From contig NZ_CP025581.1 in NCBI RefSeq assembly GCF_002865585.1, forward strand, positions 2,790,001 through 2,854,000: a stretch of DNA of 64,000 nucleotides, given 5' to 3'. Source of the DNA: Nocardioides houyundeii. Its GTDB lineage: Bacteria; Actinomycetota; Actinomycetes; Propionibacteriales; Nocardioidaceae. The notes below the pieces were generated by a model. It was given only the letters and a program-made list of their open reading frames with translations, ran no database searches and was not told the origin of the DNA. Below are positions 1 to 64,000 of this stretch, piece after piece; the first letter of the stretch is position 1, and the number at the start of each line of letters is the position of its first letter. A program made the position numbers and the translations under genes.

Positions 1-466
1 CGGGCATGACCTCCTCGGCAGGCTGGAAGATCAGCCGCACCCGGCCGTGCAGGAGACCGCGGTGCTGCACCTCCGAGAGGGCCAGCCCGGCACCGATCAG
101 CGAGGTCACGTGGACGTCGTGCCCGCACGCGTGCGCCACACCGGGGACCGTGCTGACCCAGGGGTCCTCGATCAGGTCCTCCACCGGCAGCGCGTCGAGG
201 TCGGCGCGCAGCGCCACGGTGCGACCGGGGGCGCCGAGGTCGGCGACCAGTCCGCCGCCCTCGACGCGATGCACCTGCCATCCGGTGTCCTCGAGATGGG
301 ACATCACCACGCCACTGGTGCGGGACTCGGCCCAGGACAGCTCGGGGTGGGCGTGCAGGTCCCGGCGCAGATCGACCAGTTGGTCGGCGTACTTGGTCAC
401 CACCTCGTCGATCACCCCCGAGGCGGAATCGGTCGGGGGCGCGGGTTCGGAGGACAGAGGAGGCAT
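1..466 (-). CDS. M20 family amidohydrolase/peptidase (partial, N-terminal part)
   Basis: The first 155 residues of a zinc-dependent M20 (M20D-like) amidohydrolase are present; the rest lies beyond the left edge. Starting at the ATG at 466, the protein shows RRDLHAHPELS near residues 34-44, ALRADLDALPVE near 85-96, the metal-binding CGHDVH at 114-119 and QPAEE at 148-152, where the general-base Glu sits. These are hallmarks of the IAA-amino acid/hippurate hydrolase branch, which cleaves N-acyl or amide bonds. No signal peptide is seen, so it is probably cytoplasmic. It lies 94 bases downstream of meaB on the same strand and may be read through from the mut operon. The substrate cannot be told from sequence. 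Confidence 0.9.
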   Translation of the reverse strand, partial: MPPLSSEPAPPTDSASGVIDEVVTKYADQLVDLRRDLHAHPELSWAESRTSGVVMSHLEDTGWQVHRVEGGGLVADLGAPGRTVALRADLDALPVEDLIEDPWVSTVPGVAHACGHDVHVTSLIGAGLALSEVQHRGLLHGRVRLIFQPAEEVMP

Positions 467-560
467 CGGACCTAGGTTACGTTGCCCGGCTCCCAGGGGC
501 GCGTACCCGCGCACCCCACGGACACCCGGCTCGCCGGTGCCCGTCTGGGGTGATCCAGGC

Positions 561-1574
561 TCAGCCCTGGTCGCCCAGGTAGGCACCCAGGATCCGGTCG
601 GCCGCCTCGGGCGCCCCCATCCGGCCGCCCAGCACCTCGGCACGCACCTCGTCGCGGATCCGCGCCACTCCCGAGGAGCGCCGCAGCCGCTGCTCCAGCT
701 CGTCGCGCACCAGGGCCCAGGTGAACTCCAGCTGCTGCTCGGCGCGCTTGGCCGCCAGGCCCTCGGCGGCCAGGTGCTCGCGGTGGCCGAGGACCCGCTG
801 CCAGACGTCCTGGACTCCGGCGCCGGTCAGGCCCGAGCAGGTCACCACGGGCGGAGCCCACTCCTTGGCGCCGCGCACCAGGCGCAGCGCCCCTGCCAGC
901 TCGCGAGCCGCCACCCGCGCCTGTGCCTCGTGCTCTCCCCCGTCGGAGGAGTCGGCCTTGTTCACCGCCACCACGTCGGCGATCTCCAGGATGCCCTTCT
1001 TGATGCCCTGCAGCTGGTCGCCGGTGCGGGCGATGGTGAGGAACAGGAAGGTGTCGACCATCCGCGACACGGTGATCTCGGACTGCCCCACCCCCACGGT
1101 CTCGACCAGCACCACGTCGTAGCCGGCGGCCTCCAGCACGGTCATCGCCTGGCTGGTCGCGCGGGCGACGCCGCCCAGGGTGCCGGCCGACGGCGAGGGC
1201 CGGATGTAGGCGTTCGGGTCGACGGTGAGCCGCGACATCCGGGTCTTGTCGCCCAGCACCGACCCGCCGGTGCGCACGCTCGAGGGGTCGACCGCCAGCA
1301 CGCCGACCCGCCTGCCCTGCTCGGTGAGCAGCGTGCCGAGCGACTCGATGAAGGTGGACTTGCCGACGCCGGGCACCCCGGAGATGCCCACCCGCACCGC
1401 CAGCGGCGCGGCCCCGGGCGCCGGCGCGAGCTCGGTGAGCAGCTCACGCGCCAGCGCCCGGTGGTCGGGCCGCGAGGACTCCACCAGGGTGATGGCCCGC
1501 GAGATCGCGGCGCGCCTGCCCTCACCGATCCCGGCGGCGAGCTCGGCGACGTCCACCCCGGGGCGCACCGTCAC
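561..1574 (-). CDS. meaB: Methylmalonyl-CoA mutase-associated GTPase MeaB
   Basis: A G3E-family P-loop GTPase of 337 residues that protects and reloads the adenosylcobalamin enzyme methylmalonyl-CoA mutase. The Walker A motif GVPGVGKS lies at residues 66-73, and a NKAD guanine-specificity motif ([12 protein letters not shown]) follows in the middle of the protein. Length matches the family (about 330). The GTG start at 1574 overlaps the mutB stop by four bases (GTGA), so translation is probably coupled. The order mutA-mutB-meaB is the standard actinobacterial arrangement and supports MeaB over the related arginine transport ATPase label ArgK. Confidence 0.95.
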
Positions 1575-3757
1575 CGGGAGGGGGACTCGTCGTCACGTCC
1601 GCGGAGCCGCGTCAGCAGCCCCAGCGCACTCTCGGCGATGACCGTCCCGGGCAGGAACACCTCCGCCGCCCCCATCTCCCGCAGCGTCGCCACGTCGTCG
1701 GGCGGGATCACGCCGCCGATGACGATCATGATGTCGGGGCGGCCCTGCTCGGCCAGCGCCTGCTTCAGCGCGGGCAGGAGCGTGAGGTGGCCGGCGGCCA
1801 GGGACGAGACGCCGACGATGTGCACGTCGGCGTCCACCGCCTGCTGGGCGACCTCCTCGGGGGTGGAGAACAGCGGGCCCACGTCGACGTCGAAGCCGAG
1901 GTCGGCGAACGCGGTGACCACCACCTTCTGGCCGCGGTCGTGACCGTCCTGGCCCATCTTGGCCACCAGGATCCGGGGGCGGCGCCCCTCCTCCTCCTCG
2001 AAGTCGGCCGTCGCCGCGAGCACCTGCGCGACCTTGCTCTCGCCTTCCTCGCCCATCCTGGCCTCGTCCCGGTAGACACCGCTGATCGTGCGGATCACCG
2101 CCTGGTGGCGGCCGTAGACCTTCTCCAGCGCATCCGAGATCTCGCCGACCGTCGCCTTGGCCCGGGCCGCGTCGACGGCGAGGGAGAGCAGGTTGCCGTC
2201 CAGGCTCCCGCCGTCGTGGCCCCGCTCGGCGGAGGCGGTGAGGGCGTCGAGCGTGCGGCGCACCTCGTCGTCGTCCCGCTCCGCGCGCAGCCGCTCCAGC
2301 TTGGCGATCTGCTGCTTGTAGACCTCGTTGTTGTCGACCCGCAGCACCTCCAGCGGGTCCTCGTCGGCCAGCCGGTAGGTGTTGATCCCGATCACGGCCT
2401 GGGTCCCGGCGTCGATGCGGGCCTGGGTCCGGGCCGCCGCCTCCTCGATCCGCATCTTGGGGATGCCCTGCTCGATGGCCTTGGCCATCCCGCCGGCGGC
2501 CTCGGCCTCCATGATGTGCGCCCAGGCCTTCTCGGCCAGGTCGTGGGTGAGCTTCTCCACGTAGTAGGAGCCGGCCCAGGGGTCGATGACCTCGCCGGTG
2601 CGCGACTCCTGCTGGAGCAGCAGCTGGGTGTTGCGCGCGATGCGGGCCGAGAAGTCGGTCGGCAGCGCGATCGCCTCGTCCAGGGCGTTGGTGTGCAGCG
2701 ACTGGGTGTGGCCCTGGGTCGCGGCCATCGCCTCGATGCAGGTGCGCTGGACGTTGTTGAACACGTCCTGCGCGGTGAGGCTCCAGCCGCTGGTCTGGCT
2801 GTGCGTGCGCAGGCTCAGCGACTTGGGGTTCTTCGGCTCGAACTCGGCGACCAGCCGGGCCCACAGGGCCCGGGCGGCCCGCATCTTGGCGACCTCCATG
2901 AAGAAGTTCATCCCGACCGCCCAGAAGAAGCTGAGCCGCGGCGCGAAGTGGTCGATGTCGAGCCCGGCCGCGAGCCCGGCACGGATGTACTCCACGCCGT
3001 CGGCCAGCGTGTAGGCCAGCTCCAGGTCGGCCGTCGCCCCGGCCTCCTGCATGTGGTAGCCGGAGATCGAGATGGAGTTGAAGCGCGGCATCCGCTGGCT
3101 GGTGTAGGCGAAGATGTCGCTGATGATCCGCATGCTCGGCAGCGGCGGGTAGATGTAGGTGTTGCGGACCATGAACTCCTTGAGGATGTCGTTCTGGATC
3201 GTCCCCGCGAGCTGCTCCGGCTTCACCCCCTGCTCCTCCGCCGCGACGATGTAGAGCGCGAGCACCGGAAGGACGGCGCCGTTCATGGTCATCGAGACCG
3301 ACATCTGGTCCAGCGGGATGCCGTCGAACAGGGTCCGGGTGTCGTAGATGGAGTCGATGGCCACCCCGGCCATCCCGACGTCGCCGCGCACCCGCGGGTG
3401 GTCGGAGTCGTAGCCGCGGTGGGTGGCCAGGTCGAAGGCCACGCTGAGCCCCTTCTGACCTGCCGCCAGGTTGCGGCGGTAGAAGGCGTTGGACTCCTCC
3501 GCGGTGGAGAACCCGGCGTACTGGCGGATCGTCCACGGCTGGGTGGTGTACATCGTCGGGTAGGGACCGCGCAGGAACGGGCTCAGGCCGGGCCAGGTGT
3601 CCAGCGCGTCCAGGCCCTCGAGGTCCTCGGGCCCGTAGACCGGCGCGATGTCGATGCCCTCGGGAGAGAGCCAGGGCTCGCGGTCCCCGGCCGGCTGGGT
3701 GCCGTGGCCGGCGCCGCCGTCGAGCGGCAGTCCGGCGAAGCTGTCGGGAATGGTCAT
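1571..3757 (-). CDS. mutB: Methylmalonyl-CoA mutase, large (catalytic) subunit
   Basis: The 728-residue catalytic subunit interconverts (R)-methylmalonyl-CoA and succinyl-CoA, linking propionyl-CoA breakdown to the TCA cycle. The N-terminal TIM barrel carries the substrate-channel segment [16 protein letters not shown]. The C-terminal cobalamin domain has the base-off, His-on motif DGHDRG (D-x-H-x-x-G) near residue 603. Length is typical (about 730). The ATG at 3757 overlaps the end of mutA by four bases (ATGA). MutB feeds sucCD, which lies elsewhere in this window, through succinyl-CoA. Confidence 0.97.
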
Positions 3758-5478
3758 GACAGGGCCTCTCGGGTTCGGGTCAGGAAGTCGAGGGCGTCCA
3801 CGCCCATGGCGCAGGAGTCGTCCACCCCGAGGTCACCGGGCTTGCCGGCCACGATCACCCGGGTGGCGCCGGCCTCGCGCAGCGCGGCGACCAGGGGCTG
3901 TCCCCACTCGGCGTACGTCGGGTCGGTGCCGGCGAGCACCACCACGGGCTGCCCGGCGTACGCGGCCAGCACGGCGTCGACGCCGCTGGTGGGACCCGCG
4001 ACGTCCACCGCGATGCCCCCCGCGGCGAGCAGGTTGGTGGCGAAGGTGGCCCGAGCGGTGTGCTGGGCGACCGGACCGAGGGTGGCCAGGAAGACGGTCC
4101 GCTCGGCCGGGGAGTCACGCAGCGCCTCGAACGGCGCGCCGTAGCGGCGTACGGCGTCGCTGGAGGGATGAGGGGTGCGCGGGGGCAGCGTCTCGGCGAG
4201 GTTGGGGAACTCGCTGAGCCCGGTCAGGGGACGCTTGCGGCGGGCGATCTCGGCGTCGCGCACGGCCACGACGGCCTCGATCCGGCTCTGCAACGAACCG
4301 TCGGCGGACGCGGCGGCCAGGCCGCCGGCCTCCTCGATCCTGGTCAGCTCCTGCCAGGCGGCATGGGCCAGGTCGTCGGTGAGCCTCTCCACCGCGTAGG
4401 AGCCGCCGGCGGGGTCGGTGACCGCCGCCACGTGGCTCTCGGCGAGCAGCAGCGCGGAGGTGTTGCGTGCGTTGCGGCGGCCCAGTGCGTCCGGCAGCCC
4501 CAGGGGCGCGTCGAACGGCAGCACGGTGAGCGAGTCGGCGCCGGCGACACCGGCGGCGAAGGCGGCGACGGTGGTGCGCAGCATGTTGACCCAGGGGTCG
4601 TACTTGCTCATCATCGGTCGGCTGGTGACCACGTGCTGACGCATCACGCCGGCTTCGGTCGAGCCGCCGCTGAGCTCCACCACGCGGCTCCACACCCGGC
4701 GAGCGGCGCGCAGCTTGGCGATGGTGGGGAACTGCTCGTCGGTCGCGGCGTACCGGAACTCCAGCAGGCCCAGGGCCTGCTCCAGCTCCAGGCCGGCCGC
4801 GGTGAGGGTGCGCAGCGCCGCGATGCCCGCGGCCAGCGACCAGCCCAGCTCCTGGGCGTCGCTGGCGCCGAGGTCGTGGATCCGTGTCGCGTCGACCACC
4901 ACGCCCAGGGTGCCGGCCTCCAGGGCCAGCCGGGCGACCTCGACCAGGTGGTCGTCGTCCCAGGCGGCACCGAGGTTGGTGCCCGCGGCGGGGGCGGTCT
5001 CCCCCAGCAGGTCCAGCAGCGCGCGAGCGGCGCCCAGCCGGTCCGCCGGCGCGTCCAGCACCACCGGCGCCAGGTCCAGCAGCACCCCGGACAGCAGCGC
5101 CGGGAGGTCGTCGACCTCCACGCCCTGGCCCAGCTCGAGCCACAGGGAGCTGACGCCCCCGTTGAGGTCCACCAGCGCGGCCTCGTTGGCGGCCTTGGCG
5201 TCCGGCCCGACGAAGTGGGCGCGGACGTCCCAGTCGCCGGCGCGCACGGGGCGCCCCTGCGTGGTCACCGACGCGGCGTCGGCGGCCGTCCCGATGGGCG
5301 CCACCTCGATCCCGTCGAGGGTGGTGCGGGCGAGCTTGCGCCAGACGAGGGCGTCCGGGTCCTCATCGCTCATCCGGCCGGACTTGCGGAGCACCGCGGC
5401 AGTGGCGCGCTCCCAGTCCGCAGCCGTCGCGGCCTCGTCCGGGGACGCCAGCGCGAGTCTGTCGTGGGGTGGGGTCAT
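3754..5478 (-). CDS. mutA: Methylmalonyl-CoA mutase, small (non-catalytic) subunit
   Basis: The 574-residue partner of MutB. It has the same barrel plus a flavodoxin-like C-terminal fold, but the C-terminal part ([18 protein letters not shown] onward) lacks the D-x-H-x-x-G cobalamin motif, as expected for the structural subunit. It is slightly shorter than many homologues (about 600-630). It is the first gene of the mutA-mutB-meaB run, each pair overlapping by four bases. The 181 bases between its ATG (5478) and the divergent sdhC start must hold both promoters. I looked there for a cobalamin riboswitch and saw none. Confidence 0.95.
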
Positions 5479-5659
5479 GAGCGGCAGGATAGGCCGGGCC
5501 GCGCCGGGCCCGGTGCGGTGGTCTACATGCCAGACCCCTCGGAGAGGCCCCGGCAGCAGGGCTCCGCCGTCCCGGCAAATGGTGACCGGCCGGTAACCGG
5601 GCGTATGTCACACAGCCGCCTTCACACCTTCGGCAGGACGCGCGGTACCGTGCCCTCTT

Positions 5660-6373
5660 GTGGCAACCCAACTCACCTCCCGAACCCTCGTGAAGGGTTC
5701 CCGGTCGACGCGTTCGACGATTGCACTCAAGATCACCATGGCCGTGAGCGGACTGGTATTCATCGGATACCTGCTCCTGCACATGTACGGCAACCTCAAG
5801 GTCTTCGCGGGCCACGACGCGTTCAACGAGTACGCGCACCACCTGCGGACCCTCGGCGAGCCGATGCTGCCCGAGAACGGCCTGCTGTGGGTGCTGAGGG
5901 TGGTGCTCCTGGTCTCGCTGGTGGCCCACGTGTACGCCGCGGTCGTGCTGACGCTCCGGGCCCAGAAGGCGCGACCGACCAAGTACGCGGTCAAGAAGAA
6001 CATCCACTCCTCGCTCTCCTCGCGCACCATGCGCTGGGGCGGGCTGACCCTGCTGCTCTTCCTGATCTGGCACCTGCTGCACTTCACGGTGGGCAAGGTC
6101 AACCCCGCGGGCGGCGAGACCAACGACCCGTTCAACCTCGTCTACGAGTCCTTCGAGCTGTGGTGGATGTCGCTGATCTACGTCCTGGCCATGCTCGCCC
6201 TCGGCATGCACCTGCGCCACGGCACGTGGAGCGCCGCCCAGACGCTGGGCCTGACCAACACCGCCAGGTCCCGGGCCCGCGCCAAGGCCGCGGGCTGGGT
6301 GGTCGCCGTCGTGATCGCCGGCGGCTTCATCCTCGTCCCGCTCTCCATCCTCCTCGGCATCGTCTCCAAGTAA
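5660..6373 (+). CDS. sdhC: Succinate dehydrogenase cytochrome b subunit
   Basis: A 237-residue membrane subunit with five predicted hydrophobic segments, of the b558 family that anchors two haems and the quinone site in one polypeptide. This is the arrangement of menaquinone-type succinate dehydrogenases in Gram-positive bacteria. The first segment (KITMAVSGLVFIGYLLLHMY) and the later HLLHFT segment carry candidate haem-ligand histidines. No separate sdhD is present, as expected for this type. Translation starts at GTG 5660. It is the first gene of sdhCAB, 15 bases ahead of sdhA. Confidence 0.95.
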   Translation: MATQLTSRTLVKGSRSTRSTIALKITMAVSGLVFIGYLLLHMYGNLKVFAGHDAFNEYAHHLRTLGEPMLPENGLLWVLRVVLLVSLVAHVYAAVVLTLRAQKARPTKYAVKKNIHSSLSSRTMRWGGLTLLLFLIWHLLHFTVGKVNPAGGETNDPFNLVYESFELWWMSLIYVLAMLALGMHLRHGTWSAAQTLGLTNTARSRARAKAAGWVVAVVIAGGFILVPLSILLGIVSK

Positions 6374-6388
6374 GGAACCCCCGACCCC

Positions 6389-8400
<2,012 letters not shown>

Positions 8401-8404
<4 letters not shown>

Positions 8405-9150
8405 GCATGAACCTGACCCTGAAGATCTGGCGCCAGCCGGACGCGACGACCGACGGTGCCATGCACACCTACCAGGTGTCCGACATCTCCGACGACATGA
8501 GCTTCCTGGAGATGCTGGACGTCCTCAACGAGCAGCTGAACGAGAAGGGCGAGGAGCCGATCGCGTTCGACTCCGACTGCCGCGAGGGCATCTGCGGCAT
8601 GTGCGGCCTGATGATCAACGGCCAGGCGCACGGCCCCGAGGTCACCACGACCTGCCAGCTGCACATGCGCTCGTTCTCCGACGGCGACGTCATCACGATC
8701 GAGCCGTGGCGCGCGGAGTCGTTCCCGGTGATCAAGGACCTCGTGGTGGACCGTGGGGCCTTCGACCGGATCATCCAGTCCGGCGGCTACATCTCCGCCA
8801 ACACCGGCTCGGCCCCGGAGGCCAACTCCGTTCCCGTCCCGCGGGACAAGGCGATGCGGTCGTTCAACATGGCCACCTGCATCAGCTGCGGCGCCTGCGT
8901 GGCGGCCTGCCCCAACGGCTCGGCCTCGCTGTTCCTCGGCGCCAAGATCACCCACCTCGGGGAGCTGCCCCAGGGCCAGCCCGAGCGCGACGCCCGTGTC
9001 GTGGAGATGGTCGGCCAGCACGACCACGAGGGCTTCGGAGGCTGCACCAACATCGGTGAGTGCACCGCTGCCTGCCCCAAGGAGATCCCGCTCGACGTGA
9101 TCTCCCAGCTCAACAAGGACCTGCGCACCGCCATGAAGCACGGCCACTGA
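8401..9150 (+). CDS. sdhB: Succinate dehydrogenase iron-sulfur subunit
   Basis: The electron-transfer subunit between SdhA flavin and SdhC haem. It has a ferredoxin-type 2Fe-2S motif ([10 protein letters not shown] ... TTTCQ), then [12 protein letters not shown] and [16 protein letters not shown] for the 4Fe-4S/3Fe-4S clusters. I start it at GTG 8401 because GGAG lies six bases upstream and the GTG overlaps the sdhA stop as GTGA. The ATG at 8407 is the alternative (247 instead of 249 residues). A strong hairpin follows 29 bases after the stop. Confidence 0.95.
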
Positions 9151-9178
9151 CGCAGCGCCAGCACACCTGCACGACACC

Positions 9179-9210
9179 AAGACCCGGTCCCTTCCCAGGG
9201 ACCGGGTCTT
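9179..9210 (+). terminator. Rho-independent-type hairpin after sdhCAB
   Basis: A perfect 14-bp stem (9179-9192 with 9197-9210) closes a four-base loop (tccc). It lies between sdhB and the convergent small gene at 9268-9492, so it can end transcripts from both sides. No long T-tract follows, as is common in high-GC actinobacteria. Confidence 0.85.
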
Positions 9211-9267
9211 CGTCGTCCGCACGGGCCCGAGGCCCGACTCAGCAGCGCTCGCAGCTCTCGGCAGCGC

Positions 9268-9492
9268 TCAGGAGCGGGTCGCCCGCCAGGCCTTCCAGCC
9301 CAGGGAGCCCAGGACCGCCGCGATCGCGAAGTTGACCACGATCAGGATCGTGTGGGCCACCCAGTAGCCCGTCGCACGGTCCTCCCCCGCGTCGTACGCC
9401 GTCCAGAGGTTTCGGGCGAAGTTGCCGAAGGAGAAGACGTTCCAGGCGGCGACGGTCAGCAGCAGGACCGCGTGGCGACGCTCGAACCTCAT
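9268..9492 (-). CDS. SCO4848-like small membrane protein
   Basis: A 74-residue protein with two hydrophobic segments (about residues 8-24 and 44-66) and a short basic tail. The MRFERRHAVLLL start and central NLWTAYD segment match my memory of the actinobacterial SCO4848 family, whose function is unknown. It is the last gene of a minus-strand run trpS - 2H phosphoesterase - this gene, and its ATG overlaps the previous stop by four bases. Confidence 0.8.
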   Translation of the reverse strand: MRFERRHAVLLLTVAAWNVFSFGNFARNLWTAYDAGEDRATGYWVAHTILIVVNFAIAAVLGSLGWKAWRATRS

Positions 9493-10036
9493 GACCCCTC
9501 CCCTCCGAGCCGGAAGGCCCTGGTGGGGACCCAGCCCTGGTCGCCGGAGTGGTGGTAGAGGTGGAACTCAGAGGCCTCGAAGAGGCAGTCGAAGCTCGCC
9601 AGCTCCTCGAAGGCGCGGTCGAGCAGCGGGTCCTCGAGGTGGTGGGCGACGGTGACGTGCGGGTGGTAGGGGAACTCCAGCTCGACGCGCAACGGCCCCT
9701 GGCGCACGGCCTGGGCCAGGCGCTCGCAGCCGGAGATGCCCTGGACCACGGTCACGAAGACCACCGGCGAGATCGGCCGGAACGTCCCGGTGCCGCGCAG
9801 GTGGATCCGGAAGGCCTCGTGATCACGGGCCACACCTTCCAGGTGCCGCTCCACCCGGTCGAGCTCGGAGTGCGGCACCGTCAGCGGCGGGATCAGCGTG
9901 ATGTGGGTGGGGATGCTCGATGCGGTCTCGTCCCCGAGCGAGGTGCGGTAGTCCTGGAGCTGGGTCGCCCAGGGCTCGGGGATCGCGATCGCGACGCCGA
10001 TCGTCTGCACGTCGTTGGTCTGCACGAGGCTGGACA

Positions 10037-10037
<1 letters not shown>
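9489..10037 (-). CDS. 2H phosphoesterase / 2'-5' RNA ligase-like protein
   Basis: A 182-residue member of the 2H superfamily, which acts on 2',3'-cyclic phosphate or 2'-5' linkages in RNA or nucleotides. Both H-x-T motifs are present: THITLIPPLT near residue 44 and HPHVTVAHHL near residue 127, the expected two halves of the active site. The GTG start at 10037 shares one base with the trpS stop (TAGTG), implying co-translation. The physiological substrate is unknown. RNA repair or cyclic nucleotide hydrolysis are options, and the link to trpS is positional only. Confidence 0.88.
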
Positions 10038-12330
<2,293 letters not shown>

Positions 12331-12335
12331 GGCAG

Positions 12336-13029
12336 TCACGAGGATGCAGCGCCAGGGACCGGGTCCACTATTCCTCGGGCCCGCTGTCGCTCCCGCAGGT
12401 GGAACCAGAGGTCGACGGCCGTCTTGAGCCCGCAGAGCAGCAGCACCGGTCCGATCGCGGAGCCCTGGTCCAGGCCACCGGCGCTCGAGGCCAGCAGGAA
12501 GAAGCCCCCGATGATGGCCACGTGCAGCACCAGCATCCGCGGGTAGGGCTGTCCCATGGCTGCCTGCGGGGACACCTGGGACCGCTCGTCCTGGCCGAAC
12601 CAGTTCAGCAGGAGCGAGACGAGGTGGCTCAGCAGGAACGCGACCCCGCTTAGCAGCCAGTTCCGGACGCCGGACCCACCCCCCGCTCCGGCCGCCAGGA
12701 CGAAGGCGAAGGCTCCGTGGACCAGGGTGAAGATCCCGTAGTGGAAGCTGAAGAAGAGGGCCAGCGCCACCGCCGGCACCTGCTCGGCCGGACGGCCGTT
12801 GATGCGCACCCGCGTCGAGGCGGGGACCGGTCCGCGCGCCGTGGCCACCTTGACGGCGGTGACCAGCCAGACCGCCACGTTCTCCAGCCAGTAGACGACG
12901 AACACGTCGCCGGTCGACATCCACCCGGCCAGCACGGCGAGGACCGGCACGAGGTTGACGACGACGAGGGCGTACGCGGACAGCGGCGCCGCCGACCAGA
13001 GGCCGGCGGCGCCGCGTGGGTGCTTCAGC

Positions 13030-13046
<17 letters not shown>
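12336..13046 (-). CDS. DUF6498-like integral membrane protein
   Basis: A 236-residue membrane protein with five or six hydrophobic segments and the YWLENVAVW motif typical of DUF6498 proteins; function unknown. The only start that keeps the first helix is a TTG at 13046, which overlaps the 3' end of icd by 17 bases and has no clear ribosome site. Translation may therefore depend on coupling to icd. The family assignment is from memory of the motif; the start is uncertain. Confidence 0.75.
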
Positions 13047-16470
<3,424 letters not shown>

Positions 16471-16473
16471 TCC

Positions 16474-17235
16474 TCATCGGCGGCGGGCGACCAGCTCCTG
16501 GCGCCCGTCGCCGCCGACCTCGGCGCGCAGCACCTCCCCCACACCGCGGGCGTAGTCGACCTCCCACTCGCCCTCCCCGTCAGGTCCCGTCTCCAGGGTC
16601 TGCACCAGGTCGGTGTAGCGGCCCGCCGGCACCGACACCGCTGTCGGGGAGAACTGGACGCGCACCCGGTACTCGCCGGTCCCGGGCACCCGGGCACGCA
16701 CGAAGCCGTCCCCGACCCGAGGGGTCGCCGGCATGGCCAGCCCGGCCTCGGCACCCAGGGTCCCGGCCTGCCAGGCCCCCGGTTCGCCGAACGCCCAGAC
16801 GTTGCCCTCCCGGTCCTGGGCATAGAGCTCCACCCGGGTCTCCAGCGCCTCGCCGCGGCGGTCCAGCAGCGTGGTGCGGACCGGCGTCGTCTCCACCCCG
16901 GCCACCACGCGGGTCTCCCGGAGCACCTCCACCAGCACCTCTGCCGGTGCCGGCACCGACTCCCGGGACCCTCCGCCCGGACGCTGCGGGACGGCGCCGG
17001 TGCCCGTCAGCTCCCGGGTCCAGCTGCCGCCGGGGACGAGCGGGAACCAGGGGTTGTCGACGCCGGGGACGAAGTCGCCGGGGTCCGGCGAGGGGGTGGG
17101 GATCACCAGCTGGTCCACGCCCGACGGCGGGCTGGTCCCAGGCGCGGAACCGCAGCCGGCCACGACGAGCAGCCCGGCCAACGAGGCCACGACCCGGTGA
17201 CGATGCCTGCGCGTGCTGCTCACGTCGCTCAGCAT
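16474..17235 (-). CDS. Putative secreted lipoprotein
   Basis: A 253-residue protein with a basic N-terminus, a hydrophobic stretch and a lipobox (LLVVAGC, Cys near residue 28), so probably exported and lipid-anchored. The mature part contains VDNPWFPLVPGGSW, a motif I associate with actinobacterial secreted proteins of unknown function, and is mostly beta-like. It ends three bases past the convergent aquaporin stop, and its ATG (17235) lies 96 bases upstream of the divergent mdh start. Confidence 0.75.
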   Translation of the reverse strand: MLSDVSSTRRHRHRVVASLAGLLVVAGCGSAPGTSPPSGVDQLVIPTPSPDPGDFVPGVDNPWFPLVPGGSWTRELTGTGAVPQRPGGGSRESVPAPAEVLVEVLRETRVVAGVETTPVRTTLLDRRGEALETRVELYAQDREGNVWAFGEPGAWQAGTLGAEAGLAMPATPRVGDGFVRARVPGTGEYRVRVQFSPTAVSVPAGRYTDLVQTLETGPDGEGEWEVDYARGVGEVLRAEVGGDGRQELVARRR

Positions 17236-17331
17236 GCCAGCGCGCGAACCCCGGCGGCGGCGCGGGTCGATCGGCGACTAGAGTCGAGGCGCAAACCACA
17301 TTTCCAGTGAGTCACCCGTCGAGGAGTCCTC

Positions 17332-18324
17332 GTGTCAACCACTGCCCCGCTCAAGGTGGCCGTCACCGGTGCCGCCGGTCAGATCGGCTACAGCCTGCTC
17401 TTCCGCCTCGCCAGCGGCTCGCTGCTCGGCGCCGACCGCCCGATCCAGCTGCAGCTGCTCGAGATCGAGCCCGCCCTGAAGGCCCTCGAGGGCGTCGTCA
17501 TGGAGCTCGACGACTGCGCGTTCCCGACGCTGGCCGGCGTCGAGATCGGCTCCGACCCGGAGAAGATCTTCGACGGCGTCAACCTCGCCCTGCTCGTCGG
17601 CGCCCGCCCGCGCGGCCCCGGCATGGAGCGCGGCGACCTGCTCTCGGCCAACGGCGCCATCTTCACCGCCCAGGGCAAGGCCCTGAACGCGGTGGCCGCG
17701 GACGACGTACGCATCGGCGTGACCGGCAACCCGGCCAACACCAACGCGCTCATCGCGATGACGAACGCCCCCGACATCCCCAACGAGCGTTTCAGTGCGC
17801 TCACCCGTCTGGACCACAACCGGGCCATCTCCCAGCTGGCGGCCAAGACCGGCGCCAAGGTCACCGACATCAAGAAGATGACCATCTGGGGCAACCACTC
17901 CGCCACCCAGTACCCCGACCTCTTCAACGCCGAGGTCAACGGCAGCAACGCCGCCGAGGCAGTGGGCGACCAGGACTGGCTGGAGAACACCTTCATCCCG
18001 ACCGTGGCCAAGCGTGGCGCGGCGATCATCGAGGCCCGCGGCTCGTCCTCGGCCGCCTCCGCGGCGTCCGCGACCATCGACGCCGCCCGCGACTGGCTGC
18101 TCGGCTCCGCCAAGGACGACTGGGTCTCCATGGCTGTCGCCTCGGACGGCTCCTACGGCGTGCCGGAGGGCCTGATCTCCTCGTTCCCGGTCACCACCTC
18201 CGGTGGCGACTGGTCGATCGTCCAGGGCCTGGAGGTCAACGACTTCTCGCGCTCCCGCATCGACGCCTCCGTCGCCGAGCTCGAGGACGAGCGCAAGGCC
18301 GTCACGGAGCTCGGCCTCATCTGA
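17332..18324 (+). CDS. mdh: Malate dehydrogenase
   Basis: NAD-dependent oxidation of malate to oxaloacetate, 330 residues. Visible: the N-terminal nucleotide-binding loop [18 protein letters not shown], the substrate-loop region [27 protein letters not shown], and the catalytic-His segment [12 protein letters not shown]. The pattern is the cytosolic/actinobacterial MDH type. The GTG start at 17332 is supported by GAGGAG six bases upstream. A strong hairpin lies just after the stop. Confidence 0.97.
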
Positions 18325-18342
18325 GCCACACTCCACCCACGA

Positions 18343-18380
18343 CACGACGACCCGGCGGAGCTCTCCGCCGGGTCGTCGTG
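18343..18380 (+). terminator. Hairpin terminator between mdh and the convergent glycerophosphodiesterase
   Basis: A perfect 17-bp stem (18343-18359 with 18364-18380) around a four-base loop (gctc). It lies 19 bases after mdh and 14 bases before the end of the convergent gene, so it can serve both directions. Confidence 0.88.
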
Positions 18381-18393
18381 CGTCTGACCCTGC

Positions 18394-19908
18394 CTAGGAG
18401 GGACGCGGCGGGTCGAGCACCTCGGCGAGCAGGGCCGGGAAGTCGGTGATGATCCGGTCCGCCCCCACGGTGAGCGCGGCGCGGAACTGCGCCGGGCTGT
18501 TGACCGTCCACACGCTGCTGGTCAACCCGCGGCGGCGTACCTCCGCGAGGTCGGCCCGGGTGCTGAGCGCGACGTTGGGGTGGATCTCCTCGGCCCACGT
18601 CTGCCAGGCGTCCAGCTGGGCAGCCGAGGGAGCCACGAAGTTGAGCACGCCGACCGGTACGTCGGGGTGCGCGGTGGCGAACGCCTGGAGCCACGCGTGG
18701 TCGAAGGATGAGAGGGTCAGCTTCCTGGCCGCGGCGACCGCACCCAGCGACCCGGTGGCCAGCTCCTCGGCCAGCACCTCGTCGACCTGCTCGTTGCTCG
18801 GCAATCCCGGATCCTTGACCTCCAGGACCAGGTGCGCGCGACCGGCGATCTCGGCGAGCACCTCGTCCAGCGTCGGGATCCGCTCGCCGGCGAAGGCCGG
18901 ACCGAACCAGGACCCGGCGTCCAGGGTCTGCACCTCGGCCAGCGTGAAGTCGGCCAGGTTGTAGGGCGCCCGATCCGGAAAGAGCTCCTCCACGTTGGTG
19001 GTCCGGGCCAGGGACGTGTCGTGCAGGATGACCGGCTCGCGGTCCTTGGTCAGCTGGACATCGACCTCCATCGAGGCCACCCCCGAGGCCACGGACTGTC
19101 GGACCGCGGCCAGCGTCTGCTCGGGCGCGCTGCCGGCACCGGCCCGGTGGGCAACCAGGCCGGGGACCTTGTCCAGCGTGGTGCGGACCGGCTCGGTGGT
19201 CAGCGCGGGGACCCCGTTCCACTCCCCGGCGCTGACCCGGTACCAGGCCGGGTAGCCGGCCGCATCGACGCCCAGGGAGGCCGCGCCGGCCCTGTCCGCG
19301 GACCCGGGCGTCCCGAGCGGCGCCCAGACGCCGTCCTGGTAGATCTGCACGCTCAGCTCACGCCCGGCCCGGGCCGGCGTCAGCGAGGCGGCGTAGGTGA
19401 GCGGTGCACTGGTCACCAGCGAGGCGGGGGTGGCGCTCAGCTGCTGGGCGACCACCGGCAGCCGGAGCCTGGCGACCTTGAGCTGACGCTTGCCGACCTT
19501 GACGACTGTGCGGAGCCTGACCGTGCCCGAGGCGTTGGCCCGAGCACTGTAGGAGAAGGCGGCCTTGCCCTTCAGCGCCCGCTTGAGGCTGGTGGTGTCC
19601 ACGGCGCGCCACCTCGAGCCGGCGCGGCGTTGCAGAACCAGCCGGGCCTTGCGACGCTCCTTGGCCGTGAGGCGCTTGACGGTCTTCGGCTTCGCCTTGG
19701 CGGTCAGCGTGATCGTCTCGCCCGCGATGAGGTTGCGCTGCGAGGCGCGCAGCAGGGCCGAACCGGCCCCGGCGGCCTGGATCCCCTCAGCGCTGACGGA
19801 TGCGGCGACTGGCGGGGCTTGCGGCGCGGCGACGGCGGGGACGCCGTACGCGACCGGGGCCAGCACCAGGACGGAGAGAGCACCCACGAGTGACGTACGA
19901 CGCGACAA
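18394..19908 (-). CDS. Secreted glycerophosphodiester phosphodiesterase
   Basis: A 504-residue exported enzyme. A Sec signal peptide (TSLVGALSVLVLAPVAYG ... AVAA) is followed by about 200 residues of beta-rich, Ala/Lys/Arg-rich sequence resembling bacterial Ig-like or surface-binding modules. The GDPD catalytic barrel follows from about residue 250. Catalytic motifs are present: LVAHRAGAGSAPEQTLAA, the metal-binding ASMEVDVQLTKD, and ILHDTSLARTT. It releases glycerol-3-phosphate from phospholipid head groups. The TTG start at 19908 is chosen because a good GGAGG site lies seven bases upstream. A second GDPD without a signal peptide lies at 41844-42917. Confidence 0.92.
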   Translation of the reverse strand: MSRRTSLVGALSVLVLAPVAYGVPAVAAPQAPPVAASVSAEGIQAAGAGSALLRASQRNLIAGETITLTAKAKPKTVKRLTAKERRKARLVLQRRAGSRWRAVDTTSLKRALKGKAAFSYSARANASGTVRLRTVVKVGKRQLKVARLRLPVVAQQLSATPASLVTSAPLTYAASLTPARAGRELSVQIYQDGVWAPLGTPGSADRAGAASLGVDAAGYPAWYRVSAGEWNGVPALTTEPVRTTLDKVPGLVAHRAGAGSAPEQTLAAVRQSVASGVASMEVDVQLTKDREPVILHDTSLARTTNVEELFPDRAPYNLADFTLAEVQTLDAGSWFGPAFAGERIPTLDEVLAEIAGRAHLVLEVKDPGLPSNEQVDEVLAEELATGSLGAVAAARKLTLSSFDHAWLQAFATAHPDVPVGVLNFVAPSAAQLDAWQTWAEEIHPNVALSTRADLAEVRRRGLTSSVWTVNSPAQFRAALTVGADRIITDFPALLAEVLDPPRPS

Positions 19909-20043
19909 CAGAACCTCCAGGCAGGGAACGGGACCGGCGCGGGACTCCGCCGCCGGTCCCGCGATTGTGTCAGCGGATATCGCTCGTCGCGCGGGGTTCG
20001 CACGACCTTCTTGGCGGGATCGCCGCCGAGACGGCCCGATGCC

Positions 20044-20433
20044 TCAGGGCTGGTCGGGGATCGAGCTGGCCAGCGCCACGAACGCCACGCCCACCACGGT
20101 GAGCAGGGCCGCGTCCATGCCCTTGTTGCGCACCGCCAGCATGCCGGCGTCCCGGGGGCCGAGCATCAGCCGGACGGCTGCGGCCACCACGAGCACGCCT
20201 CCGAAGATCCGGATCCCGGTGCGCCACGACCCGAGGGCCACCACCGTCAGCGCCACCGCCACCACGGCCAGGACGCCGAGGTAGAACGCGCCGCCGATGG
20301 TGGAGGGGTAGGTGCGCTCCTCGATCGGCTCAGGTACGGCGACCCCGTCGACCAGCGCCTCCGCCGAGACCGGCGGGATGCCCTCGGGGGGCGTGACGAT
20401 GCCCTCGGGGGGCGTGGGCTCCTCGGGACTCAC
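20044..20433 (-). CDS. DUF3017 domain membrane protein
   Basis: A 129-residue protein with a Pro/Glu-rich cytoplasmic N-terminus and three hydrophobic segments ([47 protein letters not shown]). DUF3017 proteins of unknown function follow folD in many actinobacteria, which is the case here. The GTG start at 20433 would form a four-base GTGA overlap with folD if the missing base in folD is restored. Confidence 0.88.
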
Positions 20434-21301
20434 CCTCGCCGCTCCCCAGCTGCTGCTCGGCCATGGTGACCAGGTTCGACAGCAGCATGGCGCGGGTCAT
20501 CGGGCCGACCCCTCCGGGATTCGGCGAGACCCAGTCGGCCACCTCCCAGACGCCCTCGGCCACGTCGCCGGCGATCTTCCCCTCGACCCTGGACACCCCC
20601 ACGTCGAGCACCGCGGCGCCCGGCTTGACCATGTCGGCGGTGATGATGCCCGGGACCCCGGCCGCGGCGACCACGATGTCGGCTCCCCGCACGTGGGCCG
20701 CCAGGTCCACCGTGCCGGTGTGGCACAGGGTGACCGTGGCGTTCTCCGAGCGGCGGGTGAGCAGCAGGCCCAGGGGGCGTCCGACCGTTACTCCCCGACC
20801 CACCACGACGACCTCGGCGCCGGCGATGGCCACGTCGTGCCGGCGCAGCAGCTCCACGATGCCGTGCGGGGTGCAGGGCAACGGCGCCTCGTGCCCGAGC
20901 ACCAGCCACCCCAGGTTGGTCGGGTGCAGTCCGTCGGCGTCCTTCGCGGGGTCGATCAGTCCGAGGACCCGGTTCTCGTCACGCCCCCGCGGGAGCGGCA
21001 GCTGCACGATGTAGCCGGTGCACGCGGGGTCGGCGTTGAGCCGCAGGACCGCGTCCTCGATCTCCTGCTGGGAGGCGACCTCGGGCAGGTCGATGCGGAT
21101 CGACTCGATGCCGACCTCCGCGCAGTCCTTGTGCTTGCCGTTGACGTACCACCGGGAGCCGGGGTCGTCCCCGACCAGGATCGTGCCGAGGCCGGGCTGG
21201 AGTCCCCGCTCGCGCAGTGCGGCGACGCGGACCTTGAGCTCGTCCTTGATCGCCGCCGCGGTGGCGGAGCCGTCGAGCTTGCGTGCGGTGCGTGTGGTCA
21301 C
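20330..21301 (-). CDS. folD: Methylenetetrahydrofolate dehydrogenase/cyclohydrolase, probably frameshifted at its 3' end
   Basis: Bifunctional enzyme supplying 10-formyl-THF for purine synthesis; it sits directly after purH, which uses that cofactor. Motifs: the [14 protein letters not shown] active-site region with catalytic Lys, [19 protein letters not shown] and [18 protein letters not shown]. As written, the frame runs 104 bases into the DUF3017 gene and adds an Arg/Gly/His-rich tail (323 residues). Adding one C to the CCCC run at 20444-20447 (plus strand) instead gives ...EQQLGERRG and a stop at 20430. The result is 290 residues with a GTGA overlap to DUF3017, the usual length. Start: GTG 21301. 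Confidence 0.9.
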
Positions 21302-21318
21302 GATGCTCAATCCTAGGA

Positions 21319-22904
21319 TCAGTGGAAGAAGTGCCGGGTGCCGGTGAAGTACGTCGTGACCCCGGCCGCTGCCAGGGCCTCGATGACCTCCGGGTCGCGC
21401 ACCGAGCCGCCCGGGGCGACCAGGGCGCGCACGCCGGCGTCGATGAGGATCTGCGGGCCGTCGGCGAACGGGAAGAAGGCGTCCGAGGCGGCCACCGAGC
21501 CGGCCGCCCGCTCGCCGGCGCGCTCCACGGCGAGCCGGCAGGAGTCGACGCGGTTCACCTGGCCCATGCCGACGCCGACCGAGGCGCCGCCGGAGGCGAG
21601 CAGGATCGCGTTGGACTTGACCGCCCGGCAGGCGCGCCACGCGAAGGCGAGGTCGGCCAGCACGTCGGCGTCCGCCGGCTCGCCGGCGACCAGGCGCCAC
21701 GCCGTGGGGTCGTCCCCGCCGTCGTCGACCACGGCGTCCAGCACGTCGCGCTGCTGCACCAGCAGGCCGCCGGAGATGGGGCGCATCTCGACGCCGCCAC
21801 GCGCCGGGGGCGCGCACTCCAGCAGCCGGATGTTCTTCTTCGCGCTCAGCACCTCCACGGCACCGTCCTCGTAGCCCGGGGCCACGACGACCTCGGTGAA
21901 GATCTCCGCGACCTGACGGGCCATCTCCACCGAGACCGGCACGTTGGTGGCGATCACCCGCCGAACGCGGAGACCGGGTCGCAGTCGTGGGCCCGACGGT
22001 GCGCCTGGGCGATGTCGTCGCCGACCGCGATCCCGCACGGGTTGGCGTGCTTGATGATCGCCACGGCGGGGCGGTCGAAGTCGTACGCCGCCCGGCGGGC
22101 AGCGTCGGCGTCCACGTAGTTGTTGTAGGACATCTCCTTGCCGTGCAGCTGGCTGGCCTGGGCCAGGCCCGGTGCGGGCACGGAGCCGGCGGTGTACAGG
22201 GCAGCCGCCTGGTGCGGGTTCTCGCCGTAGCGGAGCACCGACTGCTTCTCCCAGGTGGCACCGAGCCAGGCGGGGAAGCCGGTCCCGGCGCCGGAGTCGG
22301 TGAGCACGTTGCCCATCCAGCTCGCCACGGCCACGTCGTACGTCGCGGTGTGGACGAAGGCCTCCGCCGCGAGGCGCTGCCGCTGGGCCAGGGTGAAGCC
22401 GCCCTCGGCGACGGCGCTCAGCACGTCGGCGTACCGCTCGGGTGCGGTGACGATCGCTACCGACGGGTGGTTCTTGGCCGCGGCCCGCACCATCGAGGGC
22501 CCGCCGATGTCGATCTGCTCCACGCACTCATCCGGTCCGGCCCCGGACGCGACGGTCTGGCTGAACGGGTAGAGGTTGCAGACCACCAGGTCGAACGGCT
22601 CCACGCCCAGCTCCGCGAGCTGGGCGACGTGGGAGTCCAGGCGTCGGTCGGCCAGGATGCCGGCGTGCACCTTGGGGTGCAGCGTCTTGACCCGGCCGTC
22701 CAGGCACTCGGGGAACCCGGTCAGGTCCTCGACCTTGGTGACCGGCAGGCCGAGGCCCTCGATCAGCGCCGCCGAGCCGCCGGTGGAGACCAGCGCGACC
22801 CCGGCGTCGACGAGGCCGCGGACGAGCTCCTCGAGCCCGGACTTGTCGTAGACGGAGACGAGCGCTCGGCGGAGCGGGATGCGGTCGGACACGGTGGGGC
22901 TCAC
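21319..22904 (-). pseudogene. purH: Bifunctional AICAR formyltransferase/IMP cyclohydrolase, interrupted by a one-base frameshift
   Basis: Catalyses the last two steps of IMP synthesis. The N-terminal cyclohydrolase domain is intact from GTG 22904 (GAGGAG eight bases upstream), with [23 protein letters not shown] and [15 protein letters not shown]. The transferase part contains [11 protein letters not shown]. The frame stops at 21954 right after DPVSAFGG. The next residues expected, [20 protein letters not shown], continue in another frame to the stop at 21319. One extra base in the CCC run at 21957-21959 restores SAFGGVIATN and a 528-residue protein of normal length. The transferase domain would be lost if the shift were real. 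Confidence 0.93.
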
Positions 22905-23017
22905 GGTGGGGACTCCTCGTGGGATGGCGGATACGAAGGAGGGGCACCCAGGCGTTCGATGCCACTCGACGTCACTCCCTGGTGGTTGCCCACCTGCGCC
23001 AGTCGTGTGGCCCCAGC

Positions 23018-23650
23018 CTACTTCCCGGCAGATCCGTAGCGCACCTTGCGTCCGGTCACGACCAGACCCTCGCGGGCGATCCGCCCCACGGCCTCCACGA
23101 GCATCTCGCGCTCGGCAACCTTGATCCGCTCGTGCAGGCTCTCCACGTCGTCCTCGGGCTCGACCGGCACCGCACGCTGGGCGATGATCGGGCCGGTGTC
23201 CACGCCCGGGTCCACCACGAACAACGTGGCCCCGGCGACCTTGACCCCGTGCTCCAGCGCGTCGGCCGCGCCGTGCATGCCCGGGAACGCGGGCAGCAGC
23301 GCCGGATGGGTGTTGACGTAGCGCCCCGGGAAGCGGGCCAGGAACTCGGCTCCCGCCAGCTTCATGAAGCCGGCCGAGACCACCAGATCGGGATCGAACG
23401 CCGCCACGGTGTCGGCCATCGCCCGGTCCCAGTCCTCGCGGGAGGTGAACTGGCTGACCTTGCGCACGAACGTCGGCACGCCGGCCCGCTCGGCCCGGGC
23501 CAGGCCCTCGATGTCGTCCCGGTCCGCACCGACCGCCACCACGCGGGCGCCGTACGACGGGTCGGCGCAGGCGTCGAGCAGCGCCTGCAGGTTGGTGCCG
23601 GCACCCGAGACGAGGACGACGAGTCGGGCTGGGCTGCTGGTCACGGACAC
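23018..23650 (-). CDS. purN: Phosphoribosylglycinamide formyltransferase
   Basis: A 210-residue GAR transformylase using 10-formyl-THF in the third step of purine synthesis. Motifs: [14 protein letters not shown] at the N-terminus, [16 protein letters not shown] with the catalytic Asn/His, and [13 protein letters not shown] with the catalytic Asp. It starts ten bases after the DUF6350 gene and precedes purH by 113 bases, in the DUF6350-purN-purH-folD order familiar from actinobacteria. Confidence 0.96.
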
Positions 23651-23659
23651 CCGCGGAGT

Positions 23660-24934
23660 CTAGGACTCCGGCGCGGCATCCTCGTCCGCCGGGACCGAGG
23701 TGCGGCGCTGCCACCAGGTGATCACCAGACCGCCGAGCAGGCCGCCCAGCCCGAGCGCGGTGACCGAGTGCACCAGGAGGTCCCCGCTGAAGACGCCCAC
23801 CTCTCGCATCCGGCCGGGGCCGGCCGCGCCGCCGGCCAGGGAGGCCAGCACGGTGAGGACCGCCCCCGCCACGATCCCGCCGCCGCAGCCGCGCAGGGCG
23901 CCCTCGTCCCAGCGCAGGGTCGGGCGACGACGTTGCAGCCGGACCACCGCCGCCGCGGCGACCAGGACCGGAACCCCCACGGTCAGGCCCCACCAGGAGC
24001 TGGGCGTGCCCGGGTCGGGCAGCGCCGCGAGCAGCGGCAGGACCGGCAGCGGCCCGAGCACGACTGCCGACGGCGAGACCAGCGTGCCGACACCCACGGC
24101 GAACCCGGGGCCGACCAGGAAGGACCCTGCCAGCAGCACCGCGTTGGGCAGCAGGGCCAGGTTCACCAGACCCAGCAGGGTGGTCTCACCCCCCGTGGTC
24201 CCGAGCTGCTCGACCATGTTGGCGGCCTCGCCGAAGCTGAGCGCGAACGCGACGACCAGCAGGGCGGCTGAGACGCCGAGCACCGAGAGCAGGATCGTCA
24301 CCGCGGTGGCAGCGCCGTGCCGTACCGCCGGGGGCAGCGCGGCCGCCCACACCGCGCCGCGGCCCGAGCCGGCCGCGATGGCAGGCGCCGCCAGGCAGAC
24401 GGTGAGCAGCAGGGACCAGGTGAGCAGCGCACTGCGGTCCGGCTGCACCAGCGAACCCGCGACGAGGCTCGCCGTGACCAGCGCGACCGTCGCGTAGCCG
24501 ACCCCGAAGCCGCCGGTGGCGACCGGCACGGTCCAGTCGCGCTCCCCGTCGGAGAGGCGGTGCACGTCCGGCCCGTGGCCCCACACCGACTCCCCCAGCC
24601 GCTGGGCGACCCGCCAGGTGGTCCAGCCCGCGAGGACGGTGAGCCCCAGGGGCACCACCGTGACAGCCGCGCCCTGCACCGTCAGCCCGGAGCCGTGGGC
24701 CATCAGCCACGCCGTGGCACCGGCCCGCATGGCCTCGCGCGGCGGTCCGTGCACGCCGGCGTCGCTCAGGAACCACCCGACGAGCCCCAGCAACAGGCAC
24801 GCGAGCAGGGTGGCGCCTGCTGCCACGATCCCGGCGAGGAGGGCCAGCAGGAGCACCGGTCGGCGCGGCGGCGTCGGCGAGCCGTCGGCGGTTCCCGAGG
24901 CCCGCTGCAGGGTGGAGGTCAACAGCGAGGACAT
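23660..24934 (-). CDS. DUF6350 multi-pass membrane protein
   Basis: A 424-residue protein with about ten hydrophobic helices and almost no polar loops. DUF6350 proteins of unknown function precede purN in many actinobacteria, and that synteny plus the topology is the basis for the name. I start it at ATG 24934 ([10 protein letters not shown]); the ribosome site is weak (GGAG only two bases away). It is the first gene of the purine block and is divergent from the sigma-like gene at 25095. Confidence 0.82.
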
Positions 24935-25026
24935 GACTCCACCATCATGGCCCGCGGCACAGCCGTGCCGGCGCTGCCACGCCGCACCCACGCAGCGCCC
25001 GGGCGCCTGGGCCCCGAGCCCGCGGT

Positions 25027-25039
25027 CACACGCCGTGTG
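25027..25039. promoter_or_regulatory. Short palindrome upstream of the sigma-like gene
   Basis: CACACG-C-CGTGTG is a perfect 6-bp inverted repeat around one base. It sits 55 bases before the sigma-like start and 93 bases before the divergent DUF6350 start. It could be an operator for either gene; no regulator is assigned. Confidence 0.3.
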
Positions 25040-25094
25040 TAGATCGCCACTTTGCCGTGTGCCACGGTGGCGCCCCACGTACGGTGGAACGGCG

Positions 25095-26963
25095 ATGAGA
25101 AGCCCCGAAGAGTTCGACAACCTGTACAAGGACGTCCGCGACCGACTGCTGGTCGAGGCCTACGTCCTCACTGGCGACCAGCACGTCTCCCGTACCGCGG
25201 TCCGCGACGCCTTCACCGTCGCCTGGCATCACTGGGACAAGGTCCGCGGGGCCAGCGACCGGGAGGCCTGGTTGCGGCCCCTGGTCTGGAAGCGCGCCAA
25301 GCACCGGCACGCGGCCCGACCCTGGCACCGGGAGAAGGACCTCGACGAGGAGTCGAGCGCCACCCTGGAGGCGCTCAGCACCCTGTCCATGAACCAGCGC
25401 AAGGCGCTGGTGCTGACCCACTACTCCCCCGTCCCGCTCGCCGAGATGGCCCGGGAGATCGGCCTTCCGCCCCAGCAGGCCCAGGCGGAGTCCCAGGCGG
25501 CCGGCGCGACTTTCGCGCTGGCCCGGCACACCACGCCCGAGTCGATCCCCGCACACCTGGCGGCGCTGGGCTCGGCGATCGGCGACAACCGCTGGCCGCG
25601 CAGCTCCATCCTGCGCCGCGCGGGGACCGCGCGGCGCCGGGGCCACACCGTGGTCGGGGTGCTGGCGACCACCGCGGCGGTGGTGCTCAGCGGCATGGTC
25701 GTGGCCCAGGGCGAGACTCCCGGCGCCACCCTCAGCGACCAGGGCTTCGAGCGCCGGGCCACCAAGGTGGAGGCCACCGCGGACGAGCCCGTGCTCACCG
25801 AGGAGATGCTGCTCACCCCCCGGCAGGTACGGCGGGTGGATCCGGGTCTGGCCTGGAGCGAGTCGACCACCAGCACCAACACCGAGGGCAACGGCCTGGT
25901 GATGCCCTGCCAGGGCAACCGCTTCGCCGACGCCGAGGGCCTGGGAGCCGTCGTCCGCACCTTCGAGGGCACCCAGAAGGCCTCGGGCAACAAGAAGAAG
26001 CAGCGCCGGCAGCCGCCCGCACGCACCGCGTCCGCGACCGAGTTCGTCGAGCTCTCCGCCAGCGAGGAGCAGGCCGCCGACGCGTACGCCGTGGCCCGCA
26101 GCTGGTTCGCCGGCTGCTCGACCGACCGGGTCCAGCTGATGAGCGTGCACGACCTCAAGGGGGTCGGGGACGAGGCCAGCCTCTTCACCCTCCGGTCCTG
26201 GCGCGGCCCGACCCGCACCATCCAGGTCGGCGTGGCCCGGTCCGGGCAGATGGTCACCACCGCGGTGGGCGACGTCGCCGGCATGCGCCACAAGCCCCGG
26301 CCCGTCGCCTCGCTGCTGGCCGCCTCGGTCAACGCCCGGTGCGGCGCCACCGGTGCCGGCGCCTGCGCCTCGCCGCCGAAGGCCCGGCCCACCAGCGTGC
26401 CGGTCGCGGGCAGCGTCCCCGGCATGCTCAGCGAGTTCGACCTGCCCCCCGTCACCCGCGCCAAGGGGCCCTGGGTGGGCACCGACCCGGCCAAGCCGCG
26501 GGTCAACGTGGCCTCGACCCGGTGCGACCGCACGGTGTTCATGGGCAAGGGCATCAAGAACAACCTGACCCGCACCTTCCTCTTCCCCCAGGCGCGTCGC
26601 GCCGGCGAGTTCGGGCTGACCCAGACCGTGGCGACGATGCGCGGTGCACCGGCCGCGAGGAAGTTCGTCGGCGGCGTCCGGGACCGGGTCGACCGGTGCG
26701 CCAAGGAGGGCTTCGGCACCGACGTCACCCGGCTCGCCGGAAGCTCCTCGAAGAACCGGGACCTGACGGTGTGGCGCCTGGAGCTGGAGGTCTCCGAGAA
26801 CGAGTCCCTGGAGTTCCTGATGGCGATCATGCGTCAGGGCAGCACCGTGGCGCAGGTCGGCTTCGTGCCCGCCAGCGGGCTGAGCATGAGCCGCTCGGAC
26901 TTCGTCTGGCTGGCTCGGCGCGCCCTGCAGCGGCTGCCCCGGCTGCAGCTGGAGACCCGGTAG
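25095..26963 (+). CDS. Sigma-70-like (ECF-type) domain fused to a membrane anchor and extracytoplasmic region
   Basis: A 622-residue protein. Residues 5-75 resemble sigma region 2 (AVRDAFTVAWHHWDKV ... AWLRPLVWKRAKHR). Residues 92-140 resemble region 4 with a helix-turn-helix (LSMNQRKALVLTHYSPVPLAEMAREIGL). A basic stretch (RRAGTARRRGH) is followed by one transmembrane helix at about 184-204, so the sigma part faces the cytoplasm and the last 400 residues lie outside. The outer part has six Cys (272, 341, 416, 424, 477, 535) and looks like two related modules (about 235-425 and 442-622). These are reminiscent of PknH-type sensor domains. The function is inferred: a membrane-tethered transcription factor or a degenerate sensor. 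It starts at ATG 25095. Confidence 0.75.
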   Translation: MRSPEEFDNLYKDVRDRLLVEAYVLTGDQHVSRTAVRDAFTVAWHHWDKVRGASDREAWLRPLVWKRAKHRHAARPWHREKDLDEESSATLEALSTLSMNQRKALVLTHYSPVPLAEMAREIGLPPQQAQAESQAAGATFALARHTTPESIPAHLAALGSAIGDNRWPRSSILRRAGTARRRGHTVVGVLATTAAVVLSGMVVAQGETPGATLSDQGFERRATKVEATADEPVLTEEMLLTPRQVRRVDPGLAWSESTTSTNTEGNGLVMPCQGNRFADAEGLGAVVRTFEGTQKASGNKKKQRRQPPARTASATEFVELSASEEQAADAYAVARSWFAGCSTDRVQLMSVHDLKGVGDEASLFTLRSWRGPTRTIQVGVARSGQMVTTAVGDVAGMRHKPRPVASLLAASVNARCGATGAGACASPPKARPTSVPVAGSVPGMLSEFDLPPVTRAKGPWVGTDPAKPRVNVASTRCDRTVFMGKGIKNNLTRTFLFPQARRAGEFGLTQTVATMRGAPAARKFVGGVRDRVDRCAKEGFGTDVTRLAGSSSKNRDLTVWRLELEVSENESLEFLMAIMRQGSTVAQVGFVPASGLSMSRSDFVWLARRALQRLPRLQLETR

Positions 26964-27020
26964 TCCACCGCCGCCTCGACGCACGAGGAGACGCGGGCCG
27001 GGGGCGGGCGACGGGCTGCC

Positions 27021-28103
27021 ATGATGGCGCCCGTGCCCCGCTCCCGCCGCCTCCTCCCGTCCTCGCCCGCCTCCGCCCTGCACCGGGCCTACCGTCGTAG
27101 CGGCGCCACCCTGCCCTTCGGGGACCCGCTCTCGGCCCACGGGGTGGCCATGGAGGGCTACTTCTGGCGTCTCACCGACCCCGGCACCGGCCGGGTGGTG
27201 ATCGCCCTGAACGGGGTCAACCGCGACGCCGCCGGCGAGCACTGGGCCACGCTGGGCCTCGCGGGCCACCCGGGCGGGCACCTGCGGACCGTGGTGCATC
27301 CCCACGGGCACGCCAGCGAGCACGGCCTCGGGGCGAGCGCCGGGGACGCCTTCCGCGGCGGTCCGGACTCGCTGAGCGTCGACCTGGGCGCCGACTCGCG
27401 CCTGCAGGTGGACATCTCCCAGCCCCGCCCCTGGCCCCGGCGAGCCGTCGGCGGCTCCAGCGTCTTCGGCTCCGTGCCGGCGCTCAACCAGTACTGGCAC
27501 CCGTGGCTGCTCGGAGGCAAGGCGCACGGCACGGCGGTGCTCGGCGCCGAGTCGGTGGAGATCGAGGGCTGGGACGTGTACGGGGAGAAGAACTGGGGCA
27601 AGGGCGGCTTCCCCGACTCCTGGTGGTGGGGCCAGGCGCAGGGCTTCGAGGAGGAGTCCGTGTGCGTGGCCTTCGCCGGCGGCGAGGTGAGCGCCGGCCC
27701 GCTGCGCACCACCGTGACCGCGCTGGTGGTGCTGCTGCCCGACGGCCGGCTGGTCCGGCTCGGCGACCCCGTGGTCTCTCCGGTCCGCGCCGAGGTCGCC
27801 GACGAGCACTGGTCCCTGCGGGGCCGCAGCGCTGCGTGGCAGATCGAGGTGGAGGGTCATGGCGCCCTCGGCAGCGCCCACGTGCTCCCGGTGCCGCTGC
27901 CGTTCGAGCGACGCAACGTACCCGGAGCCATCGAGCACCTGGGGGCCACGATGACCGTGCGGGTGCGGCACCGTGGGCGCCTGGTGTGGAGTGGCGAGTC
28001 CCGCTCGGCGGCGCTGGAGCACGGCGGCATCGACCGGGCCCGCGCGGAGGTGCTGCGCCGCGGCGGGGCCGCGCACGACACCGAGGCCGCTCCCCTCCGC
28101 TGA
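27021..28103 (+). CDS. Tocopherol cyclase-like protein
   Basis: A 360-residue protein with the hallmark segments of the tocopherol cyclase-like family: MEGYFWRLTDP near residue 45 and EKNWGKGGFPDSWWWGQAQG near residue 190. It is a predicted beta-barrel/lipocalin-like fold with no signal peptide or membrane helix. Plants and cyanobacteria use the family to close the chromanol ring. In an organism with no tocopherol pathway in view, the substrate is unknown; a menaquinone- or isoprenoid-derived compound is possible. The start may be ATG 27021, ATG 27024 or GTG 27033. Confidence 0.8.
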   Translation: MMAPVPRSRRLLPSSPASALHRAYRRSGATLPFGDPLSAHGVAMEGYFWRLTDPGTGRVVIALNGVNRDAAGEHWATLGLAGHPGGHLRTVVHPHGHASEHGLGASAGDAFRGGPDSLSVDLGADSRLQVDISQPRPWPRRAVGGSSVFGSVPALNQYWHPWLLGGKAHGTAVLGAESVEIEGWDVYGEKNWGKGGFPDSWWWGQAQGFEEESVCVAFAGGEVSAGPLRTTVTALVVLLPDGRLVRLGDPVVSPVRAEVADEHWSLRGRSAAWQIEVEGHGALGSAHVLPVPLPFERRNVPGAIEHLGATMTVRVRHRGRLVWSGESRSAALEHGGIDRARAEVLRRGGAAHDTEAAPLR

Positions 28104-28153
28104 ACCCGCCCTGAACCTGCGCCGGCCTGCGCCCGGCGCTGGACTCCCGGGAC

Positions 28154-28192
28154 GACGTACGCCCCGGCCGCTGGGCGGCCGGGGCGTACGTC
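28154..28192. terminator. Bidirectional hairpin between tocopherol-cyclase-like gene and sucD
   Basis: A perfect 17-bp stem (28154-28170 with 28176-28192) around a five-base loop (ctggg). It lies 50 bases after one convergent gene and 25 bases beyond the stop of sucD. It probably terminates both transcripts. Confidence 0.85.
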
Positions 28193-28217
28193 GAGGTGCT
28201 GGGAGTGCTGGGATGCC

Positions 28218-29099
28218 TCAGAGGCTGGCGAGGATCTCCCGCATCAGGGCTGCGGTCTCCGACGGCGTCTTGCCGACCTTGACCCCGGCGGCCTCGAGGG
28301 CCTCCTTCTTCGCCTGGGCGGTGCCCGAGGAGCCCGACACGATGGCGCCGGCGTGGCCCATGGTCTTGCCCTCCGGAGCGGTGAAGCCGGCGACGTAGCC
28401 GACGACCGGCTTGGTCACGTGCTCCTTGATGTAGGCCGCGGCGCGCTCCTCGGCGTCTCCACCGATCTCGCCGATCATCACGATCGCCTTGGTCTCGGGG
28501 TCGTTCTCGAACGCCTCGAGCGCGTCGATGTGCGTGGTGCCGATGACCGGGTCTCCGCCGATGCCGATGGCGGTGGTGAAGCCGTAGTCCTTCAGCTCGT
28601 ACATCATCTGGTAGGTCAGGGTGCCGGACTTCGACACCAGGCCGACCGGGCCCTTGCCCGCGATGGTGTGCGGGGTGATGCCGGCCAGCGACTCGCCGGG
28701 GGTGATGATGCCCGGGCAGTTGGGGCCGATCATCCGGGTGCCCTTGCCCTCGAGGTAGGCGAAGACCTCGGCGGTGTCCTGCACCGGGACGCCTTCGGTG
28801 ATGACCACGAGCAGCTCGATCCCGGCGTCGATGGCCTCGATGCAGGCGTCCTTGGTGAACGCCGGCGGCACGAAGACGACCGAGACGTTGGCGCCGGTCT
28901 TGGCCATCGCCTCCTCGACGTTGCCGAAGACCGGGAGGTCCTGGCCGCCGAGCTCGACCGACGTGCCGGCCTTGCGGGCGTTGACCCCGCCGACGATGTT
29001 GGAGCCGGCCTGGACCATCAGGGTGGTGTGCTTGGAGCCCATACCGCCCGTCATGCCCTGGACGATGATCTTGGAGTCCTTGTTCAGGTAGATAGACAT
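28218..29099 (-). CDS. sucD: Succinyl-CoA synthetase alpha subunit
   Basis: A 293-residue subunit carrying the CoA-binding domain and the phosphorylated histidine ([20 protein letters not shown]). The N-terminal [15 protein letters not shown] forms the CoA-binding loop, and [13 protein letters not shown] is also present. With SucC it converts succinyl-CoA to succinate with ADP/GDP phosphorylation. It follows sucC by 19 bases in one operon and would process the product of MutAB. Confidence 0.97.
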
Positions 29100-29118
29100 T
29101 GTTGTTCCGTGCTCCGTA

Positions 29119-30282
29119 TCAGGCGTTCGCCAGCTCGGCGGCCTTGTCGGCCGCGCCGTCCATGGTGTCGACGAGGGTCACCAGCGGGTGGTTGGCCTCG
29201 TTCAGGATGCGTCGGCCCTCGTCGACGTTGTTGCCGTCGAGACGCACGACCAGCGGCTTGGAGGCCTCGGCACCGAGGATGTCCAGGGCGCCGACGATGC
29301 CGTTGGCGACCTCGTCGCACGCGGTGATTCCGCCGAAGACGTTGACGAAGACGCTCTTGACCTGGGGGTCGTTGAGGATGACGTCGAGACCGTCGGCCAT
29401 CACCTGGGCGTTGGCGCCGCCCCCGATGTCGAGGAAGTTGGCCGGGGTGACCCCGCCGTGCTTCTCACCGGCGTAGGCGACCACGTCGAGGGTGGACATG
29501 ACCAGGCCCGCGCCGTTGCCGATGATGCCCACGGCACCGTCGAGCTTGACGTAGTTCAGGCCCTTGTCCTTGGCCTTCGCCTCGAGCGGGTCCTCCTCGT
29601 CGCGGATCACGAACGTCTGGTGGTCCTCGTGACGGAACTCGGCGTTCTCGTCGAGGGAGACCTTGCCGTCGAGAGCCTCGAGCTTGTCGCCCTCCAGGCG
29701 CGCCAGCGGGTTGACCTCGACCAGGGTCGCGTCCTCGGTGACGTAGACCTGCCACAGCGCCTGGACCATCTCGATGGCCTGGTCACGCAGCTCGGCGGGG
29801 AACTTGGCCTCGTCCACGATGGCCGCGGCCTTCTCGGGCGTGACGCCCTCGATCGCGTCGATCCGGATCTGGCGCACGGCCTCGGGGTTGGTCTTGGCGA
29901 CCTCCTCGATCTCCACACCGCCCTCGACGCTGGCGATGCACAGGTGCGAGCGGTTGGCCCGGTCCAGCAGGAAGGAGAAGTAGTACTCCTCCACCGGCGG
30001 GGTCGCGGGGGTGACCAGGACCCGGTTGACGGTCAGTCCCTTGATCTCCATGCCCAAGATGTTCTTGGCGTACTCGAAGGCCTCGTCCGGCGTCTTGGCC
30101 AGCTTGACACCGCCGGCCTTGCCACGACCTCCGGCCTTGACCTGCGCCTTGACGACGGTCACGCCGCCGAGCTGCTCGGCTGCGGCCTTGGCCTCTTCAG
30201 CGGTCTCGACAACGACGCCGAGCGTCGTGGTCACACCGTGCTTGGCGAAGAGTTCCTTCGCCTGGTATTCCATCAGGTCCAC
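29119..30282 (-). CDS. sucC: Succinyl-CoA synthetase beta subunit
   Basis: A 387-residue ATP-grasp subunit that binds nucleotide and succinate. Visible: [14 protein letters not shown] near the start, [18 protein letters not shown] in the nucleotide-binding region, LVEVNPLA, and [13 protein letters not shown], which contacts succinate. I use the GTG at 30282 ([12 protein letters not shown]), common in actinobacterial SucC, with AAGGAT about ten bases upstream; ATG 30273 is the alternative. It is divergent from the photolyase gene. Confidence 0.96.
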
Positions 30283-30491
30283 GATCCACCCAATCCTTTA
30301 TGAGGTTCGCGAGCGCGCGGGGCAGCCCCGAGCGTTCGCCGGGGGGCGCGTTCCGGTCAGTCAGCCTAAACCCGCTGACACGGTGCCGAGCAGCCCGGGG
30401 TCTCCGCGTGGACACGGAGCCCTCCACGACGAGCGGCTCCAGGACGCCGTCGCCGCAGCGACCCTGCCCAGGACAGTGCTTGGCTGGGCAG

Positions 30492-31913
30492 GTGCCGACC
30501 GTCATGTGGTTCCGCCGGGACCTGAGACTCAGCGACCATCCCGCCCTCCTCGCGGCCCTGGAGCAGAGCGGTTCCACCGTCGCCCTGTTCGTGCTGGATC
30601 CCCGGCTGATGAGGCGCGCTGGGCCGGTACGCCGGGCCTGGCTGGCCGCCAACCTGCTGGCGCTCGACGAGCGGACCGGGGGGCGGCTCGTCGTCCGCCG
30701 GGGCGATCCGGCCAAGGTGGTGCCCGAGGTCGTCGCCGAGGTGGAGGCCGACCAGGTGCACGTCTCGGCGGAGACCACGCCGTACGGCGCGGCGCGCGAC
30801 GCCGCCGTCGCGAGCGCCCTGGCCGAGCTGGGGCATCGGACCGGCCGGCCGGCTGCGCTGCGCGCCACCGGGTCGCCGTACGCCGTGGGCCCGGGGCTGG
30901 TGCGCAAGGGCGACGACGAGCCCTACCGGGTGTTCACCCCCTTCGCCCGAGCCTGGCGCGAGCACGGCTGGGCGGCTCCTGCGGCGAGTCCCGAGACTCC
31001 CGGCTTCGTGGCGCTGGCGAGCGCGTCCGGGGCTCGGGACGCGCTGGTCCAGGCCGCCGATGGCGCCGCGGACCTGCCCGAGGCCGGCGAGGAGGCCGCC
31101 TGGCGCCGGTGGCACACGTTCCGCGACGGCGCGCTGGGCGACTACCGGTCGGGGCGGGACCGCCCGGACCTCGACGGCACCTCGCGCCTCTCTCCCTACC
31201 TGAGCCTGGGGGTGCTGCACCCCCGCTCCCTGCTCGCCGACCTGCCGGGCGGGGGCGCCGACGACGGGACCACTGGCCCTGCCGCCGAGGCGTTCGTCTC
31301 CGAGCTGGCGTGGCGGGAGTTCTACGCCGACGTCCTGCACCACCGTCCGGACTCCGCCTGGGCGGACCTGCGACCCGGCCTGGGGGGCCTGCGCTACTCC
31401 GAGGAGGCCGACGCGGTGGCGGCCTGGCGCACCGGCACCACGGGCTACCCGGTCGTCGATGCGGGGATGCGCCAGCTCCTGGGCCAGGGGTGGATGCACA
31501 ACCGGCTGCGGATGATCACCGCGAGCTTCCTGACCAAGGACCTGCACGTGTGGTGGCCGGTGGGCGCGCGGCACTTCCTGCGGCACCTCGCGGACGCCGA
31601 CCTGGCCTCGAACAACCACGGCTGGCAGTGGGTGGCCGGCACCGGGACCGACGCCTCCCCCTACTTCCGGGTCTTCAACCCCGTCTCCCAGGGCATGAAG
31701 TTCGACCCCGCCGGCGACTACGTACGCCGTTGGGTCCCCGAGCTCCGGCACCTGCCGGGGCGTGCCGCCCACGAGCCGTGGGAGCACGAGGAGGGCTATG
31801 CCCACGGCTACCCCGCCCGCATCGTCGATCACGCCGACGAGCGGCGCGAGGCGCTGGCTCGCTACGCGGCGGTGCGGGGCGCCTCGGGACGCGGCTCCCG
31901 ACCCGGGCGCTGA
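30492..31913 (+). CDS. phr: Deoxyribodipyrimidine photolyase
   Basis: A light-driven repair enzyme for cyclobutane pyrimidine dimers, 473 residues from the GTG at 30492 (MPTVMWFRRDLRLSDHPALL). The N-terminal alpha/beta antenna domain is followed by the FAD domain, with SRLSPYLSLGVLHPRSL, LAWREFYADVLHH, GMRQLLGQGWMHNRLRMI and NNHGWQWVAGTGTDASPYFR, whose tryptophans contact lesion and flavin. The frame is open upstream to 30300, but that sequence is not photolyase-like and lies in the sucC/phr promoter region. Class I type by motif. Confidence 0.93.
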   Translation: MPTVMWFRRDLRLSDHPALLAALEQSGSTVALFVLDPRLMRRAGPVRRAWLAANLLALDERTGGRLVVRRGDPAKVVPEVVAEVEADQVHVSAETTPYGAARDAAVASALAELGHRTGRPAALRATGSPYAVGPGLVRKGDDEPYRVFTPFARAWREHGWAAPAASPETPGFVALASASGARDALVQAADGAADLPEAGEEAAWRRWHTFRDGALGDYRSGRDRPDLDGTSRLSPYLSLGVLHPRSLLADLPGGGADDGTTGPAAEAFVSELAWREFYADVLHHRPDSAWADLRPGLGGLRYSEEADAVAAWRTGTTGYPVVDAGMRQLLGQGWMHNRLRMITASFLTKDLHVWWPVGARHFLRHLADADLASNNHGWQWVAGTGTDASPYFRVFNPVSQGMKFDPAGDYVRRWVPELRHLPGRAAHEPWEHEEGYAHGYPARIVDHADERREALARYAAVRGASGRGSRPGR

Positions 31914-32178
31914 GCCCGGCGAGCCGGGGACGAGAACGGGTGGATCGGGCGCCGTTGTCGGGTGGCGGGGAGGGGTGAATTGAGCCACAGCCGGGGCCGG
32001 GGCTCGAGCCGGGCTAGCCCGCCTCAGGCGGGGATCCTCCCTACGGCCGGAGCGAGGGTGAAACTCGTTCCACAAAAGCGCGTGAAGGGATTACGGCCAG
32101 CCCAGGCCTTCCGCTACAGTCAACCGGGTTGTCCAGAGACGTTTCGTCTTACCCCCAATTCGCAAGAGGTAAACCTGT
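31914..32178 (+). promoter_or_regulatory. Leader and promoter region of the M23 peptidase gene
   Basis: 265 bases without a gene. It holds a short hairpin after phr (cccgcc-tca-ggcggg, 32018-32032) and, further down, a possible promoter: TTACGG, an 18-base spacer, then TACAGT, about 65 bases before the M23 ATG. Such leaders often carry a c-di-AMP (ydaO) riboswitch in actinobacteria, but I do not see its conserved core. Confidence 0.3.
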
Positions 32179-33318
32179 ATGGGAAACCACCGAGCAGAAC
32201 GCGGCCCCCGCCGCGCATCCTCGGAGGACCGAGCGTCCCGGAAGTTCTTGATCTCCCGCCAGTCCGCGTCGAGCAGCCGCACCAGTGCCGCTCCGCAGGT
32301 AGTCGTTCCCTCCCCCGTTCCGCTGAGCACCGTCGCCGAGACCCCGGTCGCCCCCGCGCCCACCACCGGTGGCAAGCGTGCCGCCCGCCCCGCTCCCAAG
32401 TCCCGCGCCGCGTCGACGGCCAAGTCCCCGAGGTCCGCGCGTCCCGTGCGGCCCACCCGGCCCGTGAAGCCGGTCCGGCCGTCCTCGCCCGACCCGGCCT
32501 CCGCCACCATCTCCCGCACGCCCGCCGTCGAGGCCCTGGCCGCCGGCGGCCGACGCCGTGCGGACAAGCACACCGGGCGCGGCGCCCTGCTCAAGAGCCT
32601 GCCCTCAGCCCCGATCCTGGCCGGCGTCGCAGCACTGGCCATCTCCGCCGGCGGCGCCATCACGGCGACGCCCACCCTCGCCGACGCCGACGACGCCTCC
32701 CCCCAGCTGACCTCGGCCACCGCACTGTCGACGGCCGCTGACACCGGCCTCCTCGCGGACCGCACCGCAGTGGTCACCCGTGACTCCCGCCGCGTCGCGA
32801 AGTCCGAGCGGTCCGAGGCCAAGCTCCAGGCCAAGGCCGAGGCGATGACGCAGCAGCGCACCGAGGCCCTGCAGACGATGACCGCCAAGATGGAGCAGCG
32901 CGCCGCCAAGATCAAGGCCGACCAGTGGGTCCTGCCGGTCGCGGGCTACCGCCTCACGGCCTCCTTCGGGATGTCCAGCAGCCTCTGGTCCACCTCGCAC
33001 ACCGGGCTGGACTTCGCCGCTCCCTCGGGCACTCCGCTGCGGGCCGTGGCCAACGGCGTCGTGACCGGGGTCGGCTATGACGGCTCCTACGGCAACAAGA
33101 CCACGCTCCTGCTCGAGGACGGCACCGAGATCTGGTACTGCCACCAGACGTCGACCAGCGTGAGCGTCGGAGACCGGGTCGTCGGCGGCCAGACCATCGG
33201 CACGGTCGGCTCCACCGGCAACTCCACCGGCCCCCACCTGCACCTCGAGGTCCGCCCCGGCAGCGGCGGTCCGGTCGACCCCTACTCGGCCCTGCAGGCT
33301 CACGGCCTCCAGCCCTGA
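32179..33318 (+). CDS. Membrane-anchored M23 family metallopeptidase
   Basis: A 379-residue cell-wall hydrolase. The first 140 residues are cytoplasmic, basic and Pro/Ala/Ser-rich (VRPTRPVKPVRPSSP). A hydrophobic helix lies at about 145-163, a coiled coil at about 200-247, and a LytM domain at about 265-375. Zinc ligands are visible: HTGLD (H274, D278) and HLHLEV (H353, H355). All ligands are intact, so it is probably an active endopeptidase rather than an EnvC-like activator. The gene lies between phr and the convergent pcrA. Confidence 0.9.
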   Translation: MGNHRAERGPRRASSEDRASRKFLISRQSASSSRTSAAPQVVVPSPVPLSTVAETPVAPAPTTGGKRAARPAPKSRAASTAKSPRSARPVRPTRPVKPVRPSSPDPASATISRTPAVEALAAGGRRRADKHTGRGALLKSLPSAPILAGVAALAISAGGAITATPTLADADDASPQLTSATALSTAADTGLLADRTAVVTRDSRRVAKSERSEAKLQAKAEAMTQQRTEALQTMTAKMEQRAAKIKADQWVLPVAGYRLTASFGMSSSLWSTSHTGLDFAAPSGTPLRAVANGVVTGVGYDGSYGNKTTLLLEDGTEIWYCHQTSTSVSVGDRVVGGQTIGTVGSTGNSTGPHLHLEVRPGSGGPVDPYSALQAHGLQP

Positions 33319-33395
33319 GCAGGGACGGCGTCTCCGGGCGCCGAAGGCAGGGTCCGGGCTCACCCGGGCCCGGCTCCGGCGCTGAACCTCTTCGC

Positions 33396-33418
33396 CTCTG
33401 AGCCTCTCTGGCTCAGAG
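33396..33418. terminator. Hairpin at the 3' end of pcrA
   Basis: A 9-bp perfect stem (33396-33404 with 33410-33418) around tctct. The pcrA stop codon (33413-33415) lies inside the stem. It sits between the convergent M23 and pcrA genes. Confidence 0.6.
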
Positions 33419-35836
33419 CTTCTCGAGCGGGGCGTAGCGCAGCAGCAGGCGCTTGACTCCCTCGGACCCGAAGTCGACCGAGGCCACCGACTTCTCCGCC
33501 GCGCCCTCCAGCGAGACCACGGTCCCCATGCCGAACGAGTCGTGCAGCACCCGGTCCCCGGGCTCCAGCGACGGGATCTCCCGGGCCGGCTTGGCCTTGA
33601 CGGCCGCGTCTGCGCGGAGCGCTGCGGAGGAGAAGTTGCGCCGTCCGGCCGCCGTCGGCGAGCCCAGTCGGGCTGGTGACGACGAGGCCAGGTCGGGGCG
33701 TCCCCAGCGGGTCTGGGAGCCCTCCGTGCGCCGCCAGTCGACCAGGTCGACCGGCAGCTCGTCGAGGAAGCGCGAGGCGGGGTTGTGCGAAGGCGCGCCC
33801 CAGGCGGACCGGACCACGGCGCGGGAGATGTAGAGCCGCTCGCGCGCCCGGGTGATGCCCACGTAGGCCAGGCGTCGCTCCTCCTCCAGCTCCTTCTGGT
33901 CGCCCAGGGACCTCAGGTGCGGGAAGACGCCGTCCTCCAGACCGGTCAGGAACACCACCGGGAACTCCAGGCCCTTCGCGGTGTGCAGCGTCATCAGGGT
34001 GACGACCCCGAGGTCCTCGCCATCGGGCACGTCGGGGATCTGGTCGCTGTCCGCCACCAGGGCGACGCGCTCGAGGAAGTCGGTGAGGCCGGGAGTGACG
34101 GTGCCCGCGTCCACGTCGGCGGGATCTGCCGAGGGCCCGGCCACCGGGTCCTCGGAGAACTCTCGCGCGACCGCGACCAGCTCCGCCAGGTTCTCGACCC
34201 GGGTGCCGTCCTGCGGGTCGTCCGAGGCCTCCAGCTCGGCCAGGTAGCCGGACCGCTCCAGCACCGACTCCAGGATGACGTCGGCGCGCTCCCCGGCCTC
34301 GACCATCGAGCGCAGCTCGTCGACCATCGCCACGAACGCCTCGACGTTCTTCAGGGACCGGGTGGCGATCCCCGGGGCTTGCGAAGCCCGGGTGAGGGCC
34401 TCCCAGAAGGTGGTCTGGTCACGTTGCGCGAGTGCGGAGATGCAGGCCTCGGCCCGATCCCCGATCCCACGCTTGGGGGTGTTCAGCACCCGCCGCAGCG
34501 AGATCTCGTCGGCGGGGTTGGCGAGCATCCGTAGGTAGGCCAACGCGTCACGGACCTCCTTGCGCTCGTAGAAGCGGACACCGCCGACCACCTTGTAGGG
34601 CTGGCCGGTGCGGATGAACACCTCCTCGAACACCCGGGACTGGGCATTGGTCCGGTAGAAGACCGCGATGTCGGCGGCGCGCTGGCCGCCGTCGACGAGC
34701 CGGTCGATCTCGTCGGAGACGAAGCGCGCCTCGTCGTGCTCGTCGTCGGCGACGTAGCCCACCACGCGCTCGCCGTCGCCGGCCTCGGACCACAGCCGCT
34801 TGGGCTTGCGCCCCTTGTTGTGCCCGATCACCGCGTTGGCGGTGGTGAGGATGGTCTGGGTGGAGCGGTAGTTCTGCTCGAGCAGGATGGAGCTGGCGTT
34901 GGGGAAGTCCTGCTCGAAGTCCAGGATGTTGCGGATGTTGGCGCCGCGGAACGCGTAGATGGACTGGTCTGCGTCACCCACCACCATCAGCTCCGCCGGC
35001 GGCACCCGCTGCTCGCCGGTCTCCTCGGGGTTGTCGGCGCACAGCTGGTGGATCAGGGCGTACTGGGCGTGGTTGGTGTCCTGGTACTCGTCGACGAGCA
35101 CGTGCCGGAAGCGGCGACGATAGGTCTCGCGCACCTCGGGGAAGGCCTGGAAGAGGTGGACGGTGGACATGATCAGGTCGTCGAAGTCCATCGCGTTGGC
35201 CTCACGCAACCGCCGCTGGTAGCTCTTGTACGCCGCCGCGTACGCCTCCTCAAACCCGTTGTGGGTGTCCTTGGCGGCCTCGTCGGGATCGCGGAGCTCG
35301 TTCTTCTGGTCCGAGATCCAGTTGAGCACCGCACCGGGCTGGTAGCGCTTCGGGTCGAGCTCGAGGTCCTTGAGCACCAGGGTGATCAACCGCTTGGAGT
35401 CGGCCGCGTCGTAGATGGAGAAGCTGGACTTCAGGCCGAGTCGCTCGCTCTCCTTGCGCAGGATCCGGACGCAGGAGGAGTGGAAGGTCGAGACCCACAT
35501 CAGGCGGGCTCTCTTGCCCACCAGCTCCTCCACCCTCTCCTTCATCTCCGCCGCGGCCTTGTTGGTGAAGGTGATGGCCAGGATCGATCCGGGGTGGGCG
35601 CCCCGCTCCGCGACCAGCCAGGCGATCCGACGGGTGAGCACGCGGGTCTTGCCCGAGCCGGCGCCGGCGACGACCAGGAGCGGCGCCCCGGAGTGGACGA
35701 CCGCCTGGCGCTGGGGCTCGTTGAGCCCCTCCAGCAGGTCCTCCGCACTCGGGCCGCGGCGCTCTCGCGGGGCCCGCGGCTCCTGGTCGGGGGGCTGGAC
35801 GTGCTCGAGGCCGGGAAGGATGAAAGGACTGCTCAT
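33413..35836 (-). CDS. pcrA: ATP-dependent DNA helicase PcrA (UvrD/Rep superfamily)
   Basis: An 807-residue superfamily 1A 3'-5' helicase for excision repair and replication-fork maintenance. Motif I GAGSGKT lies at 58-64, motif II in VDEYQDTNHAQY, with GDADQSIYAFRGA (III), LEQNYRST (IV) and TLMTLHTAKGLEFPVVF (V/VI region) following. The C-terminal LEPGDRVLHDSFGMGTVVS is the Tudor-like module that contacts RNA polymerase in PcrA. Length and order are normal. It starts at ATG 35836. Confidence 0.96.
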   Translation of the reverse strand: MSSPFILPGLEHVQPPDQEPRAPRERRGPSAEDLLEGLNEPQRQAVVHSGAPLLVVAGAGSGKTRVLTRRIAWLVAERGAHPGSILAITFTNKAAAEMKERVEELVGKRARLMWVSTFHSSCVRILRKESERLGLKSSFSIYDAADSKRLITLVLKDLELDPKRYQPGAVLNWISDQKNELRDPDEAAKDTHNGFEEAYAAAYKSYQRRLREANAMDFDDLIMSTVHLFQAFPEVRETYRRRFRHVLVDEYQDTNHAQYALIHQLCADNPEETGEQRVPPAELMVVGDADQSIYAFRGANIRNILDFEQDFPNASSILLEQNYRSTQTILTTANAVIGHNKGRKPKRLWSEAGDGERVVGYVADDEHDEARFVSDEIDRLVDGGQRAADIAVFYRTNAQSRVFEEVFIRTGQPYKVVGGVRFYERKEVRDALAYLRMLANPADEISLRRVLNTPKRGIGDRAEACISALAQRDQTTFWEALTRASQAPGIATRSLKNVEAFVAMVDELRSMVEAGERADVILESVLERSGYLAELEASDDPQDGTRVENLAELVAVAREFSEDPVAGPSADPADVDAGTVTPGLTDFLERVALVADSDQIPDVPDGEDLGVVTLMTLHTAKGLEFPVVFLTGLEDGVFPHLRSLGDQKELEEERRLAYVGITRARERLYISRAVVRSAWGAPSHNPASRFLDELPVDLVDWRRTEGSQTRWGRPDLASSSPARLGSPTAAGRRNFSSAALRADAAVKAKPAREIPSLEPGDRVLHDSFGMGTVVSLEGAAEKSVASVDFGSEGVKRLLLRYAPLEKL

Positions 35837-35875
35837 GTCGGTGCCAACCCTACGCGGCGGCGCCGACGCCTCACC

Positions 35876-36232
35876 TCAGGCGTGCGCGGGCGACCAGAAG
35901 ACGGCGACACCGATGTTGAGCACGGTCAGCGCGAGCAGCCCGAGGTACAGCCCCTGGGGGATGCTGGGCTTGCGCAGGTTGATCATGACCAGGGCCAGGA
36001 TGACCAGCGCGATGGCGAACTTGACCGCGATCTTCACGTGGTTGACGTCGCCGTCCCCGGCCTCCAGGACACCCACCAGCGCGACGCCGGCGACGAACGC
36101 CGTGCCGGCGCCGTCGCGCATCAGGGCGTTGACCGACTTCTCCGATGCCGAGAGCTGGACGAGCAGCCCGCCGAGCAGGGCCGCGAAGCCCAGGATGTGG
36201 ATGAAGAGCAGGATGAGGCGAAGGAGGTCCAT
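35876..36232 (-). CDS. Small four-helix membrane protein, function unknown
   Basis: A 118-residue protein made almost entirely of four hydrophobic helices (starting MDLLRLILLFIHILGFAALL), with conserved-looking His12 in helix 1 and a GDGDVNHVKIAVKF loop. The pattern resembles small actinobacterial membrane proteins found near pcrA. No function can be given. It lies between the universal stress protein gene and pcrA on the same strand. Confidence 0.78.
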   Translation of the reverse strand: MDLLRLILLFIHILGFAALLGGLLVQLSASEKSVNALMRDGAGTAFVAGVALVGVLEAGDGDVNHVKIAVKFAIALVILALVMINLRKPSIPQGLYLGLLALTVLNIGVAVFWSPAHA

Positions 36233-36275
36233 GCCCTGAGGGTAGCGATCTCGCGGGCCCTCGCGGACCTTCGGG

Positions 36276-36740
36276 TCAGGTCTTGACGCCCCGCCTGCGC
36301 GGACTCGGGCGCACCACCAGCACCGGGCACGGCGCGTACTGCTGGACCCGCTGTGCCGTGCTGCCCAGCATCACGGTGTCACTGATCCCGCGGCTGCCGC
36401 TGGCCACCACCACCAGGCCCGCCTCGAGCTGCTTGGCCAGCTTGAGGATCTCGTTGGCCGGCGAGCCGCTCCGGATCTTGCGCTGGACCTTGGGCCCCCA
36501 GCCGTCGAACGTGCTGGCGATCTCGGCGAGCGCACCCTCGGCCGCGGCCCGGAACGAGCTGGTGCTCCCCGGACCCTGCTCCTGCCCCGCCAGGTCGTTG
36601 GCGAACGGCACGGCCGCCAGCGGGCGGATCACCGCGACCACCGTGACGGAGTCGACCTTGGTCGGGTCGACGAAGGACTTGAGGTATTTCGCTGCCGCCA
36701 GCGACTGCTTCGACCCGTCGGTCGCGATGAGCACGTGCAT
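36276..36740 (-). CDS. Universal stress protein (UspA family)
   Basis: A 154-residue single Usp domain. The N-terminal MHVLIATDGSKQS supplies the nucleotide-binding Asp, and the ATP signature G-x2-G-x9-G-S is seen as GSRGISDTVMLGSTAQ near residue 120. It is therefore expected to be an ATP-binding Usp. It starts three bases after the permease gene ends, so they form an operon. Usp-transporter pairing suggests it modulates the permease, which is inference only. Confidence 0.9.
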   Translation of the reverse strand: MHVLIATDGSKQSLAAAKYLKSFVDPTKVDSVTVVAVIRPLAAVPFANDLAGQEQGPGSTSSFRAAAEGALAEIASTFDGWGPKVQRKIRSGSPANEILKLAKQLEAGLVVVASGSRGISDTVMLGSTAQRVQQYAPCPVLVVRPSPRRRGVKT

Positions 36741-36743
36741 GGT

Positions 36744-38123
36744 TCAGACCGCCTTTCTGCTGTTGACCGCGAGCTGTGCCAGGTAGAGCACGAGACCCAC
36801 CGCCACCAGGCCACCGCACCAGAGGAGGGACGACGGGTCGTCCCACACCACGTAGACCAGCAGCACCAGGTTGCCGACCAGCCCGAAGCCGAGCAAGGGC
36901 CGGTTGGCCCGGAACGTCTGCTCGCCGTCGTCGCTCCCGGTCAGCTTGAGGCAGGCGATGATCACCAGGGCGTAGATGAACAGCAGGAACACCACCGTCA
37001 CGGTGGCCAGGCGCGCCACCAGGTCCACGGAGCCGTCGGTGGCCTCGGTGACCCAGGTGCCGATCACCAGCAGCAGCACCAGGATCACCGCGGAGAAGAT
37101 CAGTCCCACCCAGGGACTGCGACGGCCCTGGTGGATCTTGCCGAAGACCCGGGGCACGACGTTCTCACGCGCCATGCCGTAGAGGATGCGGGGCTGGGTG
37201 ACGACGGCGACCAGGGTGGTGTTGGTGATGGCGATCAGGGCGATGATCGTGAACACCGTGGTCATCACCCCGACCGGGATGGGGATCAGGTCGGCCTTGA
37301 TGACCTCCAGGAGCGCCACGTCGGACTCGGTCAGCGTGGAGATGTTCACCGTCAGCGCCGCGGCGATCGAGACCAGCACGTAGATGATGCCGGCTGCCAC
37401 CATGCCGCCGATGAGCGCTCGGGGGATGGATCGTTCCGGGTTGATCGTCTCCTCGGCCACGTTCACGGCGTTCTCGAAGCCGGTCATCGAGAAGAACGCC
37501 AGGGCCACACCGCCCACGATCGCGAAGATCACGTTGCTGCCCTGCGGCACCTCGAACTCGGTCAGCACGCCGAAGTCGGCGTCGCCCTGCGCGGCGTACC
37601 AGAATCCGATGCCGATGATGATCACCAGGCCGGCGATCTCCACCCACGTCATGATCATGTTGGCGACCACCGACTCGGTGATGCCCAGGTAGTTGATCAC
37701 GGTGAGCACCACCAGGAAGAGCAACGCCACCAGCAGCGTGGGTGGGAGCGTCCACAGCTCGGCGAAGTACTGCGCGAAGCCGGTCGCCAGGGAGCCGGCT
37801 GCGGCGAAGCTGGCCGAGAGGAAGCTGATGGTGACCAGGAAGGTGAGCGCCTGGTTGCCGAAGGCCTTGTTGACGTAGAGGGAGGCCCCGGCCGCCTGCG
37901 GATACTTGGTGGCGAGCTCGGCGTAGGCCAGCCCGGTGATGGCGGCGATGGAGACGCCCACCGCGAAGGCGATCCAGAAGGCTCCGCCCACCTCGCCGGC
38001 GACGGCGCCGATGAGCACGTAGACCCCGGAGCCGAGCACGTCCCCCAGGACGTAGAAGAAGAGGAGCCGCCCGGTGATGGACCGCTTCAGCTCCGCGGAG
38101 CCCTGGTCCTTGGTCTCAGTCAC
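36744..38123 (-). CDS. APC superfamily amino acid permease
   Basis: A 459-residue transporter with twelve predicted helices. Helix 1 carries the unwound substrate-binding motif GDVLGSGVYVLIG, and helix 6 the FSMTGFENAVNVAEET segment, both typical of the amino acid-polyamine-cation family. The substrate is not deducible. It is translationally close to the downstream universal stress protein gene. Confidence 0.9.
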   Translation of the reverse strand: MTETKDQGSAELKRSITGRLLFFYVLGDVLGSGVYVLIGAVAGEVGGAFWIAFAVGVSIAAITGLAYAELATKYPQAAGASLYVNKAFGNQALTFLVTISFLSASFAAAGSLATGFAQYFAELWTLPPTLLVALLFLVVLTVINYLGITESVVANMIMTWVEIAGLVIIIGIGFWYAAQGDADFGVLTEFEVPQGSNVIFAIVGGVALAFFSMTGFENAVNVAEETINPERSIPRALIGGMVAAGIIYVLVSIAAALTVNISTLTESDVALLEVIKADLIPIPVGVMTTVFTIIALIAITNTTLVAVVTQPRILYGMARENVVPRVFGKIHQGRRSPWVGLIFSAVILVLLLVIGTWVTEATDGSVDLVARLATVTVVFLLFIYALVIIACLKLTGSDDGEQTFRANRPLLGFGLVGNLVLLVYVVWDDPSSLLWCGGLVAVGLVLYLAQLAVNSRKAV

Positions 38124-38186
38124 CCCGATCGGGTGCCCGTTGCGGGTGCCCCCGAAACCTGGCGGAGCACCGCGATGCCGGCGCCC

Positions 38187-38897
38187 TCAGAGCAGACGAC
38201 GGTCCGAGGCCCACTTGGTCAGCTGGTGGCGCGAGGACAGCTGCAGCTTGCGCAGCACCGAGGACATGTGGGTCTCGACGGTCTTGATGGAGATGAACAG
38301 CTCACGCGCCACCTCCTTGTAGGCGTAGCCGCGAGCGATCAGGCGCATCACCTCGCGCTCCCGCTCGGTCAGCCGGTCCAGGTCCTCGTCCACCGCGGTC
38401 ACCTGGATGGAGCCGGCGAACGCGTCGAGCACGAAGCCGGCGAGCCGGGGTGAGAAGACCGCGTCGCCCTCGGCGACCCGCCGGATCGCCTCCACCAGCT
38501 CGGGACCGGTGATGGTCTTGGTGACGTAGCCCCGGGCACCGCCTCGGATCGTGCCGATCACGTCCTCGGCGGCGTCGCTCACGCTCAGCGCCAGGAACCG
38601 GGGGCCGGGCGCGTCTGCGGCTCGCGTGACTGAGCCCTGCAGCCGGGACATCACCTCCACGCCTCCACCACCGGGGAGGTGGACGTCGAGCAGCACCACG
38701 TCGGGACGGTGCCGGGCGATCGCGGTCACCGCCTCGTCGACGTCCGCGGCCTCGGCGACGACGTGCACCAGGCCCGGGCCGAGTGCGCCGAGCTCGGCGC
38801 GCACTCCGGCGCGGAACATCGCATGGTCGTCGACCAGCACCACGCGGACCTCGGTGCCGCCCGGCGTACCGGGCGCCGTCGGTGTCGTGCTCTCCAC
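38187..38897 (-). CDS. NarL/LuxR-type response regulator
   Basis: A 236-residue two-component regulator. The receiver domain (about residues 15-135) has the acidic pair VLVDDH and the phospho-acceptor in VVLLDVHLPGG. The LuxR helix-turn-helix occupies about 170-230 (LTEREREVMRLIARGYAYKEVARELF). The GTG start at 38897 follows the kinase stop by one base. The partner is the PspC-domain kinase directly upstream; the expected target is the divergent PspC gene and itself. Confidence 0.93.
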   Translation of the reverse strand: MESTTPTAPGTPGGTEVRVVLVDDHAMFRAGVRAELGALGPGLVHVVAEAADVDEAVTAIARHRPDVVLLDVHLPGGGGVEVMSRLQGSVTRAADAPGPRFLALSVSDAAEDVIGTIRGGARGYVTKTITGPELVEAIRRVAEGDAVFSPRLAGFVLDAFAGSIQVTAVDEDLDRLTEREREVMRLIARGYAYKEVARELFISIKTVETHMSSVLRKLQLSSRHQLTKWASDRRLL

Positions 38898-38898
38898 G

Positions 38899-40185
38899 TC
38901 AGTCCTCCTCCACGGGCATCCGCAGCCGCACCTCGGTCCCCTCGCGGGGCGAGGACCGGACCGAGGCGGTGCCGCCGTGCCGTTCCATGCGGTCGACGAT
39001 GCTCGCCCGCACCCCCAGCCTGTCACCCGGCACGGCGGCCAGGTCGAACCCGGCCCCCCGGTCGCGCACGAAGAGCTCCACCGCGTCGGGCCCGGCCTCG
39101 GCATAGACGTCGACCCTGTCCGTCCCCGCGTGCTTGGCGGCGTTGACCATCGCTTCGCGGGAGGCGTGGACCAGGGGCCTCAGCACCTCGGTCAGGGCCG
39201 GATCCTCACCGACCGTCACCACGTCCACCGAGACGCCGTGCTCGTCCTCCACCCGGGCCGCGGCCTCCCGCACCGCGCCGAAGGTCGTCTCCGGTCCGGT
39301 CGACTCCCCGACGTAGAGCCACGAGCGCAGCTCGCGCTCCTGGGCACGCGCCAGCCTGGCCACGGTGGCTCCGTCCTGGGCGTTCTTCTGGATCAGCGCC
39401 AGGGTCTGCAGCACCGAGTCGTGGAGATGGGCTGCCACGTCCGCGCGCTCCTGGGTCCGGATGCGCTCGGCGCGCTCCGCCCCGAGGTCGGAGGCCAGCC
39501 GCAGCACCCAGGGCCCGAGGACGACGCCCAGCCCCAGGATGCCCAGCACGGCGGTCAGCGCGACGTCCCAGGTCAGCGACTGGTCGGCGTTGCTGAGCAC
39601 GAACGCGGTGATGGCGCCGGCGACCAGGCACGCCCCGGCGACCATCCTCAGGTAGGAGGCCCAGGTCCCGGTGCCGAAGATCGCCCGCAGCGGGCCCATC
39701 CGACCGGTGGTGTCGAGCCAGCGTTCCCGCTGTGCCTCGTCGGCCTGGCGCCACAGCAGCGCGACGCCGACGCCGGCCAGCACCAGGGGCCAGAGGAAGC
39801 CTCCGGCCCCCACGAACGCCTGGAAGGCCAGCACCAGACCGAGGGCGAGCGCGCCCAGAGCGATGGCCGGCCCGACGTCGGTGAGCCGGGAGACCGGTCC
39901 GGGACGCTTCCCGGTGCGGGTGGCCCCCTCCAGGCCCGGCGCCGCGGTCTCGAACCGGGCGTCCGAGGGCAGGAAGAGCCACATCGCCGCGTACATGGCC
40001 ACGCCCAGGCCACCGAGTGCGGTCGCGGCGACGAAGGCCACGCGCACCCACAGCACCGGCAGTGCCAGGTGCTGCGCCAGGCCCGAGGCCACCCCACCCA
40101 GGACGGGGTGCTCGGAGTCCCGGGCCGCGCGCCGGGGCTGCGGCCAGGCGTCGGGCGAGGGTGGGAGGATGTCGGCGGTCGTCAT
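38899..40185 (-). CDS. PspC-domain sensor histidine kinase
   Basis: A 428-residue kinase. A PspC domain (about residues 20-75, VLGGVASGLAQHLALPVLWV) is followed by several more hydrophobic helices to about residue 230. The HisKA_3 dimerisation helix has AAHLHDSVLQ, with H255 the likely phospho-acceptor. The ATPase domain shows the N box REAMVNAAKHA (343-353) and VRDRGAGF (372-380). I start at ATG 40185; the frame is open upstream to 40431, but that sequence overlaps the divergent PspC gene. It probably senses envelope stress. Confidence 0.92.
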   Translation of the reverse strand: MTTADILPPSPDAWPQPRRAARDSEHPVLGGVASGLAQHLALPVLWVRVAFVAATALGGLGVAMYAAMWLFLPSDARFETAAPGLEGATRTGKRPGPVSRLTDVGPAIALGALALGLVLAFQAFVGAGGFLWPLVLAGVGVALLWRQADEAQRERWLDTTGRMGPLRAIFGTGTWASYLRMVAGACLVAGAITAFVLSNADQSLTWDVALTAVLGILGLGVVLGPWVLRLASDLGAERAERIRTQERADVAAHLHDSVLQTLALIQKNAQDGATVARLARAQERELRSWLYVGESTGPETTFGAVREAAARVEDEHGVSVDVVTVGEDPALTEVLRPLVHASREAMVNAAKHAGTDRVDVYAEAGPDAVELFVRDRGAGFDLAAVPGDRLGVRASIVDRMERHGGTASVRSSPREGTEVRLRMPVEED

Positions 40186-40345
40186 GACCCACCCATCGTC
40201 GCAGGCGAGGGCCGTACCGACCATGAGGTACACCCCCGAGGCGACCCCGAGATCCGGCAGCCACGCACCAGGCCGGGACCAGGGTCTCCCCCGATGGTGC
40301 ACAGGCGCACTCGGCGACAGGCTGGGAGACATGGAAGAGACCTCA

Positions 40346-41536
40346 ATGCCCGGGGCAGCCGGGCTGAACCCGCCACCGGGTGACGCACCCACCGACGGCC
40401 CCCGGGTGACCGGCGAGCAGGCACGCGACATCGGCCGGCTGCGCCGCCCCTACGACCGCAAGATCGCCGGCGTCGCCGCCGGGCTCGCCCGACAGTTCGA
40501 CGTCGACCCCCTGGTCCTGCGCATCGCCTTCGTGGTGCTGGCGTTCTTCGGCGGCGCCGGGCTCGTGCTGTACGGCGCCCTGTGGCTGCTGCTTCCCGAG
40601 GACGGCGCCACCGCGGCCCCGCTCCCCCTGGACGAGCGGAGCCGCGGCATCGCGGTGATCGGTGCCGGCGTCCTGGCCGCGCTGCTGCTGCTCGGCGACT
40701 CCTGGAACCTCTACTGGTTCCCGTGGCCGCTCGCCCTGCTCGCCCTCCTGGTCTGGGCGTTGTTCTTCCGCGACGGCTCCCGGTCCTCCCGCGGGCCGGC
40801 GCCCGCCGACCCCATGGCCGGCACGCCGTACGGCGCCCCCGTCGCGCCACCCGAGGCCCCGAGCCCGCCGGCGTACCAACCCGTCTACCAACCGCCGACC
40901 CGGCCTCGGGACCCGCGCAAGCGCGGGCCGCTGCTCTTCTGGTTCACCTGCGCCCTGGTCGCCCTGGCTGTCGGCGTGCTGGGCATCGTCGACCTGGCCG
41001 GGGCGCCGGTGGTGGACAGCGCCTACTCCGCCCTGGCCCTGGCGGTGATCGCGGTGATGCTCCTGGTCGGGGCGTTCTACGGAAGGGCCGGCGGGCTGAT
41101 CCTGCTCGGCCTGGTCGCCGCCAGCGTGATGGCCGGCAGCATGGCGACCGAGGAGTTCCGCGGTGAGCGGCTCGAGGCCGTCCCGTTCTCCCCCGAGCAG
41201 GTGCAGGACGACTACGAGATGAACACCGGCGAGCTGGTCCTGGACCTGCGGGAGGTGGCGGACCTCGAGGCGCTCGACGGGCGCAACGTGACCCTGTCCG
41301 GCGGAGTCGGGAGGATCGAGGTGCTGCTGCCCGAAGGACTCGACGCCGACGTGACCGCGGAGGTCGGGGGGCCGGGGCACGTGGAGCTCTTCGAGACCGT
41401 CGACCGTGGCGGGATCGGCACCAGCGCCACCGCCTCGAGTGCCGGCAGAGACGACCAGCCCCTGATCGAGCTCGCCGTCGAACTCGGCGTGGGCGAGATC
41501 GTCGTGAAGACCAAGATGGTGGGAGAGCGACCGTGA
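40346..41536 (+). CDS. PspC-domain membrane protein
   Basis: A 396-residue protein with an N-terminal PspC domain (about residues 34-85, KIAGVAAGLARQFDVDPLVLRI or close). Three to four further helices, a Pro/Tyr-rich linker and a C-terminal soluble domain (about residue 275 on) follow. The last resembles the beta-structured domain of DUF2154/LiaF-like envelope-stress proteins. I favour ATG 40346 (GGAAGAG six bases upstream) over ATG 40331. It is divergent from the PspC kinase gene, 160 bases apart, suggesting a shared control region. The stop overlaps the next gene by four bases. Confidence 0.85.
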   Translation: MPGAAGLNPPPGDAPTDGPRVTGEQARDIGRLRRPYDRKIAGVAAGLARQFDVDPLVLRIAFVVLAFFGGAGLVLYGALWLLLPEDGATAAPLPLDERSRGIAVIGAGVLAALLLLGDSWNLYWFPWPLALLALLVWALFFRDGSRSSRGPAPADPMAGTPYGAPVAPPEAPSPPAYQPVYQPPTRPRDPRKRGPLLFWFTCALVALAVGVLGIVDLAGAPVVDSAYSALALAVIAVMLLVGAFYGRAGGLILLGLVAASVMAGSMATEEFRGERLEAVPFSPEQVQDDYEMNTGELVLDLREVADLEALDGRNVTLSGGVGRIEVLLPEGLDADVTAEVGGPGHVELFETVDRGGIGTSATASSAGRDDQPLIELAVELGVGEIVVKTKMVGERP

Positions 41537-41790
41537 CCGAGCACGAGAACACCGATCCGTACGCCGCCGACGAGTCCGCCCAGCGGGCCGACGGACGGCA
41601 CCCGCTCAACGTCACCCACCTGGTGATGGGGATCGCCTTCCTCAGCTTCGTCGGGGTCTGGGCCCTGATCTCCAGCGACCTGGTGCGCATCGACGACCTG
41701 CGGTGGCTGCTCCCGGTGCCCTGGGTGCTGGCGGGGCTGGGCGGGCTGCTCGCGACCGCGTTCGGAACTCGCCGCTCCAGCTCGGGCTGA
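41533..41790 (+). CDS. Small two-helix membrane protein
   Basis: An 85-residue protein with an acidic N-terminus and two hydrophobic segments (HLVMGIAFLSFVGVWALI and WLLPVPWVLAGLGGLLATAF). The GTG start at 41533 overlaps the PspC gene stop (GTGA), so it is translationally coupled and probably part of the same envelope-stress unit. No family is recognised with certainty. Confidence 0.78.
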   Translation: MTEHENTDPYAADESAQRADGRHPLNVTHLVMGIAFLSFVGVWALISSDLVRIDDLRWLLPVPWVLAGLGGLLATAFGTRRSSSG

Positions 41791-41843
41791 GGCAGACGAA
41801 GTGGTGGATCGATGTCGCGGGCGGCCCCGCCAGCTGCATCAAG

Positions 41844-42917
41844 TCACCACTTCGCCCGGCGGCCCAGGCCCTGCACCGCCGGCACGGCGAGGTCGGGGTG
41901 GTCGGTGATCACCCCGTCCACCCCGGCCGCCAGGAACGCCCGCACCTCGGCGGCCAGGCCACCGTGCGCCTCGGGTCCCCCGGGGCCGCGGAGGTCGCTG
42001 GGCAGGTAGCGGTTCTCCGCCCGCAGCGTCCACACGTGCACGGTGAGCCAGTGCCGGTGAGCGCGGCGCACCAGGTCGGTGGGAGCACCCAGCCTCCCCT
42101 CGGGGTCCCGCGGCAGCACCAGCGAGCGCGCCACCCCCAGCCCGTCGGCGTACTCGGAGATCCAGGCGAGGCCCTCGGGGGAGACCAGGTCGGCCCAGGT
42201 ACGAGGGTCGCCAGCGAGCTCCAGGTCCCGGGGGCTCCCCTCCCCCTCCTCGAGGAGCTGCACCAGCGGGAGCCGGCAGAGCCCCGCGAGCTCGCGCAGG
42301 ACGCCCGTCTCGAAGGACATCACGCTGACCCGCGAGCGCGGGTCGGCCAGTCCGTGCCGCGCCAGGTCCGCCAGCAGCGGGGGCACCAGGGGCAGACCCC
42401 GGGCCGCGAAGTGGCTCGGGTGCTTGAGCTCCACCATCAGTCCCACGGTGCGTCCCCGACGACTGGCCTCCGCGCCCACCGCCGCCAGCACCTCGTTGAA
42501 GGTGGGCACGCCTTCCACCCCGTCGTGGGAGGCGCTGTGGGCGCGCAGCTCGGGGTGGCGCTCCCGGGCAGCCAGCCGCTTGACCTCCGCCAGGGTCAGG
42601 TCCTCGGTGAACCAGCCGGTCACCGGTTGTCCGTCGACGACCCTGGTGGTGCGGTGGGGGGCGAGCTCGGGGTGCTCGGCGACGTCGGTGGTCAGCGAGA
42701 GCTCGTTCTCGTGGCGTGCCACCAGCACCCCGTCGGCGGTGATGACCAGGTCGAGCTCGATGTCGTCGACGCCCATCCGGATCGCGGTCCGGTAGGCGTC
42801 GAGGGTGTGCTCGGGCCGGTGCCCGCTGGCGCCCCGGTGCGCCACCACCGCCGGGGTGACGACGAGGCTGCGGGTGGTGCTCCGAGTGGGAGCCGGGGCC
42901 TGCTTCTGGGCGACCAT
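41844..42917 (-). CDS. Glycerophosphodiester phosphodiesterase, cytoplasmic type
   Basis: A 357-residue GDPD enzyme without a signal peptide. Catalytic elements: VVAHRGASGHRPEHTLDAY near residue 24, the metal-binding DDIELDLVITADGV, ARHENELS, and GVDGVITDHPDLA at the end of the barrel. It starts at ATG 42917. A secreted paralogue with an N-terminal extension lies at 18394-19908. It is convergent with the PspC cluster. Confidence 0.92.
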   Translation of the reverse strand: MVAQKQAPAPTRSTTRSLVVTPAVVAHRGASGHRPEHTLDAYRTAIRMGVDDIELDLVITADGVLVARHENELSLTTDVAEHPELAPHRTTRVVDGQPVTGWFTEDLTLAEVKRLAARERHPELRAHSASHDGVEGVPTFNEVLAAVGAEASRRGRTVGLMVELKHPSHFAARGLPLVPPLLADLARHGLADPRSRVSVMSFETGVLRELAGLCRLPLVQLLEEGEGSPRDLELAGDPRTWADLVSPEGLAWISEYADGLGVARSLVLPRDPEGRLGAPTDLVRRAHRHWLTVHVWTLRAENRYLPSDLRGPGGPEAHGGLAAEVRAFLAAGVDGVITDHPDLAVPAVQGLGRRAKW

Positions 42918-43079
42918 GGGACAACCGTCGTGCCCCCCGGCAGCGCCGGGCCGACGGGTGCCGGTCGGTGAGGTGGCCAGCAGGTGAACTCTGGTCGCCA
43001 CCGCAGGGTGTCCCCCGCCACCCCCTCCGCGCCGTAATTGATTCGCCGCCGCGCCGGGTCGGACCGTAACCTTGGGCGA

Positions 43080-44804
43080 GTGCGCCAACTGCCCCTGACC
43101 GATCCCGGCACCGCCGACCATCGGTCCCCGGGCCGCTTCCTGTGGTGGCTGGCCAAGGGCCAGTGGCAGACCCTGGCGGGCGGCATGGCCTTCGGGATCG
43201 TGTGGATGGGCGCCCAGGCCGTGATGCCCGCGGTCCTGGGTCGAGCCATCGACCACGGCGTCGCGGACCGCGACTTCGACCAGCTGCTCGTCTGGGCCTC
43301 GGTGATGCTGGCGATCGGGCTGGTCCAGGCCTTCTGCGGGATCATGCGGCACCGCTTCGCGGTCACCAACTGGCTCATCGCCGCATACCGCACGGTGCAG
43401 CTGGTCGGCCGGCACACCGTCCACCTGGGCGGCACGCTGCCGCGGAAGGTCTCCACCGGTGAGGTGATCGCGATCGGCACCAGCGACCTCTCGCACCTGG
43501 GCCAGGTGATGGACGTGACCGCGCGCTTCGTCGGGGCGGTCGTCTCGTTCGTCCTCGTCTCGGTGATCCTGCTCAGCACCTCGGTGACCCTGGGCCTGGT
43601 GGTCCTGATCGGCGTCCCGCTGCTGATGCTGCTCATCGGCCCGATCCTGAGCCCGCTGCAGCACCGCAGCGCCCACCAGCGACACCTGATGGGTCGGCTC
43701 TCCAACACCGCCACCGACATCGTGAGCGGGCTGCGGGTGCTGCGCGGCATCGGCGGCGAGCAGGTCTTCCTGGGCCGCTACCGCCGCCAGTCCCAGGAGA
43801 CCCGGCGGGCCGGGGTGGAGGTGGCGCGGCTGCAGTCGGTCCTGGAGGCGCTCCAGGTCTTCCTGCCCGGCTTCTTCGTGGTCCTGGTGGTCTGGCTGGG
43901 CGCCCGCTCCGCCGTCGCCGGGGAGATCAGCGTCGGCGAGCTGGTGGCCTTCTACGGCTACGCGGCGTTCCTGATGATCCCACTGCGCACGGTCACCGAG
44001 TACGCCAACAAGTTCATCCGGGCCCGTGTCTCGGCCCGGCGCGTGTGCACGGTCCTGGCGCTGACCCCCGACCACACCGATCCCGAGACTCCCGCACCAT
44101 CGCCCCCGCCCGGCTCGGAGCTGTACGACGCCCGGACGGGGCTGCGCGTCGGTCCCGGTCGCCTGGTGGCCGTGGTCTGCGAGCGCCCCGACGAGTCGGC
44201 GCTGCTGGCGGACCGGCTGGGGATGACCGCTGCCGAGATCGACCACGACGTCACGCTGGGCGGCACGCCGCTGCCCGCGCTGCGGCGCCGCGAGGTGCGC
44301 GAGCGGATCGTGGTCTCCGACACCGGCGCCACCCTGTTCTCGGGTCGCCTCGGCGACCGGCTCGACGTGACCGGCAGGGGCGGGGCCGAGGCCGTGCACG
44401 CCGCCCTGGCCACGGCCAGCGCGCAGGACGTGCTCGAGGCACTGCCGGAGGGCCTGGACAGCCTGGTCTCCGAGCGGGGCCGCAGCTTCTCCGGTGGACA
44501 GCGCCAGCGCCTGGTGCTGGCGCGCGCCCTCACCGGCGACCCGGAGATCCTCGTCCTGGTCGAGCCCACCTCTGCGGTGGACGCCCACACGGAGGCACGG
44601 ATCGCGGCGCGCCTGCGCCAGCACCGTGCCGGCCGGACCACGGTCGTCACCACCACCAGCCCGCTGATGCTCGACGCCGCCGACGAGGTGGTCCTGCTCG
44701 AGGAGGGCAAGATCGTGGCCACGGGCACCCACACCGAGCTGCTGGACTCCTGTCCCGCCTACCGCGCCGTGGTCACGCGCGAGACCGAGGAGGTCCTGCA
44801 ATGA
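43080..44804 (+). CDS. ABC exporter half-transporter A with degenerate ATPase site
   Basis: A 574-residue type IV ABC half-exporter: six helices (about residues 30-300) then a nucleotide-binding domain. The domain is degenerate. The P-loop position reads VAVVCERPDESALL (from residue 363) with no GK[S/T], the Q-loop and switch His are not recognisable, and Walker B has V494 for Asp (LVLVEPTSAVD). The signature FSGGQ (470-474) is intact. It can therefore only complete the ATP site of its partner, encoded immediately downstream with an ATGA overlap. I use GTG 43080; TAACCT eight to thirteen bases upstream suggests a leaderless mRNA. Confidence 0.88.
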   Translation: MRQLPLTDPGTADHRSPGRFLWWLAKGQWQTLAGGMAFGIVWMGAQAVMPAVLGRAIDHGVADRDFDQLLVWASVMLAIGLVQAFCGIMRHRFAVTNWLIAAYRTVQLVGRHTVHLGGTLPRKVSTGEVIAIGTSDLSHLGQVMDVTARFVGAVVSFVLVSVILLSTSVTLGLVVLIGVPLLMLLIGPILSPLQHRSAHQRHLMGRLSNTATDIVSGLRVLRGIGGEQVFLGRYRRQSQETRRAGVEVARLQSVLEALQVFLPGFFVVLVVWLGARSAVAGEISVGELVAFYGYAAFLMIPLRTVTEYANKFIRARVSARRVCTVLALTPDHTDPETPAPSPPPGSELYDARTGLRVGPGRLVAVVCERPDESALLADRLGMTAAEIDHDVTLGGTPLPALRRREVRERIVVSDTGATLFSGRLGDRLDVTGRGGAEAVHAALATASAQDVLEALPEGLDSLVSERGRSFSGGQRQRLVLARALTGDPEILVLVEPTSAVDAHTEARIAARLRQHRAGRTTVVTTTSPLMLDAADEVVLLEEGKIVATGTHTELLDSCPAYRAVVTRETEEVLQ

Positions 44805-46558
44805 GCGTCGGGACCTCGCTGCCGGTCGCGCAGGGCCGGGACGTCGGCCGCTACGCCCTGTCCGTCGGGCGACGCCATCCCCGGCTCCTGGTCACCGCCC
44901 TGACCCTGCACGTGCTGGCCGCCGTCACCGCGCTGGCGGCCCCCCGCCTGCTCGGCGAGCTCGTCGAGGCCGTCGAGACCGGCACCACCGTGGGTCACGT
45001 CGACAAGGTGATCATGGTGCTCGCGGGCTTCCTGGTGGCCCAGACGGTGATCACCCGTTATGCCCGGCTGGTCAGCCAGGTGCTCGGTGAGCAGGTGCTG
45101 GCCGAGCTGCGCGAGGACTTCGTGGACAACGCGCTGGCGCTGCCGATCAGCACCGTGGAGTCGGCCGGCTCGGGCGACCTGATGACCCGCACCAGCCGCG
45201 ACGTGGAGCAGCTCGGCTGGTCGGTGCGGATGGCCCTGCCGGAGTGGACCATCGCGATGGTCACCGCCGTGCTGACGCTGGGGGCCGCGATCAGCGTCGG
45301 CTGGTGGGTGGCGCTGCCCTGCCTGCTCGCACTTCCGCCGCTCGTGGTGGGCCTGCGCTGGTACCTGGCGCGGGCGAAGGACGGCTACCTGCGCGAGTCG
45401 GCGACGTACTCCCAGATCAACGCCACGCTCAGCGAGACCGTGGAGGGTGCCCGCACGGTCGAGGCGCTCGGTCTCTCCGAGGAGCGGGTCCGGCAGATCG
45501 ACGCGGACTGCAAGGCCTCCTTCGACGCCGAGCGCTACACCCTGTCCCTGCGCACCCGCTTCTTCCCCAGCATGGAGATCTCCTACCTGCTGCCGACCGT
45601 GGCCACGCTGCTGTTCGGCGGCTGGCTCTACACCCGGGGCAGCGTCAGCCTGGGAGAGGTCACCGCGGCCACGCTCTACGTGCAGATGCTGATCGACCCG
45701 GTGGACCGGATCGTCTCCATCCTCGACGAGCTGCAGATGGGCGCCGCCTCCCTGGCGCGGCTGCTCGGTGTGGCCCAGGTCCCCGACGACCGCGAGGCCA
45801 CCGACGCCCAGCCCCTGGACGAGCGGCTCGAGGCCTCCGACGTCCGGTTCTCCTACGTGGAGGGCCGCGACGTGCTGCACGGGGTGTCGATCGACATCGG
45901 TGCGGGCGAGCGGATCGCCATGGTCGGTCCCTCCGGGGCGGGGAAGTCGACGCTCGGACGCCTGCTGGCCGGCATCCACCCGCCCCGCACCGGGTCGGTG
46001 ACCGTGGGCGGTGTGGGCCTGACCGAGCTGCCGCTGGCAGACCTGCGCGGCCACGTCGCCCTGGTCACCCAGGAGCACCACGTCTTCGTCGGCTCGGTGC
46101 GGGAGAACCTCGCCCTGGCGGTGCCCGAGGGACGGGTCGCGACCGACGACGACGTGCTGGCAGCCCTGGAGGCGGTCGACGCCCAGGACTGGGTCCAGGC
46201 ACTCCCCCAGGGCCTGGACACCGAGGTGGGATCCGGCGGAGTCGCGCTGTCCGCACCGCAGGCCCAGCAGATCGCGCTGGCCCGGCTGGTGCTGGCCGAC
46301 CCGCACACCCTGGTCCTCGACGAGGCGACCTCGTTGATCGACCCGCGCGCCGCTCGCCACCTGGAGCGCTCGCTGGCCGCCGTCCTGCACGGACGCACGG
46401 TGGTGGCGATCGCGCACCGGCTCTTCAGCGCCCACGACGCCGACCGCGTCGCGGTGGTCGAGGACGGGGTGATCTCCGAGCTCGGCTCGCACGACGAGCT
46501 GGTCGCCGCCGGCGGGTCGTACGCCGCGCTCTGGGACTCCTGGCACGGCCGCGACTGA
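44801..46558 (+). CDS. ABC exporter half-transporter B with canonical Walker motifs
   Basis: A 585-residue partner of the preceding gene: six helices, then an ATPase domain with intact Walker A GPSGAGKS (376-383), Q-loop VTQEHHVF, Walker B LVLDEATS (504-511) and switch His (AIAHRL). The ABC signature is changed to LSAPQ (483-487). Paired with half-transporter A this gives one complete ATP site (Walker A of B with signature of A) and one fully dead site. The substrate is unknown; lipid, peptide or drug export are family options. Confidence 0.9.
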   Translation: MSVGTSLPVAQGRDVGRYALSVGRRHPRLLVTALTLHVLAAVTALAAPRLLGELVEAVETGTTVGHVDKVIMVLAGFLVAQTVITRYARLVSQVLGEQVLAELREDFVDNALALPISTVESAGSGDLMTRTSRDVEQLGWSVRMALPEWTIAMVTAVLTLGAAISVGWWVALPCLLALPPLVVGLRWYLARAKDGYLRESATYSQINATLSETVEGARTVEALGLSEERVRQIDADCKASFDAERYTLSLRTRFFPSMEISYLLPTVATLLFGGWLYTRGSVSLGEVTAATLYVQMLIDPVDRIVSILDELQMGAASLARLLGVAQVPDDREATDAQPLDERLEASDVRFSYVEGRDVLHGVSIDIGAGERIAMVGPSGAGKSTLGRLLAGIHPPRTGSVTVGGVGLTELPLADLRGHVALVTQEHHVFVGSVRENLALAVPEGRVATDDDVLAALEAVDAQDWVQALPQGLDTEVGSGGVALSAPQAQQIALARLVLADPHTLVLDEATSLIDPRAARHLERSLAAVLHGRTVVAIAHRLFSAHDADRVAVVEDGVISELGSHDELVAAGGSYAALWDSWHGRD

Positions 46559-46575
46559 CGGCTCCGGCGCCTGCG

Positions 46576-47583
<1,008 letters not shown>

Positions 47584-47589
47584 GGCTCC

Positions 47590-47620
47590 ACTCAAGCCCC
47601 TGGAGCGCGCTCCACGTCAA
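47590..47620 (-). promoter_or_regulatory. MerR-type promoter/operator of the aldo/keto reductase gene
   Basis: On the minus strand, TTGACG (47620-47615) and TTGAGT (47595-47590) are separated by exactly 19 bases. These contain a perfect 14-bp palindrome TGGAGCGCGCTCCA (47614-47601). Overlong 19-bp spacers with a central dyad are the mark of MerR-activated promoters. The element lies inside the 3' end of merR. The A of the reductase ATG is seven bases past the -10, so the transcript should be leaderless. Confidence 0.85.
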
Positions 47621-48011
47621 GGCCGGCGACGGCCTCGTAGTTCCCGATCTTGGCCTCGATCGCGCCCAGGTGCTCGGTAACCTCGCTGAGCCGGGCAAGC
47701 ACCGCCTGGCGGTGGGCGCGCAGCAGGTCCAGCCGGGCGTCCTCGTTGCCGCTGCCCTCGCGCACCATGGCGGCGTACCGGCGTACGTCGCGGATCGGCA
47801 TGCCGGTGGCCCGGAGCCGGGTCACCATCTCGATCCACCGCAGGTCGGCCTCCTCGTAGCGCCGGTGCCCGGTCGTGGAGCGCCCGACCGGGCGCAGCAG
47901 CAGGCCGTCGCGCTCGTAGTAGCGCAGCGTGTCGATGCTGAGTCCCGCGCGGTCCGCGGCCTCGGCGATGGTCAGGCCGGCGCTGGTCCCGCTGGTCGTC
48001 ACCGTGGTCAT
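47592..48011 (-). CDS. MerR family transcriptional regulator
   Basis: A 139-residue activator/repressor. The winged helix-turn-helix is at about residues 12-80 ([20 protein letters not shown], then [13 protein letters not shown]), followed by a long dimerisation coiled coil. There is no conserved Cys, so metal or SoxR-type Fe-S sensing is unlikely; an organic ligand or stress signal is more probable. The ATG at 48011 lies seven bases past its own -10. The gene carries near-identical operators at its front and near its end, suggesting autoregulation and control of the aldo/keto reductase. Confidence 0.93.
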
Positions 48012-48017
48012 CGTCCC

Positions 48018-48048
48018 AGTCTCCGCCCTGGAGCCCGCCCCAGGTCAA
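48018..48048 (-). promoter_or_regulatory. MerR-type promoter/operator of merR itself
   Basis: TTGACC (48048-48043), a 19-base spacer and GAGACT (48023-48018), read on the minus strand. The spacer carries the dyad TGGGGCGGGCTCCA, two changes from the palindrome in front of the aldo/keto reductase. The -10-to-ATG spacing is the same as at that promoter (six bases between), again predicting a leaderless mRNA. Confidence 0.8.
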
Positions 48049-48141
48049 CCCCGCATCCAGCGCCGCGAAGTTCGCCGATTCGCCAGCGGCCAGGGCTGAG
48101 GCGCGTGGAGAATCGCCGCAGTCGGCGGGGAGGGGAGCACA

Positions 48142-48978
48142 GTGAGCGATCGCCGGGAGCAGCGCCGCCGCGCGCACTGGTTGGAGGCTCAGCTCCGAGA
48201 GCTCGACCGGCTGGACGCCCGGCACGGACTGGGCGCTAGCCCCTTCACCGTCGAGCAGCGCCGGCCTCGGCGCACCTACGGCCCCGCACTGCTCGGCCTC
48301 ACGGTGGCGATGGTGCTCCTGGTCGCGGCCTTCCTCACCTCCGCCGACCCGCAGGTGGCGCGCGTGCGGGAGCTGTTCGGCATCGAGGTCGCCCCGACCG
48401 GCGACGTGCCCGGCGCCCACTACACGTTCATGCAGCACCAGCAGGGGTCACCGGAGCCGATCGGCTACGACCCGTGCACGCCGATCCGCTACGAGATCAA
48501 CGCGACCGGCGCGCCAGAGGACTACCTGGAGTACGTCGAGACCTCGGTGGAGCGGGTCAGCGAGGCCAGCGGCCTGGTGTTCGAGTACGTGGGGCTCACC
48601 GACTCCCGCAACTTCGACCTCGACGGCGACGCGGCGGGCCGGCCCCCGGTGCTGGTCGGCTGGGCCACCGAGGACGAGTACGAGCCCCTGGCCGGCAACG
48701 TGGCCGGGGTCGCCGGGAGCGCGTCGCTGCCGGTCTTCCCCGGCCACGCGCAGTACGTCACCGGCCGGGTCGTGCTCGACACCGAGGTCTTCGGCTCCTC
48801 CGACTTCACCGGCCACCAGCTGCAGCCGATCGTGGACCACGAGTTCGCCCACCTGGTCGGGCTCGACCACGTGGAGGACCCGGGCGAGCTGATGGACACC
48901 GACGGCACCGCGGTGACCAGGTTCGGCGAGGGCGACCTCGCCGGCCTCGCCCGCCTGGGCGGACTGCCCTGTCTGTAG
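48142..48978 (+). CDS. Membrane-anchored matrixin-like zinc metallopeptidase
   Basis: A 278-residue protein with a charged cytoplasmic N-terminus (about 45 residues), one transmembrane helix (PALLGLTVAMVLLVAAFL, about 48-66) and an outer catalytic domain. The metzincin zinc motif HEFAHLVGLDHV (HExxHxxGxxH) near residue 233 is followed by a Met-turn-like DPGELMDT. One Cys pair may be oxidised. Start: GTG 48142 with GGGGAGG upstream. It is probably an envelope protease; the substrate is unknown. It lies alone between merR (divergent) and the LLM operon. Confidence 0.85.
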   Translation: MSDRREQRRRAHWLEAQLRELDRLDARHGLGASPFTVEQRRPRRTYGPALLGLTVAMVLLVAAFLTSADPQVARVRELFGIEVAPTGDVPGAHYTFMQHQQGSPEPIGYDPCTPIRYEINATGAPEDYLEYVETSVERVSEASGLVFEYVGLTDSRNFDLDGDAAGRPPVLVGWATEDEYEPLAGNVAGVAGSASLPVFPGHAQYVTGRVVLDTEVFGSSDFTGHQLQPIVDHEFAHLVGLDHVEDPGELMDTDGTAVTRFGEGDLAGLARLGGLPCL

Positions 48979-49001
48979 CCCGGCCCGAGGGGTCTCTTGC
49001 T

Positions 49002-49041
49002 ACTGTGACACCGGTTACTGTGACAGTGGTTCTGTCACAGT
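49002..49041 (+). promoter_or_regulatory. Palindromic operator upstream of the LLM oxidoreductase operon
   Basis: A perfect 10-bp inverted repeat, ACTGTGACAG (49017-49026) and CTGTCACAGT (49032-49041), spaced by five bases. An extra direct copy of ACTGTGACA lies at 49002-49010. It sits 34-74 bases before the ATG, so bound protein would block or organise the promoter. The size suits a TetR-type repressor. No such regulator is encoded in the window. Confidence 0.7.
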
Positions 49042-49075
49042 CCGACGCGCCGCGCCCTACCCGAAGAGGATCCGA

Positions 49076-50116
49076 ATGAAGCTCTCCACGACGCTGATGT
49101 ACGACGGCAACCCGCGACAGGCGGCCGACACCGTCGCGTCGTACGAGCAGGCCGGGCTGGACACCGTGTGGGTGGCCGAGGCCTACGGCTTCGACTCCCC
49201 CACCCTGATGGGCTACCTGGCCGCCAAGACCGAGACGGTCGAGATCGGATCCGCGATCCTCAACATCTACTCCCGCACCCCGGGTGCGCTGCTGCAGACG
49301 GTGGCGGGGCTGGACAACGTCTCGGGCGGACGCGCCATCCTCGGTCTCGGGGCCTCGGGCCCGCAGGTGATCGAGGGCTTCCACGGCGTCCCCTACGCCA
49401 AGCCGCTGGGCCGTACCGCCGAGGTCATCGACCTGGTCCGCCGCGGCCTCAAGCGCGAGAAGCTGACCTCCGACGGCATCTTCCACCTGCCGCTGGACCG
49501 CGAGGACGGGGCGGTCACCGGCCTGGGCAAGCCGCTGAAGATCCTGACCCACCCGGAGCGGGACACGGTGCCGATCTTCATCGCCGCGCTGGGCCCCAAG
49601 AGCGTGGAACAGGCCGCGAGCATCGCCGACGGCTGGATCCCGCACCTGTTCCACCCCGAGAAGGCGCACCTGGTGTGGGGCGACGCGCTCCAGGCAGGCC
49701 GGGCCCAGCGCGCGGCCGACCTGGGGCCGCTGCAGATCACCGCCGGCGGGATGCTCGCCATCGGCGAGGGACCCGAGACCAAGGCGCTGCTCGACTTCGC
49801 CCGCCCGCTCTTCGCGCTCTACGTCGGCGGCATGGGCGCCAAGGGCAAGAACTTCTACAACGACGTCGCGAAGTCCTACGGCTACGAGCGCGAGGCCGAG
49901 GAGATCCAGGACCTCTACCTCTCGGGCAAGAAGAAGGAGGCCGAGGCCCTGATCCCCACCGACTGGCTCGAGGCGGCCAACCTGGTCGGGCCGGAGTCCT
50001 ACGTCAAGGAGCGGATCGCGGCCTTCGCCGAGGCCGGGGTCACCAGCCTCAACATCGTCCCGGTCACCGAGGACCCGCTGGACGCCATCGCCAAGGTGAA
50101 GGAGTGGGTCTCGTGA
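49076..50116 (+). CDS. LLM class F420-dependent oxidoreductase
   Basis: A 346-residue luciferase-like monooxygenase-fold enzyme. It has the typical N-terminus MKLSTTLMYDGNPRQAADTV, the VWVAEAYGFDSPTLMGYLAA segment, and SRTPGALLQTVAGLDNVSGGRAILGLGASG, which in F420-dependent members contacts the deazaflavin. It is co-transcribed and overlaps by four bases (GTGA) with an acyl-CoA dehydrogenase. This suggests a role in oxidation of a fatty or steroid-like acid, but F420 versus FMN use and substrate are inferred. Confidence 0.88.
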   Translation: MKLSTTLMYDGNPRQAADTVASYEQAGLDTVWVAEAYGFDSPTLMGYLAAKTETVEIGSAILNIYSRTPGALLQTVAGLDNVSGGRAILGLGASGPQVIEGFHGVPYAKPLGRTAEVIDLVRRGLKREKLTSDGIFHLPLDREDGAVTGLGKPLKILTHPERDTVPIFIAALGPKSVEQAASIADGWIPHLFHPEKAHLVWGDALQAGRAQRAADLGPLQITAGGMLAIGEGPETKALLDFARPLFALYVGGMGAKGKNFYNDVAKSYGYEREAEEIQDLYLSGKKKEAEALIPTDWLEAANLVGPESYVKERIAAFAEAGVTSLNIVPVTEDPLDAIAKVKEWVS

Positions 50117-51255
50117 CCTCGCCCGTCTTCGAGTCCGAGCACGAGGACTTCCGTCAGAGCGTCCGCACGTTCCTGGACAAGGAGGTCGTGCCGCACCACG
50201 CCCAGTGGGAGGCCGACGGGATCGTGCCCCGGGAGCTCTGGCGCAAGGCCGGGGCCGCGGGGCTGCTGTGCTTCGACGTGCCTGAGGAGTACGGCGGTCC
50301 GGGCATCGACGACTTCCGGTTCAACGTGATCGTCTCCGAGGAGGCGACCCGGGTCGGTGCGAGCGGCCCGGGCTTCTCCGTGCACACCGACATCATCGTG
50401 CCGTACCTGATCAGCCTGGGCACCGAGGAGCAGAAGCAGCGCTGGCTGCCCGGGTGCGTGTCGGGCGAGATCATCACCGCGATCGCGATGACCGAGCCGG
50501 GTGCGGGGTCGGACCTGCAGGGCATCCGGACCACGGCCGTGGACGCCGGCGACCACTACGTGCTCAACGGCTCCAAGACCTTCATCTCCAACGGCATCAA
50601 CGCCGACGTGGTGATCGTGGTGGCGCGCACCGACCCCGACGCCGGGCACCAGGGCATCAGCCTGCTGGTGGTGGAGCGCGGCATGGCGGGCTTCGAGCGA
50701 GGACGCAACCTGGACAAGATCGGCATGCACGCCCAGGACACCGCGGAGCTGTCGTTCAGCGACGTCCGGGTGCCCAAGGAGAACCTCCTCGGCGAGGCCG
50801 GGCAGGGCTTCATCTACCTGATGATGAACCTCCCCCAGGAGCGCCTGATCATCGGCGCCCAGGCGGTCGCGGCAGCCGAGTACGTCGTCGGGCTCTGCAT
50901 CGACTACGCCCGTGAGCGCGAGGCCTTCGGTCGACCGATCGGCAAGTTCCAGCACAACCGCTTCCTGCTGGCCGAGATGGCCACCGAGGCGCGAGTGGCT
51001 CGCGCCTTCCTCGACGACTGCCTGCGCAAGCACCTCGACAAGGAGCTGACGGCGGTGGACGCGGCGATGATCAAGTGGTGGGCCACCGAGCTCCAGAACA
51101 AGCTGGTCAACCAGGGCGTGCAGCTGCACGGCGGCTACGGCTACATGCGGGAGTACCCCATCGCCCGGGCCTACGTGGACAGCCGCATCTCCACGATCTA
51201 CGGAGGCACCACCGAGATCCAGAAGGAGATCATCGGCCGGTCGCTCGGCATCTGA
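50113..51255 (+). CDS. Acyl-CoA dehydrogenase
   Basis: A 380-residue FAD flavoprotein that introduces the alpha-beta double bond in acyl-CoA. Seen: IAMTEPGAGSDLQGI, the flavin-binding SKTFISNGINADV, AFGRPIGKFQHNRF, LHGGYGYMREYPIARAYVD and the C-terminal YGGTTEIQKEIIGRSLG. In the short/medium/long-chain branch the catalytic Glu sits in the last of these. It starts at GTG 50113, overlapping the LLM gene. Chain-length preference cannot be read from sequence. Confidence 0.95.
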   Translation: MTSPVFESEHEDFRQSVRTFLDKEVVPHHAQWEADGIVPRELWRKAGAAGLLCFDVPEEYGGPGIDDFRFNVIVSEEATRVGASGPGFSVHTDIIVPYLISLGTEEQKQRWLPGCVSGEIITAIAMTEPGAGSDLQGIRTTAVDAGDHYVLNGSKTFISNGINADVVIVVARTDPDAGHQGISLLVVERGMAGFERGRNLDKIGMHAQDTAELSFSDVRVPKENLLGEAGQGFIYLMMNLPQERLIIGAQAVAAAEYVVGLCIDYAREREAFGRPIGKFQHNRFLLAEMATEARVARAFLDDCLRKHLDKELTAVDAAMIKWWATELQNKLVNQGVQLHGGYGYMREYPIARAYVDSRISTIYGGTTEIQKEIIGRSLGI

Positions 51256-51341
51256 GTCGTCGGGGCCACAACTGGGTACCTACCGCACACGAAAGCCTTG
51301 ACGGGCCCGCCGCCGAGGCAGTGCATCGAGGAGATGGCCAC

Positions 51342-51572
51342 ATGACGACGACTCCGGACGAGCCGCTGAGCGACGACCAGATGAGCACCGAGCAGGGCGA
51401 CCTGACCGGCACGACCCCCGGCCTCGGCGACGCCGACGGAACCGACGCCGACGGGACGGACGGCACCGACGGCGACTCCGGCGACGCCGACGGCACCGAC
51501 TCGCACGACGCGGACGGGACCGACTCCGGTGACGCCGACGGGACCGACGGCACGGACGGCGCCGCGCTCTGA
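51342..51572 (+). CDS. Asp/Gly-repeat mini-protein, candidate modified peptide precursor
   Basis: A 76-residue, strongly acidic protein. The first 29 residues (starting MTTTPDEPLSDDQMSTEQGD) look like a leader. Residues 30-73 are a repeat with DADGTD occurring five times (30-35, 35-40, 48-53, 56-61, 64-69), 17 of 44 residues being Asp, and no Cys. D-x-D-G-x-D spacing resembles calcium-binding loops. ATG 51342 has GAGGAG eight bases upstream. The stop is two bases from the JmjC oxygenase start. I recognise no named family. A natural reading is a substrate of the downstream oxygenase, but a free-standing metal-binding peptide is also possible. Confidence 0.75.
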   Translation: MTTTPDEPLSDDQMSTEQGDLTGTTPGLGDADGTDADGTDGTDGDSGDADGTDSHDADGTDSGDADGTDGTDGAAL

Positions 51573-51574
51573 GC

Positions 51575-52678
51575 ATGCTCGACCTGCTGACCGGTGATGC
51601 CCAGGCCTTCCTCACCAAGACCTGGGCGTCACGGGTGCACGTGCACCACACCGAGCCGGCGGCGCTGACCGGTCTGCTGGGGCTGGCCGACGTCGACCGA
51701 CTGCTCACCTCCAGCGCCATCCGGACGCCCGCCGTCCGGGTCGCCCGGGACGGCGCGGTGCTGCCCGAGTCGGGCTACACCCGCGGCGGCAGCCTCGCCG
51801 GCCGTCCCCTGACCGGGCTGGTGGACCCGGCCAAGCTGCTGGGCCTGCTGGACGACGGCGCCACCGTGGTGCTGCAGGGCCTGCAGCGCTACTGGCCTCC
51901 GCTGGCGGACCTGGTGGCACAGCTCGAGCTGGAGCTCGGGCACCCGTGCCAGGCGAACGCCTACCTGACTCCTCCCGGCGCGCAGGGCTTCGCGGTGCAC
52001 AGCGACAGCCACGACGTGTTCGTGTTCCAGACCCACGGCACCAAGCTGTGGGAGATCGACGGCGCCGAGCTGCTGCTGGAGCCCGGAGTCGTGGCCTACC
52101 TCCCGACCGGGACTCCGCACGCCGCCCGCGCCCAGGAGTCGATGTCGCTGCACGTGACCCTGGGGATCAACCAGCTCACCTGGCGGGCCCTGGTCGAGCG
52201 GGCCGTGGCGGAGGCCGTGGACCAGGTGCCCGACACCCATCTGCCCGCTGGCTACCTCCAGGACCCGTCGGTGCTGGCCGAGGGCCTCGCGCCGCACCTG
52301 GCGGCCGTCGCGGACGCCGTACGCGCGGAGGCGCCCGGAGCCGTCGCGGAGCGGCAGGTACGCCGATTCCTCACCGGCCGACCGTCCCGGCTGGCCGGGT
52401 CGCTGGTGGACCGGGTCGGGCTGGCAGCGCTGGATCGCGGCACGCCGCTGGAGCGCCGGCCGGGGGTGCCGTGCGTCCTCGAGGATGCCGAGGACCGGCT
52501 CCGGGTGCTGCTGGGCGACCGGGTGCTCGTGGTGCCAGCCCGACTGCGACCCGCCCTGGAGGAGGTGGCGCGCCGCGACACCCTCGTCCCCGGCGATCTC
52601 GAGGGGGTCCTGGACCTCCCCAGCGCCGTGGTGCTGTGCCGCCGACTCGTCCGGGAGGGGCTGCTCCGGATTGCCTGA
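51575..52678 (+). CDS. JmjC/cupin_4-type Fe(II) 2-oxoglutarate oxygenase
   Basis: A 367-residue protein of the ribosomal-oxygenase-like cupin_4 branch (YcfD/RoxA, NO66). The double-stranded beta helix contains NAYLTPPGAQGFAVHSDSHD, with the iron ligands H142 and D144 and the third ligand H182 (LPTGTPHAAR). K157 (HGTKLWEID) sits where the family binds 2-oxoglutarate. The C-terminal 150 residues are helical and winged-helix-like, as in YcfD dimerisation/WH regions. Family members hydroxylate proteins. The tight spacing (2 bases from the repeat peptide, 1 base to the Fe-S-type gene) suggests a dedicated peptide substrate. Confidence 0.85.
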   Translation: MLDLLTGDAQAFLTKTWASRVHVHHTEPAALTGLLGLADVDRLLTSSAIRTPAVRVARDGAVLPESGYTRGGSLAGRPLTGLVDPAKLLGLLDDGATVVLQGLQRYWPPLADLVAQLELELGHPCQANAYLTPPGAQGFAVHSDSHDVFVFQTHGTKLWEIDGAELLLEPGVVAYLPTGTPHAARAQESMSLHVTLGINQLTWRALVERAVAEAVDQVPDTHLPAGYLQDPSVLAEGLAPHLAAVADAVRAEAPGAVAERQVRRFLTGRPSRLAGSLVDRVGLAALDRGTPLERRPGVPCVLEDAEDRLRVLLGDRVLVVPARLRPALEEVARRDTLVPGDLEGVLDLPSAVVLCRRLVREGLLRIA

Positions 52679-52679
52679 G

Positions 52680-53588
52680 ATGTTCCGCTGCTCCGTGGCC
52701 AGCCGGATCCGCGACGACGACCTGGCCGGCACCGCCTCCACGGTGCGCAGCTTCCTGCTGCTCCAGCACCCCGGGCCCTGGGGCGTGGACGCGCTGCGCG
52801 ACGCCCGGCTCCCCGACGGGCTCGGTGATCGGCTGCGCGCCGAGGCCCATCGCGCCCGTACCCGGGTGCTGCTCATCCGCCGGGCCGGGCGCAGCGCCGA
52901 CCGGGCGGTGCGGGTCTTCGCGGCACGAGTGGCCGGAGCAGACTCCTGGCTGGGCACGGCCACGCTCGACAGCATCGCCGAGGTGGCCGACCTCGACCTG
53001 GTGGCACTGGCCCGCGGCGAGCACGCGGGTCTGGAGACCCACGAGGAACCGGTGCTGGCGGTGTGCACCCACGGGCGCCACGACGTGTGCTGCGCCGAGC
53101 GCGGTCGGCCCATCGCGCGGGCACTCTCGGCCGACCCTGCCCTGGCGGACCAGGTGTGGGAGTGCTCCCACATCGGCGGCGACCGGTTCGCCGGCAACGT
53201 GCTGGTGCTGCCCCGAGGGCTCTACTACGGCGGCCTGGACCCCGACACCGCGCTCGAGGTCGGCCGCGCCCACCGCCGGGGCAGGCTGGTGCTGGAGAAC
53301 CTGCGCGGTCGGTCGGACCTGCCGATGGTCGTGCAGTCGGCCGAGATCGCCCTGCGCCACCACCTCGGGCTCACCGGCCTGGACGACGTGGTGCCGCTGG
53401 CACGCACCACCCAGGGCGACCGGACCACCGCCCGGTTCGCGGTCACTGCCGTGGGCCACCACCGGACCGAGGAGGCCGAGGTGGTGATGCGGCGGAGCTT
53501 CTCCGCAGAGCCCCATCGGCTCACCTGTGCCGCGGTGCGGCCCGACCCGGTGCCCCAGCACGAGGTCGTCACCATCTCGCTCGGCTGA
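52680..53588 (+). CDS. Apd1/sucrase-ferredoxin-like protein
   Basis: A 302-residue protein of the sucrase-ferredoxin-like (Apd1) family, whose yeast member binds a 2Fe-2S cluster through two Cys and two His in a thioredoxin-like domain. Here CTHGRHDVCC gives C129 and C137/C138, and CSHIGGDRFAGN gives H164. The second His position is Asp (D168), so cluster ligation may differ. No signal peptide. It could supply electrons to, or recycle iron for, the adjacent oxygenase. It starts at ATG 52680, one base after the oxygenase stop. Confidence 0.85.
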   Translation: MFRCSVASRIRDDDLAGTASTVRSFLLLQHPGPWGVDALRDARLPDGLGDRLRAEAHRARTRVLLIRRAGRSADRAVRVFAARVAGADSWLGTATLDSIAEVADLDLVALARGEHAGLETHEEPVLAVCTHGRHDVCCAERGRPIARALSADPALADQVWECSHIGGDRFAGNVLVLPRGLYYGGLDPDTALEVGRAHRRGRLVLENLRGRSDLPMVVQSAEIALRHHLGLTGLDDVVPLARTTQGDRTTARFAVTAVGHHRTEEAEVVMRRSFSAEPHRLTCAAVRPDPVPQHEVVTISLG

Positions 53589-53648
53589 CCTCCCGTCGTA
53601 CGCCGCGCCACCGGCGACGAGGCACCTAGGCACGACGCCCAAGAAATT

Positions 53649-53665
53649 TAGAACTTGTTACAAGT
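53649..53665 (+). promoter_or_regulatory. KstR-like operator upstream of the acyl-CoA ligase
   Basis: TAGAACTTGTTACA (53649-53662) fits the mycobacterial KstR motif TnnAACnnGTTnnA at every fixed position. It overlaps a second perfect dyad ACTTGT-T-ACAAGT (53653-53665). It lies in an unusually AT-rich stretch about 70 bases before the ATG of the acyl-CoA ligase gene. KstR is a TetR-type repressor of sterol/lipid catabolism in related actinobacteria; no kstR is in the window. Confidence 0.6.
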
Positions 53666-53734
53666 GTTTTGCTTGCGCCGACCGCGCACAGTGGTGAGAC
53701 TCACGTCACAACCACTGATGGAGGTCCACCACCC

Positions 53735-55590
<1,856 letters not shown>

Positions 55591-55609
55591 TCCCCCCGCC
55601 AGCACGACT

Positions 55610-55633
55610 CTAGTAATTCGACCTGATTACTAG
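55610..55633 (+). promoter_or_regulatory. Palindromic operator before the flavin monooxygenase operon
   Basis: CTAGTAAT (55610-55617) and ATTACTAG (55626-55633) form a perfect 8-bp inverted repeat with an 8-base spacer. It lies 90-113 bases before the GTG of the monooxygenase, directly after the acyl-CoA ligase gene. It is AT-rich against a GC-rich background. The shape fits a TetR, GntR or MarR dimer. No regulator gene is adjacent. Confidence 0.65.
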
Positions 55634-55722
55634 GGTCGCGCTCGCGGCGGATCTCCGGCGGGGTTACCTTTCTCCCCACCACCGGGGGACGCCTCCCCCG
55701 CCGATCACCAGGAGTCACCCCC

Positions 55723-57054
55723 GTGAGCGCCCCGTCCGGCACGTCCCCGCACACCCATGCCGTCATCGGCGCCGGGCCCACCGGCTTGGCCGCCGCCCGC
55801 AACCTCGCCAAGCGGGGTCTCCCCTGGACCGGCTACGAGCTGGCCCCCGGCGTGGGCGGGCTGTGGGACATCAGCGGGCCGCGCAGCACCGTCTACGACT
55901 CCGCACACCTGATCTCCTCGCGCACCACCACCGAGTTCACCGAGTTCCCGATGGCCCCCGGAGTCGCGGACTACCCCAGCCACCGCGAGCTGCTGCGCTA
56001 CTTCAACGACTTCGCCGACCACTTCGGCCTCCGCGACGGCTTCCGGTTCGGCACCCTGGTCACCGCGGTCGTGCCCGAGGGCGAGGACTGGCTGGTGACC
56101 AGCACCGGACCCGACGGCACCAGCCGCACCGAGCGGCACGCCAGCGTCCTGGTCGCCAACGGCACGCTGAGCGAGCCCGCGGTCCCGGACCTGCCCGGCT
56201 CCTTCGACGGCGAGCTCTTCCACACCAGCGCCTACAAGCGGGCCGAGGTCTTCGCGGGCAAGCGGGTGCTGATCATCGGCGCCGGCAACTCCGGCTGCGA
56301 CATCGCCGTCGACGCGGTGCACCACGCCGCCTCGGTCGACATCAGCGTCCGCCGTGGCTACTACTTCGTCCCCAAGTACCTCTTCGGTCGACCCTCCGAC
56401 ACCCTCAACCAGGGCAAGCCGCTGCCCGCGCGGATCAAGCAGGCGATCGACACCCGGGTGCTCAAGCTCTTCACCGGCGACCCGGTCCGCTTCGGCTTCC
56501 CCAAGCCCGACTACAAGATCTATGAGTCCCACCCGGTGGTGAACTCGCTGGTGCTGCACCACGTCGGCCACGGCGACATCCGGGTCCGGCCCGACATCGG
56601 CCGCCTGGACGGCGACGGGGTGGTCTTCGCCGACGGCGAGCGGGCGGGGTACGACGTGGTGGTGCTGGCCACCGGCTACCACCTGCACTATCCGTTCCTG
56701 GACCCTGCGCTGATCGACTGGGCCGGCCCGGGCACCGGGACGGCGCCCGACCTCTACCTCAACATCTTGCCCAGCAGCGCCCCCGGCCTCTTCGTGCTCG
56801 GCATGATCGAGGCCAGCGGGATCGGCTGGCAGGGGCGCTACGAGCAGGCCGAACTGGTGGCCGGCTACCTCGCGGCGCGCGCCGACCGACCGGAACGGGC
56901 CCGAGCGTTCGAGGAGCAGGTCCGCGGCCCGCGGCCTGACCTGAGCGGTGGCTACCACTACCTGGGACTGGAGCGGATGAGCTACTACGTCAACAAGGAC
57001 GCCTACCGCGGCGCCGTGCGCGCCGCGACCGAGAGCCTGGAGGCACCCCAGTGA
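55723..57054 (+). CDS. Flavin-containing monooxygenase-like NAD(P)/FAD oxidoreductase
   Basis: A 443-residue two-dinucleotide-binding flavoprotein. The FAD motif is HAVIGAGPTGLAAARNLAKR, the NADPH motif RVLIIGAGNSGCDIAVD, and between them FDGELFHTSAYK approximates the class B monooxygenase fingerprint F-x-G-x3-H-x3-[FY]. ATGYHLHYPFLD closes the fold. Class B enzymes oxygenate heteroatoms or ketones (Baeyer-Villiger). It starts at GTG 55723 and overlaps the transporter gene by four bases, so the substrate is probably what that transporter moves. Confidence 0.88.
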   Translation: MSAPSGTSPHTHAVIGAGPTGLAAARNLAKRGLPWTGYELAPGVGGLWDISGPRSTVYDSAHLISSRTTTEFTEFPMAPGVADYPSHRELLRYFNDFADHFGLRDGFRFGTLVTAVVPEGEDWLVTSTGPDGTSRTERHASVLVANGTLSEPAVPDLPGSFDGELFHTSAYKRAEVFAGKRVLIIGAGNSGCDIAVDAVHHAASVDISVRRGYYFVPKYLFGRPSDTLNQGKPLPARIKQAIDTRVLKLFTGDPVRFGFPKPDYKIYESHPVVNSLVLHHVGHGDIRVRPDIGRLDGDGVVFADGERAGYDVVVLATGYHLHYPFLDPALIDWAGPGTGTAPDLYLNILPSSAPGLFVLGMIEASGIGWQGRYEQAELVAGYLAARADRPERARAFEEQVRGPRPDLSGGYHYLGLERMSYYVNKDAYRGAVRAATESLEAPQ

Positions 57055-58013
57055 TCGCACCGCTGATCGCCGACCTGACGGTGCTGGTCGACGACGTCGA
57101 CAGCGTCAAGATCGCGTTCGAGGAGGGCTCGCTGACCACCCTCAAGATCGTCATCGGCGCCATCCTCTTCGGCATCGCGCTCGACACCAGGCTCGAGGAC
57201 TTCGCCCTCGCCCTGCGGCGCCCGGGCACCATCGCCATCGGCGTCATCGCTCAGTTCCTGCTGCTGCCCGCCCTCACCTTCGGGCTGACCCTGCTGCTCG
57301 ACGTGCGCGGCTCCGTCGCGCTGGGCATGATCCTGGTGGCGTGCTGCCCCCCGGGCAACGTGTCCAACATCCTGACCCACCGGGCCCGTGGCGACGTGGC
57401 GCTCTCGGTCTCCATGACCGCGGTCGGCAACGTGCTGGCGATCTTCCTGATGCCCCTCAACGTGGCCTTCTGGGGCGCCCTGCACCCGACCGGCAAGGAG
57501 GTGCTGGAGGACATCGAGCTCTCCGCGGTGGACATGCTGGTCGAGATCGGCCTGGTCATCGGGATCCCGTTCGCGGCCGGCATCGCCATCGCCCGGCTCT
57601 GGCCCGCGATCGCCTCGCGCGCCGGGAAGGTCGTCGGCCCGGTGGCCTTCCTCGGGCTAGGTGCGGTGATCGTGGTCGGCGTGGCCAACAACTGGTCCAT
57701 CTTCGTCGACCACATCGGCGTCGTGGTGCTGGCGGTCTTCGCGCACGACGCTCTCGCCCTGCTGCTGGGCTACGGGATCGCCAGGGCCACCAGGCTGCCC
57801 CCGGCCAGCACGAAGGCGATGACCTTCGAAGTCGGCATCCGCAACGCCGGACTGGGGCTGCTGCTCGTCTTCACCTACTTCGACGGCCTCGGCGGCATGG
57901 CCCTGGTCGCCGCCTGGTGGGGCATCTGGGACATCATCGCCGGCCTCGCGGTGGCGCAGTGGTGGCGCCACCGGTCCCGCTCCGACTCCCCGGCCGAAAG
58001 GGCTCTGGCATGA
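57051..58013 (+). CDS. Bile acid:sodium symporter (BASS) family transporter
   Basis: A 320-residue membrane protein with nine to ten helices. CCPPGNVSNILTHRARGDVALS is the crossover-helix motif of BASS proteins, and FEVGIRNAGLGLLLVF the second one, where sodium and substrate bind. Bacterial members carry organic anions such as steroid acids, pantoate or keto acids. Both ends overlap neighbours by four bases (GTGA at the start, ATGA at the stop), tying it to the monooxygenase and the SDR. Confidence 0.9.
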   Translation: MIAPLIADLTVLVDDVDSVKIAFEEGSLTTLKIVIGAILFGIALDTRLEDFALALRRPGTIAIGVIAQFLLLPALTFGLTLLLDVRGSVALGMILVACCPPGNVSNILTHRARGDVALSVSMTAVGNVLAIFLMPLNVAFWGALHPTGKEVLEDIELSAVDMLVEIGLVIGIPFAAGIAIARLWPAIASRAGKVVGPVAFLGLGAVIVVGVANNWSIFVDHIGVVVLAVFAHDALALLLGYGIARATRLPPASTKAMTFEVGIRNAGLGLLLVFTYFDGLGGMALVAAWWGIWDIIAGLAVAQWWRHRSRSDSPAERALA

Positions 58014-58978
58014 CGCGCATCCTGGTCACCGGCGGCAACGGCTTTCTCGGCAGCTCTGTGGTGCGGGGTCTCGCCGCCTCGGGCCACGAGGTCCTCAGCG
58101 GCGACCTCGCCGCACCCCGGACGTCCGTGCCGGGTGTCGAGCACCTGCTGATGGACGTCACCGACGCGGCAGCCGTGGACGCCGCCTTCGCCGACCGGGC
58201 CGTCGAGGTGGTGGTGCACCTGGCCTCCATCGTCACCCCCGGCAAGGACAGCTCGCGGGAGAAGGAGTACGCGGTCGACGTCACCGGCACCCGCCACGTG
58301 CTGGACGCCTGCCTGGCGCACGGCGTACGCCGGGTGGTGGTCTCCTCCTCCGGCGCCGCCTACGGCTACCACCGGGACAACGGCGCGACCCGGGGCGGCT
58401 GGCTCACCGAGGACGACCCGGTCCGCGGCAACGTCGAGTTCGCCTACAGCGACCACAAGCGGCTGGTGGAGGAGATGCTCGCCGACCTGCGCGTGAGCCA
58501 CCCCGAGCTGGAGCAGGTGGTGCTGCGGATCGGCACGATCCTGGGGGCCCGGGTGGACAACCAGATCACCGCCCTGTTCGAGAAGAAGCGGCTGCTCAAG
58601 ATCGCCGGAGCAGCCTCCCCGTTCGTGTTCATCTGGGACACCGACGTGGTGGCGGCGATCGAGCTGGCCGCCACCGGCGAGGTGACCGGCATCTTCAACG
58701 TCGCCGGCGACGGCGCCCTGACCGTCGACCAGATCGCCGCCGCGATGGGCAAGGCCACCATGGCGATCCCGGAGCCGGTGCTGCGCGCGGTGCTGGCGGT
58801 GGGCAAGCGGCTCGGGCTGACGGCGTACGGTCCGGAGCAGACGGTCTTCCTGGCCTTCCGGCCGGTGCTGGACAACACCCGGCTCAAGACGGTGCTGGGC
58901 CTGGTGCCCTCGCGCACCAGCGCGGAGGCGTTCGGTGCCTGGCAGCAGGCCCGGGGGCTGACCGGCCCCGAGGCCTGA
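58010..58978 (+). CDS. NAD-dependent epimerase/dehydratase (extended SDR)
   Basis: A 322-residue extended short-chain dehydrogenase: nucleotide motif RILVTGGNGFLGSSVVRGL, Ser in VVVSSSGAAYG, and an active-site Tyr-x3-Lys-like YSDHKRLVEEM (Tyr with Lys four residues later). It is closest by eye to sugar epimerase/3-beta-hydroxysteroid dehydrogenase-type proteins. ATG 58010 overlaps the transporter stop. With the monooxygenase and BASS transporter it forms a coupled three-gene operon. Confidence 0.88.
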   Translation: MTRILVTGGNGFLGSSVVRGLAASGHEVLSGDLAAPRTSVPGVEHLLMDVTDAAAVDAAFADRAVEVVVHLASIVTPGKDSSREKEYAVDVTGTRHVLDACLAHGVRRVVVSSSGAAYGYHRDNGATRGGWLTEDDPVRGNVEFAYSDHKRLVEEMLADLRVSHPELEQVVLRIGTILGARVDNQITALFEKKRLLKIAGAASPFVFIWDTDVVAAIELAATGEVTGIFNVAGDGALTVDQIAAAMGKATMAIPEPVLRAVLAVGKRLGLTAYGPEQTVFLAFRPVLDNTRLKTVLGLVPSRTSAEAFGAWQQARGLTGPEA

Positions 58979-59098
58979 CCCCGGGGCCGCGGCGGGTCCG
59001 GAGTCCGCTACCTCAGGGCTACGCCCGATGGGGTAAAAGCCCGGCGCCTAGGGGGAAACCCTGATGCGTCGAGCCAGGAGTCCTGCTCCACTGGACCG

Positions 59099-61195
59099 AT
59101 GCACAGACAGATCGCCGGAATGCTCACGGGTCGCGCCACCAAGTGGCTGGTGCTGGGCCTGTGGCTGGTCGTCACGGTGGTCGCGAGCACGTTCGCGGCC
59201 AAGCTCGTCGACGTGCAGAACAACGAGGCCTCCTCGTGGCTGCCGGAGAGCGCCGAGTCCACGCGCGCCCTGGAGAAGCTGACCTCCTTCCAGGACCCGA
59301 ACTCCATCCCCACGGTCGTGGTCTACGAGAAGAGCTCGGGACTCACCGAGCAGGACCTGGCGGCGGCCACCGAGGACGCCAAGAGGTTCGCCGAGGTCGA
59401 GGGCGTCGAGGGTGAGGTCGTCGGACCGCTGCCCTCGCAGGACGGCGAGGCGCTGCAGACCATCGTCACCTTCAACTTCGGCTCGGACGGCTGGAACAGC
59501 CTGCCCGACGCCGCGGACGAGCTGAAGGAGATCGCGGGGATCAGCGGCGGCGACGTCTACATCGCGGGCGCCGGTGGCCAGGCCGCGGACTCCGCCGAGG
59601 CATTCGGCGGCATCGACACCACGCTGCTGTTCTCCACCCTGTCGGTCGTCATCGTCATCCTGCTCCTCACCTACCGCAGCCCGGTGCTGTGGATCCTGCC
59701 GATCCTGTGTGCCGGAGTGGCACTGTTCTCCTCCCAGGCGCTGATCTACTTCCTCGCCAAGTACGCCGACCTGACGGTGAACGGGCAGAGCTACGCCATC
59801 CTGACGATCCTGGTGATCGGAGCCGGGACCGACTACGCGCTGCTGCTGGTGGCCCGCTACCGAGAGGAGCTGCGCCGGCACGAGGACCGGCACGAGGCGA
59901 TGGCGTTCGCGCTGCACCGCGCCGCTCCGGCCATCCTGGCCAGTGCCGCGACCGTGGTGCTGGGGATGCTGTGCCTGATGCTGGCGGAGATGAACTCCAC
60001 CGCGGGCCTGGGCCCGGTCGCGGCGATCGGCATCAGCGTCACCTTCCTGGTCATGGTGACCCTGCTCCCGGCGCTGCTGGTGATCTGCGGTCGCTGGGTC
60101 TTCTGGCCCCGCGTGCCGTCCTTCCACTCCCCCGAGCCGACCCAGTCCGGCATCTGGGCGCGGGTCGGCCGCCGGATCGCGGTCCGGCCGCGCACGGTCT
60201 GGGTGGCGACGTCGTTGCTGCTCGCCGTCGCCTGCCTGGGCCTGCTCCGCCTGGACACCAGCGGCCTGTCGACCGAGGACTCCTACACCCGCGAGTTCCA
60301 GTCGATCACCGGCCAGCAGGCCCTGGAGGAGCACGGTCTGGTGGACCGGTCCAACACGGTGCAGGTGGTCGCCGACGCCGCGCAGGGCGACGCGGTGCGC
60401 CAGGCCATGGCCGGGGTCGAGGGCATCGCGTCGCCCAGCGACCCGGTCGTGATCGGGGACGTCGCCTACGTCGAGGCGGTGCTCGACCAGGACGTCTCCT
60501 CGCCGGCTGCCTTCGACGCGGTGGAGGCCATCCGGGAGGCGACCCACGCCGTGCCGGGTGCCGACGCGCTGGTGGGCGGCGGCTCGGCGTTCTACCTCGA
60601 CACCAAGGAGGCGTCCAGCCGCGACAACCAGGTGATCATCCCGACCATCCTGGTGCTGGTGTTCCTGATCCTCACCGTGCTGCTCCGGGCCATCGTCTCG
60701 CCCCTGATCCTGGTGGCCACCGTGGTGCTCTCCTTCGGTGCCGCGATGGGCATCTCGGCGCTGTTCTTCGAGTACGTCTTCGGGTTCGCCGGCTCCGACC
60801 CGTCGTTCCCGCTGTTCGCGTTCGTCTTCCTGGTCGCCCTGGGGATCGACTACAACATCTTCCTGATGACCCGGGTCCGCGAGGAGACGCAGACCCGGGG
60901 CACCCGGGCCGGGTCCCTGGTGGCCCTGACCTCGACGGGTGGCGTGATCACCTCGGCCGGCCTGGTCCTGGCAGCGACGTTCGCGGTCCTGGGCACCATC
61001 CCGGTGGTCTTCCTCGCCGAGCTCGGGTTCGCGGTCGCGCTGGGCGTCATCCTGGACACCATGGTCGTCCGCTCGGTGCTGGTCACCGCCATCAACCTCG
61101 ACCTGGGAGGCCGGATCTGGTGGCCCAGCAGACTGGACCGCGCCGACCGCACGGTCCAGCCGGTGGCGGCTCCCGACCTGGAGTCCGTGCCCTGA
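59099..61195 (+). CDS. MMPL family (RND superfamily) transporter
   Basis: A 698-residue protein with twelve predicted helices in two 1+5 halves, each with a large outer loop after the first helix. Helix-borne motifs VIGAGTDYALLLVARYREEL and ALGIDYNIFLMTRVREET carry the Asp-Tyr pairs used for proton relay in MMPL proteins. The short form suggests lipid or drug export. It starts at ATG 59099; the ribosome site is weak. It is convergent with the sugar ABC operon, 11 bases between stops. Confidence 0.93.
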   Translation: MHRQIAGMLTGRATKWLVLGLWLVVTVVASTFAAKLVDVQNNEASSWLPESAESTRALEKLTSFQDPNSIPTVVVYEKSSGLTEQDLAAATEDAKRFAEVEGVEGEVVGPLPSQDGEALQTIVTFNFGSDGWNSLPDAADELKEIAGISGGDVYIAGAGGQAADSAEAFGGIDTTLLFSTLSVVIVILLLTYRSPVLWILPILCAGVALFSSQALIYFLAKYADLTVNGQSYAILTILVIGAGTDYALLLVARYREELRRHEDRHEAMAFALHRAAPAILASAATVVLGMLCLMLAEMNSTAGLGPVAAIGISVTFLVMVTLLPALLVICGRWVFWPRVPSFHSPEPTQSGIWARVGRRIAVRPRTVWVATSLLLAVACLGLLRLDTSGLSTEDSYTREFQSITGQQALEEHGLVDRSNTVQVVADAAQGDAVRQAMAGVEGIASPSDPVVIGDVAYVEAVLDQDVSSPAAFDAVEAIREATHAVPGADALVGGGSAFYLDTKEASSRDNQVIIPTILVLVFLILTVLLRAIVSPLILVATVVLSFGAAMGISALFFEYVFGFAGSDPSFPLFAFVFLVALGIDYNIFLMTRVREETQTRGTRAGSLVALTSTGGVITSAGLVLAATFAVLGTIPVVFLAELGFAVALGVILDTMVVRSVLVTAINLDLGGRIWWPSRLDRADRTVQPVAAPDLESVP

Positions 61196-61206
61196 CCGCG
61201 CCCTTG

Positions 61207-62472
61207 CTAGCCCCGACCGCTGGAGGAGCGCACCCGGCGCGAGATCGAGTCGATGGTCACGGCCAGCAGCAGCACGCCCCCGGTCACCATGAAGCGCACC
61301 GACGAGTCCACCCCGACCAGGTTCAGGCCCGTCTGGATGGCCTGCAGCACGATGATCCCCAGCAACGCCGAGTACGCCGACCCGCGGCCGCCGAACAGCG
61401 ACGTACCGCCGATCACTGCCGCCGCGATCGCGGTCAGGTTGGTGTCGGTGGTGCCGCTGGCCTGGGAGACCGAGGTCTGGAGCCCCGCGGCGAGCAGGCC
61501 ACCGACCGCAGCCAGGGTCGAGCCCAGGACGAAGACGGAGACGTAGATCCGGTCCACCTTGATGCCGGCACGGCGAGCCGCCTCCTCGTTGCCACCCACG
61601 GCGTACACGTGTCGTCCCCACCGGGTGCGCCTCAGCGCCAGGTCCATCAGCACCACCAGTGCGACGAAGAACAGCCACAGGTAGCTCCACCCGCGGTCGA
61701 TGTTGACGTACCAGGTCAGCACCAGCAGCAGCACCAGCAGCGCTGCTGCCTTGACCAGCAGCACCGGCAGCCACGGGGTGCTGAGCTCGGCCCGGCGCCG
61801 TTGGGCGATGGTGAGCAGGCCGGAGCCGAGGTAGAGACCGGTGACCAGCACGACCAGGACGTAGGAGGCCACCGGGCTCAGGAACTCGAACCGGGTGAAC
61901 TGGACCAGGAAGTTGTCCGAGGGCAGGTTGATCGTGCCGTTCTTGCCCAGCACGTAGAGCAGGGCTCCCTGGAAGCCCAGCAGCCCCGCCAGGGAGAAGA
62001 CGAACGACGGCACTCCCAGCTTGTTGAACAGCCAGGCGTAGCAGAGCCCGATCACCACCCCGACGCCGATGCCGGCCGCGACGGCGAGCACGGTGCCGGA
62101 GCCCTGCTCCACCAGCAGCACCGCCATGGTCGCCGCGGCGAACCCGCTGACCGATCCCACCGACAGGTCGATCTCCCCCAGCAGCAGGACCAGCACGATG
62201 CCGAGGGCGATGATGCCCACCGGCGCGGCGAACTGGCTGATCGAGACCAGGCTGCGCGAGGAGAGGAACCGGGGCTCCTGGAGGTAGAAGCCGAGGCAGA
62301 TCACGAGCAGCCCCACCACCACCGGCAGGTTGCCGAGCTCCCCGGACCGGAGCCGAGTCCCGAGCAGTCGGGCGTACCCGGCGACCCCCTGGGTCTTGAT
62401 CAGACGCTCGTCCGCGAGGTCGGCAGCCATCGCCGCCTGCGCCGTCTGGATCTCCTCACCCGTCTGCGTCAT
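61207..62472 (-). CDS. Sugar ABC transporter permease (ribose/xylose type)
   Basis: A 421-residue permease of the BPD_transp_2 (RbsC/XylH) family with ten or more helices. It carries the family loop GEIDLSVGSVSGFAAATMAVLL, the GTNE-like cytoplasmic coupling segment YAVGGNEEAARRAGI, and AAAVIGGTSLFGGRGSA. The length is closer to XylH than RbsC. It overlaps the ATPase gene by 17 bases. Xylose or a related sugar is a reasonable but unproven substrate. Confidence 0.92.
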   Translation of the reverse strand: MTQTGEEIQTAQAAMAADLADERLIKTQGVAGYARLLGTRLRSGELGNLPVVVGLLVICLGFYLQEPRFLSSRSLVSISQFAAPVGIIALGIVLVLLLGEIDLSVGSVSGFAAATMAVLLVEQGSGTVLAVAAGIGVGVVIGLCYAWLFNKLGVPSFVFSLAGLLGFQGALLYVLGKNGTINLPSDNFLVQFTRFEFLSPVASYVLVVLVTGLYLGSGLLTIAQRRRAELSTPWLPVLLVKAAALLVLLLVLTWYVNIDRGWSYLWLFFVALVVLMDLALRRTRWGRHVYAVGGNEEAARRAGIKVDRIYVSVFVLGSTLAAVGGLLAAGLQTSVSQASGTTDTNLTAIAAAVIGGTSLFGGRGSAYSALLGIIVLQAIQTGLNLVGVDSSVRFMVTGGVLLLAVTIDSISRRVRSSSGRG

Positions 62473-63268
62473 CGTGTCCCCCTCCCCGGTTCGCGCGCTC
62501 GGCGACCACGTTGTCCGAGGCGCCGGTGATCGCGGCCACCAGCTCCTCGGTGGTGGCCTCCTCGACCCGGAACTCGGCCGCGTTGCGACCCAGGCGCAGC
62601 ACCACGATCCGGTCAGCCACCGCCTGGACGTCCGCCATGTTGTGACTGACCAGGATGACGGCCAGGCCGGTGGCGCGCAGGCGCTCGATCAGGTTGAGCA
62701 CCTCTGCGGTCTGGGCCACGCCCAGGGCCGCCGTGGGCTCGTCCAGCATGACCACCTTGGGGCTGCCCACCAGGCTGCGGGCGATGGCGACGGTCTGCCG
62801 TTGCCCTCCCGAGAGCGAGGCGATCGGGATGCGGACCGACGGGATCTTGGCCGACAGCGTCCTGAGCAGGCGCCACGCCTCCTTCTCCATCGCCACCTCG
62901 TCGATGAAGGGCCCGGCCAGCCGCTCCTGACCCAGGAACAGGTTGGCCACCACGTCGAGGTTGTCGCACAGGGCCAGGTCCTGGAACACCGTGGCGATGC
63001 CCAGGGCCTGGGCCTCCGACGGTCCGCCGACGTGGATCTGCCGACCGGAGAAGGTGATGTCCCCCGAGTCGGGCGCGTAGACCCCGGAGATGACCTTGAC
63101 GAGAGTGGACTTGCCGGCGCCGTTGTCGCCCACCAGGGCCACCACCTCGCCGGCGCGCACCTCGAGCTGGACCTCGGTGAGGGCCTGCACGGCGCCGAAC
63201 CGCTTGGAGACCCCGGTCAGGGAGAGCACGCTCTCCCCGACCGGAGCTCGGTCGAGGGAGGTCGTCAT
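62456..63268 (-). CDS. Sugar ABC transporter ATP-binding protein (single NBD)
   Basis: A 270-residue ATPase with Walker A GDNGAGKST, Q-loop TVFQDLALCDN, signature LSGGQRQTV, Walker B VVMLDEPTAALGV and switch His (LVSHNM). Most ribose/xylose importers use a 500-residue double-NBD protein; this is a single-domain version as in the Frc fructose systems, so it must act as a homodimer. The ATG shares one base with the binding-protein stop (TGATG). Confidence 0.93.
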   Translation of the reverse strand: MTTSLDRAPVGESVLSLTGVSKRFGAVQALTEVQLEVRAGEVVALVGDNGAGKSTLVKVISGVYAPDSGDITFSGRQIHVGGPSEAQALGIATVFQDLALCDNLDVVANLFLGQERLAGPFIDEVAMEKEAWRLLRTLSAKIPSVRIPIASLSGGQRQTVAIARSLVGSPKVVMLDEPTAALGVAQTAEVLNLIERLRATGLAVILVSHNMADVQAVADRIVVLRLGRNAAEFRVEEATTEELVAAITGASDNVVAERANRGGGHDDADG

Positions 63269-64000
63269 CAGCTCAGGCCGGCGTCCGCACAGGCGTCGGC
63301 GTACTCGTCGGTGCAGATGTCGGAGACGCTGTAGAACTCGTCCTCCACCACGGTGTCCCCCACGTTGTCGCTGGTGACCACGATCGGGTCGAAGATGAAC
63401 GACGGCACGCCCTCGAAGTCCACGGTCTCGCCGACGTCGTCACCGTTGACCAGTGCCACCACAAGCTCGGCGGCCTTCTCGGCCTCGACCGCGATCGGCT
63501 TGTAGATGGTCATCTCCTGCTCACCGGCGAGGATCCGTTGGATCGCCGCGAGCTCCGCGTCCTGGCCGGTGATCGGCGGCAGCTGGTCCACCGCCACGCC
63601 ACCGCCGGTGAGCGCGGCCACGACGCCGCCGGCCTGACCGTCGTTGGCCGCGTAGACGCCGTTGATCTGGTCGGCGTCGTACTTGCTGAGCTGGTCGGTG
63701 ACGAACTCCTGGGCGTTGTTGGGGCTCCAGTCGGGGTTGTCGTACTCCTCGAGGATCTTCACCCCGGAGTCGTCGATGGCGCTGTGGGCGCCGGCCTTGA
63801 ACTGGGCCGCGTTGGGGTCCGTGGGAGCGCCGTTGAGCATCAGGATGCCGCCCTTGTCGCCCATGGCCTCCACCAGGGCCTCGCCCTGCATGCGGCCGAC
63901 AGTCTCGTTGTCGAAGGAGATGTAGTAGTCGGCGTCCTCGATGAACCGGTCGTAGGCGATCACCTGGGCTCCGGAGTCCTGGGCGGTCTGGACCATGCCT
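63268..64000 (-). CDS. Sugar ABC transporter substrate-binding protein (partial, C-terminal part)
   Basis: The last 243 or so residues of a periplasmic-binding-protein-like (peripla_BP_4, XylF/RbsB type) lipoprotein; the N-terminus with signal peptide lies beyond the right edge. Seen: AYDRFIEDADYYISFDNETV and NGVYAANDGQAGGVVAAL at the hinge, and ITGQDAELAAIQRILAGEQE, which in XylF-like proteins lines the sugar site. It is the first gene of the importer operon. The Cys pair near the C-terminus (ICTDEYADAC) may form a disulfide. Confidence 0.92.
   Translation of the reverse strand, partial: GMVQTAQDSGAQVIAYDRFIEDADYYISFDNETVGRMQGEALVEAMGDKGGILMLNGAPTDPNAAQFKAGAHSAIDDSGVKILEEYDNPDWSPNNAQEFVTDQLSKYDADQINGVYAANDGQAGGVVAALTGGGVAVDQLPPITGQDAELAAIQRILAGEQEMTIYKPIAVEAEKAAELVVALVNGDDVGETVDFEGVPSFIFDPIVVTSDNVGDTVVEDEFYSVSDICTDEYADACADAGLS

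Follow-up and report, generated by a model that had tools for sequence, protein, structure and literature searches.

A three-gene unit of Nocardioides houyundeii (contig NZ_CP025581.1) encodes an Asp-repeat peptide, a JmjC-type oxygenase and a ferredoxin-like protein, and the trio is strongly conserved. It is best read, with a probability of about 0.6, as a RiPP-like unit in which the peptide is hydroxylated, Asp being the likeliest site, by a 2OG oxygenase of ROX type.

Gene organization

The window is the whole stretch of 64,000 nucleotides that was analysed. The trio lies on its plus strand, with the peptide gene at 51342–51572, the oxygenase gene at 51575–52678 and the ferredoxin gene at 52680–53588. 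The intergenic gaps are 2 and 1 nt and the products have 76, 367 and 302 aa, in agreement with the close packing described in an earlier note on this DNA. A Shine-Dalgarno-like GAGGAG stands 8 nt before the ATG of the peptide gene. Features of the locus are as follows.

51328..51333, +, Shine-Dalgarno-like GAGGAG before the peptide gene (sequence)
51342..51572, +, precursor-like peptide gene, 76 aa, 21 Asp, Cys-free (own-genome profile match, E = 1.6e-19, adjoining the oxygenase)
51366..51389, +, N-terminal motif LSDDQMST, residues 9–16; family form LxD(D/E)(D/E)(I/M)xT (precursor alignment)
51429..51569, +, Asp-repeat core, residues 30–76, five overlapping DADGTD (repeat counting)
51575..52678, +, JmjC_2 (PF08007) Fe(II)/2OG oxygenase, 367 aa, ligands H142, D144 and H182 (Pfam, alignment, AlphaFold2 model)
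52448..52675, +, C-terminal winged-helix domain of the oxygenase, bbb-aaa, residues 292–367 (AlphaFold2 model; NO66, MINA53 and YcfD align over the range)
52680..53588, +, Suc_Fer-like (PF06999) thioredoxin-like ferredoxin protein, 302 aa (Pfam and further analyses)
53046..53312, +, predicted thioredoxin-like [2Fe-2S] ferredoxin domain, residues 123–211, C129-X8-C138 and H164-X3-D168 (sequence)
53181..53183, +, D168 codon, at the position of the second His ligand of Apd1/Aim32 (comparison with CX8CXnHX3H in the accessible part of PMC8482512)

The Asp-repeat peptide

The size of 76 residues and the five DADGTD repeats noticed earlier are both found, five being the count with overlaps. The figure of 17 Asp in 44 residues holds for residues 30–73, and the full core, residues 30–76, has 17 in 47. 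The six reading frames of the window contain 648 stop-to-stop segments with a length of 44 aa or more, and a 44-residue stretch with 17 or more Asp occurs in just one of them, the peptide. All four non-overlapping copies of DADGTD differ from one another in synonymous codons, thus the repeat is maintained at the protein level. The peptide has no match in Pfam, NCBIfam, PADLOC or PHROGs at the thresholds applied.

Conservation of the trio

Oxygenase matches of any kind are found in 104 of the 198 genomes of the window's family, a patchy presence. A peptide profile gave 72 matches at E ≤ 1e-6 over these genomes, 71 of them directly upstream of a class-1 oxygenase; built from 25 precursors of the window and its near relatives, it flatters the sensitivity of these counts but not their specificity. 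All 70 profile-positive genomes carry a class-1 oxygenase, none of the family genomes without one has a match, and 7 of the 77 class-1 genomes show no match at the same threshold. The remaining match is a second Asp-repeat precursor (G167:C183:4002-4184), which stands on a different contig in a genome with a normal trio copy; its assembly is broken into 290 contigs and carries 6% contamination.

A Suc_Fer gene follows directly downstream on the same strand in 73 of 74 full-length class-1 oxygenases, the largest gap between alignments being 71 nt. The sole exception has only 124 nt of contig left on its downstream side. At least 21 of 31 other family matches, which are partial or of the second class, have a Suc_Fer neighbour as well.

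In a wider search at least 518 relatives were confirmed, of which the best 80 were kept as named loci (near relatives are over-represented among them). These best 80 of at least 518 span Nocardioides, Micropruina, Propioniciclava, Piscicoccus, Salsipaludibacter and Halosaccharopolyspora, and also Acidimicrobiia, Nitriliruptorales, Egibacteraceae and one deltaproteobacterial MAG (L139). A precursor-like open reading frame is present in 74 of the 76 named loci with at least 400 nt of upstream sequence; those missing it are L123, which is partly masked and shows the end of an Asp-rich open reading frame, and L140. The ferredoxin gene is present in 71 of 75 loci with at least 900 nt downstream and missing in L122, L123, L135 and L140. 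The earlier note took the layout to be that of a precursor, a modifying enzyme and a redox partner, and named loss of the repeat gene beside the oxygenase in relatives as an outcome that would count against it. The three genes prove to be a conserved unit, and the repeat gene keeps its place both in the family and among the named loci. A candidate modifying enzyme, judged by its sequence, is encoded beside the precursor as in RiPP systems.

In a search of the phylum, 55 of 396 genomes were matched by the oxygenase at E ≤ 1e-20. Among 29 phylum loci (L033–L061), some of which duplicate named loci, the automatic precursor test was passed by 23 of the 26 with enough sequence; on inspection a precursor is visible in L037 and L050 and none in L060. 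A ferredoxin gene is visible in 23 of the 29. No ferredoxin gene was found beside the peptide-bearing oxygenases L034, L038, L043, L061, L122, L135, L149 and L153.

When genes of the 80 named loci were clustered, the oxygenase appeared in 79, the ferredoxin in 71 and the peptide in 46, the last figure reflecting poor BLAST clustering of the peptide. No further neighbour approaches the trio in frequency, the next cluster being present in 17 of the 80 loci. Nor was a conserved peptidase or transporter found within up to 10 kb in these loci, some of them short, with home-made gene calls; leader removal and export may be provided by genes in other places. The trio is common in actinobacteria, and its peptide is not covered by the family libraries searched.

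The precursor family

When Asp-rich open reading frames were sought without use of the N-terminal motif, they were found in 76 of the 80 named loci. Seventy-three of these 76 carry LxD(D/E)(D/E)(I/M)xT, and in the remaining three (L111, L120, L123) the reading frame is truncated or masked. A set of 93 distinct precursors was assembled from the window, named and phylum loci. It was selected partly by the motif and leaves out the second class; L034 and L035 were dropped because a wrong start had been chosen, and three precursors with odd cores were kept. The 93 are 52–155 aa long, with 13–50 Asp, a net charge of −14 to −51 and no Cys. In the 92 where the motif can be aligned, L is found in 90, D in 90, followed by two acidic positions, I/M in 85 and T in 83, counts to be read with the partly motif-based selection in mind.

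The cores show a regular spacing. The distance from one Asp to the next is 2 or 3 in 93% of 1926 cases, compared to 38% in shuffled cores, and directly adjacent Asp make up 1.6%, compared to 36.7% after shuffling. The pattern is D-x-D combined with D-x-x-D, with small spacers (G, A, S, T). The middle pairs of DxxD include GT (368), AT (112) and ST (81), and xTD recurs in the repeats.

A leader-like part of 29 residues had been proposed for the window peptide. A conserved N-terminal segment is indeed present; its conservation is limited to residues 9–16, and one clade of relatives is without it. An encoded precursor with a conserved N-terminal part and a variable core is what is expected of RiPP precursors, and this is found with several core types, the exceptions being L142, L143, L144 and L148. 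The N-terminal part and the repeat core evolve in the manner of a RiPP precursor.

Second clade and other core types

A further 20 loci were drawn from the weaker oxygenase matches of the family and phylum searches. A precursor is present in 18, 13 by the automatic test and five on inspection (L142–L145, L148); none was seen in L151 and L161. Twelve of the 20 (L142–L150, L152–L154) form a second group with precursors of the type EGPADGG(A/S)NPxGHDGGADG(S/T)A or close variants. Four of these 12 (L142, L143, L144, L148) have no LxDDDIxT-type motif and their EGPADGG repeats begin almost at the start of the chain, thus the motif is not always required. Further cores are PTEDDENLDAPGEHSQDTGDE (L061, L135), ADGTDQGVxGGTxGPRDA (L122, L043) and GDAAGDGAG (L034).

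On visual inspection every core type is rich in Asp, and no other likely hydroxylation site is abundant in all of them. One His is found in most class-2 repeats, and any His in only 22 of the 93 class-1-type cores. Thr is rare in the EGPADGG and GDAAG cores. The core type tracks the oxygenase tree, the 11 rows of the HDGGADG group being split off from the rest by a branch with a support of 97; this is a quick tree with two long branches flagged.

The oxygenase

The second gene had been described as a cupin_4/JmjC oxygenase with a full set of iron ligands, and this is borne out. JmjC_2 (PF08007) is matched at E = 8.9e-18, above the curated cut-off, and H142, D144, H182 and K157 are invariant in an alignment of 52 sequences. 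K157 occupies the position of the 2OG-site Lys of NO66. The nearest solved folds to the modelled structure are the ROX enzymes NO66, MINA53 and YcfD, members of the same family, with about 25% identity to NO66. In the genome of the window the trio oxygenase is the sole PF08007 locus found.

The AlphaFold2 model places a winged helix at residues 292–366 with the strand and helix order bbb-aaa, as in an RRE. Assignment as an RRE was rejected: against 14 PqqD segments hhalign gave a probability of 4.6, below the 6.1 of a control piece taken from the same protein, with 0.65 for another control piece and 1.3 for the reversed domain. In Pfam the oxygenase has no PqqD match.

Some relatives of the oxygenase adjoin YcaO/TfuA RiPP genes. 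In Streptomyces eurythermus (L140, 9863–20154), a JmjC relative lies near YcaO, TfuA, carbamoyltransferase and MNIO genes in an apparent mixed RiPP cluster.

The ferredoxin-type protein

The third protein matches Suc_Fer-like (PF06999) at E = 5.1e-18, above the curated cut-off. Apd1/Aim32 proteins are thioredoxin-like [2Fe-2S] ferredoxins with the ligand motif CX8CXnHX3H, as given in the accessible part of PMC8482512; the trio protein shares the predicted fold and CX8C but shows HX3D instead of HX3H, and is linked to an oxygenase and a peptide. The description of it as Apd1-like is therefore right for the fold and the Cys pair and wrong for the second His ligand, which is replaced by Asp (D168). 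HX3D is found in 69 of 70 trio-adjacent genes, with Glu in the other one, and solo Suc_Fer paralogues retain HX3H. A ferredoxin subfamily appears to have changed a metal ligand from His to Asp where the peptide and oxygenase adjoin, and the cluster site is predicted to be Cys2-His-Asp. 2OG oxygenases of this type turn over without a dedicated reductase, so that the label redox partner is only a guess.

The ferredoxin of L055 has HX3C, an extra Cys at the predicted cluster site. Five Nocardioides loci (L063, L065, L066, L067, L070) have an additional Suc_Fer paralogue, with about 38% identity, immediately ahead of the trio.

Proposed function and alternatives

The peptide would be a dedicated substrate, guided to the oxygenase by its N-terminal LxD(D/E)(D/E)(I/M)xT segment and perhaps docking through the C-terminal winged helix. 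The ROX-type oxygenase would act repeatedly along the Asp array, most likely by hydroxylation of the beta-carbon of many Asp. The ferredoxin, with its predicted Cys2-His-Asp site, may help by redox or iron supply, or perform a second step; its role, its cluster and the function of the trio are what we infer from the locus. As the neighbourhood has no conserved gene for a dedicated transporter or peptidase, the product may remain intracellular, a polyanionic peptide that perhaps binds metal. That the peptide is the substrate of the oxygenase is highly probable. That Asp is the residue modified is favoured with less assurance, and metal binding by the peptide is put forward tentatively. More doubtful is the larger proposal that poly-(beta-hydroxy)aspartyl repeat peptides form a new class of ribosomal product, acting as intracellular iron or calcium binders, together with a new Cys2-His-Asp type of [2Fe-2S] ferredoxin.

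Several observations stand against the main reading. The closest solved relatives of the oxygenase hydroxylate His or Arg, not Asp; most class-2 repeats contain His; four loci are without the motif; the RRE profile comparison failed; a peptidase or exporter is not conserved in the surroundings; and beside the oxygenase of some peptide loci no ferredoxin gene was found. The His residues, the recurrent xTD and the presence of two redox-type proteins for one peptide would also suit a different change to the same substrate, such as hydroxylation of Thr, Ser, Ala, Gly or His, further oxidation of beta-hydroxy-Asp (e.g. to aminomalonate), desaturation or formation of a cross-link; the ferredoxin would then serve a second step. 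The Asp-to-aminomalonate cascade of SmaO/SmaX in a graspetide cluster, as it appears in the accessible text of PMC13097080, is a precedent. Such a change is rather unlikely, as Thr is scarce in two core types and His in class-1-type cores, while Asp is found in every core.

The high acidity of the peptide, and the iron-uptake genes found beside the trio in a few lineages, would fit a peptide that is left unmodified and binds iron or a cluster, as a helper or regulator for the oxygenase and ferredoxin, whose true substrate would lie elsewhere. A conserved N-terminal part beside a variable core, a core type that switches with the oxygenase clade and the RiPP settings of oxygenase relatives make this improbable. 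Least probable by far is that the oxygenase is a ribosomal-protein hydroxylase of the NO66/MINA53/YcfD type and the peptide a passenger. The nearest folds and the single PF08007 locus agree with that; the patchy presence and near-perfect linkage to the peptide are unexpected for an enzyme that modifies the ribosome. For a whole clade of PF08007 oxygenases that lack assigned targets, the trio provides a dedicated candidate substrate, and it opens a way, amenable to experiment, to Asp peptides hydroxylated at many sites.

Relation to known systems

The trio oxygenase differs from the ribosomal oxygenases NO66, MINA53 and YcfD in being tied to a dedicated peptide gene and in its patchy distribution. 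Bacterial JmjC (PF08007) homologues in RiPP-like genomic contexts are mentioned in one sentence of PMC12710340; like the trio oxygenase, these proteins have PF08007 fused to a bbb-aaa winged helix, and an Asp-repeat precursor, a Suc_Fer partner or such a trio was not found in the accessible part of that paper. According to the available text of PMC12257519, PbsQ hydroxylates an Orn residue of a biphenomycin-like RiPP peptide. The BpmG/PbsQ clusters described there likewise join a JmjC/cupin-type protein to RiPP genes but have other precursors, with MNIO, B12-rSAM and arginase partners. Asp beta-hydroxylation, the residue chemistry predicted for the trio, is reported in other clusters for SmaO/SmaX (PMC13097080) and for PesHI, an MNIO pair acting on one Asp (PMC13060819), as far as the accessible text of each goes; SmaO/SmaX is compared here through its mention in PMC13097080 only and not by enzyme family. 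Thus cupin/JmjC-type peptide hydroxylation and RiPP Asp hydroxylation are both already known elsewhere, to the extent covered by the accessible parts of these three papers (PMC12257519, PMC13060819, PMC13097080).

No description of the trio, of the Asp-array precursor or of the HX3D ferredoxin turned up in the open-access literature searched. The repeat strings HDGGADG, PADGGAN, DADGTDG, DGDSTDA, DGDATDT and PADGGSN have no occurrence in the open-access papers searched, and neither sucrase ferredoxin nor PF06999 occurs among the literature matches listed. A BatC idea for mycobacterial repeat proteins was dropped, the match in the two papers concerned being to the word "batch".

Iron context and other neighbours

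EfeUOB-type genes (FTR1, imelysin/EfeO and Dyp peroxidase/EfeB) flank the trio in L106 and L108, with homologues in L112 and L117. A siderophore ABC permease (FecCD) lies near the trio in L103 and L106, with homologues in L111 and L117. These neighbours are confined to few lineages (Micropruina-type loci and Piscicoccus) and are a lead. Iron regulation found no support, the mean best match to an IdeR/DtxR box being 9.2 of 19 compared to 9.4 in shuffles, in a consensus scan of up to 250 nt before 110 precursors. Anti-phage defence was likewise set aside, PADLOC giving no match. Downstream in the window, ahead of an acyl-CoA ligase gene, positions 53649–53662 read TAGAACTTGTTACA, which fits TnnAACnnGTTnnA, the operator consensus of KstR-type TetR regulators.
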